Under the pieces are notes generated by a model that had not been told where the DNA came from, searched no databases, and saw only the letters and a program-made list of their open reading frames with translations. Below, in pieces: positions 1 to 57,887 of a stretch of 57,887 nt of DNA; positions within the stretch are counted from its first letter, which is position 1, and each line of letters begins with the position of its first letter. The DNA lies in NCBI GenBank assembly GCA_012735535.1, contig JAAYHC010000021.1, forward strand, positions 1-57,887. The letters are read 5' to 3'. The translations under genes and the position numbers were made by a program. Origin of the DNA: Bacillota bacterium. GTDB lineage: Bacteria; Bacillota; UBA5301.

Positions 1-142
1 ATGCCTAGCTTAGGGTACTCTACGAAACCCTGGGTGATAGCTCTACGGAACCTCAGCGGCTTCAGCACAGCTTTATGAACACCAATTGTGGCGAGGTCTC
101 TCGCCTACTAAAGCTTGACGCGTACCCCCCCGGGATGTCGGC

Positions 143-171
143 TTGTCACGATTGGGCGAGCATGGTATAAT
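143..171 (+). promoter_or_regulatory. Sigma-A type promoter upstream of tRNA-Sec
   Basis: TTGTCA (143-148), 17-nt spacer, TATAAT (166-171), about 20 nt before the mature tRNA-Sec 5' end. Confidence 0.75.
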
Positions 172-191
172 GGAACAGCTAAAACTGTTGT

Positions 192-288
192 GGGGGTAGA
201 TGAGTCCTGGTGGGCTCCCTGGACTTCAAATCCTGTGACGGGCAGCGGTCCTGTCCGTGGTGGGTTCGATTCCCACATACTCCCGCCA
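192..288 (+). tRNA. selC: tRNA-Sec (anticodon UCA)
   Basis: Long acceptor and variable arms, anticodon loop ...GGACTTCAAATCC..., T arm GTGGGTTCGATTCCCAC, 3' GCCA encoded; resembles E. coli selC; directly upstream of selD-selA-selB. Confidence 0.95.
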
Positions 289-303
289 AGATAGCAGGAT
301 CTG

Positions 304-330
304 AGGGTTTCGCTATGGAAGCCCTTTTTT
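304..330 (+). terminator. Intrinsic terminator after tRNA-Sec
   Basis: GGGTTTC-gctatg-GAAGCCC stem followed by T6. Confidence 0.75.
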
Positions 331-411
331 ATTACCTTTTTATTGGTATAATTGGTATAGCAGGAACGGGACGGTCGTTTGCGCGAAACTCGCAGTAAGG
401 GGGTTGTGGCA

Positions 412-1458
412 ATGAGCGCAGATAAAGTCAAACTGACCCAGCTCTCATCAAAAGCAGGTTGAGCAGCCAAATTTGGTCCAGGGGCTCTGGATCAAGTGCT
501 GCGTCACTTGCCGCAGATGCCTGTAGATGAGAATGTCTTGGTAGGGTTCAATACCGTTGATGATGCTGCAGTATACAAGCTAAATGCAGAAACAGCTCTA
601 GTGCAAACGGTCGATTTTTTTACACCAATTGTGGATGATCCCTACTGGTATGGACAGGTTGCCGCTGCCAATGCGCTCAGTGATATTTGGGCGATGGGTG
701 GTCGTCCGTTGATCGCCTTAAATATTGTCTGTTTTCCGTGTAGTTTAGACCTGGCCATACTGGGCGAAATCCTCCGCGGCGGGGCGGAGAAGGTCTTGGA
801 GGCGGGGGCCTTACTGTTAGGCGGCCACACTGTGCAAGATAATGAGCCCAAGTATGGCTTGGCGGTGACCGGGATCGTCAATCCGGACATAGTCTGGTCT
901 AATGTGGGCGCCGTACCGGGGGATAGGCTGATCCTGACCAAGCCGCTCGGAACCGGAGTGATTAGTACAGCGGTTAAAAAGGAAAAGGCTGCGGCCCAGC
1001 ATATCCAAGCGATGGTCGAGTCCATGGCTACCCTAAATAAGCTGGCCGCGGAAACGGCCGCCGCATTCTCGGTACACGCCTGTACGGATATTACCGGGTT
1101 CGGTTTTTTAGGCCATTTAAATGAGATGGCAACCGGCAGTCGAGTCAGCGCCAAAATCTTTACCGGCCGGCTGCCGTTATTGCCCGGGGCCTATGAGTAC
1201 GCCAAGCAAGGTTATTTGCCCGGCGGATTGATGGCAAACCTGCACTTTGTCGAGGAACGGCTGGAAATTGCACCCTCAGTAGATCCGGTTTTGGTCGAGT
1301 TGGCTGCCGACCCTCAGACCTCCGGAGGATTGCTCTTTGCTGTCTCGGCAGATCAGGCGGAGCCGTTATTACAGGCGTTGCAGGGACAAGGGATCCCGGC
1401 TGCGATTGTCGGTGAATTTTGCGAACAAGGGGCTAAGACCCTGTTCTTGGAGGGATAA
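412..1458 (+). CDS. selD: Selenophosphate synthase SelD, selenocysteine-containing (UGA at 460-462)
   Basis: The ORF track starts at 496, but the frame extends to ATG 412 with SD AAGGGGG through one in-frame TGA: MSADKVKLTQLSSKAG-U-AAKFGPGALDQVLRHLP. Sec sits at the catalytic Cys position, followed by the conserved Lys. Confidence 0.95.
475..493 (+). promoter_or_regulatory. Bacterial SECIS-like hairpin of selD
   Basis: GGTCCAG-gggct-CTGGATC, 7 bp (one GU), beginning 12 nt after the UGA; loop begins 19 nt after the UGA and starts with GGG. Confidence 0.8.
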
Positions 1459-1462
1459 AATC

Positions 1463-2875
1463 GTGGGACATGAGCCAAATCACGAGTTAAGGCGTATTCC
1501 CCCAGTTAATGAGCTGCTCGAATTGCCTTCGGTACTGAGACAAGCCCAAAAGTGGCCGCGGGAAGCGGTTGTCGACTTGCTGCGGCTATACATTGATGAG
1601 TTGCGACAAAAGGTTCTCGCCGGACTAGTCCAAGTCCCGGACGATAGAACAGATTGGGATGTACGGCTGGGCGAGTTTTTTGCCAATTGGGAACGGGATT
1701 TGCATTTGCGCCCGGCGATTAACGGGACAGGGGTCATTATTCACACCAATTTAGGTCGTTCGCCCTTGGCCCCGCTGGCCCAGGCAGCCGTGAGCCGCAT
1801 TGCCGCAACATATTCTAATCTAGAGTATGACCTCGAAGCGGGGGAGAGGGGCTCACGATATTCTCATGTTGAGGAGCTACTCACTCAGGTTACCGGCGCC
1901 GAGGCCGGTTTGGTTGTTAACAACAATGCGGCAGCCGTGATGTTGGTCTTAGATACTTTGGCCAAAGATGGCGAGGCGATTGTCTCCCGCGGCGAGCTCG
2001 TTGAAATCGGCGGCTCCTTCCGAATTCCGGAGGTAATGAAACGTAGCGGAGCTATTTTACGCGAGGTTGGCACGACCAACAAGACGCATCTCAGGGATTA
2101 TGCCGAGGCGATCACCCCGGAGACCAAAGTGATCTTAAAGGTACATACAAGCAATTTCCGGATCCAAGGTTTTACGGCTGGGGTTGATCGGACCGACTTA
2201 GCTCGGCTCGCCCATGAGCGGGGATTGCTACTGATCGAAGACCTCGGCAGCGGCGTCCTGATTGATCTCTCGGCTTATGGGCTACCGGCTGAACCGACCG
2301 TACAGCAGAGTATTAAAGCCGGCGTCGATATTGTTACTTTTAGCGGCGACAAGCTTTTAGGCGGACCGCAGGCCGGGATTATCGTCGGCAAAGGCGAATT
2401 AATTCGGCGCATCAAGCAAAACCAGCTGACGCGGGCCTTGCGGATTGACAAGATGACACTGGCGGCCTTGGAAGCGACCCTCAAATTATATCTCGCCCCT
2501 AGCCTGGCGTTGCAGGAGATTCCAACTCTCCGTATGCTGACCGAGCCCCTGGAGGTGGTCGAGGCCAGGGCGCAAAGGTTGGCTGCGGCAATCAGGCAAA
2601 CCTGTGGCGAAGATGCGGTGATCGAAGTGGTTGATGATCTTTCCGAGGCCGGTGGCGGCTCTTTGCCCGGCACCATCATCCCGAGCAAGGCCGTTTCTCT
2701 GGCCTTGCCTTGGATACAGCCACTGTATCTGGAAAGATGGCTGAGGCAACAAAGACCACCGCTCATCGCGCGTCTGAGCCAGGAGCGCTTGTTGATTAGC
2801 GCCCGGACGATCTTTGACGCCGAAATACCGGTGATCGCCGGTTTGCTCAGTAAGAGCCGGGAGGTTAGTAAATAG
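1463..2875 (+). CDS. selA: L-seryl-tRNA(Sec) selenium transferase
   Basis: In-frame GTG at 1463 just after the selD stop; typical SelA sequence including FSGDKLLGGPQAGIIVGK. Confidence 0.95.
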   Translation: MGHEPNHELRRIPPVNELLELPSVLRQAQKWPREAVVDLLRLYIDELRQKVLAGLVQVPDDRTDWDVRLGEFFANWERDLHLRPAINGTGVIIHTNLGRSPLAPLAQAAVSRIAATYSNLEYDLEAGERGSRYSHVEELLTQVTGAEAGLVVNNNAAAVMLVLDTLAKDGEAIVSRGELVEIGGSFRIPEVMKRSGAILREVGTTNKTHLRDYAEAITPETKVILKVHTSNFRIQGFTAGVDRTDLARLAHERGLLLIEDLGSGVLIDLSAYGLPAEPTVQQSIKAGVDIVTFSGDKLLGGPQAGIIVGKGELIRRIKQNQLTRALRIDKMTLAALEATLKLYLAPSLALQEIPTLRMLTEPLEVVEARAQRLAAAIRQTCGEDAVIEVVDDLSEAGGGSLPGTIIPSKAVSLALPWIQPLYLERWLRQQRPPLIARLSQERLLISARTIFDAEIPVIAGLLSKSREVSK

Positions 2876-4804
2876 ATGCGGAGGATTATCATCGGTACCG
2901 CCGGCCATGTTGATCACGGCAAAACCACCTTGGTCAAGGCGATAACCGGGGTGAACACCGACCGGTGGGCTGAGGAGCAGAAGCGCGGACTAACGATCGA
3001 TTTAGGGTTTGCCCCCTTTACCCTGCCGAGCGGCAATCGGGCGGCGATCATTGATGTTCCCGGTCATGAGCGTTTCATAAAAAATATGCTGGCCGGAGTG
3101 AGCAGTATCGATGTCGTCATTCTGGTCGTGGCCGCCGATGAGGGCGTCATGCCGCAAACTAGAGAGCACTTGGATATTATTGATATTTTGCAGATTAAGC
3201 ATGGGGTAGTGGCGGTCACTAAACGGGACCTTGTTGATGAAGAACTTCTCGAGCTGGTTCAGGAAGAAATCCGCGAACACTTGGCCGGGACAACCCTGGC
3301 CGATGCCCCGTTGGTGCCGGTTTCCGCGCTTACCGGCGAAGGCATTCAAGAACTACTCGTCACGGTGGAATCGGTAGTTGCGGAGGCAGCCAAAAGCGAG
3401 CCGTCGAAATTGCTGCGGATGCCGATCGACCGGGTTTTCCAGATTGCCGGTCACGGTACGGTGGTTACCGGTACGCTTTTGGGAGGCACCCTCAGTCTCA
3501 AAGATGAAGTGGAGATCCTGCCTGCCGGCGTGCGAGCGAAGATCCGCCAGATCCAGGTGCACGACGAACCGGTGGAGTCGGTCACGGCCGGCCACCGGGT
3601 GGCCCTGAACTTAGCCGGGGTGGAAAAAAGCGAACTAAAACGGGGAGACGTCATTTTAGAGCCTGGGGTGATCGAACCAACCCAAATGATCGATGCCAAA
3701 GTTACTGTTCTGGCGAGTAGCACGAAAGAGCTCGCCCACCGCGAACGGATCCGGGTCCACATCGGAACGAGTGAGGTCTTGGCCCGCTTGCGAACTTTGG
3801 AAGCGGAGCAGATCGAGTCCGGCAGCTCAGGTTATTGCCAACTCATTTTTGAAGAGCCGGTCGTGGCGGCCCGTGGCGACCTGTTCGTGATCCGATCTTA
3901 CTCCCCGGCGCATACCATCGGAGGCGGCAAAGTATTAAACAGCAACCCCCTGCGGTGGAAGCGCAATAGCCCGAAGACCGCCGAGATTTTGCGCCGAGAG
4001 GAGGCCGGCGATCCGACCGACTTATTACGCCTGGCCTTTGAAGGTGCGCCGCGCGATCTCTTTACCCGGGAGCTATTACGGAAAAAAACTCTACTGGATC
4101 CAGGTGTAATCCGCACCGAACTCCGGACTTTACTGAGACAAGAAGAGATCATTGATATAGAGAACAACCAGGTCTTCTTGTTTGCGAAAGGCGAACAAGA
4201 ACTATGGTCGGAAGCGAAGGAGCTTTTAGCCGCGTTTCACGAACAGTTTCCTTTGCGCAAAGGCTATTCTAAAGAAGAACTCCGCAGCCGTTTGACACCT
4301 TCTTGGGAGAGTCGCCATTTTAACAATCTGCTCACGATCTGGGTTGAGCGGGGAGAACTTGCGGTTTATGACAAAGAAGTCGGATTGCCGGGCAAGGGTC
4401 TGCAATTAGATCCGAAGGAGGCAGCTTTAGCCGAGCAGATCGGTGCCGAGTTTTTGGCCGGTGGCTTTATGCCGCCGAATCTGCCTGATGTGGCGGCACA
4501 GTTTAAGCTTACCGATCAGAAGCTACAAGAGATCTTGAACTACTTGGTGCTGCGTGGAGTACTGGTTAAGGTTGCCGAAAACCTGTATTTCCACGCGACC
4601 AATCTGGCCGAAGCCAAAGCGGTGGCGAAAACCCTGGTGCAAGAAGAAGGCGGTTTTGAGGCGGCTGTTTTTCGCGACCGCACCAATAGCAGCCGTAAGT
4701 ACGCTATCGCTCTGCTCGAGTATTTTGACGGCATCAAATGGACCAAACGAGTTGGCGACAAGCGGGTGGCCGGTGCGGCCATGCGGGAAGAAAACGGAAA
4801 CTAG
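2876..4804 (+). CDS. selB: Selenocysteine-specific translation elongation factor
   Basis: GTPase motifs [19 protein letters not shown] and C-terminal winged-helix region; abuts selA. Confidence 0.96.
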
Positions 4805-4889
4805 CCAACAAGCACCGCTAGTGCCAGCGGGGAATAGGGTGGTAATTGGAGAGAGTCCTGCCGCGTGGGGAGTGGTGTTAGTGGCGGTT

Positions 4890-5087
4890 AATCGTTTGCA
4901 GTGTGTAGTTTGCGGGCGCATCCGCTTCCCCTTTACCAGGGTGGGCAGGGGATGTTTGTGCCGGCAGTGAGAAGCAGATCTCCTGTCTGCTACCCCGGAG
5001 CATACCGGCTATTTGCTCAGAGCTAGGTTGATCGGAGAGTGCTTTTTTGGTGAGCTTCAGCATGTACTGAGAGGTGATTGGTACTGA
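4890..5087 (+). CDS. Putative selenocysteine-containing sigma-factor inhibitor Gin/CsfB-like protein (UGA at 4968-4970 read as Sec)
   Basis: Frame: (GTG)AVNRLQCVVCGRIRFPFTRVGRGCLCRQ-U-EADLLSATPEHTGYLLRARLIGECFFGELQHVLRGDWY*. C-x2-C-x15-C-x2-U-E matches the C-x2-C-x15-C-x2-C-E spacing of B. subtilis Gin as I recall it. SD-like GGGGAG precedes the GTG. csfB lies upstream of yaaO in Bacillus; yaaO follows here. A functional UGA readthrough is inferred, not proven. Confidence 0.6.
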
Positions 5088-6523
5088 AACAACCTTTTTT
5101 GGAGGCGATCATCGCTTATTGTCGCCAGGGTATTTTACCGCTGCACACCCCGGGTCATAAGCAAGGTGCCGGTATTGCGGCCGGGTTCAAAGATGCTTTC
5201 GAGCGGTGGGGACTCCAACTGGACATCGATCCTCCGGTCTTGCCCAGCGGAGAAAGCTGGGTTGCGCCGACAGCCCTGTTGACCGCAGCCCAAGCGATGG
5301 CGGCGGATCTTTTCGGAGCGGCGGAGACTTTTTTTCTGACTAACGGAACTTCCGCGGGGATTCAGGCGATGTTTCTGGCTGCCGGCAAACAAGGGAAAGT
5401 TGTGCTGCCGCGGCAGGTTCATACCTCGGTCATTAGCGCCCTGATTATCAGTGATTGTACGCCCATTTTTGTCAAGCCGCGGGGGACAAGCTCCGATCTA
5501 CCCGATTCTCGGCTCGACCCTGACGAGTTGCGGTTCGTGCTGAGCGCGACCGATGGTATCCGAGCAGTCTTCACCCAAAATCCCAGTTATTATGGTTTTG
5601 CGGCCGATTTACGTCCAATCGCCCAAATTGCCCATGAATATCAGGTTCCGTTATTGGTTGATGAGGCGCACGGTCCTCATTTTTCTTTTTCGGCCGATCT
5701 GCCCCAAGCTGCCTTGCAAGCCGGGGCTGATCTCGTTGCCCAGAGCACCCATAAACTCTTGACCTCCCTCACCGGCAGCTCGATGTTGCATGTCAGCCGA
5801 GCTTATCGCCATCTCGACCTCGGACGCTGTGTCGATCTTGTCCAATCGACCAGTCCGTCCTTTTTGCTCTTAGCTTCCTTGGAGGCGGCCGTCTTTCAGT
5901 TGGCTGAAGTTGGCGAGCAATTGGTGGAGCAGGTGCTTAGCTTGGCCACTGCGTTCCGGGAGAGGGTCAAAGATCTGCCGGGAATTACGATCCTGGGCGA
6001 TGAGGAGATTCAGGCGTGGGGTTATCCCGATTATGACCGGACCAAGTTGGTCCTGGATTTTTCTGGCTTAGGTCTTACCGGTCTGGAAGCCGCGGCCATT
6101 TTGCGCCAGGAATACCAGATTCAGACGGAGATGGCTGATTTCCGCCGGGTGCTGGCCGTCTTGGGACCAGGTGATACCGAGGAAGGAATAATTCGTTTAG
6201 AGCAGGCTTTACGGCTCATGGCGGCAAAATATTACCAGGGGAGAAAGTTGCCGGACCCGCCGGCCTTGCCGGGATTTTCGGAACTTGCCATGACGCCGCG
6301 CGAAGCCTTTTTTGCGGCGGCGGCCGAAGTCCCGCTGGCCCAAGCGGCCGGGATGGTTGCCGCAGAAATTATCGCCCCGTATCCGCCAGGGATTCCGGTG
6401 GTGATTCCGGGGGAAATTATCACTCGGGAGCAAATACAATATTTAGAGGAGCTTGCGGCCTACGGCTTTAACATAGCTGGTACCACCGGCGGGGTTCCTC
6501 GCCGGCTCAGAGTAGTGATATAA
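5078..6523 (+). CDS. Orn/Lys/Arg decarboxylase family protein (YaaO type)
   Basis: PLP motif STHKLLTSLTGSSML, N-terminal LPLHTPGHKQG; TTG start overlaps the end of the Gin-like frame by 10 nt. Confidence 0.9.
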   Translation: MVLKQPFLEAIIAYCRQGILPLHTPGHKQGAGIAAGFKDAFERWGLQLDIDPPVLPSGESWVAPTALLTAAQAMAADLFGAAETFFLTNGTSAGIQAMFLAAGKQGKVVLPRQVHTSVISALIISDCTPIFVKPRGTSSDLPDSRLDPDELRFVLSATDGIRAVFTQNPSYYGFAADLRPIAQIAHEYQVPLLVDEAHGPHFSFSADLPQAALQAGADLVAQSTHKLLTSLTGSSMLHVSRAYRHLDLGRCVDLVQSTSPSFLLLASLEAAVFQLAEVGEQLVEQVLSLATAFRERVKDLPGITILGDEEIQAWGYPDYDRTKLVLDFSGLGLTGLEAAAILRQEYQIQTEMADFRRVLAVLGPGDTEEGIIRLEQALRLMAAKYYQGRKLPDPPALPGFSELAMTPREAFFAAAAEVPLAQAAGMVAAEIIAPYPPGIPVVIPGEIITREQIQYLEELAAYGFNIAGTTGGVPRRLRVVI

Positions 6524-6545
6524 TTTAGCAAAGGGTGATGGCTGC

Positions 6546-8150
6546 GTGACCAGCAAAGGCTCAATTACGGATAACCTTGATTTGCTGTTAGAAGTATTGC
6601 CGCCCCATATTACCAAGATCATCGAAAATTCGCCGGACAAGCAAGAGCTGATAGAGATCGTGATGGATCTCGGTCGTCCCTTAGAGTTGCGATTTGATCA
6701 TGGACGGGATTATGTCTCCGATATCTTGGTAACCAGGGAAGATCTTGATTATGTCACCTCCAGACTTGGTTCTTTTGGATCGGACAACCGGGCCGGGATT
6801 GAACGCACCTTACATCGCATTTCGGCTATTCGCAATCGGCGGGGCGATGTGATCGGCCTTACCTGTCGGATTGGACGAGCGGTCTATGGTACGATCGATA
6901 TCGTCCGTGATGTGATCGAAACCGGCAAAAGCGTTCTCTTATTAGGTCGTCCCGGTGTTGGCAAAACTACTCTGCTGCGGGAAACCGCGCGGATTTTGTC
7001 TACCGAGTTTGGCAAACGAGTGGTCATTGTTGATACCTCTAACGAAATCGCCGGTGACGGTGACATTCCGCACCCGGCAATTGGCCGAGCCCGGCGTATG
7101 CAGGTGGGCCGGGCCGAGCAACAAGCCGAGGTCATGATCGAAGCGGTTGAGAATCATATGCCTGAGGTCATCGTCATCGATGAGATCGGCACCCAAGCCG
7201 AGGCTGAGGCGGCGAGGACCATTGCTGAGCGGGGCGTTCAACTGGTTGGCACCGCCCACGGCAACACCTTGGAAAACCTCATTGCCAATCCGACGCTCTC
7301 GGATCTGGTGGGGGGCATCCAGGCCGTGACCTTAGGCGATGAGGAAGCCAAGCGGCGGGGTACGCAGAAGACGGTTTTGGAGCGTAAGCATCCGCCGACC
7401 TTTGATATTCTGGTCGAAATCCAAGATCGGGACCGGTTTGCTATTCACCATGATGTGGCCGCCACCGTCGACCTCTTGCTGCGGGGCTACGACCCGCAGC
7501 CCGAGATCAGACAGCGTTATCCGGAGGGTGAGATCGAGGTTATCCAAAGTGCCGGTCCGCTGGAATTGAAGGAAAGAGAAGTTCAGGAAGATTATCAGAG
7601 CTATCAGGCCGGTCCGCGGCGGGAGCGTGGCAGCGGCAAAAAGAGCGGCCGAGATTCACGCTTTGCCCAGGCCGCCCCGGCTGTCGATCGGATTTTACAT
7701 ATCTACCCATATGGGATAAGCCGCAACCGGCTGGAGAAGGCGATTAGCAACTTGCGAGCGCCGGTGCATATCGTTAAAGATTTGCAGCTGGCTGATGTGA
7801 TTTTAACCCTAAAGGGACAATACCACAAGATGCCGAAAAAGCTCAAAGAGGGAGCAGGGCGTAATCTGCCGATATATCCCATCCGCTCCAATACCGTCTC
7901 TCAGATGGAAAAGTATCTGCAAGAGCTCTTGTATGATGGGATCGATGAACCGATTCTTGAAGCTGAAGACGCTGCGAAAACCGTTTTGGCCGAGCGTCAC
8001 CCGGTGGCGTTAAAGCCACAAAATTCTTATATCCGGCGGCTGCAACATCAATTGGCAGCTAGCTACAACCTGACCTCCCAGAGCATTGGCGAAGAACCAT
8101 ATCGCCATGTGGTCTTCTACGCTCCGGAGGATAGAAGGGATCTTTCATGA
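6546..8150 (+). CDS. SpoIIIAA-like AAA ATPase with C-terminal R3H domain
   Basis: Walker A GRPGVGKTTLLRE, Walker B EVIVIDEIG; C-terminal R3H-like sequence. Confidence 0.85.
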   Translation: MTSKGSITDNLDLLLEVLPPHITKIIENSPDKQELIEIVMDLGRPLELRFDHGRDYVSDILVTREDLDYVTSRLGSFGSDNRAGIERTLHRISAIRNRRGDVIGLTCRIGRAVYGTIDIVRDVIETGKSVLLLGRPGVGKTTLLRETARILSTEFGKRVVIVDTSNEIAGDGDIPHPAIGRARRMQVGRAEQQAEVMIEAVENHMPEVIVIDEIGTQAEAEAARTIAERGVQLVGTAHGNTLENLIANPTLSDLVGGIQAVTLGDEEAKRRGTQKTVLERKHPPTFDILVEIQDRDRFAIHHDVAATVDLLLRGYDPQPEIRQRYPEGEIEVIQSAGPLELKEREVQEDYQSYQAGPRRERGSGKKSGRDSRFAQAAPAVDRILHIYPYGISRNRLEKAISNLRAPVHIVKDLQLADVILTLKGQYHKMPKKLKEGAGRNLPIYPIRSNTVSQMEKYLQELLYDGIDEPILEAEDAAKTVLAERHPVALKPQNSYIRRLQHQLAASYNLTSQSIGEEPYRHVVFYAPEDRRDLS

Positions 8151-8818
8151 CGAGAGCAGACGCCGCCGCAGGCTTGTTTATTACCCTAGAAGGCAGTGAT
8201 GGTTCGGGGAAAACCACCCAAGCCAACCTGCTCAAAGATTATCTGGCCCAACAGGGGATCGACTATCTGGTTACCAGAGAGCCCGGCGGCACTCAGCTCG
8301 GAGAGGCGATCCGGGCGGTTATTCTCGATCCGCAATACACCGAGATGGTTCCCGAGACCGAGATGTTGCTTTATGCCGCCTGCCGGGCCCAGTTGGTCAA
8401 AGAAGTGATTTTGCCCGCGCTCGAACAGGGTAAAGTGGTGATCTCGGAGCGCTTCGTCGACTCGAGCATCGCTTACCAGGGATATGGCTTAGGCCGGCAG
8501 TATTTACAAAAAGTCAAAGCAATTAACGAGGTTGCTACCGGGGGGTTAAAACCCCATTTGACCTTGTTGTATGATATCGATCCGCAGAGTGTAATCGATC
8601 GCGCCATCGGAACCAGTTCACTCGAGGGCATCACCGGTGGTGATCGGATTGAGCGGCGGGCACCGGCCTACCATGCCAGAGTGCGCTGGGGTTATCTTCA
8701 GCTGGCGGCGCGGGAACCGGAGCGATTTGTCGTGATTAGCACCAAAGGTAAAGCGCCCGAGCAAATCTTTGCCGAGAGCATAGCTGCTTTACAGCAGCGA
8801 TTTCCCGGTCGTTTTTAA
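8147..8818 (+). CDS. tmk: Thymidylate kinase
   Basis: FITLEGSDGSGKTTQ, TREPGGTQLGE, DRIERR motifs. Confidence 0.95.
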   Translation: MTRADAAAGLFITLEGSDGSGKTTQANLLKDYLAQQGIDYLVTREPGGTQLGEAIRAVILDPQYTEMVPETEMLLYAACRAQLVKEVILPALEQGKVVISERFVDSSIAYQGYGLGRQYLQKVKAINEVATGGLKPHLTLLYDIDPQSVIDRAIGTSSLEGITGGDRIERRAPAYHARVRWGYLQLAAREPERFVVISTKGKAPEQIFAESIAALQQRFPGRF

Positions 8819-8838
8819 CATGAGAGGGGGAAGGTGCG

Positions 8839-9168
8839 ATGAAGCTGGTTATTGCGATCGTTCAGGATCAGGATGCTCCTGGGTTAATTGATCAACTGGT
8901 TAAAGCAGAGTTTCGCGCGACTAAACTCGCCAGTACCGGCGGGCTCCTGCGCGAGGGGAACAGTACGGTCTTGGTCGGGGTTGAGGATGAGTTGGTCGAT
9001 AAAGTCCTCGAGATTGTACGCAAATCCTGCTCCACGCGTAAACAACTGATTTCACCTGTCTCCGCTGTCGGTCGCTCGATTCATACTTTTTTACCCTCAC
9101 CGATCGAAATAACGGTGGGTGGGGCGACAGTCTTTGTTCTCGATGTAGATCGCTTTGAAAAGGTGTAA
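8839..9168 (+). CDS. darA: Cyclic-di-AMP receptor (YaaQ/PstA/DarA)
   Basis: MKLVIAIVQDQDAPGLIDQLVKAEFRATKLASTGGLLREGNSTVLVGVED; synteny tmk-yaaQ-yaaR-holB. Confidence 0.93.
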   Translation: MKLVIAIVQDQDAPGLIDQLVKAEFRATKLASTGGLLREGNSTVLVGVEDELVDKVLEIVRKSCSTRKQLISPVSAVGRSIHTFLPSPIEITVGGATVFVLDVDRFEKV

Positions 9169-9174
9169 GGGCCG

Positions 9175-9627
9175 GTGAAGATATCCAGCGGACGTTCCCG
9201 GCGTAGTGCCGGCAGTGGGGGAGCCCCGGAGCGGGCAAGACAAAAACGGGTTGGTCAGACCGGGGCGACCTTTATTGAGAGTTTACACAAGGCTGAAAGA
9301 GACCACCTGCGGCGCAGCCTGGATGAGCTGATTCCACTGCTTGATCAGGCTGCGGCCGATTTACTCAACACCCGGACTCTGCGCAATTTCAATCGCTACC
9401 GCGACTTGGTTCGCGAGTTCTTAGACCACGTAATGCGCGAGACCAATCAGGTTCGGGAGATCTCCGGTTTTAGCGGTGGGCGGCTAAAAATAATGGTAGT
9501 TGTCCAAAAGGTCAACGCAGCCCTCGAAGAAATGGCGCGTGAGGTGCTGGCTGCCCATGCCGAGGGATTGCGTCTGCTCCAGCTTGTCGATGAAATCCGG
9601 GGTTTGCTCCTGGATTTATATACTTAA
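9175..9627 (+). CDS. YaaR family (DUF327) protein
   Basis: Family-like sequence and synteny. Confidence 0.85.
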   Translation: MKISSGRSRRSAGSGGAPERARQKRVGQTGATFIESLHKAERDHLRRSLDELIPLLDQAAADLLNTRTLRNFNRYRDLVREFLDHVMRETNQVREISGFSGGRLKIMVVVQKVNAALEEMAREVLAAHAEGLRLLQLVDEIRGLLLDLYT

Positions 9628-9643
9628 CCGAGGGGAACACCAT

Positions 9644-10534
9644 TTGTCTATTTATTCTTTTCAACAACTTATCGGTCAAGAGCGGGCCAAAACCATTCTG
9701 CGGCACTCTTTGGAACGTGGGCGGATTAGCCACGCCTATCTGTTCGTCGGGCCGAGCGGGACGGGGAAACGCACTTTAGCCTTGGCTTTCGCGGCCGCGC
9801 TTAACTGTTTGGCGGACCAACGGCCATGCGGAAGTTGCCGGAATTGCCGGAGAATCGATGAGGGCAATCATCCGGATGTCACGGTACTCGAGCCGGAGGG
9901 GCGGAGCTTTAAGATCGACCAGATCAGACAGGTGCAACAACTCATTTCGCTCAAGCCTTATGAAGCACGTTCGAAGATCTTCATTCTGGATGGGGCCGAG
10001 GCCTTGACCGAGCAGGCAGCCAATAGCTTGCTCAAGACCCTCGAGGAGCCGCCGCCGTATTCGGTGCTGATCTTGCTGGCTGATGACAGTGCGTTATTGC
10101 CGACGATTACCTCACGCTGTACGCTCGTGCATTTTCAACCGTTGCCCCAGGAAACGGTCGAGGAGTATTTGCGCCAACGAGGCATCGTTGAGGCCGCCGA
10201 AATTGCTGCCGCCAGCGGAGGATCGATCGGCAAAGCGCTGCATTTGGCCGAGATCTGGCCGGAAGTTTCTGAGGCGGTTCAGACCTTCTTGGAGTTAGTC
10301 CGTTCGGATCAGGCGTGGAAGATTAATGCCGGTATTTACTCCCGATTCAAGGAGAACCAGGAGTTCCGCCGGTATTTTCTCGAATTATGTGAGCAAAAGT
10401 ATAAGACAACTAGTGTCTCTGCATTGACAGCCATCCATGCGGCGAGAGAAATGCTTAAGGCCAACGTTGGCCCGGATGCGGTGCTGCGCAGCCTGGCCAT
10501 TCGTTTGGCCGGAGACCAAAGGAGCGCAAATTAA
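9644..10534 (+). CDS. holB: DNA polymerase III delta prime subunit
   Basis: MSIYSFQQLIGQERAKTILRHSLERGRISHAYLFVGPSGTGKRTLA; zinc module; start moved to in-frame TTG 9644. Confidence 0.93.
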   Translation: MSIYSFQQLIGQERAKTILRHSLERGRISHAYLFVGPSGTGKRTLALAFAAALNCLADQRPCGSCRNCRRIDEGNHPDVTVLEPEGRSFKIDQIRQVQQLISLKPYEARSKIFILDGAEALTEQAANSLLKTLEEPPPYSVLILLADDSALLPTITSRCTLVHFQPLPQETVEEYLRQRGIVEAAEIAAASGGSIGKALHLAEIWPEVSEAVQTFLELVRSDQAWKINAGIYSRFKENQEFRRYFLELCEQKYKTTSVSALTAIHAAREMLKANVGPDAVLRSLAIRLAGDQRSAN

Positions 10535-11688
10535 TGTATAAAGTTGTAGGAGTTCGCTTTAAAAAAGCTGGTAAGATATATTACTTTGACCCCGGAGATA
10601 TTGAGCTGGCCCTCGGGGATGGGGTTATTGTTGAGACAGCGCGAGGGATTGAGTTCGGTTATCTCGTTGTAGGGCCGAAAATGGTCAGCGAAGAGGAGAT
10701 CGTCACCCCGCTGAAAAAGGTCATCCGTAAAGCCGATGAAAGCGACTTCAAAAAAGTCGAAGAAAACGAACAAAAGGCCAAAGAGGCTTTCCGGATCGGA
10801 CTGGAGAAGATCGCCAAACACGGTTTGCCGATGAAATTGGTAAATGTCGAATACACCTTTGACACGAAAAAAATCATCTTTTATTTTACCGCCGAAGGCC
10901 GAGTCGACTTTCGTGAATTGGTCAAGGACTTGGCCAGTGTTTTCCGGACGAGGATCGAGCTACGCCAGATCGGTGTGCGCGATGAGGCCAAGATGGTCGG
11001 CGGACTCGGTTTATGCGGGCGCCCGATCTGTTGCCATACCTTTTTAGGTGAATTTGAACCGGTTTCCATCCGCATGGCCAAGGATCAGAATTTGTCGCTA
11101 AATCCCACCAAGATCTCCGGATTGTGCGGACGGCTGATGTGTTGTTTACAGTTCGAGGCCGATACTTATAAAGATGCGCTTGAGCAATTGCCAAGTGTTG
11201 GTGATCTCATCGAGACCCCGCAAGGGCAAGGCAAGGTTACCGAAGTTAATCCGTTAACCGGTGAGGTCCATGTGGAGGTGGCCGAGGGCGTAGAAGTCGT
11301 GCTCAACCTCGGCGATGATGCCGCCAAATGTGATGGCTGCGACCACTGCTGCTCCGTACGTCATCAGGTCACGGCAGCTAATTGTCCCTTGGCCCAAGAG
11401 CTGGAAGAGGAGCCGCTGCTTGTCGTCCAAGAAGAGCCGTCTCCTGCCGAACCGGAAACTACTCAACCAAATGCGGAGGTTGAAAAAGAAGGCGCCAAAC
11501 CCAAGCGCAACCGGCGTAAACGGAAAGCTAAAGGCGGACAGAATAAAAAGGCGGCGGGCCAGCCCGCTCAGGAAGGGTCGGCTGCTCCGGACGAAGTGTC
11601 CAAGAGCAAGCATAATAAACAGGGGAAAAAGCGGCGTCGACCGAAAAAACGTCAGCCCGCGGCGGAGAAAGAACCAACTACCGACTAG
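10534..11688 (+). CDS. ricT: PSP1-domain regulatory iron-sulfur protein RicT (YaaT)
   Basis: LGLCGRPICCHTF and GLCGRLMCCLQFE; long Lys/Arg-rich C-terminal tail. Confidence 0.93.
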   Translation: MYKVVGVRFKKAGKIYYFDPGDIELALGDGVIVETARGIEFGYLVVGPKMVSEEEIVTPLKKVIRKADESDFKKVEENEQKAKEAFRIGLEKIAKHGLPMKLVNVEYTFDTKKIIFYFTAEGRVDFRELVKDLASVFRTRIELRQIGVRDEAKMVGGLGLCGRPICCHTFLGEFEPVSIRMAKDQNLSLNPTKISGLCGRLMCCLQFEADTYKDALEQLPSVGDLIETPQGQGKVTEVNPLTGEVHVEVAEGVEVVLNLGDDAAKCDGCDHCCSVRHQVTAANCPLAQELEEEPLLVVQEEPSPAEPETTQPNAEVEKEGAKPKRNRRKRKAKGGQNKKAAGQPAQEGSAAPDEVSKSKHNKQGKKRRRPKKRQPAAEKEPTTD

Positions 11689-13264
11689 TCAATTGAAGAT
11701 AATCTGGGATTGCGAGGATAGCCGGCTCACTGGAGAGTTCATCATAAGGGTCGGCTATCGCGATTTGCGGGTGCTCGGCGATGATTTGGCGCAAAAGGCG
11801 GTTAGCGGCATTCATGCCTTGCGCCCCCAACAGCAAAATTACATCTCCGCGGGCACTGGCGGCCAGCGCGCTCGCTAATGCCTCGCGGAGCTGAGGATAG
11901 TAGCGATACGGCACTTCGGCTTGTTGAAAGGTTTCGAAAAAGGCCCTTTTTTCATCGGGGCTGACACGGTCTTGCTCACTGACCACATCTTCACTGGCGG
12001 TGAGGATGCACTTAACCGGTACGGCCTCTTCTCGGATACTGGCGATAATCGCCTCTGCATTCTGCCGGTTGATAGTTACCCCGCGGTTGCCCCGGATGGC
12101 GTGGACCAAGATCAGTTGACGCGAGGTGAGCGGAGCACACGCGGCAATGGCAGCTTGCAACCCGGCAGGATTGTGAGCGAAATCGTCGATGATGAGTATA
12201 TCGCCCTGGTAGATGTATTGTAGTCGGCGCGCCACTCCGGTGAAGGAAGTTAATGCCTGCTTAATGATGGGGGGCCGGATCCCCAATAGCAGTGCGGCGC
12301 TTGCGGCGGCGACGGCATTATAAACATTGTGGCGGCCGGGGATCTTGAGGCTGATCGGCACCGAATCTGCAACAAGCTGTTGGCCTCCGATGGCGGTCAG
12401 AGCATCCCAGCTTAAGGTAAAGCTCGTTCCGGTAGAGCCGATGACAAGGTCTGTTCCCCGGATGTGGCAATGGGCGGAGAGGCCGAATAGGAGCGGGTTT
12501 TGCACCTGACCGACAGCCAGGGCTTGGCGAACGAGTGGATCGTCGCCGTTGGCCAGCGCTCGGCCGGCGGGATCGATCAGTTTAAAGAAGTCGCCTTTGG
12601 TCCGGATATACTCGTTCAAGTCGGAATGTAAGTCGAAGTGGTCCGGAGAGATATTGGTTAGGATGCCGATCTGAAAGGCCAAGCCAAAGCAGCGATCCTG
12701 GGCGATCGCATGGGAGGAGACTTCCATCGTCACCACCTCGGCCTGTTCTTCCACGAGATGATGCAGGAGATGGGCTAGGTCCCAGGGATCAGGGGTTGTC
12801 AGCTTTGCTTCGGTTAGGCGGCGGCCGACTTTGGTGACCAGAGTTCCGATTATCCCGGTGTTATACCCGGCTTCCTCGAGGATAGCGTCGATCATGAATG
12901 AAGTGGTCGTCTTGCCATTGGTGCCGGTTACCCCGATGCAGATCAGCTCATCAGCCGGCTTGCCCCACCAAAATGCGGAGAGGATCGCCGAGGCTTGTCG
13001 AGAATTAACTACGGTGAGCCTGGGAACCGACAACCGGATCGGTTTTTCGGAGACAATTGCCGCGGCGCCGTTGTGAATGGCCTGGTTAATAAAATCGTGT
13101 CCGTCAACATTCAGCCCGTTAATGGCAATAAAAAGCGAGCCCGGGGTTACCGCTCGCGAATCGGTTGTGATCGCCGTGATTTCCAAATCCGGCAAATCGT
13201 TTGTGGTGCAATCGACGAGCAGTCGGTGAGCGGCGAGAATTTGAGCAACTGTCGCTAAACGCAT
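11678..13264 (-). CDS. MurE-family UDP-N-acetylmuramyl peptide ligase
   Basis: GVTGTNGKTTTSFMIDAIL, TTPDPWDLAHLL, DDFAHNPAGLQAAI. Confidence 0.85.
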   Translation of the reverse strand: MRLATVAQILAAHRLLVDCTTNDLPDLEITAITTDSRAVTPGSLFIAINGLNVDGHDFINQAIHNGAAAIVSEKPIRLSVPRLTVVNSRQASAILSAFWWGKPADELICIGVTGTNGKTTTSFMIDAILEEAGYNTGIIGTLVTKVGRRLTEAKLTTPDPWDLAHLLHHLVEEQAEVVTMEVSSHAIAQDRCFGLAFQIGILTNISPDHFDLHSDLNEYIRTKGDFFKLIDPAGRALANGDDPLVRQALAVGQVQNPLLFGLSAHCHIRGTDLVIGSTGTSFTLSWDALTAIGGQQLVADSVPISLKIPGRHNVYNAVAAASAALLLGIRPPIIKQALTSFTGVARRLQYIYQGDILIIDDFAHNPAGLQAAIAACAPLTSRQLILVHAIRGNRGVTINRQNAEAIIASIREEAVPVKCILTASEDVVSEQDRVSPDEKRAFFETFQQAEVPYRYYPQLREALASALAASARGDVILLLGAQGMNAANRLLRQIIAEHPQIAIADPYDELSSEPAILAIPDYLQLTSR

Positions 13265-13359
13265 GTGATCACCCTTGGTGCAGGTACCCGACGATTGGAT
13301 TTTTTACTCGTACGGAGAAAAATATACCTTGGGGCGTACATATTGAAAGGAGTTAACCA

Positions 13360-14226
13360 ATGGCTTCAGATGATCGCGGTCGTTTGTTTATCTGCGCGAC
13401 CCCCATCGGCAATTTACAGGATATCACCTTGCGCTGCCTCCAAGTCCTCAAGGAGGCAGAATTGATTGCCGCGGAAGATACCCGGCATACACGGAAACTT
13501 CTCAATCATTATGATATCGGTACTCCGCTGACTAGTCTGCACGAGCATAACGAGCGGCGTAAAAGCGAACTGATCCTGCAGAAACTTCTCGACGGCAAAA
13601 ATGTGGCGGTGGTTTCGGATGCCGGCATGCCGGGTATTTCGGATCCGGGCGGCCTGCTTATTGCCAAAGCGCTGGCCCATGGGATACAGGTCGAAGCGGT
13701 GCCAGGGCCGTCTGCTGTCATCACCGCGCTTTCTCTCTCCGGGTTGCCGATGGAGCGTTTTATCTTTGACGGCTTCTTGCCGCGGACCCGTAAAGAGCGG
13801 GTCAAATACTTTGAGCAGATCTCCGGCGAAGAACGGACCATCGTCTTTTACGAAGCTCCGCATCGCTTGGTGGATGCATTACGCGACTTGGCCGAAATTA
13901 TACCGGACCGGCCCATTGCCGTCTGTCGGGAACTAACCAAACAGCATGAGGAAGTATTTCGCGGTACTGTAGGAGAAGCGCTGGAGCATTTTCAAAGCCA
14001 AGGAGTCAAGGGTGAGATTACGGTGGTGCTCGGCGGCGTGGCCAAGTCCAAAGCTACGGAGGGTTCGGTTGATTGCGCCATGGTCAAGGACCGTTTGCAA
14101 GAGTTGCTGCAGAGCGGCCATTCGACCAAAGATGCGATCAGGATAATCGTCGACGAAACCGGAATTAGACGCAATATCGTCTATCGACTCGCTACAGAGC
14201 TGGAAAAAAATAAGCCGCAGCAATAA
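13360..14226 (+). CDS. rsmI: 16S rRNA 2'-O-ribose C1402 methyltransferase
   Basis: RLFICATPIGNLQDITLR, AAEDTRHTRKLL, SDAGMPGISDPG. Confidence 0.95.
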   Translation: MASDDRGRLFICATPIGNLQDITLRCLQVLKEAELIAAEDTRHTRKLLNHYDIGTPLTSLHEHNERRKSELILQKLLDGKNVAVVSDAGMPGISDPGGLLIAKALAHGIQVEAVPGPSAVITALSLSGLPMERFIFDGFLPRTRKERVKYFEQISGEERTIVFYEAPHRLVDALRDLAEIIPDRPIAVCRELTKQHEEVFRGTVGEALEHFQSQGVKGEITVVLGGVAKSKATEGSVDCAMVKDRLQELLQSGHSTKDAIRIIVDETGIRRNIVYRLATELEKNKPQQ

Positions 14227-14255
14227 CTGCGGCACCATTTTGTGCTGTGACTAAA

Positions 14256-14501
14256 TTAGGAAACGGACTTCATCAGCTCTAAGCAATCAGGACAAATCAT
14301 CTTGTCCATAAAGGTCCGCACGTCTTTTGCATTTCCGCAGAAGATGCAGGCCGGCTGGTATTTTTTCAAGATGATATGTTCACCGTCAACGTAGATTTCC
14401 AAAGAGTCACGCTCTTCGATATCCAGTGTACGGCGGAGTTCGATCGGAATAACGACGCGACCTAATTCATCGACTTTGCGGACGATACCTGTAGATTTCA
14501 T
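14256..14501 (-). CDS. abrB: AbrB/SpoVT family transition-state regulator with C-terminal Cys4 knuckle
   Basis: MKSTGIVRKVDELGRVVIPIELRRTLDI; C-terminal CIFC...CPDC; internal ATG chosen over the ORF-track start. Confidence 0.9.
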   Translation of the reverse strand: MKSTGIVRKVDELGRVVIPIELRRTLDIEERDSLEIYVDGEHIILKKYQPACIFCGNAKDVRTFMDKMICPDCLELMKSVS

Positions 14502-14614
14502 GGACTGACAACTCCTTCCGTAATCGGTTATCCATGGACTTTTCAGGTAGATTGTACCGATTTTTCCATTTAAAGTCAAAGGTCATTTGTCCCTATTTTA
14601 GGGCCTTAGCCGGA

Positions 14615-14643
14615 TTGCAAGCCCTGGCGGCGAGTGCTATAAT
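14615..14643 (+). promoter_or_regulatory. Sigma-A type promoter
   Basis: TTGCAA, 17-nt spacer, TATAAT upstream of the CDS at 14692. Confidence 0.6.
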
Positions 14644-14691
14644 GCCAAAAGGTAAGGCTTACCGGCGATACCATTTTTTGGAGGAAAGCTC

Positions 14692-15579
14692 ATGGGTGTA
14701 ACCATAGGAATTCTGCAGCTCAAAGCCGAACTTGATGCAGCGGTTGACGGTTTTAAACAAGGACTATGTGCTTCCGGATTTGCAGAGGCCGATATTACCT
14801 TTGATTATCGCAACGTTCAAGAAAACGTGCCTTCCTTTGGCCAAGAGGCCGATGATCTGGTGGCACAAGGTGTTGATCTCATTTTCACCTGCACCACCCC
14901 GGCCGCCAAGTTTGCTAAGGAAGCGGCTGAGTTTTACGGGATTCCGGTTGTGTTTACGATCGTTTATGATCCGGTTGCGGTAGGCTTGGTGGAGAGCTGG
15001 GAAAGTTCCGGCAATCATTTATGTGGGGTTGCCGGCAAAGTTGATCCCGGGCGGAAACTGGGAGTGATGCGAAGCCTAGTACCGGGCTTAAGCCGGTTTG
15101 CGGTCGTCTATGACCCCGATGACCCCAACTCGGTTTTCGAGTTAAATGACTTACAACAGGTGGCTTCTGCTGAGGGGATTTGCATCACACCGATTAAAGT
15201 TCAAAATCCGGCGGTCTTAGCCAACCTGGAGTTTGCCCCGGATTGCCAATTTGCCTTTGTCACCATCGGCCGGATGCTCGAGGAGCATCTGGCTGAATTG
15301 GCCGAAAACTGTTTAGCCCGCGGCATCCCGCTGTGTGGCCATAACCTAGCCGCGGTGCGCGCTGGAGCGGCTTGTTGTGTCGAGGCTCCCTTGGCTGAGC
15401 TGGGCTACCAAGCCGGCACTATTGCGGCCCGGATACTACGTGGTGAGGACCCGGCGGGGCTTGCTATCCAATTACCGGAGAACCCGCGGGTTTATCTTAA
15501 TCGAACGACTTGTGAGCGGTTAAAACTGGATCTCTTGGCAATTCCGGAGGCCGAGATTATTGAAGGAAGGTATTGCTAG
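14692..15579 (+). CDS. ABC transporter substrate-binding-like protein without a signal peptide
   Basis: Resembles the TrpX/PF04392 fold family; SD GGAGG before ATG; N-terminus MGVTIGILQLKAELD has no signal sequence. Confidence 0.8.
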   Translation: MGVTIGILQLKAELDAAVDGFKQGLCASGFAEADITFDYRNVQENVPSFGQEADDLVAQGVDLIFTCTTPAAKFAKEAAEFYGIPVVFTIVYDPVAVGLVESWESSGNHLCGVAGKVDPGRKLGVMRSLVPGLSRFAVVYDPDDPNSVFELNDLQQVASAEGICITPIKVQNPAVLANLEFAPDCQFAFVTIGRMLEEHLAELAENCLARGIPLCGHNLAAVRAGAACCVEAPLAELGYQAGTIAARILRGEDPAGLAIQLPENPRVYLNRTTCERLKLDLLAIPEAEIIEGRYC

Positions 15580-17567
15580 TGACTGTCGATTTCAAAAACC
15601 CTCAACTGGAACTTTTGGCACCGGTAGGACGGTGGGACGTTCTGGAGGCGGTGATTGCGGCCGGTGCAGATGCGGTTTACTTGGGCGGTAAGAAGTTTAA
15701 CATGCGGATGTTCCGCGATGACTATAACTTCACCAACGAAAGTTTGACCGAGGCGATCGCCTACGCGCATGCCCGAAATGTCAAGGTTTATGTGACCGTA
15801 AACAACTTGCACAGCGATCAGGAGCTCGCGGAACAACAGGAGTATCTCGGCTTTTTAGAGCAAGTCCAACCTGATGCCCTCATTGTCCAAGATTTGGGGT
15901 TAATCAAGCTCATCAATGAGCTGGGCTTGACGGTACCGCTGCATGCCAGCGTGATGCTTAACTCGCATAACCTCCCGATGCTCAAGTTTTTGAAAGAACA
16001 TGGGGTTACCAGGGTTGTCTTAAACCGTGAACTGCCGTTTGCGGAGATCGCTAAATTAAGAGATGAATCCGGTTTGGAGATCGAGTATTTTATCCATGGT
16101 GACATGTGTATCGCCCAAAGCGGTCAATGCTATGCCAGCGGGCTACTATTAGGTCAGAGTTCCAACCGCGGGCGTTGTATGAAACCATGCCGCTGGGCCT
16201 ACGATTTCATTGATGCCCGGACCGGCGAGGTCTTACCGACCAAAGCCCCTGGGCCATATTTTTTAGCGATCGGTGATATGTATGTGCTCAACCACATACC
16301 GGAATTGGTTCACTCCGGGATCTGTTCTTTCAAGATCGAGGGAAGAATGCGGGAGGCCGACTATTTAGCCGAGATCGTTTCTATTTACCGCCAGGCATTG
16401 GATGCCTATTTACGTGAACCGTTTGCTTATCGACTAAACCCGCATTGGCAACAGCGGATGCGGCAAATTCGGGTGCGGGATTTTACCACCTGCTATGCCT
16501 TAAAACATCCGGGCCCCGGTGGCATCGGCTATACCGGCGAGAGAGAACCCCAGTTTTTTAGCACCGGGGTCAAAGAGCTAACCCTCGATGAGCGTTTGCT
16601 AGCCAAAGATCCTTTTGCCAAGTTGGTGCAAGATGATCAATTGGCCGCTAAACCGGTCATCTCCGTGCGGATTGGTGATTTAGCGTCGCTTGAAGCAGCC
16701 CTGGCTGCCGGTGCCGACCGGATCTATTTCAGTGGAGAGTCTGCGGTTGACCGCGACTTTATCTGGTCGAAGCAGAACATTATCTCCGCGCTCGAGTTGC
16801 TGTCAGAGGCCAGGGTGCCCGGTGTAATCGTCACCCCGCGGATTACGATGGCACGCGAAATAGCAGAGCTGCGAGCTATGTTCGAATGGCTGGAGGGGCT
16901 TGCCGGGCCAAAACCGGCCGGAGTAATGGTTTCGAATGTCGGAACCCTCCAGTTGGCTAAAGAGCTGACCCAGCTACCGATTTACGGAGATTATTCGTTG
17001 AATGTCTTCAATCTCAAGGCCGTGGAATTGCTCCAAGCAGCCGGGGTGGTCCAGGTAACCGCACAAATCGAGAGTTCTTTTGCGCAGATCAAAGAACTCG
17101 CGGCAGCTGCGCCGCTGCCGATCGAAATCTTGGCCCACGGCAGATTAAGCGCCATGGTGATGGAACATTGTTTGCCGGCCGCTCTCCTGGAGGGCAAGAC
17201 CAAACAAGATATCTGTTCCGCCTTCTGTCGCGAGCGCCGCTATGCTTTAAAAGATATTCGGGATGGAGTGCGTGAGGTCGTCGTTGATCAGTATTGTCGC
17301 AATCATTTGTTGTTGGCCAATGACCTCTGTCTGCTGCCCTTCTTGGAGTCGGTCGCCAAGTTGCCGGTGGCCGGTATCCGCCTGGAGCTTCACTTTATCG
17401 ATTCGGCCGAGGTTGGCCCGATCGTTTCAGCTTATCGACAGGTCTTGGATGCGGTTTATTCCGGCAGGTCGGCCGAGTACTCCGAGCTGATCCGTGATTT
17501 TGTCCGTCGGTCACCTCGCCCGCTGGGGTTAGGGGCTTATCCCCGGGGCGTTGTCGGTTTAAGGTAA
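15579..17567 (+). CDS. Peptidase U32 family protein
   Basis: LELLAPVGRWDVLEAVIAAGADAVYLGGKKFNMR; SFKIEGRMRE; Cys-rich CYASG...GRCMKPCR. Confidence 0.9.
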   Translation: MTVDFKNPQLELLAPVGRWDVLEAVIAAGADAVYLGGKKFNMRMFRDDYNFTNESLTEAIAYAHARNVKVYVTVNNLHSDQELAEQQEYLGFLEQVQPDALIVQDLGLIKLINELGLTVPLHASVMLNSHNLPMLKFLKEHGVTRVVLNRELPFAEIAKLRDESGLEIEYFIHGDMCIAQSGQCYASGLLLGQSSNRGRCMKPCRWAYDFIDARTGEVLPTKAPGPYFLAIGDMYVLNHIPELVHSGICSFKIEGRMREADYLAEIVSIYRQALDAYLREPFAYRLNPHWQQRMRQIRVRDFTTCYALKHPGPGGIGYTGEREPQFFSTGVKELTLDERLLAKDPFAKLVQDDQLAAKPVISVRIGDLASLEAALAAGADRIYFSGESAVDRDFIWSKQNIISALELLSEARVPGVIVTPRITMAREIAELRAMFEWLEGLAGPKPAGVMVSNVGTLQLAKELTQLPIYGDYSLNVFNLKAVELLQAAGVVQVTAQIESSFAQIKELAAAAPLPIEILAHGRLSAMVMEHCLPAALLEGKTKQDICSAFCRERRYALKDIRDGVREVVVDQYCRNHLLLANDLCLLPFLESVAKLPVAGIRLELHFIDSAEVGPIVSAYRQVLDAVYSGRSAEYSELIRDFVRRSPRPLGLGAYPRGVVGLR

Positions 17568-17592
17568 TCTACGTTGGGAGAGGAGAGCTGCC

Positions 17593-18900
17593 ATGAGCTA
17601 TCTAGGTCCGGAGGAGATTCTCCGCAAAAAACAGGAATACTTGATTCCGTGTCTGTATCACTTTTACACCAAGCCGATGCAGCTGGTTAAAGGTGAGATG
17701 CAGTATGTTTACGACCATGAAGGCCGCCAGTACCTGGATTTTTTCGCCGGGGTCTCGGTAATTAACTGCGGTCACTGCAATCCGGCCATTACCGATCAGG
17801 TTGCCGAGCAAGTTCGGACGCTCCAGCATGTTTGTAACATCTATTTGACCGAGCCAATTGTCAATCTGGCCGAACGCTTGGCCCAAATCACCCCCGGCAA
17901 CTTAAAACGCAGCTTTTTCTGCTCTACCGGTAGTGAGGCCAATGACGGGGCCGCGCTCCTGGCTAAACTGCATACGAAACGCTATGAGTTCTTGGTCCTT
18001 CAACAGGGTTTACACGGGCGGACAGCCTTTACCATGAGCCTTACGGGGCTGTCAATGTGGCGGACCGATCCCACTCCCGTCGGTGGGATCACTTTCGTGC
18101 CGAATGCTTATTGTTACCGCTGCCCATTTGGCCTGAGCTATCCGGGGTGCGATTTGCGTTGTGCCGATGCGGTGGAAAGGGCCATTCAAACCCAGACCTC
18201 CCGTGAGGTCGCGGCGATGTTTGTCGAACCGATCCAAGGTAACGGAGGTATAATCACTCCGCCGCCCGGCTACTTTGAACGGGTGCGGGAGATTCTCGAT
18301 AAGTATGGGATTCTCTTGATTGTTGACGAGGTGCAAACCGGTTTTGCCCGCACCGGTAAGATGTTTGCCATCGAGCACTGGGATGTTGTGCCCGATATCA
18401 TGACCGTCGCCAAGGCTCTCGGCAACGGAGCTCCGATTAGTGCCTTTATTACAACCGACGAGATCGCCCAGAGCTATACTCGTCCGGGTGCTTCCACGTT
18501 GGGCGGTAATCCGGTTTCCGCTACCGCCGGAATCGCGGTCATTGATTATCTGCTCAAAGAGAACTTGGCTGCCAGAGCTGCTGAACTTGGCGAATACCTA
18601 CGCGAGCAACTCGCGGGCCTTAAAGAGAAACATCGACTCATCGGAGATATTCGTGGTTTAGGATTAATGGTCGGGGCCGAACTGGTCAAAGATAAGAACG
18701 ATCCGGCGAAAGTACCGGCCATTGAGGAGACTGACCTAATCCTCGAGCAACTCAAAGATCGTGGCATCTTGATTGGGAAAAACGGGCTCGATCGTAATGT
18801 ACTGGCGTTTCAGCCGCCATTGGTCATCACCAAGGATAATGTCGATCAATTGATCTCCGCCTTGGATGAGGTTTTGACGGTGGTCGAAGCAGGTCAATAA
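17593..18900 (+). CDS. Class III PLP aminotransferase
   Basis: FFCSTGSEANDGAA, LLIVDEVQTGFARTGKMFAIEHW, MTVAKALGNGAPISAF. Confidence 0.9.
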   Translation: MSYLGPEEILRKKQEYLIPCLYHFYTKPMQLVKGEMQYVYDHEGRQYLDFFAGVSVINCGHCNPAITDQVAEQVRTLQHVCNIYLTEPIVNLAERLAQITPGNLKRSFFCSTGSEANDGAALLAKLHTKRYEFLVLQQGLHGRTAFTMSLTGLSMWRTDPTPVGGITFVPNAYCYRCPFGLSYPGCDLRCADAVERAIQTQTSREVAAMFVEPIQGNGGIITPPPGYFERVREILDKYGILLIVDEVQTGFARTGKMFAIEHWDVVPDIMTVAKALGNGAPISAFITTDEIAQSYTRPGASTLGGNPVSATAGIAVIDYLLKENLAARAAELGEYLREQLAGLKEKHRLIGDIRGLGLMVGAELVKDKNDPAKVPAIEETDLILEQLKDRGILIGKNGLDRNVLAFQPPLVITKDNVDQLISALDEVLTVVEAGQ

Positions 18901-18913
18901 AGGGGGGGCAGGC

Positions 18914-19435
18914 ATGAGGTGGTTGTCCGGATTCGTCGGTTTTCGCGTGCGAACCCTTGTCATTAGTCTTTTGGTAGTGTACTTATTAATTAAGCGGGAA
19001 AAGCTGTCTCCCGTGGAGAAACAAGGGATTTGGGTTACCGGATTGGTTTTCTTTTTGGCCCGCTTGCCTTTTGAAGTCATCGCTCGCCGGCAAGGCTTTT
19101 GGCTTTACCAGGTGGAGGGTTTGACCATTTTTGGCCTTCCGATTGATGTGATGGTTGCAATGGCCGTAGCTTTCGGTTCGGGTGCGGCCCTGCTGCAATA
19201 CTATGCCAAGGCGCGCGGCCAGGAACAAGCGGTCTTGGCTCAACTCGGCTTGGCCGTACTGGCTGTGCTGTATGACCTTAGCGGTGCGGCGATGTACGGA
19301 TACTTGACCATCCAGTCCGCCGGCTTATTCTTTAAGCTGACAACCTTTGTGGTCTTGACCTTGTTATCCGGTCACTTTTTTAGCTGGTTTATCCGGCGAT
19401 TTGCCGAAGATGCTGTAGGTAATGAGGAGGTCTAG
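18914..19435 (+). CDS. Hypothetical membrane protein
   Basis: Several hydrophobic segments; no family recognised. Confidence 0.7.
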   Translation: MRWLSGFVGFRVRTLVISLLVVYLLIKREKLSPVEKQGIWVTGLVFFLARLPFEVIARRQGFWLYQVEGLTIFGLPIDVMVAMAVAFGSGAALLQYYAKARGQEQAVLAQLGLAVLAVLYDLSGAAMYGYLTIQSAGLFFKLTTFVVLTLLSGHFFSWFIRRFAEDAVGNEEV

Positions 19436-19437
19436 TT

Positions 19438-21360
19438 ATGTCGGAAAAGACGTATTGTCTCAGTACACCAATTTACTACCCCAGCGATAAGCTGCATATC
19501 GGTCACTCCTATACTACCACGATCGCCGATGCGATCGCTCGGTATCGCCGAATGAGCGGATACAAGGTCCTCTTTATGACCGGCTCAGATGAGCACGGCC
19601 AGAAAATCGAACGCAAAGCCAAGGAAAAAGGGGTTACCCCCCTTGAGTATGTCGATCCGATTGTTGACAGCTTCAAAGAATTGTGGAGAATGCTCAATAT
19701 CTCCTATGACGATTTTATCCGGACGACCGAGCCCCGACATCAGAAAGTGGTGCAAGAGATTTTCCGCCGCATCTGGGAGAAGGGTGATATCTACAAGAGC
19801 GAATACGAAGGATGGTATTGCACCCCCTGTGAGACCTTCTGGTTGGAGCGGCAATTGATCGACGGCAAGTGCCCCAACCCCGATTGCGGCAGGCCGGTGG
19901 AGCTAACCAAAGAAGAATCCTACTTTTTCCGGTTGTCGAAATATGCGGATCGTCTCTTGGAGCATATTGAGACGCATCCGGAGTTTATCCGACCGGAGTC
20001 TCGCAAAAATGAAATGGTCGCTTTCATCAAGAGCGGACTGGAAGATTTGTGTATCTCCCGGACGACCTTTGATTGGGGGATTCCGGTACCGATTGATGAG
20101 GGCCATGTCATCTATGTGTGGTTTGATGCGCTGTCCAACTATTTGACCTCCGCCGGTTTATTCCAGGATGAGGAGCGGTTTGCCCAGTTTTGGCCGGCCG
20201 ATCTCCACTTGGTCGGTAAAGAGATTATGCGCTTTCACACGATCATTTGGCCGATTATGTTAATGGCCCTGGATTTGCCGCTTCCCAAGACCGTCTTCGG
20301 CCATGGGTGGCTGGTCTTGGACGGCGGCAAGATGTCCAAATCCAAGGGTAATGTCATCGATCCGATCGAGCTGATCAACGAGTTTGGCGCTGATCCGCTC
20401 CGCTATTTCTTGCTCCGCGAAATCTCTTTCGGCAGTGATGGCAACTTTTCGCGAGAGGCCCTCATTAAGAGGTTGAATGCGGATCTGGCCAATGACTTGG
20501 GCAACCTGCTGCACCGGTCGACCGCGATGTTGGGTAAATACTATGATTTTATTGTTCCGGAACCCGGTGCATATCAGGAGCTTGATCTGAAGCTGCAGAC
20601 CCTCGCCCGCGAGGTGCTGGACAACTATCGGACTTACTTTGACAACCTTGAGATCAACGATGCCGTAGCCGAGGTTTGGCGTCTGATCGCCGCTGCCAAC
20701 AAATACATTGATGAGTCGGCCCCCTGGGTCTTGGCCAAAACGGACCGCGAGCGCCTGGCTACGGTAATGTATACTCTCTTTGAAACACTGCGCCAGGTGG
20801 CGGTCTTGATTGGTCCGCTGATGCCCGCGACCGCAGATAAGATGTGGAGTCTATTGGGGCTTTCCGGCAGTGTGCAGGATTGTCGCTTTAACCAGCTTGA
20901 AGCGTGGGGGGGCTATCCGGCCGGCACCAAGGTTACTCAAGGCCCGCCGTTATTCCCCAGAGTTGAGGTGGAGTCCGCAGACAAGGAGGAGACACCGGTG
21001 ACAACAGAAGCAGCACAGACTTTGAGCGATCTCAAAGAAGAAATCACCATTGATGACTTTGCCAAGCTTGATCTGCGGGTAGCCAAGATCATCAAAGCCG
21101 AGCCGCATCCGAATGCCGATCGCTTGTTAAAGCTGCAAGTGCAGGTCGGACCGGAAGAGCGCCAGATTGTGGCCGGCATTGCCGAGCATTACAAGCCGGA
21201 GGAGTTGATCGGCAAAACGATTGTGATCGTGGCTAACCTGAAACCGGCCAAGCTGCGTGGGGAGATCTCGCAAGGCATGCTCTTGGCCGCCTCTGCCGGT
21301 GATCAGTTAGCCCTGATCACGCCGGAAAAGGAGATTCCTTCCGGGGGACGGGTGAAATGA
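19438..21360 (+). CDS. metG: Methionyl-tRNA synthetase
   Basis: STPIYYPSDKLHIGHSYTT, KMSKSKGN, C-terminal tRNA-binding domain. Confidence 0.97.
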   Translation: MSEKTYCLSTPIYYPSDKLHIGHSYTTTIADAIARYRRMSGYKVLFMTGSDEHGQKIERKAKEKGVTPLEYVDPIVDSFKELWRMLNISYDDFIRTTEPRHQKVVQEIFRRIWEKGDIYKSEYEGWYCTPCETFWLERQLIDGKCPNPDCGRPVELTKEESYFFRLSKYADRLLEHIETHPEFIRPESRKNEMVAFIKSGLEDLCISRTTFDWGIPVPIDEGHVIYVWFDALSNYLTSAGLFQDEERFAQFWPADLHLVGKEIMRFHTIIWPIMLMALDLPLPKTVFGHGWLVLDGGKMSKSKGNVIDPIELINEFGADPLRYFLLREISFGSDGNFSREALIKRLNADLANDLGNLLHRSTAMLGKYYDFIVPEPGAYQELDLKLQTLAREVLDNYRTYFDNLEINDAVAEVWRLIAAANKYIDESAPWVLAKTDRERLATVMYTLFETLRQVAVLIGPLMPATADKMWSLLGLSGSVQDCRFNQLEAWGGYPAGTKVTQGPPLFPRVEVESADKEETPVTTEAAQTLSDLKEEITIDDFAKLDLRVAKIIKAEPHPNADRLLKLQVQVGPEERQIVAGIAEHYKPEELIGKTIVIVANLKPAKLRGEISQGMLLAASAGDQLALITPEKEIPSGGRVK

Positions 21361-22142
21361 TCACCCCGCTCGCCGATACCCACGCCCACCTGAACGATGA
21401 GCAGTTTGCCGCCGATTGGCAAGAGGTTGTCAGCGCCGCTACCGCTAATGGGGTAAACCAAATTATCATTCCCGGCTCTGATTTGCCAGATTCCCGCCAA
21501 GCCATAGCCCAGGCGGAACAGTACCCGGGTTTATTCGCGGCAGTGGGGGTTCATCCGCATGAGGCTAACGGCTACAACCACGAAACTCGCTTGGCCTTGA
21601 GCGAACTGGCGGATCACGCAAAAATTGTGGCGATTGGCGAAATCGGCCTGGACTATTATTACAACTTTGCGCCACGCCAGACACAGTTGGCGGCCTTTCG
21701 AGACCAAATGGAGCTGGCAGCGGAGAAAAGGCTCCCAGTGATCATCCATAATCGCGAGTCCCATGCTGATATGTTGGCCATCCTCAAGGAGTTTGCTGGG
21801 GTGGTGCGCGGCGTTTTACATTGCTTTTCCGGCAGCCCGGAGATGGCCGCGGAGTGTGTGAAGCTCGGCTATTATATCGGCATCGGCGGTACCGTGACCT
21901 TCAAGAACGCGAAGAAACCGGTTGAGGTAGTGCGTACCTTACCGCTGGACCGCATTCTGCTGGAAACCGATTCACCGTATTTGGCGCCGGTCCCCTATCG
22001 TGGCAGACGCAATGAGCCCAAATACGTACCTGTTATCTTGACTACAGTTGCCGGTATCAAAGGAGTTTCCGAAGCTGAACTGCGCGCACGGATTAATCGG
22101 AATGTCGTCGAACTCTTTGGAATCGAAGCCTATAATCAGTAG
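21357..22142 (+). CDS. tatD: TatD family hydrolase
   Basis: DTHAHLNDEQF, GVHPHEA, GEIGLDYYY, ETDSPYLAP. Confidence 0.95.
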   Translation: MITPLADTHAHLNDEQFAADWQEVVSAATANGVNQIIIPGSDLPDSRQAIAQAEQYPGLFAAVGVHPHEANGYNHETRLALSELADHAKIVAIGEIGLDYYYNFAPRQTQLAAFRDQMELAAEKRLPVIIHNRESHADMLAILKEFAGVVRGVLHCFSGSPEMAAECVKLGYYIGIGGTVTFKNAKKPVEVVRTLPLDRILLETDSPYLAPVPYRGRRNEPKYVPVILTTVAGIKGVSEAELRARINRNVVELFGIEAYNQ

Positions 22143-22162
22143 GGCGCACGAGGGGGAGAAAC

Positions 22163-22831
22163 GTGGCCAAACCATACTGGGTATTCAGCGATTTTGACGG
22201 GACGATCACTCTCGATGACAACCAGGTCAAGCTACTGGATCAGTTCGGGGAGGCCGATTGGCGTGAAAAAGAAGCGGCTATTCTTGCGGCCGGCGGTAAG
22301 TCACGCCAGTATCTGCCGGTTGTTTACCACAACTTTCGGGCCAAAAGCAGTCGGGAGATTATCGAATATCTGCGCGCTAATGTGCGTCCGGATCCATTTT
22401 TTCCTCGCTTTGTCCGTTATTGCGACGAACAGGATGTCCCGCTTGAGATCGTCAGTGACGGACTGCATATCTATATTGATGACTATTTGGAACGCGAAAA
22501 GTTGCAGAATTTAGTTTATTATTCCAATACGGTTGAGATTGGGCCGGACGGGCTTGTCTTCACCCATCCTTATGCCAACCAGGACTGTGGTAAGTGTGGC
22601 ACCTGTAAAAAGCAGATTATTTCAGCTCGCCAAGCCCAGAATTGGTTTGTAGTGTACATCGGAGACGGCATCAGCGATGAATGTGCGGCTGAAGTTGCCG
22701 ATTTGGTTTATGCCAAGGGATCTCTTGCCCGCTATTGTCGGCAGCACGGGATTAATTATGTTCCTTACCGGACTTATGCCGATGTTTTGCAGCACTTTGC
22801 ACAACTCTTGACAGGAAAGAGTGGTAGTTGA
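22163..22831 (+). CDS. HAD phosphatase, MtnX-like
   Basis: FSDFDGTITLDDN, EIVSDGLHIYIDDYL, VYIGDGISDECAA. Confidence 0.85.
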   Translation: MAKPYWVFSDFDGTITLDDNQVKLLDQFGEADWREKEAAILAAGGKSRQYLPVVYHNFRAKSSREIIEYLRANVRPDPFFPRFVRYCDEQDVPLEIVSDGLHIYIDDYLEREKLQNLVYYSNTVEIGPDGLVFTHPYANQDCGKCGTCKKQIISARQAQNWFVVYIGDGISDECAAEVADLVYAKGSLARYCRQHGINYVPYRTYADVLQHFAQLLTGKSGS

Positions 22832-24327
22832 TGACTTTAAATACTGCGATTGCCGTGGTTCTCAGCTTGTTCTATTATGTCCTGGTGCTCATTGGGGCGG
22901 AGGTGTTGCGCGTCTGGCTTGGCCTGAGCTCGCTTATGATTCGCCGGTTGACGATTATTGGCCTTGCCGGCAGCGCTCTTTTCTTACCGTCTTTGTTTGC
23001 CGAATGGCACTGGTTTATCGTCGCGCCGGGGATTTTTGCCCTCATTTATTTGGCCGTCGGCGTTGGTCTGAAGAGCGCCAAGCAGCGACAGGGTGTCTTT
23101 GGCATCGTTTATATTTTTCTGGCGCTCATCTTTTTGTTTCACTTTTTCTGGGCAAAGCACCAGCAGGTTTATGCGATCGCCGGACTGATGGTTTTTGCCT
23201 TGGGTGATACCCTGGCCGCGCTCATCGGCGGCTATTGGGGGAGACTCAAGTATTTTGTCTACGATGAGGTCAAGAGCTGGCAAGGGACTCTGGGCATGTT
23301 CGCCGGCTCCTGGGGCGCCTTAGCGCTCGTGGCCATGCACATGATGGGGCTTTCCGGCCAAGAATTGATTAGTTATGTGACTTTAGCGGCTGCCTTTGCT
23401 ACTTTGCTTGAGGCCGTCAGTATCCGCGGGATTGATAACTTTATTATCCCGGTGGGGACGGCGTTTTTTCTCTACTACTTGATCCAAACAAACATTCCGG
23501 TGATGCAAATTGGCGTCTTTGTCACCGGGATAGTGGGGAGTTTTCTGGTGGGGCTCGTGGCTTATTGGCTCAGGGCCCTTGATGAAGGCGGGGTTGCCGG
23601 CGCGATTTTGGTGGGGTCTTTTCTCTACACCTTTGGTGGGTGGAACTGGGTTCCGCCGGTGTTAGTCTTTTTCATCACCTGCAGTCTATTGAGTTATTGG
23701 AGTCGTCGGCGCAATCCGCTAGAGCGTGAAGACCGACTCGAAACGGCTAGAGGCGTGAACCAGGTCCTCGCTAACGGCGGAATCGGGATTGTCTTAGCAG
23801 TTTTGTCCTTTCTCAATATCGCTGATCTCTACCTATTATATCTAGGGTTTTTGGGCTCGCTCGCCGGCGTAACCGCCGATACGTGGGCCACCGAGATTGG
23901 ACAAGCTCTCGGGGGGAGACCTCGGCTCATCACCTCCCGAAAAGAAGTGCTTCCCGGGACCTCCGGGGGAGTGACAAAAGCCGGCCTCTGGGGGGCGGTT
24001 TTCGGCGCCTCCATGCTGGCCTTGACCGGGCTTATTCTCGGGTTGATCGGGGGTTTGGACTGGGTCCTAACTTTGCTGGCAACAGCGATAGTTTTCGTCG
24101 CCGGGGTGAGCGGAGCTCTCTTGGATAGCCTGCTCGGGGCAACTTTGCAAGTCCAATATTATTGCGATTACTGTCTCAAATACACCGAGAAATCCATTCA
24201 TAGCTGTGGTTGCCAAACCAAGCCGGTTAAGGGATTGCGTTGGCTGAACAATGATTGGGTCAATCTGCTTGCTTCGGCTTGGTCAGCTCTGGTCGCGATG
24301 GGTTTATATCATTTATTACTCGGATAG
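22828..24327 (+). CDS. Polytopic fusion: isoprenoid-alcohol-kinase-like N-terminal half plus DUF92 C-terminal half
   Basis: N-terminal LIYLAVGVGLKSAKQRQGVFG...ALGDTLAALIGGYWG; C-terminal DUF92-like GVTADTWATEIGQALGGRPRLITSRKEVLPGTSGGVTKAGLWGA...CDYCLKYTEKSIHSCG. Confidence 0.75.
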   Translation: MMTLNTAIAVVLSLFYYVLVLIGAEVLRVWLGLSSLMIRRLTIIGLAGSALFLPSLFAEWHWFIVAPGIFALIYLAVGVGLKSAKQRQGVFGIVYIFLALIFLFHFFWAKHQQVYAIAGLMVFALGDTLAALIGGYWGRLKYFVYDEVKSWQGTLGMFAGSWGALALVAMHMMGLSGQELISYVTLAAAFATLLEAVSIRGIDNFIIPVGTAFFLYYLIQTNIPVMQIGVFVTGIVGSFLVGLVAYWLRALDEGGVAGAILVGSFLYTFGGWNWVPPVLVFFITCSLLSYWSRRRNPLEREDRLETARGVNQVLANGGIGIVLAVLSFLNIADLYLLYLGFLGSLAGVTADTWATEIGQALGGRPRLITSRKEVLPGTSGGVTKAGLWGAVFGASMLALTGLILGLIGGLDWVLTLLATAIVFVAGVSGALLDSLLGATLQVQYYCDYCLKYTEKSIHSCGCQTKPVKGLRWLNNDWVNLLASAWSALVAMGLYHLLLG

Positions 24328-24330
24328 ATA

Positions 24331-24359
24331 TTGACAATATTGATAAATTACGCTATAAT
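24331..24359 (+). promoter_or_regulatory. Consensus sigma-A promoter
   Basis: TTGACA (24331-24336), 17-nt spacer, TATAAT (24354-24359). Confidence 0.85.
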
Positions 24360-24398
24360 CATAAATGTAACCAGCCAATCCATGAGGAGGCTGGTTAT

Positions 24399-25184
24399 TT
24401 GTTTGGAATCAGATCTGATCAGGCCCAATTAACTACAATCGCCGGTATAATCAGAGAGGATTATCAGCGCTATCCTCGTCCTCAGCAGGTCTTTGTGCTT
24501 GACCGCAGTAAGCAGATCAACCTCGGGACTGCGGAGGGCTGCTTTGAGTTATTGCTCTACGCAATTCTCTTGGGAGCGAAAGTACAACAGTCTGTTGTGA
24601 GCACTACTTTTTGGCATCTGCGTCAAGCCGGACTGACTCGGCTCGAGCGCTTGAAGCCCGGTGCGGAGGCTGAGGTCCTGGCGGTCTTATCCCACCACTA
24701 CCGTGCGCTGACGCCCCATCGGCGCAAGGCGGCAGCCCTGGTGCAAGCGGCGGAACGTATACGCTCCGGCTATCATGGGGATATCAGAGAGCTCTATGGG
24801 CGGGAGCGCCGTGCAGCGGATCTGGTGGCCAGGTTGCGCCAGTTCCCGGGGATTGATCGGCGCGCATATTGGTTCTGTCGGGAGATGAAATATGCCGGTG
24901 TCTGGCCGGATCTGGATCAACGGGCTTGTCTGGCTATTGATCATGACGTGAAAATTCCGCTCTGGTTTTTAGGCTTTGTTGGCGCAGACCGTTTTTTCCT
25001 CCGCGACATCCGTAGTGTGGATTGTCTTAAAGTTATTGACACTTATTTTGGCGGAGATGTTTTGCCGCTGGTTGCTCTGGCCAGGCGCGGGTGTCGGGTG
25101 GGTGACTCCGATCTCTGTCGAGCTAGGTGTGCTGTTTTTGCCATGTGTCAGGTGAGATTCGACAAATCTGCAGGATGTTTTTAA
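24399..25184 (+). CDS. Diverged HhH-GPD/endonuclease III-like protein with putative C-terminal Fe-S motif
   Basis: TTG start downstream of the promoter with SD GAGGAGG; C-terminal C-x7-C-x3-C-x5-C (CRVGDSDLCRARCAVFAMC). Confidence 0.55.
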   Translation: MFGIRSDQAQLTTIAGIIREDYQRYPRPQQVFVLDRSKQINLGTAEGCFELLLYAILLGAKVQQSVVSTTFWHLRQAGLTRLERLKPGAEAEVLAVLSHHYRALTPHRRKAAALVQAAERIRSGYHGDIRELYGRERRAADLVARLRQFPGIDRRAYWFCREMKYAGVWPDLDQRACLAIDHDVKIPLWFLGFVGADRFFLRDIRSVDCLKVIDTYFGGDVLPLVALARRGCRVGDSDLCRARCAVFAMCQVRFDKSAGCF

Positions 25185-25236
25185 CATTTATGGAAACATT
25201 TGAGAGAAAGATTTTTTATTTACAAGGACTGAGTGT

Positions 25237-26895
25237 GTGAGAGTTGCGATTGACGCCTTCCGCCGGTTAAACAGCGGCGAAAAGATTTTGGTTGGTTTGC
25301 GGGTAGCTGCCAGCATTTGGATTTATTTTGATATTACCTATCTGTGCGCGGAGTGTCCTACTATGTATACCCCGCTCGCGCTGGCTTTTTACCTGGCGGT
25401 TACTTGCCTTTTGCTTCCCCTGGGCCGCAAAGCCGCAGAGCTCGCCCGGCCATTTATGGCGCTGGCCTCAGCCGGGCTGGACTTACTAGCGGCAGTCGTG
25501 GTCTTTTTATCGGTTAGCAATCCCGGGCATTTGGGTCCACTAATGTTTTATTTGGCCGTGGTTTGGTCCTCCCGGCTGTTGACCCTCTCCGGTGCCTTTG
25601 TCTTTAGCCTGACTACATTTCTGATTTATACCTTGGTCTGTTGGAGCAAAGGTTTGCTCTCCATTGTCTTGGTTAAGCAGTTAATGGCTATGGTTGCGAT
25701 GGGCTTGTATGTTTCCTTATTTTCCAAGCTGGTAGCGGAGAGTGAACGCGAACGGCATAAGCGGGATTTGCTTTTAAAGGAGCTGAAAAACTCGTTTCAA
25801 GAGCAAGTGGCGGCAGCCTCAGAGCTTGAAAAGATGAATGATGAGCTGAAAAAACATGCCGCGGCTCTCGAAGCCTCCCAGGGCGAACTGGTCAGGCGCA
25901 ATCAAGAGCTCGCCCTATTAACTGAGGTGCTAAAAACGACAACGGCCGCTTTGGATTTGCAGACCTTGCTGGATCACACCCTGCAAAAGACGGTTGAGCT
26001 ATTTGGGGTTCGCTCGGCCTTCATTGTTCTAGGCGGATTAGACGAACCGGCCGACTCCGAGCTAACCGTCTGTCAGCAAATTAGCGAATATGAGGCCTTA
26101 CAACTCGCCGGCGTGGTGATGCCGTTATTAGCCGAAACGAAAGAGGTCATGGTGTGGAAACATGGGGTTACCCCGCCGATAGCGGGCCTGCACAACAACT
26201 TGCTTAACGCGGGGATTACCGGTTTTTTGGCGACTCCGCTACTGATCCATGGCGAGATTAAGGGCATGATGGCTTTAATTAATGTTGGCCTCGGCGATCT
26301 CCTTAAAGAGCGCGATTTCTTCCGCATCGTCTCGTCCCAAGTCGGTTTGGCGATTGAAAAAGCCATCATGTACGAACGGATGAAAAGGCAAGCGATTACC
26401 GATGGGCTGACCAGTTTATACAATGTTCGGCATTTTCACGCTCGGCTGGCGGAGGAGATCGCCAAGATCGAGCGGAAAAACGGGGTTTTGACCCTCTTAA
26501 TGATCGATATGGACTGGTTTAAAGAATACAATGATACTTACGGTCATCAGGCTGGTGACAGTCTACTTTGTCTGGCTGCGAAGGTCTTCGTCGGTAATGT
26601 TCGGGCCGGGGACTTTGTAGCTCGCTATGGCGGTGAAGAATTTACGGTGATCTTACCGGACACCACTAGTCAAGAGGGGATCGTTTTAGCGGAGCGGTTG
26701 CGCCAGCGCTTTCGGGAAGCCCAGTTACAAGCGGAGCCGACGAAAGAAGTCGTCACCCTCAGTATCGGGGTGGCCAGTTATCCGGATCATGCGCAGACCG
26801 CCCGCGGATTAATCGAGAGTGCCGATCGCGCGATGTATCGGGCCAAGGCGATGGGCAAGGATTTGGTCTGCTCGATCGATGATTTTTTTGAGTAG
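25237..26895 (+). CDS. Membrane-anchored GAF-GGDEF diguanylate cyclase
   Basis: N-terminal TM helices, GAF-like region, RYGGEEF active site, and RAGD I-site five residues upstream. Confidence 0.9.
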   Translation: MRVAIDAFRRLNSGEKILVGLRVAASIWIYFDITYLCAECPTMYTPLALAFYLAVTCLLLPLGRKAAELARPFMALASAGLDLLAAVVVFLSVSNPGHLGPLMFYLAVVWSSRLLTLSGAFVFSLTTFLIYTLVCWSKGLLSIVLVKQLMAMVAMGLYVSLFSKLVAESERERHKRDLLLKELKNSFQEQVAAASELEKMNDELKKHAAALEASQGELVRRNQELALLTEVLKTTTAALDLQTLLDHTLQKTVELFGVRSAFIVLGGLDEPADSELTVCQQISEYEALQLAGVVMPLLAETKEVMVWKHGVTPPIAGLHNNLLNAGITGFLATPLLIHGEIKGMMALINVGLGDLLKERDFFRIVSSQVGLAIEKAIMYERMKRQAITDGLTSLYNVRHFHARLAEEIAKIERKNGVLTLLMIDMDWFKEYNDTYGHQAGDSLLCLAAKVFVGNVRAGDFVARYGGEEFTVILPDTTSQEGIVLAERLRQRFREAQLQAEPTKEVVTLSIGVASYPDHAQTARGLIESADRAMYRAKAMGKDLVCSIDDFFE

Positions 26896-26980
26896 TCGAA
26901 AAATAAAACTCAGATAGGGAAGGATGTTATCTGAGGCGAATTAAGGTAATATGGAAATGACAAAGCGTCCTTGTCAGCGA

Positions 26981-27028
26981 ACACAACATATTGTATCATA
27001 GGTTAGAACTATCTACTATATGTAGTAG
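26981..27028 (+). promoter_or_regulatory. Putative tandem NrdR boxes upstream of nrdJ
   Basis: ACACAACATATTGTAT (26981-26996) and CTACTATATGTAGTAG (27013-27028), AT-rich palindromes with centres about 31 bp apart. Confidence 0.5.
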
Positions 27029-27065
27029 TTTTAACCATTTTTCTTTTTCACAGGGGGATTATTTT

Positions 27066-29327
27066 ATGGGAGTTAAATTATCGCAAAATGCCTTGAACGT
27101 CCTGGAGAAACGTTACCTCAAAAAGGTCGACGGAAAGGTGGTAGAAACTCCCGATGAGCTTTTTGAACGCGTCGCCGAGAATATCGCCAGCGTAGAAGGC
27201 GCGTGTTATGGCAAGGATCCGGCGACGGTTGAAGCTATTAAGCAGCAGTTTTTGGAGATTATGACCAATTTGGAGTTTATGCCTAACTCCCCTACCCTGA
27301 TGAATGCCGGCCGGGAGCTGCAGCAGTTGGCGGCTTGTTTTGTTTTGCCGGTTGAAGATTCTATGGAGTCGATTTTTGACTCGATCAAGCATGCCGCTTT
27401 GATTCATAAAAGCGGGGGCGGTACCGGTTTTAGCTTTTCCAAACTGCGTCCATGCAATGATCAGGTCTTATCTACCGGTGGCGTAGCCAGCGGTCCGATT
27501 TCGTTTATGAAAGTTTTTAATGCCGCGACCGATGCTGTGAAGCAGGGCGGCACGCGGCGCGGTGCCAATATGGGCATCCTCCGGGTGGACCATCCGGACA
27601 TCCTCGCCTTCATTAATGCCAAAGAAAACAATGATGACTTGACCAACTTCAACATCTCCGTTGCTATCACCGATAAATTTATGACCGCACTCAAAGAGCA
27701 CCGCGACTATGAGTTAATTAATCCCAGAAACGGGCAAGTGGTGGGCAAGCTCTCCGCCCAAGAGGTTTTCGACAAAATTGTCGACGCGGCTTGGCGTAAT
27801 GGTGAGCCAGGGGTTATTTTTATTGATCAGATTAACCGGGATAATCCTACCCCCCATATTGGGGAGATCGAGAGCACCAATCCCTGCGGAGAACAACCGC
27901 TTCTGCCGTATGAGGCCTGCAATTTAGGCTCGGTCAATTTGGGCAAAATGGTGACCGAGGATGGACAGATCAACTGGCAGCGACTGGAATACGTCGTCAA
28001 GGTGGCCGTGCGTTTCCTCGACGATGTTATCGATGCCAGCAAGTATCCGTTAGAGCGGATTACGGAGATGGTCAGGGCCAACCGTAAAATCGGATTAGGG
28101 GTAATGGGTTTTGCCGATATGCTCATCAAGTTGGGCATCCCGTATAACTCTGAAAAAGCGGTAGAGACCGCCGAAGCGGTTATGTCTTTCATTCAACGGA
28201 CCGCGCGGGCGGCCTCGGCTGAGCTCGCTGAAGAGCGCGGCGTCTTTCCTAATTACAAGGGCAGCATTTATGAGCCGATGGGTTTGAAGCTGCGTAACGC
28301 TACCACGACGACGATTGCTCCGACCGGCACGATCAGCATCATTGCTGAGGCTTCCGGTGGGATTGAGCCGCTATTTGCGATCGCCTTTGTACGCAACGTG
28401 CTTGATAATACAAAGTTAGTCGAGGTCAATCCGCTTTTTGAGGAGATTGCTAAGCGTGAGGGCTTCTATACTCCTCAGTTGATGGAGCAGGTTGCCGAAC
28501 ATGGTTCGGTTCAGGAGATCGAGTCGATTCCGGAGAAATTCCGGCGGCTTTTTGTCACCGCACACGATATCGAGCCGGAGTGGCACATCCGGATCCAGGC
28601 CGCTTTCCAAAAGTATACCGATAACGCGGTGAGCAAGACGATTAACTTCCCCAAGAGCGCTACCCGGGAAGATGTGGCCAAAGCTTATCTGCTTGCCTAT
28701 CAAGAAGGGTGCAAAGGGGTTACCGTCTACCGGGACGGCAGTCGGGAATCACAAGTGCTCACAGCCGGTACGAAAACGGCGCAACAAACCACAACGACGG
28801 AAGCAGCGCCGCTTTATCCAATGAATATTACGCCGCGGCCGCGTCCTGATGTCACGACCGGTGCGACCGAGCGGGTCAAAGTTGGCTGCGGAACCTTGTA
28901 TGTCAGTGTCAATGCTGATGAATTTGGGATTTGTGAGGTCTTCACCAATACCGGCAAAGAGGGTGGCTGTTCTTCGCAGTCGGAGGCCACTAGTCGGCTA
29001 ATCTCCATCGCTTTACGCTCCGGCGTTTCCGTGGAGGCCATTTATGAACAGCTCCGGGGCATCCGGTGTCCCGCCTGCGTCCGCCGGAAAGAAGTTAACG
29101 TCACTTCTTGTCCGGATGCCATCGCCCGGGCGATCAAGAAATTCCAGGATCAGGTGCTAGGCGGTTTTCAGCCGCACTTACCCTTTAAACCGGAGGGAGC
29201 TCAGGCTGTGCAGCAGGAAGCCGCGATCGCCGAGGATTCTGCTCATTGTCCGGAGTGCGGCCATAAGTTAAGTCATGAGAGCGGTTGTGTCACCTGTATC
29301 GCCTGCGGATACACGAAGTGTGGATAA
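27066..29327 (+). CDS. nrdJ: Adenosylcobalamin-dependent class II ribonucleotide reductase
   Basis: [36 protein letters not shown]-terminal Cys pairs; ATG with SD AGGGGG. Confidence 0.94.
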
Positions 29328-29371
29328 AATTGCACTACCATGGTCCCTCCGTCTTTTTTGCGGGTGGCTCT

Positions 29372-29458
29372 CTAACTTTTGCGCCTTCTAATAATGATGA
29401 CCGTCTTTTTGGCCTTGGTTAGGATCGGGTTGAGCAATAGTTGGAGCAGGCGTTCCAT
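29372..29458 (-). CDS. Short ORF, 28-aa basic/amphipathic peptide
   Basis: MERLLQLLLNPILTKAKKTVIIIRRRKS with strong SD AAGGAGGgataaaATG on the minus strand; absent from the ORF track because of size. Confidence 0.5.
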   Translation of the reverse strand: MERLLQLLLNPILTKAKKTVIIIRRRKS

Positions 29459-29635
29459 TTTATCCCTCCTTGGTTGAGGTAACTAATCCGTTCATATTAT
29501 ATAGCTCGGCCTGCGTTTTGGTTTATGTGGGCAAATCTTTTGGCGAAGTAGTAGGATTATCCGGTAAAGAGATAAAATAATAGCAAATGATGAGAAACAA
29601 ATAAATATCATCCATCCGCCGGGTGATTCTAGTTA

Positions 29636-29750
29636 GGAGAGACCTCTGTGTAGGGGCGCCGAAGGAGCACGTGGCACGCGCAGGTACCATGAAACTCTTA
29701 GGCCAAACGAACTCGCAGTTTACCTCTCAGGCATCAGGACAGAGGAGAGC
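29636..29750 (+). ncRNA. Glycine riboswitch (atypical or singlet-like)
   Basis: GGAGAGACCTCTG, GGCGCCGAAGGAGCA, GAAACTCTTAGGCC, CCTCTCAGGCATCAGGACAGAGG; immediately upstream of gcvT. Confidence 0.88.
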
Positions 29751-29771
29751 CGATTCTCTTCTCTGTTTTTT
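29740..29771 (+). terminator. Riboswitch expression-platform terminator
   Basis: CAGAGGAGAG-ccgatt-CTCTTCTCTG, 10 bp, followed by T6; 5' arm overlaps the aptamer 3' end GGACAGAGG. Confidence 0.85.
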
Positions 29772-29795
29772 ATTCTCACTACAGGAGGGCGAAGT

Positions 29796-30905
29796 ATGTC
29801 CGAGTTAAAAAGAACGCCGCTCTTTGCAGAACATCTGGCCCTAAATGCCAAGATGATTCCTTTTGGCGGTTGGGAAATGCCGGTTCAATATTCCGCGATC
29901 CTCCAGGAGCACCGGTCGGTGCGTGAGCAGGCCGGCCTTTTTGACCTCTCCCATATGGGCGAGTTCTTCGTTTCCGGGCCGGGTGCCTACGATTATTTGC
30001 AGCGGCTGTTAACCAATAACTTGGCCAAGCTGCTGCCGGGTAAGGCCCAGTATAATCTACTATGTAATGAAGCTGGTGGGGTCATCGATGACCTCATTGT
30101 CTATTGTTATGATCAGGAACGCTATTTGGTCGTGGTTAACGCAGCCAATATCGGCAAGGACTGGGAGTGGTTTACCAAGCATTTGCCAAGCTCAGGGGTT
30201 ACTTTGACGGATCGGTCGGCGGAAACCGCCCTGCTGGCCGTCCAAGGTCCCAAAAGTGAGGAGATTTTAAGGCCCCTTTGTTCCGAGGATCCGGCGCAAT
30301 TAAAGTTTTATTCGTTCGTCGAGGGCACTGTGGCCGGACGGCCGGCGATGATTTCGGCCACCGGATACACCGGAGAACGGGGTTTTGAGCTATACATTGA
30401 TGCAGCCGATGCCGGCTATCTCTGGCAGGAGCTGTTACAAGCCGGAAGGGAGAGCGGGCTGGTTCCCGTTGGGCTCGGAGCGCGAGACACCTTGCGGTTA
30501 GAAATGGCTTATCCGTTGTACGGCCAGGAGTTGTCTGAAGATATTACTCCGTGGGAAGCCGGGTTGGGTTGGACGGTCAAACTGGATAAGGGCGATTTTA
30601 TCGGCAAAGAGGCGTTAGTTGCTAAGAAAGAAGCCGGGCTGACCAGGTCTTTGGTCGGTTTCAAGATGATCGGTCGGGGTGTTTGCCGGCACGGATATGA
30701 AATATTAAACGATGATGCTGCGGTCATTGGCTCGGTAACCAGTGGTTCCTTCTCCCCAACTTTAGAGGAGAATATCGGCTTGGGCTATGTTACCCTTCCC
30801 TATACGGAGCCTGGTACGAGGATCTGGGTTAAGATCCGCGAAAAACTGGTTGAGGCCCAAGTGGTGGCGCTGCCATTTGTGCAACCATATACAAAAAGAG
30901 CGTGA
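29796..30905 (+). CDS. gcvT: Glycine cleavage system T protein
   Basis: LKRTPLFAEHLALNAKMIPFGGWEMPVQY. Confidence 0.97.
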   Translation: MSELKRTPLFAEHLALNAKMIPFGGWEMPVQYSAILQEHRSVREQAGLFDLSHMGEFFVSGPGAYDYLQRLLTNNLAKLLPGKAQYNLLCNEAGGVIDDLIVYCYDQERYLVVVNAANIGKDWEWFTKHLPSSGVTLTDRSAETALLAVQGPKSEEILRPLCSEDPAQLKFYSFVEGTVAGRPAMISATGYTGERGFELYIDAADAGYLWQELLQAGRESGLVPVGLGARDTLRLEMAYPLYGQELSEDITPWEAGLGWTVKLDKGDFIGKEALVAKKEAGLTRSLVGFKMIGRGVCRHGYEILNDDAAVIGSVTSGSFSPTLEENIGLGYVTLPYTEPGTRIWVKIREKLVEAQVVALPFVQPYTKRA

Positions 30906-30920
30906 ACGGAGGTATTGGTG

Positions 30921-31301
30921 ATGAATCCTGCTGATTTAAAGTACACCAAGGAACATGAATGGATCAGAGTAAGTGGGAAACGGGCCATTATCGGGATTAC
31001 CGATTATGCACAGAAAGAATTAGGTGATGTGGTCTTTGTTGACCTGCCTTCGCCCGGCCAGGAGGTCGTCAAGGGCGATGATTTTGCGGTGGTTGAGTCG
31101 GTGAAAGCGGTATCGGATGTTTATGCTCCGATTTCCGGAATCATCGTTGAGGTCAATGACAATTTGCAAGATAGTCCGGAACTCTTAAATTCGGACCCCT
31201 ACAACGATGGGTGGATCGCGGTTATTGAGATGCGCGACCCGAGCGAACTCGCTGAGCTGATGACTAACGAGGAGTATGAGGCTTTTATTAAAGGAGCGTG
31301 A
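30921..31301 (+). CDS. gcvH: Glycine cleavage system H protein
   Basis: LKYTKEHEWIRV, VVESVKAVSDVYAPISG lipoyl-Lys region. Confidence 0.97.
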   Translation: MNPADLKYTKEHEWIRVSGKRAIIGITDYAQKELGDVVFVDLPSPGQEVVKGDDFAVVESVKAVSDVYAPISGIIVEVNDNLQDSPELLNSDPYNDGWIAVIEMRDPSELAELMTNEEYEAFIKGA

Positions 31302-31305
31302 GCCC

Positions 31306-32649
31306 GTGGCGTTTATTGCTAATACTCCCGCCGACCAAGCTGAAATGTTGGCAGCTATCGGCGTAGCGGAGATTGCCGAGCTGTTTGCGGATATTCCGGC
31401 CAGCCTGCGTCTGACCAGAGAGTTGAATTTGCCCGCGCCGGAAGCGGAACCGATTTTGCTCAAAAACCTGAAGTCGCTGGCGGCTCGTAATATTAGCGCC
31501 GGCGAGGCCGTAGTTTTCTTGGGCGCCGGCACTTATGACCATTACGTTCCGAGTGTGGTCGGGCACATCTTGGGGCGCTCCGAGTTTTACACCGCGTATA
31601 CTCCATATCAAGCGGAGATCAGTCAGGGTACCCTCCAGGCTATTTACGAGTATCAGACGATGATCTGCAATCTGACCGGACTTGATGTTTCTAATGCTTC
31701 GCTGTACGACGGAGCGACCGCGGTGGTGGAAGCGGTCTTGATGGCAACCGGGGCTACCCGGCGCTGCAAAGTTGTGGTCTCGGCCGGACTGAATCCGGAG
31801 TACCGCCGCGTGTTGGCGACCTATTGTGACTTCTTGGATCTGCAGTTGGTGGTTGGGCTGTTGAGCGAGGGAGAACCCTCCGCCGAGCAGCTGCATGATC
31901 TCGTAGATGAACAGACTGCTGCCGTTATCGTCCAGTATCCCAACTTTTTCGGTCAAATCGAAGCCGGTATCGAGCAATTGGCTGAAGTTGCCCATGCCAA
32001 GGGAGCCCTCCTCATCTGTGCGGCTAATCCGATTGCCCTCGGGTTACTGAAGCCGCCCGGAGAATTGGGGGTCGATATCGCTTGCGGTGAGGGGCAGGCC
32101 TTGGGAAATCGGATGGCTTTCGGCGGGCCGCACCTGGGCTATCTGGCTTGCCGCGAACAGTATTTGCGCCGGATGCCGGGGCGCATTGTCGGAGCGACCA
32201 CGGATGCGAGCGGCAAGCGCGGCTATGTCTTGACCTTGCAGGCGCGGGAGCAGCATATCAGACGTCAAAAGGCCACTTCGAATATCTGTTCAAACCAGGC
32301 CCTTAATGCTTTGGCGGCGACAGTATATCTTTCGCTGCTGGGTCCGCAAGGCTTGGCCCAGGTAGCCGAGCACTCCGTCCAGAAGGCTCATTATTTGTAT
32401 AATCAACTGTTACAGATTGAAGGGATTAGTCCAGGACTGCCGGGACCGTTTTTCCACGAGTTCACCGTACGGGTCAAGGCCAATCCGGAAGAGCTGTTCA
32501 GCCGGCTGGTCGAGTACGGGATCCTCGGACCACTACCATTGGCCAGGTATTATCCCGAGCTCAGCGACCTGGTGCTCTTCTGCGTTACCGAGCAGCGGAC
32601 CAAGGAAGAGCTCGATTACCTGGTCAAGGTGCTGGGGGGGTTGTTATGA
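31306..32649 (+). CDS. gcvPA: Glycine dehydrogenase (decarboxylating) subunit 1
   Basis: [57 protein letters not shown]. Confidence 0.96.
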
Positions 32650-34115
32650 GAGTCAATAATACCGCTGGAGTCAAGCCAATCTTTGCCGAAAGTGTTCCGG
32701 GACGGACCGGTTTTTCCTTGCCGGCGTTGGATGTGCCGTCCCAACCTTTATCAGCCATTCTCCCGGCCGACTTGCTGCGGCAGGAACCCCCGGTGTTACC
32801 GGAGGTGAGTGAGCTTGGAGTTGTGCGCCATTTCACCAGGCTTTCACAGCTCAACCATAGCGTCGACAGCGGCTTTTATCCGCTTGGCTCCTGTACGATG
32901 AAATACAATCCCAAGATTAATGAGGATGTGGCCGGGCTAGATGGCTTTGCCGATCTACATCCCCTCCAACCGGAAGAGACCTGTCAGGGCGCCTTACAGG
33001 TGATCTTCGAGCTCGAGCAGTACCTCTGTGAAATAACGGGTATGGATGCTTTTACGCTGCAACCGGCTGCCGGAGCACACGGAGAGTTAACCGGGCTGAT
33101 GCTGATCAAAGCTTACCATCGCCAGCGCGGAGAGGCGGCGACGCGTACGGAGGTAATTGTTCCGGACTCGGCGCATGGAACTAACCCGGCCAGTGCCGCG
33201 ATGTGCGGTTTCAAGGTGGTAGAGGTGCCATCGAACGAGCGGGGCAATGTTGATATTGCGGCTTTGCGTCGGGTTGTTGGTCCGCAGACGGCTGCCTTGA
33301 TGTTAACCAACCCGAATACGCTGGGCCTTTTTGAAGAGAACATCCTGGAGATCGCCGAGATCGTCCACGAGGCCGGCGGGCTCTTGTATTATGATGGCGC
33401 CAATGCCAATGCCATTCTCGGGATCGCGCGCCCGGGTGATATGGGCTTTGACGTGATCCATCTCAATTTGCACAAGACCTTTGCGGCACCACACGGCGGT
33501 GGGGGGCCGGGCGCCGGTCCGGTCGGCGTCAAACGAGCGCTCGAACCGTTCTTGCCGCTTCCGCGCGTGATCAAGGACGCGGATAGCTACCGGTTTAACT
33601 ACGATTTACCGCAGTCCATCGGCAAGGTCAAAGGCTTTTACGGTAATTTTCTGGTGGCATTGAAAGCTTATACCTATATCCGTCAGATGGGTGCTGCCGG
33701 GCTCAAAGCGGTGGCTGAAAATGCGGTGCTCAACGCCAACTATTTATTGGCGCAACTCAAAGACTACTTTGACCTACCGTATCCTCGCCGTTGTATGCAT
33801 GAATTTGTGCTCTCCGGTTCGCGGCAAAAGGCCAACGGGGTCAAAACGCTGGATATGGCCAAACGTTTGCTTGATTTCGGCATACATGCTCCGACCATTT
33901 ACTTCCCGCTGATTGTCGAGGAGGCGATGATGATCGAGCCTACCGAGACGGAGAGCAAACAGACCCTGGATGAGTTTGTCCAGGCCATGCGTCAAATCGC
34001 CCGTGAAGCGGAGGAGAGTCCGGAGCTGTTGCAGCAGGCCCCAACAAAGCTGCCGGTGTCCAGACTGGATGAGACTGCGGCGGCGCGTAATCCGGATCTG
34101 AGATGGCGGGGTTAA
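32646..34115 (+). CDS. gcvPB: Glycine dehydrogenase (decarboxylating) subunit 2
   Basis: [63 protein letters not shown]. Confidence 0.97.
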
Positions 34116-34116
34116 T

Positions 34117-35016
34117 GTGGAAAGGCTAAGCCAATTCGAACTTGATTTGCTGAAGGTGCGGGAGGAGCGGCTGAAATACCATGCTCCGACTCTTTTGGCG
34201 GTGCGGCCGACCGGGACCGCAACCGTCCGAGTTACTGCGGCGGATTGCCCACAGGATTGTGCTCATTGTGGGGGGTACTATCTCAAGGCGATGAAGCCGC
34301 TCTCGGAGGTGGCGGAGCAGGAAGCTGCTCCGTGGACAAGCCTGCTGATTAGCGGGGCTTGTGATGGGGCTGGGGTTGTGCCGATCCAGCCGCACTTGGC
34401 AACGCTCAAAACCTTGAGCAAGAAATATCGCTTGAATTTACATCCTGGTTATATCCGGGATCCCGAGGCTGCTCGGCAACTTGCCGAGATAGCCTCCGTC
34501 TTTTCCTGCGACTTTATCGGTGATGAAGCCGCGCTGCGACAAGTTTACGGTTTAAATTATTCGGTCGGAGAGGTACTGGACTCACTGCTGTTGCTGGCTA
34601 AATTTCGGCGTGTCGTTCCCCATCTCTGTCTCGGCTTGTCTGACGAACCTGGACTCCGTTCGGAATTAGCCGCGGTTAAATTACTGGTCGAGGCGGGTTT
34701 TCGCGAATTAGTCGTCTTGATCTTCATTCCCACGAGAGGAACCAGATTGGCTGAGCGCCAACCACCTCCGGCCACGGAGGTAGCCAAGTTCTTTGCCAGC
34801 CTCGGTCGCAATTACCCGCAGCTGCGGGTAACTCTCGGCTGTATGAGGCCGGCGGGGAAATATCGGCAAGAAGTTGACCGTTATGCCGTTTTGGCCGGGA
34901 TCAACGCCATTGTGCAACCAACTCCCGGAGCCCTCCAACTGGCCGATTATCTCGGTATGTTGCAGCAAGATTATTGGCAATGTTGTGTTCTCTATGGTGA
35001 TGCAGATGCGGATTAG
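34117..35016 (+). CDS. BioB-like radical SAM protein, LipS1/LipS2-type lipoyl synthase component candidate
   Basis: CPQDCAHCGG (CxxxCxxC); directly downstream of gcvPB. Confidence 0.75.
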   Translation: MERLSQFELDLLKVREERLKYHAPTLLAVRPTGTATVRVTAADCPQDCAHCGGYYLKAMKPLSEVAEQEAAPWTSLLISGACDGAGVVPIQPHLATLKTLSKKYRLNLHPGYIRDPEAARQLAEIASVFSCDFIGDEAALRQVYGLNYSVGEVLDSLLLLAKFRRVVPHLCLGLSDEPGLRSELAAVKLLVEAGFRELVVLIFIPTRGTRLAERQPPPATEVAKFFASLGRNYPQLRVTLGCMRPAGKYRQEVDRYAVLAGINAIVQPTPGALQLADYLGMLQQDYWQCCVLYGDADAD

Positions 35017-35962
35017 AGTCAGTCTAGGCAGTGCTGTTGTCTTGGGGCTTGCGCGGGCCAAGATGGAGGACAAGCCGTCAACCTGTTATCTTTTGATGGC
35101 CGGTGATTGTCGCGGCGATTGTGGCTTTTGCCCGCAAGCCCGGTCGAGCCGGAGCGACCACAAGTGGTTGTCGCGGATTACCTGGCCGACTTTTGCAGTA
35201 ACCGATTTGCTCCGCCCGGAACGAGCAGAGCTGCTACGAGATTCATTTGCCCGCATCTGTATCCAAACTGTGGTCAGTCCGCGCCGAGCCGACCAATTGC
35301 AGGAGTTGGTACGACTAATCCGGCAAACTCCTGGTTTGGGCGACATTCCGATTAGCAGTTCAATCCTACCGGAGAGTACGGAGGAGGTAGGTCGATTATT
35401 GGCAGCCGGCGTGGAGCGGATTGGTATTCCGCTTGATGCCGCAAACCCTTGGATTTTTCACCAGACGAAAAATGGGGATTATTCCCGGGTTTATCAGTTG
35501 ATCAAAGAGGCAGCAATGGCTTATCCGGGTAAAATTTCGACCCATGTGATCATCGGACTCGGAGAGACCGAGGCCGATGCAGCTCGGGTGCTACAGGATT
35601 TCTGGTCTGCCGGGGTACGGGTAGGTCTTTTTGCGTTTACCCCGGTGCCCGGTACGCGGTTGGCCAAGTTGCCGCCGCCACCATTAGGACAATACCGCCG
35701 AATCCAGGTGCTCAATTATTTGTTGGCTACAGGGTTACCAATGGAATTAACTTTTTCTCCCGACGGCCGGATCCGCGATTTCGGTTACTCCCGTTCCGAG
35801 TTGGAGGGGCTACTCTCCGCCGGCACAGCTTTTCGCACCAGCGGGTGCCCCGGCTGTAATCGTCCATATTACAATGAACGTCCCGGTCAGACCATGTACA
35901 ATTATCCCCGGCCTTTAACCACCCTGGAGATTGAAAAAGCTTTTGCAGAGCTGGAGCTGTAG
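34994..35962 (+). CDS. BioB-like radical SAM protein, second LipS1/LipS2-type component candidate
   Basis: CRGDCGFCPQARSS (CxxxCxxC); BATS-like C-terminus; start uncertain among ATGs at 34994/35000/35006. Confidence 0.75.
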   Translation: MVMQMRIRVSLGSAVVLGLARAKMEDKPSTCYLLMAGDCRGDCGFCPQARSSRSDHKWLSRITWPTFAVTDLLRPERAELLRDSFARICIQTVVSPRRADQLQELVRLIRQTPGLGDIPISSSILPESTEEVGRLLAAGVERIGIPLDAANPWIFHQTKNGDYSRVYQLIKEAAMAYPGKISTHVIIGLGETEADAARVLQDFWSAGVRVGLFAFTPVPGTRLAKLPPPPLGQYRRIQVLNYLLATGLPMELTFSPDGRIRDFGYSRSELEGLLSAGTAFRTSGCPGCNRPYYNERPGQTMYNYPRPLTTLEIEKAFAELEL

Positions 35963-35991
35963 TGTATAATTGGGGATAACTGGTAAGGCTG

Positions 35992-36837
35992 GTGGCGATG
36001 TTCATGAGTAAAGAGTGGCGCTTGCTCAATACCGGTGTCCGCACCGGGGCGGAGAATATGGCCATTGATGAGGTACTGTTGAATCAAGTGGCCCAAGGCC
36101 AGAGTCCGCCGATTATTCGGTTTTATGGGTGGTCTCCTCCCTGTATTAGCCTTGGTCACTTTCAGGACCGAGGCCGAGCGGTTAGTTTGGAAGCCTGTCG
36201 TGAGCTGGGAGTAGACTGTGTGCGGCGGCCAACCGGTGGGCGCGCGGTCTTACATGAACACGAGGTCACCTATGCCCTGATTCTTCCGGAGCATTATTAT
36301 CTGTTGCCGGGCGGGGTGACCGATTCATACCGGGTCCTGAGTCAAGGTATTCTGCAGGGGCTTAGGCTATTGGGCGTTCCGGCCGAAATGGTACCCGGGC
36401 AGCGGAATAAACCTGCAATCTCTTCGGCGGCCTGCTTTGATGCTACCAGTTCTTACGAGATTGCCGTAGCAGGGCGTAAACTTGTCGGTAGTGCGCAACT
36501 GCGAAAATATGGCGTTGTCCTCCAACATGGTTCGATTCTACTTCGCTTTGATGCCAATCGTCTCGTCTATCTACTAACCGGCCGAGCCAACCCGCAGCTT
36601 GCTCAGGCCTTACAAAACTCGGTAGCTGATTTGCACACCATCTTGGGACGGGAGGTTTCTTTTGCTGAGGTGGTGGCAGCTTTGTCCCGTGGTTGGCAGG
36701 AAACCCTGAAGATTTCTTTAATTAGTTCAGAATTATCCAACACTGAACGGCGTTTGGCCAATGATTTAGCCGTCAACAAATATAGTTCGGAGGATTGGAA
36801 TGCGCATCGGGCTAGACGGGCAGTGGACAGATCTTGA
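35992..36837 (+). CDS. Lipoate-protein ligase / octanoyltransferase (LplA/LipM family)
   Basis: WRLLNTGVRTGAENMAIDEVLL, RRPTGGRAVLHEHEVTY, KLVGSAQLRK. Confidence 0.9.
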   Translation: MAMFMSKEWRLLNTGVRTGAENMAIDEVLLNQVAQGQSPPIIRFYGWSPPCISLGHFQDRGRAVSLEACRELGVDCVRRPTGGRAVLHEHEVTYALILPEHYYLLPGGVTDSYRVLSQGILQGLRLLGVPAEMVPGQRNKPAISSAACFDATSSYEIAVAGRKLVGSAQLRKYGVVLQHGSILLRFDANRLVYLLTGRANPQLAQALQNSVADLHTILGREVSFAEVVAALSRGWQETLKISLISSELSNTERRLANDLAVNKYSSEDWNAHRARRAVDRS

Positions 36838-37486
36838 AGTCCGAATCGAGCTCTCCGAGGCCTTACGGTATCTAGGCTTCCGTGCCCGGAGAAGCCCCTT
36901 AACTCCCGAGGTCCTGGCGGTTTGTCGGCAAATGTGTGAGCTGGCAGAGCAGCTGGTCAGACCGGCGGGTATCGGCTTTGAGTATCCGGTAGTCTGCTCC
37001 GAACAACAGATCAGTATCGGTGAGCACCTGCACATATCCGGTGCCCGGACTAGGCGACGGCTCGGCCGTATCAGCCGGGCGTATCTCTTTGCGGTGACCA
37101 TCGGTTCTGCAGTAGAGGATCAGGCAAATTACCTTTTCGAGCAGGGCGAATACACGAAAGGTGCGGTTTTAGACGCCATCGGGTCAGTAGCAGTCGAATC
37201 ATTGGCCGAACAGGTAAACCAAGCTCTGCGCCGGCGAGCCGGACAGCTCGGCCTTAGTGCCGGAGAACGGATCAGTCCCGGGTACGGCGACTGGCCGTTA
37301 GAAGCACAACACGACCTATTCCCATTAACCCAGGGGGAGAGAATTGGGATTAGCCTCAATAAGTCCGGGTTGTTGGTGCCGCGCAAATCGATTACCGCGC
37401 TAATCGGCATTGACGCTGATGGCTGTGGACAAGTGGAGAATAAGTGCTGCTGCTGTGCTTCGGTAAACTGCCCGTATCGCGACTAG
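36800..37486 (+). CDS. Stand-alone B12-dependent methionine synthase activation domain protein
   Basis: MetH activation-domain-like sequence (RISPGYGDWPLEAQHDLF) preceding MetH lacking that domain; CCCC near the C-terminus. Confidence 0.85.
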   Translation: MRIGLDGQWTDLEVRIELSEALRYLGFRARRSPLTPEVLAVCRQMCELAEQLVRPAGIGFEYPVVCSEQQISIGEHLHISGARTRRRLGRISRAYLFAVTIGSAVEDQANYLFEQGEYTKGAVLDAIGSVAVESLAEQVNQALRRRAGQLGLSAGERISPGYGDWPLEAQHDLFPLTQGERIGISLNKSGLLVPRKSITALIGIDADGCGQVENKCCCCASVNCPYRD

Positions 37487-37514
37487 CTGCCAGCCAGGAA
37501 ATTGGGGGGGTATT

Positions 37515-39950
37515 ATGAACACTTCTTCGCTAGCGGCCGAGCTTGGCCGGGGATTGATCTTGATCGATGGCGCGATGGGGACAATGTTACAGGCCCTGGG
37601 CTTGTCGGTGAAGGAATGTCCCGAAACCTGGAATATCAGCCGTCCCGAGCTGGTCAAGTCGGTACACCGGTCTTATCTCGAAGCGGGAGCTCAGATCATT
37701 GAGACCAACACCTTCGGCGCTAACCAATACAAATTGGCCCAGTTTGGCTTGGCTGACGAGGTGGAGGCCCTCAATTGGCACGGGGTTCAATTGGCGCGCC
37801 AAGCGATCGGCGAGGCCGGACGCGACGGCTCGGCATGGGTTGCCGGGGTAATCGGCCCGCTTGGTGAGCTCCTGGAACCATATGGGTCCCTCCCGCTACA
37901 GAATGCTTACGCCGCCTTTCGCCGCCAGGCTCAGTCCTTGGTGGAAGCCGGTGCGGACCTATTGTATATCCAGACGATGAGCGATTTGGCCGAAGCGCGC
38001 CAGGCTGTCTTAGCAGCAAGAGGGCTTGGAGTTCCGGTCTGGTGCAGTCTGAGCTTTGAGGCTGCCGGACGAACGTTAACCGGAGCAACTCCGGAGGCTG
38101 CAGTTATTTCCTTGACAGCAGCCGGAGCGAGCGTGGTTGGGGCTAACTGCTCCCTCGGCCCGCAGGAGTTGGTGCCGATCATCGAACGCATGGTTTCGCT
38201 AGGCTTGGCTCCGGTCCTGGCAGAGCCAAATGCCGGGCTGCCAAGGTTGGTCGAGGGCAAAACGGTTTTCCCGGCTGATCCGGCTGAGTTCGCTGCCGGA
38301 CTGGCCAAACTCCATGCAAGCGGGGCGGCTGTTGTTGGCGGATGTTGCGGTACGACTCCGGATCACCTCAAAGCGGCGGCGCATCTCAGGGGAGCTCCGG
38401 TTGCCCTCCATCCGAGACCACAGGGTGTGCTCTATCTGGCTTCGCGAACCGAGCATGTGGCTATTGGCGCCAACCAACCGGTGCGTATCATCGGGGAGCG
38501 GATCAATCCGACCGGGCGCAAGAAGTTGGCTGCCGATATAGCTAGCGGGGCCATGGTGGAAGTAGCCCGGGAGGCGCGCCGGCAGGCAGAGGCCGGTGCT
38601 GAGCTGCTAGATCTGAATGTTGGGGTCGCCGGCATTGACCAGGTTGCCGCCATTACACAGGCGGTTCCGGCGGTCGAACGAGTCACCGGATTACCGTTGG
38701 TGCTCGATAGTGACACTCCGGAGGTCTTACAGGCCGGCGTTAGCGTTTATCAGGGCAAGGCCTTGCTCAACTCGGTGACGGCTAAAAAGGAGAGCCTTGT
38801 TCAGCTCTTACCGATTGCCAAGGCATATGGGGCTGCGGTGATCGGGCTGACCATTACCGAGCAAGGTATTCCGCAGACGGCAGAGGAACGGCTGGCCGCG
38901 GCCGAGACCATTGTCCGGACCGCACAAGAGTATGGCCTTGATCCCGGCGAGGTGATCATTGACTGTCTGACTTTAACGGTCGGGGCGGATCAACAAGCCG
39001 CGCGCGAGACGCTCAAGGCAATCCGACTCATTAAGCAAGAACTAGCCGTTCCTTGTGTCTTGGGAATCAGCAACATCTCCCATGGCCTGCCTAACCGGGT
39101 TCCCTTAAATGATGCTTTTCTGGCCATGGCGATCGCGAACGGACTGGATGCGGCCATTGTTAACCCCTTAACCGATTCAACTAGAGCGACCTTTGTTGCG
39201 GCGAACCTCTTGGCTGGGCGTGATCAGGGTGCGGCCAGATACCTCGCTGCCTTCGGCGGTCCGGAGGCTCCGAGTCAAGCTCCGCAGAAAGAGGCGGAGC
39301 CCGCTGATAATCGGCAACTCTTGGCTAAGCACGTGGTTACGGGGGATCGCGAGGGAATTGCTTTGGTGGTCGAAAAACTGTTGGCGGGCGGAATGGATCC
39401 GCTGCAACTGGTAACCGAGGTCTTAACCCCGGCTTTGGAGGTAGTAGGCCAGAAATATGAACTGGGCGAGTATTTCTTGCCCAACCTTTTGCTTTCGGCA
39501 GAGGCAGCCCAGAAGGCCTTTGCCGTGATTAAAGCTCATTTCCCGGCGGATGAGCGAGTTGTGCTCGGCCGGGCGCTGATCGCTACCGTCGAAGGAGATA
39601 TTCATGATATCGGCAAGAATATCGTCAAAGTGATCCTGGAGAACCACGGTTTTAGCATGTTGGACTTAGGCAAAGATGTACCGGTCGAGAAGATCGTCGA
39701 GGTGGCCGCGGCCGAACAGGTTGACCTCGTCTTATTAAGCGCTTTGATGACCACGACGCTACCGGCGATGGCCAAGACCGTGCGGAGGCTGCGGGAAGTA
39801 GTGCCGCAAATACCGGTCTTGGTCGGGGGAGCGGTGGTCACTGCTGAATACGCCAGGGAGATCGGGGCAGATGGATATGGCAAGGATGCCGTAGCCGGGG
39901 TCCAGGAGGCAAAGCGCCTGCTTAAACAGGTAAGGGGGCTAAGGGAATGA
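37515..39950 (+). CDS. metH: Cobalamin-dependent methionine synthase (Hcy, pterin and B12 domains)
   Basis: DGAMGTMLQ, GGCCGTTPDHL, GERINPTGRKK, GDIHDIGKNIVKVIL. Confidence 0.95.
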   Translation: MNTSSLAAELGRGLILIDGAMGTMLQALGLSVKECPETWNISRPELVKSVHRSYLEAGAQIIETNTFGANQYKLAQFGLADEVEALNWHGVQLARQAIGEAGRDGSAWVAGVIGPLGELLEPYGSLPLQNAYAAFRRQAQSLVEAGADLLYIQTMSDLAEARQAVLAARGLGVPVWCSLSFEAAGRTLTGATPEAAVISLTAAGASVVGANCSLGPQELVPIIERMVSLGLAPVLAEPNAGLPRLVEGKTVFPADPAEFAAGLAKLHASGAAVVGGCCGTTPDHLKAAAHLRGAPVALHPRPQGVLYLASRTEHVAIGANQPVRIIGERINPTGRKKLAADIASGAMVEVAREARRQAEAGAELLDLNVGVAGIDQVAAITQAVPAVERVTGLPLVLDSDTPEVLQAGVSVYQGKALLNSVTAKKESLVQLLPIAKAYGAAVIGLTITEQGIPQTAEERLAAAETIVRTAQEYGLDPGEVIIDCLTLTVGADQQAARETLKAIRLIKQELAVPCVLGISNISHGLPNRVPLNDAFLAMAIANGLDAAIVNPLTDSTRATFVAANLLAGRDQGAARYLAAFGGPEAPSQAPQKEAEPADNRQLLAKHVVTGDREGIALVVEKLLAGGMDPLQLVTEVLTPALEVVGQKYELGEYFLPNLLLSAEAAQKAFAVIKAHFPADERVVLGRALIATVEGDIHDIGKNIVKVILENHGFSMLDLGKDVPVEKIVEVAAAEQVDLVLLSALMTTTLPAMAKTVRRLREVVPQIPVLVGGAVVTAEYAREIGADGYGKDAVAGVQEAKRLLKQVRGLRE

Positions 39951-40810
39951 GGAAATTATCATTACGAGAGCGATTAGCGCGAGGGGAATTTGTCCTGACG
40001 GTGGAAATGGAGCCGCCCGCCGGCGCCGACCCAAGTCAGACGCTGGAGGAGATTGGCCAATTAGCTGGGCGGTTTGCGGCGGTGAACATTGCCGACAGCC
40101 CGATGGCTACTTTACGGATGAGTCCAATTGCCTTAGCCTATCTCATTCAGGAAAAATGGGGCTTGGAGGTCATTTTTCACCTCACCTGCCGGGATCGCAA
40201 TCTGCTGGGTTTGCAGGCCGAACTGCTCGGAGCGGCGGCTCTCGGGGTGCAGAATATCCTCGCCCTCACCGGTGATCCGCCCGAGAAAGGCGACCATCCC
40301 GGCGCTACCGCCGTGTACGATGTCGACTCGGTCGGGCTGATTGCTATGGCCGCCTCCTTAAACCGGGGCGTTGCTCTTTCGCAGAAGGAATTAGCCGCCC
40401 CAACCAGCTTTTTCATCGGTACGGTGGCCAATCCAACCGCCCCCGACTTGGCGGCGGAAGTAGCCAAACTGGAAAGAAAAGCTGCGGCCGGGGCTGCCTT
40501 TGTGCAGACTCAGCCCATCTTTACTCCGGAGCAATTTGAGCGTTTTCAAGCGGCTACGGCCCACTTGCAGTTACCGATACTCTATGGTATTCTCCCTTTG
40601 AAGAGCTTCCGCTCAGCTAAATACCTGGCCGAAAAGGTGCCGGGGATCAATATTCCCGACGAGGTGCTCAGGCGGGTCGAAGCGGGCGGTGCGGCAGAGG
40701 GCGTACTTATTGCCCGGGAAATGTTGGCTTATCTGCGTTCACGGGCGGCAGGCGCGCACATCTTTCCGATGGGCAAACCTGAGTTGGCCTTGCAAGTAAT
40801 CGGGGAATAA
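39947..40810 (+). CDS. metF: Methylenetetrahydrofolate reductase
   Basis: VEMEPPAGADPSQTLEEI, HLTCRDRNLLGLQAELLG, ALTGDPPEKGDHPGA. Confidence 0.94.
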   Translation: MRKLSLRERLARGEFVLTVEMEPPAGADPSQTLEEIGQLAGRFAAVNIADSPMATLRMSPIALAYLIQEKWGLEVIFHLTCRDRNLLGLQAELLGAAALGVQNILALTGDPPEKGDHPGATAVYDVDSVGLIAMAASLNRGVALSQKELAAPTSFFIGTVANPTAPDLAAEVAKLERKAAAGAAFVQTQPIFTPEQFERFQAATAHLQLPILYGILPLKSFRSAKYLAEKVPGINIPDEVLRRVEAGGAAEGVLIAREMLAYLRSRAAGAHIFPMGKPELALQVIGE

Positions 40811-40823
40811 TGGGGGAGAGCTT

Positions 40824-41714
40824 ATGGAACCAGCTGTAACAACCATGGCCGGTGTGGGCGATTATATCAGCCATTTGCTATCGCCGGAAAACTTGATGGC
40901 TTTTTCCGGCCGGCTGATCTCAGTTTTAGTCGTCCTAATTATTATGCGGGTGTTGCTCAAGTTTTCCGAGGTGGCGATTGACCGCATCATCACCGGCAAT
41001 GAGCGATTGGCCAGAGCGGCTGAGGGTCGAGCCAAAACTATCGGAACCTTAATTAAAAGCATCGCCCGCTATATTATCTACTTCATCGGCGGCGTAACGA
41101 TCCTTCAGCAACTCGGCATCTCGGTGACCTCACTTTTGACCGCCGCGGGGATTGGCGGTCTGGCTGTCGGCTTTGGCGCCCAAAGCCTGGTCAAGGATAT
41201 TATCACCGGGTTTTTTATCCTCTTCGAGGAGCAGTATAATGTGGGGGATTACGTGGAGATCGCCGGTAAGAGCGGTATTGTTGAAGAGATGGGTATCCGA
41301 ACGACAAAGATCAGAGATTTTGGCGGTCAGCTACACATCATCCCTAATGGCAGTATTGGTCAAGTGACTAACTACATGGGCCCGAAAATGCGGGTGCAGT
41401 TTGATGTCAGTGTTAGTTACAATACCGATTTGGATCAGGCGATTAAGGTAATTCAACAGGCAATGCTTGAGGTAGCCAATGAGCATAAAGAATTGTTTGT
41501 GGAAAAACCGGTGGTTTTGGGGATCGAGGAATTAGCGGATTCCAGTGTAAATATCAGAGTTAAAGCGCAGACTCCGCCGATGCAACAGTGGTTGGCCAGT
41601 CGTATGTTACGGAAAAGGATAAAAGAAGCATTGGATGCGGCTGGGATTGAAATACCCTTTCCCCATTGTAGTGTAATCCTGAGGAATGAAGAGTCCAAGA
41701 CAGAGAGAGAGTAG
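40824..41714 (+). CDS. MscS family mechanosensitive channel
   Basis: AAGIGGLAVGFGAQSLVKDIITGFFILFEEQYNVGDYVEI. Confidence 0.94.
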   Translation: MEPAVTTMAGVGDYISHLLSPENLMAFSGRLISVLVVLIIMRVLLKFSEVAIDRIITGNERLARAAEGRAKTIGTLIKSIARYIIYFIGGVTILQQLGISVTSLLTAAGIGGLAVGFGAQSLVKDIITGFFILFEEQYNVGDYVEIAGKSGIVEEMGIRTTKIRDFGGQLHIIPNGSIGQVTNYMGPKMRVQFDVSVSYNTDLDQAIKVIQQAMLEVANEHKELFVEKPVVLGIEELADSSVNIRVKAQTPPMQQWLASRMLRKRIKEALDAAGIEIPFPHCSVILRNEESKTERE

Positions 41715-41929
41715 TGTGTCGATCTATGCCTGGCCTCTATCGTATCGGTGATATCGTCCAGATGAAAAAACGCCATCCCTGCGGTAGTGATCGCTGGGAG
41801 ATCTTGCGCGTGGGCATGGATTTTCGGCTGAAATGCCTCGGTTGCGGACGCTTAGTGCTGTTGCCCAGGCCTAAATTTGAAAAAGGGTTGAAAAAAGTAG
41901 TCTCGACACCCACCAATGCGGACAATTGA
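41714..41929 (+). CDS. DUF951 family protein
   Basis: YRIGDIVQMKKRHPCGSDRWEILRVGMDFRLKCLGCGRLVLLPR. Confidence 0.9.
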   Translation: MCRSMPGLYRIGDIVQMKKRHPCGSDRWEILRVGMDFRLKCLGCGRLVLLPRPKFEKGLKKVVSTPTNADN

Positions 41930-41973
41930 GGGCTTGCTCAATTTCCAGACAAGTGATAAACTAGTAAAGCACG

Positions 41974-42026
41974 TGTGGACTATCTGTCCACATCCCTGCT
42001 CCACCGATCGGGTGGGGCCATAGTCC
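41974..42026 (+). promoter_or_regulatory. Structured rpsF leader (candidate S6:S18 autoregulatory element)
   Basis: GGACTAT (41977-41983)/ATAGTCC (42020-42026) encloses CCACCgatcgGGTGG; a competing hairpin is TGTGGAC-tatct-GTCCACA (41974-41992). Confidence 0.55.
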
Positions 42027-42047
42027 AGAGGGAGGAGGTGGATCTCG

Positions 42048-42335
42048 GTGCGCAAGTACGAAGTCATGCTCGTCTTCAAACCCCAATTAGATGAGGAGTC
42101 AATCGATGCTGCTCTTGCCCGCTATGGTGAGGTTTTAGCCGGCTTCGGCGGAGAGGTAACCAACATCGACAAATGGGGCAAACGGCGTCTGGCCTACGAA
42201 ATTAATGACAACACCGAGGGTTACTATGTAGTGCTTAAGGCAACGGCTACTCCGGAAGCAATTCAGGAGTTGGACCGGGTCTTGAAGATCACTACGGAAA
42301 CCTTGCGCTACTTAATTGTTGTGGATGAGCAGTAG
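42048..42335 (+). CDS. rpsF: 30S ribosomal protein S6
   Basis: VRKYEVMLVFKPQLDEESI; GTG start, strong SD. Confidence 0.97.
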   Translation: MRKYEVMLVFKPQLDEESIDAALARYGEVLAGFGGEVTNIDKWGKRRLAYEINDNTEGYYVVLKATATPEAIQELDRVLKITTETLRYLIVVDEQ

Positions 42336-42358
42336 GCCCCGGCAAAGGAGTGAGGGTA

Positions 42359-42751
42359 ATGCTCAACAGAGTAGTTTTGATCGGTCGGCTAACTGCTGAT
42401 CCAGCCCTACGCTACACACCGAATGGGATTCCGGTGGCCAACTTCACTTTAGCGGTGGAGCGGCCGTTCAAGTCCCAGAGTGGTGAGCGCGAGGTTGATT
42501 TCATCGATGTTGTTGTCTGGCGTCGCCAAGCGGAACTAGTCGCCAATCACCTCGCGAAAGGCAGATTGGTTGCTGTCGAGGGCCGCCTGCAGGTTCGCAC
42601 CTACGAGTCCCAGGACGGCAGCAAACGCAAGGCCTATGAAGTGGTAGCTGATTCGACGCAGTTTTTGGATCGGCCTAAAGATAGTGGAGCCGTTCCGGTC
42701 ACTGATGATTTCGGTAGGGAGCCGACATTCGAAGATGACTTACCTTTCTAA
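42359..42751 (+). CDS. ssb: Single-stranded DNA-binding protein
   Basis: MLNRVVLIGRLTADPALRYTPNGIPVANFTLAVERPF; C-terminal DDLPF. Confidence 0.97.
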   Translation: MLNRVVLIGRLTADPALRYTPNGIPVANFTLAVERPFKSQSGEREVDFIDVVVWRRQAELVANHLAKGRLVAVEGRLQVRTYESQDGSKRKAYEVVADSTQFLDRPKDSGAVPVTDDFGREPTFEDDLPF

Positions 42752-42768
42752 GATTGGAGGAATAGAGT

Positions 42769-43005
42769 ATGGCTCGTCCTGAACGTGGAGGCCGCAAACG
42801 GCGCAAACGCGTTTGTAGTTTCTGCACAGATAAAATAGAGCATATTGATTATAAAGACGTCAGCCGGTTGCGCCGGTATTTGACCGAGCGTGGTAAGATT
42901 CTGCCCAGACGGATCTCCGGCAACTGCGCTAAGCATCAGCGGCAGATGACCGTCGCGATTAAACGGGCTCGTCAGGTTGCGCTGTTGCCTTACACCGTAG
43001 AATAA
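42769..43005 (+). CDS. rpsR: 30S ribosomal protein S18
   Basis: [47 protein letters not shown]. Confidence 0.97.
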
Positions 43006-43028
43006 CCATGGTCGCTTGATCGGTACGA

Positions 43029-43059
43029 GGCTGCTCGTTTGAGGTGGGCAGCCTTTTTT
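43029..43059 (+). terminator. Intrinsic terminator after rpsR
   Basis: GGCTGC-tcgtttgaggtgg-GCAGCC then T6. Confidence 0.75.
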
Positions 43060-43179
43060 GTCGGTAGCCGGGCGGTGCAGATCCTGCATTTCTTGGTACT
43101 AATTGTCCAATTAATGCGGGAAGGACAACTTTTCTCCCTTGGAGAACTATTAGGCATCCTGCTTCAAGGAGGGGTTTCG

Positions 43180-43497
43180 ATGACAAGCCATTCAGAACTG
43201 GTGGACATCGCCCGGAACGCCAAGACAATCGAGTGGCTAAAAGCGGAACTTGTTGGTGGTGTTTCTGCGTTATTTAAGGCGATGTTAAAAAACCATGAGG
43301 AAGCGATAACTGACTCCTTGGCCAATATTATTGTCGCCTGCTTTTTACTAGGTAAACGAATGGGGATTCCTTTCTCGCGCTTGGATGTTAAAGTTGACAA
43401 TAAAGTGCGCGCAAACATTTCCAAAGGACATGAGATTGAGCAGTGGTATGGCGATTTTACGGCCCTCTCTAATTACCTGCATGGCAAATTGATGTAG
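43180..43497 (+). CDS. MazG-like family protein
   Basis: ATG at 43180 with SD AAGGAGGGG; MazG-like helical sequence. Confidence 0.8.
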   Translation: MTSHSELVDIARNAKTIEWLKAELVGGVSALFKAMLKNHEEAITDSLANIIVACFLLGKRMGIPFSRLDVKVDNKVRANISKGHEIEQWYGDFTALSNYLHGKLM

Positions 43498-43509
43498 AAA
43501 GGTTTTCCG

Positions 43510-44454
43510 GTGAGGATGAATAAGGATACGAAAACTTTGACCGAAGGGGCAGTCCTAGCTGCCCTTACGGTGCTTATATCCACTTTATATCTCTACCTGC
43601 CGCTACCCTTATTGGTCGCGATACCGGTACCGCTGTTGGTACTGACTTATCGCCATGGGATTAGTTCGGCAATACCGGTGGCCTTTGTGGCCGCACTCTT
43701 GGCCGGTTTGTTCTCGCACCTCGTCCAAGGGGTGGTGTTGGTATTATCAATGGGAGCTTTAGGGCTCGCCTTGGGTGAGGCGTTGCGTCAAGGCTTTGGT
43801 CCGATCCGCACACTTTTCTGGGGCACCCTGGTTATGACGATTGTCAGTATTGCGACCTTTTTAATCACCCTGTGGATTACCGGCATCAACAGCTTGGACA
43901 CTATGGTCAAATCTGTCACCGAAAGCTACACCACGGTTACTGAACTCTATCAAAAAATGGGGCTTGGCACTGAGGCCTTACCGATGACAGCTGAGCAGTT
44001 CGGCCAGATGGTGCGACTGATTTTTCCGGCTACGCTGGTCGTCAGTTCAGCCACCATCGCCGGACTTAGCTACTGGTTGGGCGGGATGGTGCTCGCCAAA
44101 TTAGGTAGCCCGGTCCCTCGACTACCCAAGCTGACCGCCTGGATTTTCCCACGTTGGTTGGGCTTTAGCACTTTGGGACTGATGTTGGTACTGTTGCTCC
44201 CGCTTCCGGCGTGGTTGAGCGTTGTGGTTACCAACTTGTATTATGTGGGTATTTTGCTGCTCGCCCTCGAAGGTCTGGCTTTGGCCTGGCATCTCATTTC
44301 CAGGCTTACGGTGGGCAAAACGGTTAAAGTGATCTTGTTAGTTTTACTGTTTCTGTTGCTACCCTGGCTTCTAGTCTGGGGAGGGTTTGCCGACAATCTT
44401 GCGGATTATCGTGGACTGAGGAGGGGACGCGATGAAAGTCATCTTGAAAGCTGA
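43510..44454 (+). CDS. YybS family (DUF2232) membrane protein
   Basis: Polytopic, upstream of rplI as in Bacillus. Confidence 0.85.
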   Translation: MRMNKDTKTLTEGAVLAALTVLISTLYLYLPLPLLVAIPVPLLVLTYRHGISSAIPVAFVAALLAGLFSHLVQGVVLVLSMGALGLALGEALRQGFGPIRTLFWGTLVMTIVSIATFLITLWITGINSLDTMVKSVTESYTTVTELYQKMGLGTEALPMTAEQFGQMVRLIFPATLVVSSATIAGLSYWLGGMVLAKLGSPVPRLPKLTAWIFPRWLGFSTLGLMLVLLLPLPAWLSVVVTNLYYVGILLLALEGLALAWHLISRLTVGKTVKVILLVLLFLLLPWLLVWGGFADNLADYRGLRRGRDESHLES

Positions 44455-44878
44455 TGTCAAAGGTATCGGCAAGGCCGGTTCGACAGTTGAGGTCAAAGAC
44501 GGCTACGCCCGAAACTATTTGTTACCGCGCGGTCTGGCGGTGGAGGCTTCCGCCGGGGCCCTTAAAGAATTAGAACAACAAAAGGCGGCGCAAGCGGCCC
44601 AAGCCAAGCGAGAATTGCTCGCTGCCCAAGCTGTGGCCGAGAAGATTCACAAGCGGACGGTTGTGGTTAAGGTCAAGACCGGAGAAAATGGTAAGCTTTT
44701 TGGTTCGATTACCAGCAAGGATGTCGCCGAAGCAATAACCAAGACATTCCAGGTCACAATCGATAAACGTAAAGTAGAATTAAGTGAGCCGATCAAAAGC
44801 TTGGGTGTTTATCAAATTGAAGTAAAGATCCATCCAGAAGTTACTGCCATAATTGATTTACAAGTAGTTGCGGAGTAA
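44432..44878 (+). CDS. rplI: 50S ribosomal protein L9
   Basis: MKVILKADVKGIGKAGSTVEVKDGYARNYLLPRGLAVEA. Confidence 0.97.
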   Translation: MKVILKADVKGIGKAGSTVEVKDGYARNYLLPRGLAVEASAGALKELEQQKAAQAAQAKRELLAAQAVAEKIHKRTVVVKVKTGENGKLFGSITSKDVAEAITKTFQVTIDKRKVELSEPIKSLGVYQIEVKIHPEVTAIIDLQVVAE

Positions 44879-44916
44879 CCAATTGCTACGGATGGCAAGC
44901 AAGAAAGGGGTTTGCC

Positions 44917-46887
44917 ATGAGGGGTTTTGTAGAACGGTTTCGTAAAGGGGAAGACAAAGATGCTTTTGGGCGCGACTTTTTAGTCGGCGATCAGCTGGTC
45001 TTGCAAGTTAACGCACTTTTTGGTTTGCTTGCGGATATTTTCGGTTCCGACCGTTTAGTGCTGCGGGCCGGCAAACTGGAGGCCTTGCACTTAATGCGCT
45101 CGGATGACGTGCGCGATCGGGTTTTAGCGCTGGAGCGCATTGTTTTTGAAGATCCGACCATTGAGGGTCGCCCCGATTTTGAGGAGATCCCGCAGATCTT
45201 GGATGAACTGCAATCTGAGATTGCTGAGATTTTGGCGCGGCGTACGGTGGAGGAGCAAATCGAAAAGAAGATCGCCGAAAAAATGCAAGAGCGTCATGAG
45301 GACTATGTCCGGGAAATCCGTCTCCAAGTGCTCAAAGAGGACGCTGGGCCGGATAACGCTCAGACGCTGAAAAAGTATGCCGAGTTAGAGATTCTTGATC
45401 AGAAGTCCCTCGCCAAGTCGGCGCTGGAGGCTTTCCGTCCCAGAAGCATTGATGAGGTCATCGGTCAAGACCGAGCGGTCCGGGCGCTGATGTCCAAGAT
45501 CGCTTCGCCGTATCCCCAACATGTCATCTTATACGGCCCGCCCGGGGTCGGTAAGACAACAGTGGCGCGGTTGGCGTTGGAAGCTGCGAAAAAGCTAAAA
45601 TATACGCCTTTTGATGAGACGGCCAAGTTTGTCGAGGTCGATGGGACTACGTTGCGCTGGGATCCGCGGGAGGTTACCAACCCCTTGCTGGGGTCTGTTC
45701 ATGATCCGATTTACCAGGGGGCCCGGCGTGACTTGGCGGAAAGCGGTATTCCGGAGCCGAAATTGGGGTTAGTGACCGAAGCCCATGGCGGCATTCTATT
45801 CATCGATGAAATCGGCGAGATGGATCTAATGTTGCAGAATAAACTGCTCAAGGTCTTGGAGGATAAACGGGTTTATTTTGACTCCGCTTATTACGATCCG
45901 GAAGATCCCAATATCCCTAAATATATTAAGAAACTGTTTGAAGAAGGCGCACCGGCCGATTTTATCCTGATCGGTGCGACCACCAGAGATCCGTCCGAAA
46001 TCAACCCCGCTTTGCGTTCCAGATGCGCCGAAGTCTATTTCGAGCCGCTAACGCCGGCAGATATACAGCAGATCGTCAAGGAGTCGGCCGAGCGCATCGG
46101 TGTCAAACTTGAACCCGGCGTGGCTGAAATGATCGCTGATTATACCATTGAAGGACGCCAGGCGACCCGCTTATTGGCTGATGCTTACGGGATTGCGCTT
46201 TACCGGATAAACAGCAATGCTGAGGCCGGCGAAGGCTCCGAGCAACCGGTCGAGATCAGTATTGCCGATTTGACCGAGGTTCTCCAGGCTTCGCGACTGA
46301 CACCTTATGTCACGATCAAGGCCTCGGATACGCGCGAGGTCGGACACGTCTTTGGCCTCGGGGTCGCAGGATTTCTCGGTTCGGTCATTGAGATTGAAGC
46401 TGTGGCTTTTCCGGCGCGCGAAAAAGGCAAAGGGCAGTTGCGTTTCAACGAAACCGCCGGGAGTATGGCCAAAGATTCGGTGTTTAATGCGGTCTCGGTA
46501 CTGCGCCGCTTAACCGGTAAAGAACTCAGCGATTATGATATTCACGTCAATGTGGTTGGTGGTGGCCGGATCGACGGTCCGTCCGCCGGGGCGGCGATTT
46601 TGATCGCGATTATCAGTGCTGTTGAAGGCTGGCCAGTCTATCAAAATGTGGCGATGACCGGCGAGATCTCAATCCAAGGCAAAATCAGGCCGATCGGCGG
46701 CGTTTATGAGAAGATCTTCGGGGCCAAGCAAGCCGGGATTAAAAAGGTCTTAATCCCGCAGGAGAATACCTCCGATATCCCGCCGGATATCAGAGGTATC
46801 GAGATTGTCCCGGTTGCGACGGTCAGTGAGGCCATTCCTCACTTTTTCGGCGATGTCGATCTGAGAGGTGAAAACCTCGCCGGATAA
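44917..46887 (+). CDS. Lon family ATP-dependent protease, LonC type
   Basis: Coiled-coil N-terminus, GPPGVGKTT, C-terminal Lon protease domain with GPSAGAA. Confidence 0.9.
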   Translation: MRGFVERFRKGEDKDAFGRDFLVGDQLVLQVNALFGLLADIFGSDRLVLRAGKLEALHLMRSDDVRDRVLALERIVFEDPTIEGRPDFEEIPQILDELQSEIAEILARRTVEEQIEKKIAEKMQERHEDYVREIRLQVLKEDAGPDNAQTLKKYAELEILDQKSLAKSALEAFRPRSIDEVIGQDRAVRALMSKIASPYPQHVILYGPPGVGKTTVARLALEAAKKLKYTPFDETAKFVEVDGTTLRWDPREVTNPLLGSVHDPIYQGARRDLAESGIPEPKLGLVTEAHGGILFIDEIGEMDLMLQNKLLKVLEDKRVYFDSAYYDPEDPNIPKYIKKLFEEGAPADFILIGATTRDPSEINPALRSRCAEVYFEPLTPADIQQIVKESAERIGVKLEPGVAEMIADYTIEGRQATRLLADAYGIALYRINSNAEAGEGSEQPVEISIADLTEVLQASRLTPYVTIKASDTREVGHVFGLGVAGFLGSVIEIEAVAFPAREKGKGQLRFNETAGSMAKDSVFNAVSVLRRLTGKELSDYDIHVNVVGGGRIDGPSAGAAILIAIISAVEGWPVYQNVAMTGEISIQGKIRPIGGVYEKIFGAKQAGIKKVLIPQENTSDIPPDIRGIEIVPVATVSEAIPHFFGDVDLRGENLAG

Positions 46888-46901
46888 TAAGAAGGACGCG
46901 C

Positions 46902-46976
46902 ACCACCCTCTTTGATGGCGCATATGCTGGCTGGTGGTTTAGCCGGAGAAGGGCGCTACAGGGAGGGTGGTTTTTT
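46902..46976 (+). terminator. Long terminator-like structured RNA overlapping the SD of the next gene
   Basis: ACCACCCTC (46902-46910)/GAGGGTGGT (46963-46971), inner GCGC/GCGC and CTGGCT/AGCCGG helices, T6 at 46971-46976. Confidence 0.6.
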
Positions 46977-46977
46977 G

Positions 46978-48093
46978 ATGTTTGGACAGAGCCTGGCTGT
47001 CAAGTATGGTGATCGCGGTCGCCGAGTCAAACAGATCCAACATCTGCTGGCCAAATTGGGATATGAGGTTGGCGCGGTGGACGGGATCTTCGGTTTGGTG
47101 ACCGAAGAAGCGGTCCAAGCCTTTCAGCGTGATTTCCAGCTCACCCCGGATGGCATCGTCGGCCCGAAAACCGCTCGTCTGTTAAGTGTACAGCTCGAAT
47201 CCGGATTCTTACTCCACCGGACCGGGCCCGGGGAGGATCTACGAACAATCGCCCAGCAGTATGCCCTCTCACCAAGAGTACTGGCGCAAATCAACAAACT
47301 CTCCACTTCCCGCGTCGTTCCCGGTCAAGTGCTACGCATCCCCAAACGCCTTGTCATCGGTTTTTGTTCCGCGACAGCACAACCTGCGGAGAGCTTGTTT
47401 CGCCATGCTGGTCGGCTCAATGCGGTGGTTGCGCCGGGATTGGCCTTTTCGGCACAGGAAGGACTGAGCGGCGCGCTGGAGCTTCGTGCGGATTTACAAA
47501 ACTGGATTAAACAGCACCATATTGAACTGTGGCTAGCGCTCGCTGTGCCGCAAGACCTTGCTGAGCTGGAGAATCTTCTCTTGGTACGGAAAAACATGAA
47601 CCAGGCCGTTCGGGCGGCGGTCAAAACCGTACGTTCTGCCGGGGCAGAGGGAGTGGTGCTGCTGCTACCATCAACGGTTCTTCCTCGTCACCGCCTCAAT
47701 CTTAGCCGTTTGTGCAAACAGCTAAATACGCAGCTGCCAGAGGTTAAGCTAACTGCGGCTGTGCCGCTGCCGACCGAACCTGGGGCAGCAACAATTGCTT
47801 ATCAGTATTTGCTCAAGTGGTGCCGGTGGCTTCTGCTGTACCCCGAACCGACGACTGCCCATCTTGGCCAGGCGGTCCGCAGGGTGCTGCGCGAAGTAGG
47901 ATGCTGGCAGTTACTCCTGGGCTTACACCCCGCCCCCAAGACCCGAGTGAACCAGGAGCGCCTTGCCTTGCTCACCAAGTACAATCTCGCCGGCGCGGTC
48001 ATTTTAGGTTTTGGCCGTGAAGGCGAGTCTTTCTGGGCGAGCTTATGCGAAGAGTTTCTCAGTGGTGATATAAATTTGCGATCTGATTCATAG
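46978..48093 (+). CDS. Peptidoglycan-binding / LysM protein with GH18-like C-terminal half
   Basis: PG_binding_1-like VKQIQHLLAKLGYEVGAVDGIFGLVTEEAVQAFQ; LysM-like segment; C-terminal TIM-barrel-like sequence. Confidence 0.75.
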   Translation: MFGQSLAVKYGDRGRRVKQIQHLLAKLGYEVGAVDGIFGLVTEEAVQAFQRDFQLTPDGIVGPKTARLLSVQLESGFLLHRTGPGEDLRTIAQQYALSPRVLAQINKLSTSRVVPGQVLRIPKRLVIGFCSATAQPAESLFRHAGRLNAVVAPGLAFSAQEGLSGALELRADLQNWIKQHHIELWLALAVPQDLAELENLLLVRKNMNQAVRAAVKTVRSAGAEGVVLLLPSTVLPRHRLNLSRLCKQLNTQLPEVKLTAAVPLPTEPGAATIAYQYLLKWCRWLLLYPEPTTAHLGQAVRRVLREVGCWQLLLGLHPAPKTRVNQERLALLTKYNLAGAVILGFGREGESFWASLCEEFLSGDINLRSDS

Positions 48094-48127
48094 GATGTAC
48101 AGATAGTTTGATAAAGGGGGAAGGAGC

Positions 48128-49792
48128 ATGAGCATCAATGTCCAGGAGCGGGCGCTGAAGATACCGATCCCGCTGAGTGGCACTGAAGGCAATATTATTG
48201 AAGAATGCTTACTACAGCTGCCTGCTGGATATCCGGGGATAGTTAAGGTCGTCTATGCCGAGGGCATAGTCGACTTTAGAGAGCCGGTTGTCGAGCTCGG
48301 CCAGGTAGTATTGGCTGGAACAGTAGATATCCTGCTGCTCTACCAGTCACAGGTAGGGGCCGAAGTGCTGTACAAAGGGGTTACCTTTCCGCGGGCTCTC
48401 GAGTTCACCATTCCGGCAGAAATTGCTGATCTCACCCCGGATGCCAAGGTAGCGGCGTTGGTGGAGGTCGAGTCGATCACGGCCACGGTCGGGAAAGATG
48501 GCAACATTAACTGCGATGTTGTCTTGGCCTATGAGGTCGAAGCGATGCAGATCCACGAAACCGGACTGGTAACCGAGATCACCGCGCCCGACAAAAAGGT
48601 TAAGGTGACGAAGGATACGTTTGCGGTCAAAGATTTTGTCGGCACGGTTGAGGTCGAGAAAACGCTTGAAGCCGCCGTCAGCCTGGCCCAGAGCGATTTG
48701 CCGATTGCCGAGTTGCTCCGAGTCGGGCTCAAGCCGCGGATCGATCATAGCCGTTGCCTAGCCGGAAAGGTGGTTATCGAAGGGAGTTTGGATGTGGAAC
48801 TAGCCTATTTGCCAGCCCGTCCGGCAGTCGAACCCCAACCGACGGCTCCAGCAGAGGGTGAGGGCGAAGTTGATGATTTTGCGCTCGATTTCCCGGAGAC
48901 CACAACTCCGCCAGTTCCCACAATCGCCAAAAAGGTTATTCCGAACGGGATCAAATTTGTACTAAACGCAGATTTGGCCGGAGCCGACCCTGAAAAGAAG
49001 GTCGAGGCCAAAGTTTTTCTGACCGAGGTAGGAGCTACGGTAGCGGCCGGAAACAAGGTCGAGCTGATGGTGAGACTCAAGGGTCAGGCTCAGGTGGTTC
49101 AAGAGCTGCAATTGGAAACGGTGATCGCTGCAGAAATCGACGGGGATGAGCGGATTGACTTAAACCGGCGGATGCTGCTAATGCCGCAAAAAATTGCCGG
49201 TACCACTAAAGAACTGGTTGTTTCGGCGACTCCAGGCATCGCCGCTTCGAAAGCAGAGTTAAAAGAGATCCTCTTTAGCTCAGCCAAACCTGTTGTCAGC
49301 CAATGCAAGATTGCTCCGGATAAACTTACGATCGCCGGCAAGGTCCGCCTGGAGCTGGTCTATTTAGGCGAAAATGAGCTGGGCGAAGAAACCATCGATC
49401 ATCTGACAATAGACAAAGGCTTTGATTTTAAAGAGGTTATCGACCTGCCCGGCATCGAACCCGGAATGTTGGTTAAAGTGGCTGCGGAAGTTCCAACTGT
49501 CGCGGTCGGTATTGTCGACCCCTTTACCCTGGAGGCGAATCTTCTGGTTGTCTTTAATATTGAAGTCTGTGACTTGGTGCAGCGCGAGATTGTTTTGGAA
49601 GCGGCGGTGGCGGTTCCGGCGCCGAAAGATTCGGCCAGCATCAGAGTTGTGGTCGCTCAGAAGGGCGATACTTTATGGAAACTCGCCCGTAAGTATGGGA
49701 CGACGGTAGAGTTTTTGGCGGCTTACAATAAACTCGGGGAGGCTGCCGAGCTCACACCCGGACAGCGTCTCCGCATCCCGTCGAGATACTAA
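48128..49792 (+). CDS. DUF3794/SPOCS-domain spore protein with C-terminal LysM
   Basis: Repeated DUF3794-like segments; C-terminal VVAQKGDTLWKLARKYGTTVEFLAAYNKL. Confidence 0.88.
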   Translation: MSINVQERALKIPIPLSGTEGNIIEECLLQLPAGYPGIVKVVYAEGIVDFREPVVELGQVVLAGTVDILLLYQSQVGAEVLYKGVTFPRALEFTIPAEIADLTPDAKVAALVEVESITATVGKDGNINCDVVLAYEVEAMQIHETGLVTEITAPDKKVKVTKDTFAVKDFVGTVEVEKTLEAAVSLAQSDLPIAELLRVGLKPRIDHSRCLAGKVVIEGSLDVELAYLPARPAVEPQPTAPAEGEGEVDDFALDFPETTTPPVPTIAKKVIPNGIKFVLNADLAGADPEKKVEAKVFLTEVGATVAAGNKVELMVRLKGQAQVVQELQLETVIAAEIDGDERIDLNRRMLLMPQKIAGTTKELVVSATPGIAASKAELKEILFSSAKPVVSQCKIAPDKLTIAGKVRLELVYLGENELGEETIDHLTIDKGFDFKEVIDLPGIEPGMLVKVAAEVPTVAVGIVDPFTLEANLLVVFNIEVCDLVQREIVLEAAVAVPAPKDSASIRVVVAQKGDTLWKLARKYGTTVEFLAAYNKLGEAAELTPGQRLRIPSRY

Positions 49793-49800
49793 CAAAGCAC

Positions 49801-49831
49801 GGGCTGCCTTGAATGTAGATCAAGGCAGCCC
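49801..49831. terminator. Perfect inverted repeat between convergent genes
   Basis: GGGCTGCCTTGA-atgtaga-TCAAGGCAGCCC, 12 bp; no strong U-tract on the plus strand. Confidence 0.55.
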
Positions 49832-49846
49832 TAACTAATGCCTGCC

Positions 49847-50191
49847 TTAGAAGTTTTCCGGCAAGACGATCACATCACCCGGAACGAGCAGGGTTGGTTT
49901 ATGCAAGTTGTTGAGCTCGCAGATTTGGCGGGGGGTTGAATGAAAGCGCCGCGCGAGCTTATAAATTGTATCGCCGGGTTGAACCACATAGCGGATCAGG
50001 TTATCATCATCAAAATCAGGCTCAAGCTTTTTCTTCTTTTTGCGAGCATTATATGAACGGCTTTTCTTCGGAACAGCCGTTTCTCGTTTGGTTGGCGTTT
50101 TTCGCTTAGGCTTGCCGGGCTTGTCAACTACCTCGTGCTCTGTTTCATTGTCGGCAAAAAACTGCAGATCAAAGCGGTGCTTCTTCGGCAT
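49847..50191 (-). CDS. Small LysM-domain protein with N-terminal LQFFAD motif
   Basis: MPKKHRFDLQFFAD..., basic linker, C-terminal YVVQPGDTIYKLARRFHSTPRQICELNNL. Confidence 0.85.
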   Translation of the reverse strand: MPKKHRFDLQFFADNETEHEVVDKPGKPKRKTPTKRETAVPKKSRSYNARKKKKKLEPDFDDDNLIRYVVQPGDTIYKLARRFHSTPRQICELNNLHKPTLLVPGDVIVLPENF

Positions 50192-50314
50192 CTAGACCAC
50201 TCCTTGCCTAAAAGTAAAACCAGATTATTATATGTGCCGGATTGCTAGGATGGGAACAGAGGAAATCATAGCCAGACAACGAAGTGGAGTAAGTAAAATA
50301 AGGGGGGACAAGCC

Positions 50315-51238
50315 TTGAAAGTCTTGGTAACCGGGGGCGCAGGCTTTATCGGATCCCATGTGGCGGATTTGCTCTGTGCGCACGGATATGCAGTTTCGAT
50401 CATTGATAATTTGAGCACGGGTCGGGTGAGCAACCTTCCCCAGGAGGCGACCTTTTTTCACGTCGATCTCACCGATTTTGACGAAATCCGGCAGGTTGTC
50501 GAGGCTGTTCGGCCGGATTATCTCATCCATCTGGCCGCCCAGGTCGATGTGACCACATCACTGACTAACCCATTAATTGACGCCTCGACGAATATTCTCG
50601 GGAGTCTCAACCTTTTTCAAGTTGCTTATCAGGTTGGTGTAAAAAGGATAGTCTACGCCTCATCCGCAGCTGTTTATGGGGATCCGGCAGCATTACCGCT
50701 CTCCGAGGATGTCAAGATCGAACCACTCTCCCCCTACGGGATCAGCAAGTATGTCCCGGAGCACTATCTACGTATATTCGCTTCTGAGTCAGGTGGCCAT
50801 TATACGATCCTCCGGTATGCCAATGTCTATGGTCCCCGGCAGAATGCGAGCGGTGAAGGCGGCGTAGTGGCGATCTTCTCCAGTCGTATTGCTGCCGGCA
50901 AACCGGTCACCATCTTTGGCAACGGGGAGCAAACCCGGGACTTTATTTATGTTGAAGATGTGGCCAAAGCGAATCTGGCGGCGCTACATTCCAACTGTGA
51001 CGGGGTGTTCAATATCAGCACAGGAGTGCGCATTTCGGTTAATAACCTCTTTGATCTCTTCCGTCAGATTGCCGGCGATACTGCGCGGTGTGAATATGCC
51101 CCACCCCGGCCGGGTGAGATTATGCATAGCTGTTTGGATCCGGAGAAAGCAAAAGCCTGCCTTAATTGGCAGGCCGAAACCGATATTTTTGACGGGATTG
51201 CCCAAACCTACAAGTGGTTTGTTAATGCTAGAGTTTAG
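50315..51238 (+). CDS. NAD-dependent epimerase/dehydratase (UDP-glucose 4-epimerase-like)
   Basis: VTGGAGFIGSHVADLL, YxxxK (YGISK). Confidence 0.92.
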   Translation: MKVLVTGGAGFIGSHVADLLCAHGYAVSIIDNLSTGRVSNLPQEATFFHVDLTDFDEIRQVVEAVRPDYLIHLAAQVDVTTSLTNPLIDASTNILGSLNLFQVAYQVGVKRIVYASSAAVYGDPAALPLSEDVKIEPLSPYGISKYVPEHYLRIFASESGGHYTILRYANVYGPRQNASGEGGVVAIFSSRIAAGKPVTIFGNGEQTRDFIYVEDVAKANLAALHSNCDGVFNISTGVRISVNNLFDLFRQIAGDTARCEYAPPRPGEIMHSCLDPEKAKACLNWQAETDIFDGIAQTYKWFVNARV

Positions 51239-51638
51239 TCTTTAAAAAGGCTCCCAGAGCCTTATCCGTCTTCGAGATATGACTGTTCAGCCAGTCGACG
51301 ACAGTGCGATTGGTGAGGACGACGATGTGGATGCCGGGACCCTCTTGCTCAAATCTTGCTTTGAGGTCCAGAAAGCTCTTCACAAAGGCATCATGTGCCG
51401 CTTTGTGCTTGGCAAACTCAGGATAGTCGTACTTTTGCATGTACTCTTCTTCACACTGAAAGTGTTGGACAACATAGTCTTGGAGAAAACTGATGACCTC
51501 ACCAACAGCCTCTTTACCCTTTCCCTCATTACAAGCATCAATTAATTTGTTTACTTGGCGGTACAACTCTTGATGTTGTGCATCGATCTTTGGTACGCCG
51601 ACAGCCAAATCCTGTGTCCACTCTGCCATTGGAATCAC
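51228..51638 (-). CDS. Bacteriohemerythrin
   Basis: WTQDLAVGVPKIDAQHQELYRQVNKL, HFQCEEEYM, HKAAHDAF. Confidence 0.92.
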   Translation of the reverse strand: MIPMAEWTQDLAVGVPKIDAQHQELYRQVNKLIDACNEGKGKEAVGEVISFLQDYVVQHFQCEEEYMQKYDYPEFAKHKAAHDAFVKSFLDLKARFEQEGPGIHIVVLTNRTVVDWLNSHISKTDKALGAFLKTKL

Positions 51639-51794
51639 CTCCGCCTACTCTTTCTTGTTTACGGAGTGCTTTTCCTGCTTGCCCCATTTTTGTCATAAAT
51701 CTCTCTAAATGATCATAACCCTTTTATGTATGGTATTATTTTCCGAATCCTGGGCATCTTTATATTATAGCACCTGATTAGGGAGGGATTTAGT

Positions 51795-52493
51795 TTGTCA
51801 GAAACCGCTACTTTGCGACGTTATACCGAAGAGGAGGACAACCTAATACTGCAGAGTTGGTATGATAAAAACCAACGGGAGGCTTTGGCCCAAAAGCTCG
51901 ACCGTCCGCTGGGCGGACTGGCATACCGTTTTTACCAGCTGCTCAAGGAGCGAAATCTTGATCCGAAAGAATATCGCCGGTTAGCTAAGCAGGGCCGGTT
52001 ACAGAATATCCTGGCCTCCGAGCCAAGCCCGCAAGAAGAAACACCCGGCGTTCAAGCTGCGCCACAAGATGATTTATTAGAAGCCTTAAAGTATTTTCCG
52101 GATCAGGCGAGAAAACTCGAGCGGGAGCTAGAACTGATCAAAGCCGAATTGGCTCAAATTCGTGAGGAGCGCGTTGGCGGCTTGCCGGAGTTTTTGAATA
52201 GTTTCAAAAAAATTGATGAACTCAGACAAGAAAACCTGCGCTTGAAAGACCGGTTGGCCGAGTTAGAGGCCGAGCGGGAGACCTTGCTCGCCCAGGTCAA
52301 AAGCAAGGAGCAAGCCCTGGAGGAGGAACGCAAAGAACTGCGCCAGGTCTACGATGATTTGGAAGCGATTTTCAGCGAATTTATGCGCTTAAGTTCGGTG
52401 GATAAAATCAGGGTCTTAGGTGATTTTGCTGCTCGCCTCGAGGTGACGGTGGACAAATTCGGAAACGTGGTCAAGCTGCGGCGGTCGGTCTAG
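51795..52493 (+). CDS. Myb/SANT-like N-terminal domain with coiled coil (RsfA-like)
   Basis: RRYTEEEDNLILQSWYDKNQREALAQKLDRPLGGLAYRFYQLL followed by heptad-rich sequence. Confidence 0.65.
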   Translation: MSETATLRRYTEEEDNLILQSWYDKNQREALAQKLDRPLGGLAYRFYQLLKERNLDPKEYRRLAKQGRLQNILASEPSPQEETPGVQAAPQDDLLEALKYFPDQARKLERELELIKAELAQIREERVGGLPEFLNSFKKIDELRQENLRLKDRLAELEAERETLLAQVKSKEQALEEERKELRQVYDDLEAIFSEFMRLSSVDKIRVLGDFAARLEVTVDKFGNVVKLRRSV

Positions 52494-52575
52494 GAAGTAT
52501 CCTCCTGCATTGAGCGATGCTGATCGGGTCATCCTACACCTAAAGGAAGCCTGCTGTGGCGAAGGAGGTCAGACT

Positions 52576-52833
52576 GTGGCAAGGAAAGATGGCGGCGGTG
52601 AGCGGAGCACACTGGGTGTCGGTCGTGACCAAGACCGGCGCGAAGCTAAAGAGGTCACTTTGCACCGGGTCGGGGTCGAAGATGGGATCGTTCTACCGAT
52701 GATCATGGGCTGGCACTGGTCCACGATAGACCCCACCGATCTCTCCAGAGCCCGCTATATGGAGGAGATTGCCGCCGAGTTAGGCAGTCCGCCCGAAGGG
52801 GAAGAACAGACCAAACACCACAAGAGATATTAG
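52576..52833 (+). CDS. Hypothetical protein
   Basis: GTG start with SD AAGGAGGT; no family recognised. Confidence 0.5.
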   Translation: MARKDGGGERSTLGVGRDQDRREAKEVTLHRVGVEDGIVLPMIMGWHWSTIDPTDLSRARYMEEIAAELGSPPEGEEQTKHHKRY

Positions 52834-52854
52834 TAGGATAAAAAATCGTTTCCC

Positions 52855-52880
52855 AGCGACCTGAAGTGGTCGCTTTATTT
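52855..52880 (+). terminator. Intrinsic terminator
   Basis: AGCGACC-tgaagt-GGTCGCT followed by TTATTTCTT. Confidence 0.6.
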
Positions 52881-52951
52881 CTTGTTGGGAGGAAATTTTA
52901 GCGAGCTTGGATAATCTGACATAGTATCTGTTTGATAAGGGGAGAACTGGT

Positions 52952-53950
52952 TTGGTCGATATCGAACGCGGAGTCATGCTGGACTTTGTCCGAGTGACGG
53001 AGACAGCAGCGCTGCGCGCGGGCCGTTTCATGGGCCGTGGCGATAAAGAAGCCGCTGATGAAGCGGCGGTAGATGGAATGCGGGGGATGTTGGACCTCGT
53101 TAACATCAAAGGTACCGTAGTTATCGGTGAGGGAGAAAAAGATAAGGCTCCCATGCTGTACATAGGCGAACACGTCGGGATGTGGGATGGCGACGGTCCG
53201 GAGGTCGATATCGCAGTCGACCCATTAGAAGGGACGCGCCTGGTGGCTTTGGGCTTGCCGAACGCATTGTCGGTGCTTGTTGCAGCTAGTAAAGGATCGT
53301 TGGCCCCGATTACCGCGTGGTATATGAATAAGATCGCGGTTGGCCCCGAAGCCGCCGGGCAAATTGACATTAATGCTCCGGTCCGCGAGAACCTGAGAGT
53401 TGTCGCCGCAACCTTGCGCAAAAAGGTTCGCGACTTAACGGTGGTCATTCTTAACCGGCCCCGGCATGCTCAGTTGATCCAGGAGGTGCGGGACTGCGGA
53501 GCACGGATTAAATTAATTACCGATGGGGATGTTGCCGGGGGTATTTCTACCGCCCTGCCCGACACCGGAGTTGATATGTTGATGGGAATCGGCGGAGCTC
53601 CGGAGGGGGTTCTGACCGCTGCTGCTTTTAAGTGTTTGGGCGGGGAAATCCAGGCCAAATTATGGTTCCCTGATGACCAATCACGCGAGGAGGCTATCAA
53701 GCAAGGTTTTGATCCGGAGAAGGTTTATTTCACCGAGAATTTGGCCTCCGGTGACCAGATCATCTTTGCCGCCACCGGAATTACCGATGGCGAGCTACTA
53801 AGGGGTGTACGGTACTACGGAGATCGGGCGATTACCCATTCTATCTTGATGCGCGCCAAGACGAGGACGGTGCGCTTCATCGAATCTCACCATGATTTAC
53901 GGTTCAAAACGGTGCGATCCAAAAAACGTAGTGGAGAGTTGAGCGTCTAA
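52952..53950 (+). CDS. glpX: Class II fructose-1,6-bisphosphatase
   Basis: GTVVIGEGEKDKAPMLYIGEHVG, DPLEGT, MGIGGAPEGVLTAAA. Confidence 0.95.
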   Translation: MVDIERGVMLDFVRVTETAALRAGRFMGRGDKEAADEAAVDGMRGMLDLVNIKGTVVIGEGEKDKAPMLYIGEHVGMWDGDGPEVDIAVDPLEGTRLVALGLPNALSVLVAASKGSLAPITAWYMNKIAVGPEAAGQIDINAPVRENLRVVAATLRKKVRDLTVVILNRPRHAQLIQEVRDCGARIKLITDGDVAGGISTALPDTGVDMLMGIGGAPEGVLTAAAFKCLGGEIQAKLWFPDDQSREEAIKQGFDPEKVYFTENLASGDQIIFAATGITDGELLRGVRYYGDRAITHSILMRAKTRTVRFIESHHDLRFKTVRSKKRSGELSV

Positions 53951-53951
53951 G

Positions 53952-54368
53952 ATGGACAGAGATGAACTTCAACAACGGATCATCGAGGTGACGCGAGAGA
54001 TTGAGCTTCTATCTGCTTCCGGCCGGCGGCGTGAGCGGGACGAGTTACAACCCGTGCGAGGTTGGCGCTCGTTGGCTCCGTTCATCCTTTTCTTAGTCGG
54101 GCTCTTGGGCTTCACCTCAGCCTATTTTTCCCTTGGGGAAGGCTTTGTGGCCTATTTATTCATCTTCGGCGTGGCCACCCCGGGGGTTTTGTGGTTAATG
54201 GTGCAAGCCACCAAGATGCCGCGGTGGAGTCGATGGCGGACCGATGAAGAGGCAATTAAGCGGCTTAATGAGCTGATTCTGGAGAGGCGGCGGCTCGTCA
54301 AGGAGCTACGCCAACTTGAGGTAAAGGAGCGGGGTAGAAGAGTTGACAAACCGAGTAATGGCGATTGA
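53952..54368 (+). CDS. Hypothetical membrane protein with flanking coiled coils
   Basis: Two hydrophobic segments between charged helices. Confidence 0.7.
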   Translation: MDRDELQQRIIEVTREIELLSASGRRRERDELQPVRGWRSLAPFILFLVGLLGFTSAYFSLGEGFVAYLFIFGVATPGVLWLMVQATKMPRWSRWRTDEEAIKRLNELILERRRLVKELRQLEVKERGRRVDKPSNGD

Positions 54369-55389
54369 TGTCGGGACAGGGACCCAAGATATTATCATTT
54401 ATGAGCCGGGTATTCCGCTTGAAAACTGTGTGAAAATGGTGCTGCCCTCCCCAACGGTCTTGGTTGCTAATAAGATCAAGCAGATTACCCAAAAAGGCCG
54501 ACCCCTCGGTCTGGAAGGTGTGACCATGGGCGGTGGACCATGTTCAAAAGCGGTCCGCCAGCACTTGGCAGCCGGTTTGCCGGTCTATGCCACCGAAAAA
54601 GCTGCCTTGACCATCGGGGATAACCTGGCAGAGGTAGAAGAGTCCGGGGTGCAGATTGTTGCGGAGCTGCCACCGGATGTCGAACGCGTCTGGATGGGGG
54701 ATGTTGACCTACAAGCTCTACAGGCGGGGTTAGCACCCTTTGGCATCACGTTACCGCAGCAATTTGCCGTTGCAGTGCAGGATCATGGTTTCGCCCCCAA
54801 CGAGAGCAACCGGGATTTTCGTTTTAAACTGTGGCGCGATTTTCTCAGCCGCGGGGGTTGGTTAAAGGACCTCGTATATCGGGAGGTTCCGGCGGTGTAC
54901 ACACGGATGCGGTCGGTGCAAGAAATTGTGCCGGGCGCGGTCTTGATGGATACCGGCGGTGCTGCTGTCTGGGGGGCGCTGTGTGATCCCGTAGTTCGGG
55001 CCAAACAAGCCGAAGGCTTCACCTTATTAAACATCGGCAATGGGCATACCATTGCGTTCTTAGTCCGCGGCGAGCAGATTTGGGGCTTGTTTGAGCACCA
55101 CACCCGGTCATTGACTCCGGAGAAACTGGTTGCGCTGCTCACCAAGTTGCAAAGCGGAAAGCTCACCCATGAAGAAGTATATGACGATGGAGGCCATGGC
55201 GCATCCGTACAGCCGGAGTTTGCGCAGCTACCTCCGGGATGCTTTAACCAGGTGGTTGTTACCGGCCCCAACCGTGGGCTGGCTAAGGGTATGGGCTATT
55301 ATTTTGCCGTGCCCGGCGGCGATATGATGCTTTCCGGTTCTTTCGGTTTGTTGGCCGGCGGTGGCTTTCTCCCGTTGCCGGAGATCTAA
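54343..55389 (+). CDS. DUF1786 family protein
   Basis: VMAIDVGTGTQDIIIYEPGIPLENCVKMVLPSPT; ASKHA-like nucleotide-binding start. Confidence 0.85.
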   Translation: MTNRVMAIDVGTGTQDIIIYEPGIPLENCVKMVLPSPTVLVANKIKQITQKGRPLGLEGVTMGGGPCSKAVRQHLAAGLPVYATEKAALTIGDNLAEVEESGVQIVAELPPDVERVWMGDVDLQALQAGLAPFGITLPQQFAVAVQDHGFAPNESNRDFRFKLWRDFLSRGGWLKDLVYREVPAVYTRMRSVQEIVPGAVLMDTGGAAVWGALCDPVVRAKQAEGFTLLNIGNGHTIAFLVRGEQIWGLFEHHTRSLTPEKLVALLTKLQSGKLTHEEVYDDGGHGASVQPEFAQLPPGCFNQVVVTGPNRGLAKGMGYYFAVPGGDMMLSGSFGLLAGGGFLPLPEI

Positions 55390-55778
55390 AAAAGGGCCCC
55401 GTGTTCTGCACAGATTCGATTGACCTTTTCCGCATCGGCATCATCTTTGACCACAACCATTAACTGCCAATGTCCCTGATCAATCGGCTGCGGTTCAGGC
55501 GACCCGGCCATTCCGCTGGCGGCAGGATCTGCAGCGAGGGCCTGGCCAAGGTATTGGTGGTCATCATCGGTATATAGATCGTCGGCATCCAGGCCCAGGG
55601 TCATGGTGGTGAGGGAAGCGAAGCGCCCGGTGAGAGGGTTCATTTGCGTAGTCACCCCCTCACCGGGATATTTATGAACCGAATCGATTTGAGTTTCGTA
55701 GCCCTGTTGCGTTAAGATTTCGGCAACCTGCTGGGCTTGTTGGGACGAAGGAAAATAGGCAAGCACTGCTCTCATCAA
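55386..55778 (-). CDS. Hypothetical small protein
   Basis: 130-aa ORF with SD-like sequence, convergent with the DUF1786 gene. Confidence 0.7.
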   Translation of the reverse strand: MMRAVLAYFPSSQQAQQVAEILTQQGYETQIDSVHKYPGEGVTTQMNPLTGRFASLTTMTLGLDADDLYTDDDHQYLGQALAADPAASGMAGSPEPQPIDQGHWQLMVVVKDDADAEKVNRICAEHGALF

Positions 55779-55885
55779 TTGTCTCTCCTTTCTACTTTAT
55801 TCCTGTCCCAGTTGGTTTGCAGGTATTCCCGTAGGAGTTGCGGAATAAAAGCTATGAGTGTTTGTTGTCCAAGGAGGTTTTTGGC

Positions 55886-56728
55886 TTGTCTCGTGTGGCC
55901 ATTGTGACAGACAGTACAGCAGATGTTCCAGCCGAGTTCCTTGAAAAATATGAGATTCACGTAGTTCCGCTCTACGTCCATTTCGGGAATAAGTCCTTTA
56001 AAGATGGTGTTGAGCTTCCACCGCAGACCTTTTTCCCGATGTTAAAGGAGTCGATGGAGACGCCGACAACTTCCCAGCCGGCGGTCGGCGAGTTTGTTCG
56101 GCTGTATGAGAAGTTAATTTCCGAAGGCAAAAAGGTAGTCTCCATTCACATCTCCTCCGTCTTATCAGGTACCTTTCAGAGCGCTAGTTTGGCCAAGCTT
56201 TCCGTTCCGGCAGGGCAAGTTGAGGTCATTGATTCCGCTAACGTTACCCTTAGTTTGGGCTGGCAAGTGATTGCAGCTGCCGAAGCCGCTGCTAAAGGCT
56301 GGGATCTTGATGATATCGTCACCCTGGTCAGAGAGGTCGGCTCTCAGGTTAAACTGTATTTTGCCATTGATACCCTCGAGTATTTGTATAAAGGTGGCCG
56401 GATCGGCAAGGTAGCAGCTTTTTTGGGTACGATGCTCAATTTTAAACCGATTATTACGATTGAAAATGGCGGTCTTGTCCCTTATGCCCGCGTTCGTTCA
56501 CACAAACAGGTGATAAGTAAACTCGTACAACTGGCCGAAGAGGCACTGCAGACTCGCGGTAAGATTCGGATCGGGGTTATTCATACTGCCGCGCCGGAAA
56601 AGGCGGCCGAATTAAGAGAGCGCTTGAAGGACAAACTAGGTTTGCCGGAGTTGCCTCTCGTGACCGAGGCCGGAGCCGTGCTGGGTACCCATGTTGGCCC
56701 GGGTGCGCTAGCGATTGCGTTTTACTAA
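55886..56728 (+). CDS. DegV family fatty-acid-binding protein
   Basis: VAIVTDSTADVPAEFLEKYEIHVVPLYVHFGNKSFKDG; TTG start with SD AAGGAGG. Confidence 0.95.
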   Translation: MSRVAIVTDSTADVPAEFLEKYEIHVVPLYVHFGNKSFKDGVELPPQTFFPMLKESMETPTTSQPAVGEFVRLYEKLISEGKKVVSIHISSVLSGTFQSASLAKLSVPAGQVEVIDSANVTLSLGWQVIAAAEAAAKGWDLDDIVTLVREVGSQVKLYFAIDTLEYLYKGGRIGKVAAFLGTMLNFKPIITIENGGLVPYARVRSHKQVISKLVQLAEEALQTRGKIRIGVIHTAAPEKAAELRERLKDKLGLPELPLVTEAGAVLGTHVGPGALAIAFY

Positions 56729-56731
56729 AAG

Positions 56732-57205
56732 GTGGGATTGCAAGACATGCCTTTACGCGGATTATTGCGGGCGGCGATTATTGCTGCCCTTTATGTTATC
56801 CTAGTCTGGCTGTTGGCGCCGGTCAGTTTTGGACCGATTCAGTTCCGCCTGGCTGAGGCCCTCACTCTGTTGCCGATGCTCTATGTCGAGGCGGTGCCGG
56901 GTCTGTTTGTCGGCGTGCTCTTGGCTAATCTGCTCGGCGGTTTAGGTCTGTGGGATGTCTTTGGCGGCAGCCTGGTGACCCTGCTGGCGGCCTATATCAC
57001 TTGGCGTTTTCGGCATAAGCCGGTCATCGCCATCCTCTCGCCGATTGTTTGCAATGCCTTTCTCATCAGCCTTTACCTACACTATATCTTCACCCTGCCC
57101 TATTGGGTCATGGTGCTTTCCATCGGTGCCAGTGAAGCTGTGGTGGTTCTTTTGGCGGGAGTGCCCCTCTTCAAGTTCTTAGAGCACCACTATTATCGAC
57201 CCTAA
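56732..57205 (+). CDS. QueT transporter family protein
   Basis: Polytopic; VSFGPIQFRLAEALTLLPMLYVEAVPGLFVGVLLANLLGG. Confidence 0.9.
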   Translation: MGLQDMPLRGLLRAAIIAALYVILVWLLAPVSFGPIQFRLAEALTLLPMLYVEAVPGLFVGVLLANLLGGLGLWDVFGGSLVTLLAAYITWRFRHKPVIAILSPIVCNAFLISLYLHYIFTLPYWVMVLSIGASEAVVVLLAGVPLFKFLEHHYYRP

Positions 57206-57217
57206 ATCCTATCTTTC

Positions 57218-57270
57218 ACCTCCGTTGGTATTATCAGGCTCGCCACAGGCAATACTGAACTAACGGAGGT
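57218..57270 (+). promoter_or_regulatory. SD-sequestering hairpin in the leader of a gerA-type gene
   Basis: ACCTCCGTT (57218-57226)/AACGGAGGT (57262-57270) plus GGTATT (57227-57232)/AATACT (57251-57256). Confidence 0.6.
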
Positions 57271-57275
57271 CATTC

Positions 57276-57887
57276 ATGTTTCGCATGTTCTGGCGCAAGC
57301 TCAAGTTTTGGCAGCTGTTGCAGCAGGTCGGCCTGGAGAGAGCAAGCCAACCAAGCTCCGGTAACCACGACCTTCTCTCGCCGGACCTGGAGAGTAATCT
57401 GCAGAGAGTCCAAGCGGTCATGGGCTATACGGATGATTTGATTATCCACCGGTTCGAGTTAAAGACCGAAATACCACGCAAGGCCGCTATGCTCACGCTC
57501 TGCGGCAAACTTGGCAGTGAATCGGCCGATACGGATACCATTTTGCGGCCTTTGTTGACCAATATCGAATCCTTGTATGCTGGGAAATACAGTCCCCCCG
57601 ATATTCTTACCGCTTTACAGTCACAAATCACCGGCCTTGAGGTCAAAGTGATCAAGCGCTTCGGCCAAGTCCTTGATGAAATCGTTGCCGGTAATACCGT
57701 GGTGCTAATTGATCACACCCGCGAAGGGCTCAGCGTTACCTCTCTCGGCTGGCCCCATCGGGATATTACCGAGCCGGAGACCGAGAGTGTGGTGCGGGGT
57801 CCGCGCGAGGGTTTTGTCGAGAGCGTTCGCTTAAATGTCGGTCTCTTGCGCAAGCGGTTACGTACTCCGGATCTGCGTGTTGAACAA
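57276..57887 (+). CDS. GerA-type spore germination protein, N-terminal part (runs off window)
   Basis: LIIHRFELKT...GNTVVLIDHTREGLSVTSLGWPHRDITEPETESVVRGPREGFVESVRLNVGLLRKRLRTPDL. Confidence 0.92.
   Translation, partial: MFRMFWRKLKFWQLLQQVGLERASQPSSGNHDLLSPDLESNLQRVQAVMGYTDDLIIHRFELKTEIPRKAAMLTLCGKLGSESADTDTILRPLLTNIESLYAGKYSPPDILTALQSQITGLEVKVIKRFGQVLDEIVAGNTVVLIDHTREGLSVTSLGWPHRDITEPETESVVRGPREGFVESVRLNVGLLRKRLRTPDLRVEQ

Follow-up and report, generated by a model that had tools for sequence, protein, structure and literature searches.

A gin/csfB homologue interrupted by UGA beside selenocysteine genes: probable recent inactivation in a Bacillota genome

Does an in-frame UGA beside a selenocysteine (Sec) operon mark a new selenoprotein or a broken gene? 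The question is raised by a small frame lying between selB and a yaaO-type gene in a window of 57,887 nucleotides, the whole stretch of Bacillota DNA analysed here (Table 1). A preliminary description of the locus recognised this frame as a homologue of the sigma-factor inhibitor Gin (CsfB), read its UGA as Sec and named a UGC/UGU-to-UGA nonsense mutation as a possible alternative. We find that the alternative is now the best explanation, given a missing SECIS element and the lack of any UGA-containing Gin in the relatives searched. A recent Cys-to-UGA nonsense mutation probably inactivated the gene, here called gin.

Table 1 Features of the sel–gin–yaaO region, in window coordinates
Feature	Position	Strand	Evidence
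selC, tRNA-Sec	192..288	+	ARAGORN, anticodon TCA
selD, itself a selenoprotein gene	412..1458	+	TIGR00476, 395.6 bits, TGA read through
selA	1445..2875 (start provisional)	+	TIGR00474, 598.7 bits
selB	2876..4804	+	TIGR00475, 395 bits
gin/csfB homologue interrupted by UGA	4881..5087	+	G001 orthologue, profile to 5N7Y, synteny
In-frame UGA, fourth zinc-ligand Cys codon	4968..4970	+	Alignment column; TGT in G001
Post-UGA stretch examined for bacterial SECIS	4971..5045	+	4-bp CCGG stem only, loop AGCAUA, -4.7 kcal/mol
yaaO-type Orn/Lys/Arg decarboxylase-family gene	5078..6523	+	ORF; weak NCBIfam decarboxylase matches

The Sec gene set upstream of gin is complete, as first described, with selC recognised by ARAGORN and selD, selA and selB by NCBIfam models. 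The in-frame UGA of selD (460-462) is followed 19 nt later by a SECIS hairpin with loop GGGCU, and read-through of this codon indicates that the organism does use Sec. A plain ORF finder puts the selD start late, at 496. The interval between selB and yaaO had been given as 283 bp, a figure that reaches to the end of the gin frame; from the selB stop at 4804 to the first possible yaaO start at 5078 it is 273 bp.

Translation of 4881-5084 yields VAVNRLQCVVCGRIRFPFTRVGRGCLCRQ-[UGA]-EADLLSATPEHTGYLLRARLIGECFFGELQHVLRGDWY, and the next stop after the UGA is a TGA at 5085-5087. The frame indeed stays open for 38 codons past the UGA and overlaps the yaaO ORF by 10 nt. Coding potential after the UGA is +7.2 over 37 codons, the remaining two forward frames scoring -16 and -46. 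These codons align gap-free with gin of G001, a genome of the same family and another genus. Differences between the two genes number 11, 3 and 13 of 22 at codon positions 1, 2 and 3 before the UGA, and 20, 15 and 24 of 37 after it, a pattern indicating that the post-UGA part has spent most of its history as a gene. Searching this genome with a protein query revealed no second intact gin copy. Reading of UGA as Trp was ruled out on two grounds: TGA is also the terminator of the gin frame, and the residue aligned with the UGA is Cys.

Judged by its sequence, the 4881-5084 frame with its UGA encodes a divergent Gin/CsfB homologue. The homology first proposed is borne out by a five-member profile (gin and four relatives) that places CsfB, PDB 5N7Y, first with E=1.4e-8. 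Written with Cys at the UGA, gin scores 15 bits against Pfam Gin (PF10764), for which the cut-off is 27, and the G001 protein (E=8e-17, 46% identical over residues 7-67) has the same low score of 15 bits. Because both fall at this level, Pfam scans of the genome and its order came back without Gin, and detecting gin orthologues required a protein query instead. An AlphaFold2 model of the gin product is of moderate confidence (mean pLDDT 74.8), and a PDB fold search gave no significant match. The position of gin by yaaO, also remarked on earlier, belongs to a selB–gin–yaaO order common to relatives. The host carries a sigma-G gene (TIGR02850, 499.9 bits, above cut-off), and the equivalent of sigma-G residue 45 (the N45 determinant) is Gln in genomes with and without gin.

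Bacillus subtilis CsfB is an anti-sigma-G (and sigma-E) factor, a treble-clef zinc finger that binds zinc through C11, C14, C30 and C33; the fourth Cys is a structural zinc ligand with no known catalytic role (PMC5890618). The metal-ligand spacing of gin, C8-x2-C11-x15-C27-x2-U30, is that of CsfB, which puts the UGA at the fourth ligand and leaves three zinc-ligand Cys at the right spacing. With Cys put in place of UGA, the five-way alignment has C8, C11, G12, C27, C30 and P39 invariant, and C30, the UGA column, is Cys in all four relatives. Both the spacing and the replacement of the fourth ligand thus stand as first reported.

Within the family, G001 is the only member besides this genome found to keep gin, which there lies between selB and yaaO and has TGT (Cys) at the UGA site. 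Three class relatives (G004, G005 and G006) have Gins that score fully against Pfam, all of the Cys type. The gene order is selB–gin–yaaO in G001 and G004, gin–yaaO in G005 and selB–gin in G006. Adjacency to selB was therefore ruled out as evidence for Sec: relatives with Cys-containing Gin share the order, and an inherited synteny says nothing on Sec. G002, assigned to UBA5301 through a 100% identical SelB, lacks gin in the selB–yaaO interval, and no copy turned up in the rest of that genome, which is 81% complete. No stop-holding Gin appeared among the roughly 160 matches listed from 399 genomes of the phylum, nor in 32 cut-off-passing matches from 50 Sec-decoding (selB-carrying) genomes. 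The alternation of UGA and Cys among relatives that would speak for Sec thus comes down to one UGA here versus Cys elsewhere, with no second UGA-containing Gin in the genomes searched.

We next turn to the SECIS element, for which the bacterial rule called for a stem of 4 bp or more and a loop matching.?G[GU], located 16-37 nt downstream of the UGA. We treated nine in-frame UGAs in this genome as clear Sec sites: those of selD, PrxU (NF040737), a formate dehydrogenase (identified by its sequence), three split-Soret-cytochrome-like genes (one scanned: NF047622, below cut-off), a UGSC-type gene (NF041046, below cut-off), a small CYSGGU protein with no NCBIfam family, and a molbindin. The rule was passed by 9/9 of these sites, with the hairpin 17-31 nt after the UGA, a somewhat flattering figure because a SECIS filter had been used in finding several of them; selD, PrxU and molbindin stand as Sec sites without it. 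Sec-type selD genes of other genomes passed in 19 of 21 cases, and ordinary Cys codons passed by chance at 32% (n = 3307). At gin, nothing that fits this rule was found 16-37 nt after the UGA. The gene fits only a loose form of it (any G in the first two loop bases) with an unremarkable best hairpin, and about a quarter of Cys codons attain its folding energy. Set against the Sec sites and the chance rate, this absence amounts to roughly ten-fold evidence against Sec. It is evidence rather than proof, because some accepted SECIS elements lie outside the consensus, according to a 2026 list of prokaryotic selenoproteins (PMC13188914). Folding energy of the whole region was rejected as a SECIS criterion, as it fails to separate Sec sites from background.

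How often are genes broken in this genome? Comparison of 202 other genes (60,771 codons) with part of G001 uncovered 0 true internal stops or frameshifts, the stops printed in that comparison lying, by inspection, outside gene ends; nonsense is therefore rare here. The Cys-to-UGA change is moreover one of 23-27 possible nonsense routes in gin, 6 of them Cys to TGA. For a genome-wide pseudogene count, interrupted frames listed purely on coding score were discarded, since ordinary gene pairs dominate that list.

Together, these results are best accommodated by recent inactivation, although the probabilities that we attach to this and the other explanations are judgements and not computed posteriors. 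Inactivation is favoured because the SECIS is missing, no second UGA-containing Gin is found, the affected Cys is structural and gin is absent in G002. The gene is a gin/csfB orthologue. Its ancestor would have coded for a treble-clef zinc-finger anti-sigma-G factor, and a single base change, TGT or TGC to TGA, presumably altered the codon of the fourth zinc ligand in this lineage. Translation would most likely end at the UGA, giving a 29-residue peptide without the fourth ligand, the helix and the C-terminus, and sigma-G would then not be inhibited by Gin here. Sporulation of Clostridioides difficile proceeds without a CsfB orthologue (PMC3789822). As the rest of the frame is still gene-like, the TGA change must be recent. 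We infer that no Sec is inserted at the UGA and that gin is inactive. Weighing against inactivation are the intact state of all 202 genes compared, the fall of the UGA on one Cys among so many nonsense routes, the 38 open, codon-like triplets behind it, a host that makes selenoproteins, and accepted SECIS of which some depart from consensus (PMC13188914).

The strongest rival, which we consider unlikely, is that the UGA is decoded as Sec, perhaps with an unusual SECIS, to give a selenoprotein anti-sigma factor with a CxxC...CxxU metal site. The rarity of broken genes and the choice of one among 23-27 routes favour it to a degree. Further in its favour, the UGA falls exactly on an invariant Cys, the frame after it is homologous and codon-like, the Sec machinery is complete and other selenoproteins occur in the genome. 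Against it stand the lack of a G[GU]-loop SECIS, the lack of a second UGA-containing Gin in either genome set, the Cys in G001 and the missing gene in G002, so that the original reading of the UGA as Sec does not hold up well. If it were true, Sec at the fourth zinc ligand may let oxidants or the supply of selenium affect zinc binding and, through it, the inhibition of sigma-G; making sigma-G control in the forespore depend on redox state or selenium would be a new role for Sec. To our knowledge, no earlier anti-sigma factor is known to contain Sec. Because CsfB oxidised by H2O2 in vitro loses zinc (PMC3174212), a redox role is conceivable. As far as searched, the 2026 list contains no anti-sigma-factor selenoprotein; it does include, as a predicted selenoprotein, a putative FmdB-family regulator with UxxU (PMC13188914).

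Somewhat less probable again is an error of sequencing or assembly, or a variant carried by a minor strain, in which case gin would be intact with TGT or TGC as its true codon. One base change would be enough, G001 has TGT, and the assembly is of the metagenome type with 94 contigs; however, the 60,771 compared codons hold no stop or frameshift error, and an error at precisely codon 30 of gin is a priori very unlikely. We regard as highly improbable an ancestral Sec-containing Gin of the family, replaced by Cys in G001 with its hairpin kept, lost with the gene in G002 and decaying here with UGA but no SECIS, since its support, an 8-bp hairpin 18 nt after the TGT of the G001 gene, is a single case noticed after the fact and all class relatives have Cys-containing Gin.

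That hairpin, in the G001 Cys-type gin (L002:1498-1698, minus), has an AGUA loop and a folding energy of -8.2 kcal/mol; values of -7 kcal/mol or better occur at about 3% of Cys codons. It resembles the AGUU-loop real SECIS of the present genome and may be either the relic of a former Sec codon or a product of chance.

With recent inactivation as the preferred reading, gin illustrates that a Cys codon turned to nonsense next to a sel operon can give the appearance of a selenoprotein. Sec and nonsense are told apart by three controls: UGA in relatives, calibration of SECIS within the same genome and the fate of the gene in its family. These controls also pointed to a better candidate, a molbindin (Mop domain) with a conserved in-frame UGA at G000:C80:11474-11692 (L252:1501-1719; G000 is this genome), which scores 49.7 bits with TIGR00638, just under the cut-off of 55. 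Its counterpart in G002, from another genus (G002:C109:4942-5154; L253:1501-1713, minus), is 69% identical and has UGA at the same codon. In the hairpin after the UGA, the loop CGUGAU is kept while the stem changes from GUU/AAC to GUG/CAC, a paired change identified by eye. Across 399 genomes of the phylum, 15 molbindin matches with TGAs (3 with one, 12 with two) were found in nine families. We found no molbindin in the 2026 list of prokaryotic selenoproteins (PMC13188914), and no link between molbindin and selenoproteins in the papers searched. Molbindin is a candidate new selenoprotein family and looks a stronger case than gin.

Additional UGA-containing genes came to light in the same genome. 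The three split-Soret-cytochrome-like genes lie at G000:C11 near 33025 and 34530 (minus) and at G000:C55 near 27209, each with an AGUU-loop hairpin 31 nt after the UGA. At G000:C11 near 27100 (+), a small CYSGG-UGA protein with a SECIS-like hairpin and no NCBIfam match is possibly an unnamed selenoprotein. At G000:C43 near 1015 (+), a 584-residue protein joins a UGSC-type Sec domain to a longer C-terminal part, with weak matches to UGSC_fam and glycine reductase selenoprotein B.

Among known systems, the Sec-containing FmdB-family regulator (predicted; TIGR02605, UxxU; PMC13188914) resembles gin as a small putative regulator with proposed Sec in a CxxC-like motif, but it belongs to another family and has two Sec residues, whereas gin has no demonstrable SECIS. 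In selenoproteins of the CxxU type (SelW-like, GrdA), UGA likewise takes the place of the final Cys codon of a CxxC motif; there, however, the motif is redox and a SECIS is present, whereas gin has a structural zinc site without one. The closest likeness is to Gin/CsfB itself (PF10764; B. subtilis CsfB, PDB 5N7Y), which gin matches in CxxC-x15-CxxC spacing, in size, in the Glu after the fourth ligand, in position near yaaO and in a host with sigma-G. It differs in the UGA at the fourth ligand codon, in a diverged C-terminal part and in an extra Cys two residues before the third ligand, a feature that it shares with the G001 protein.
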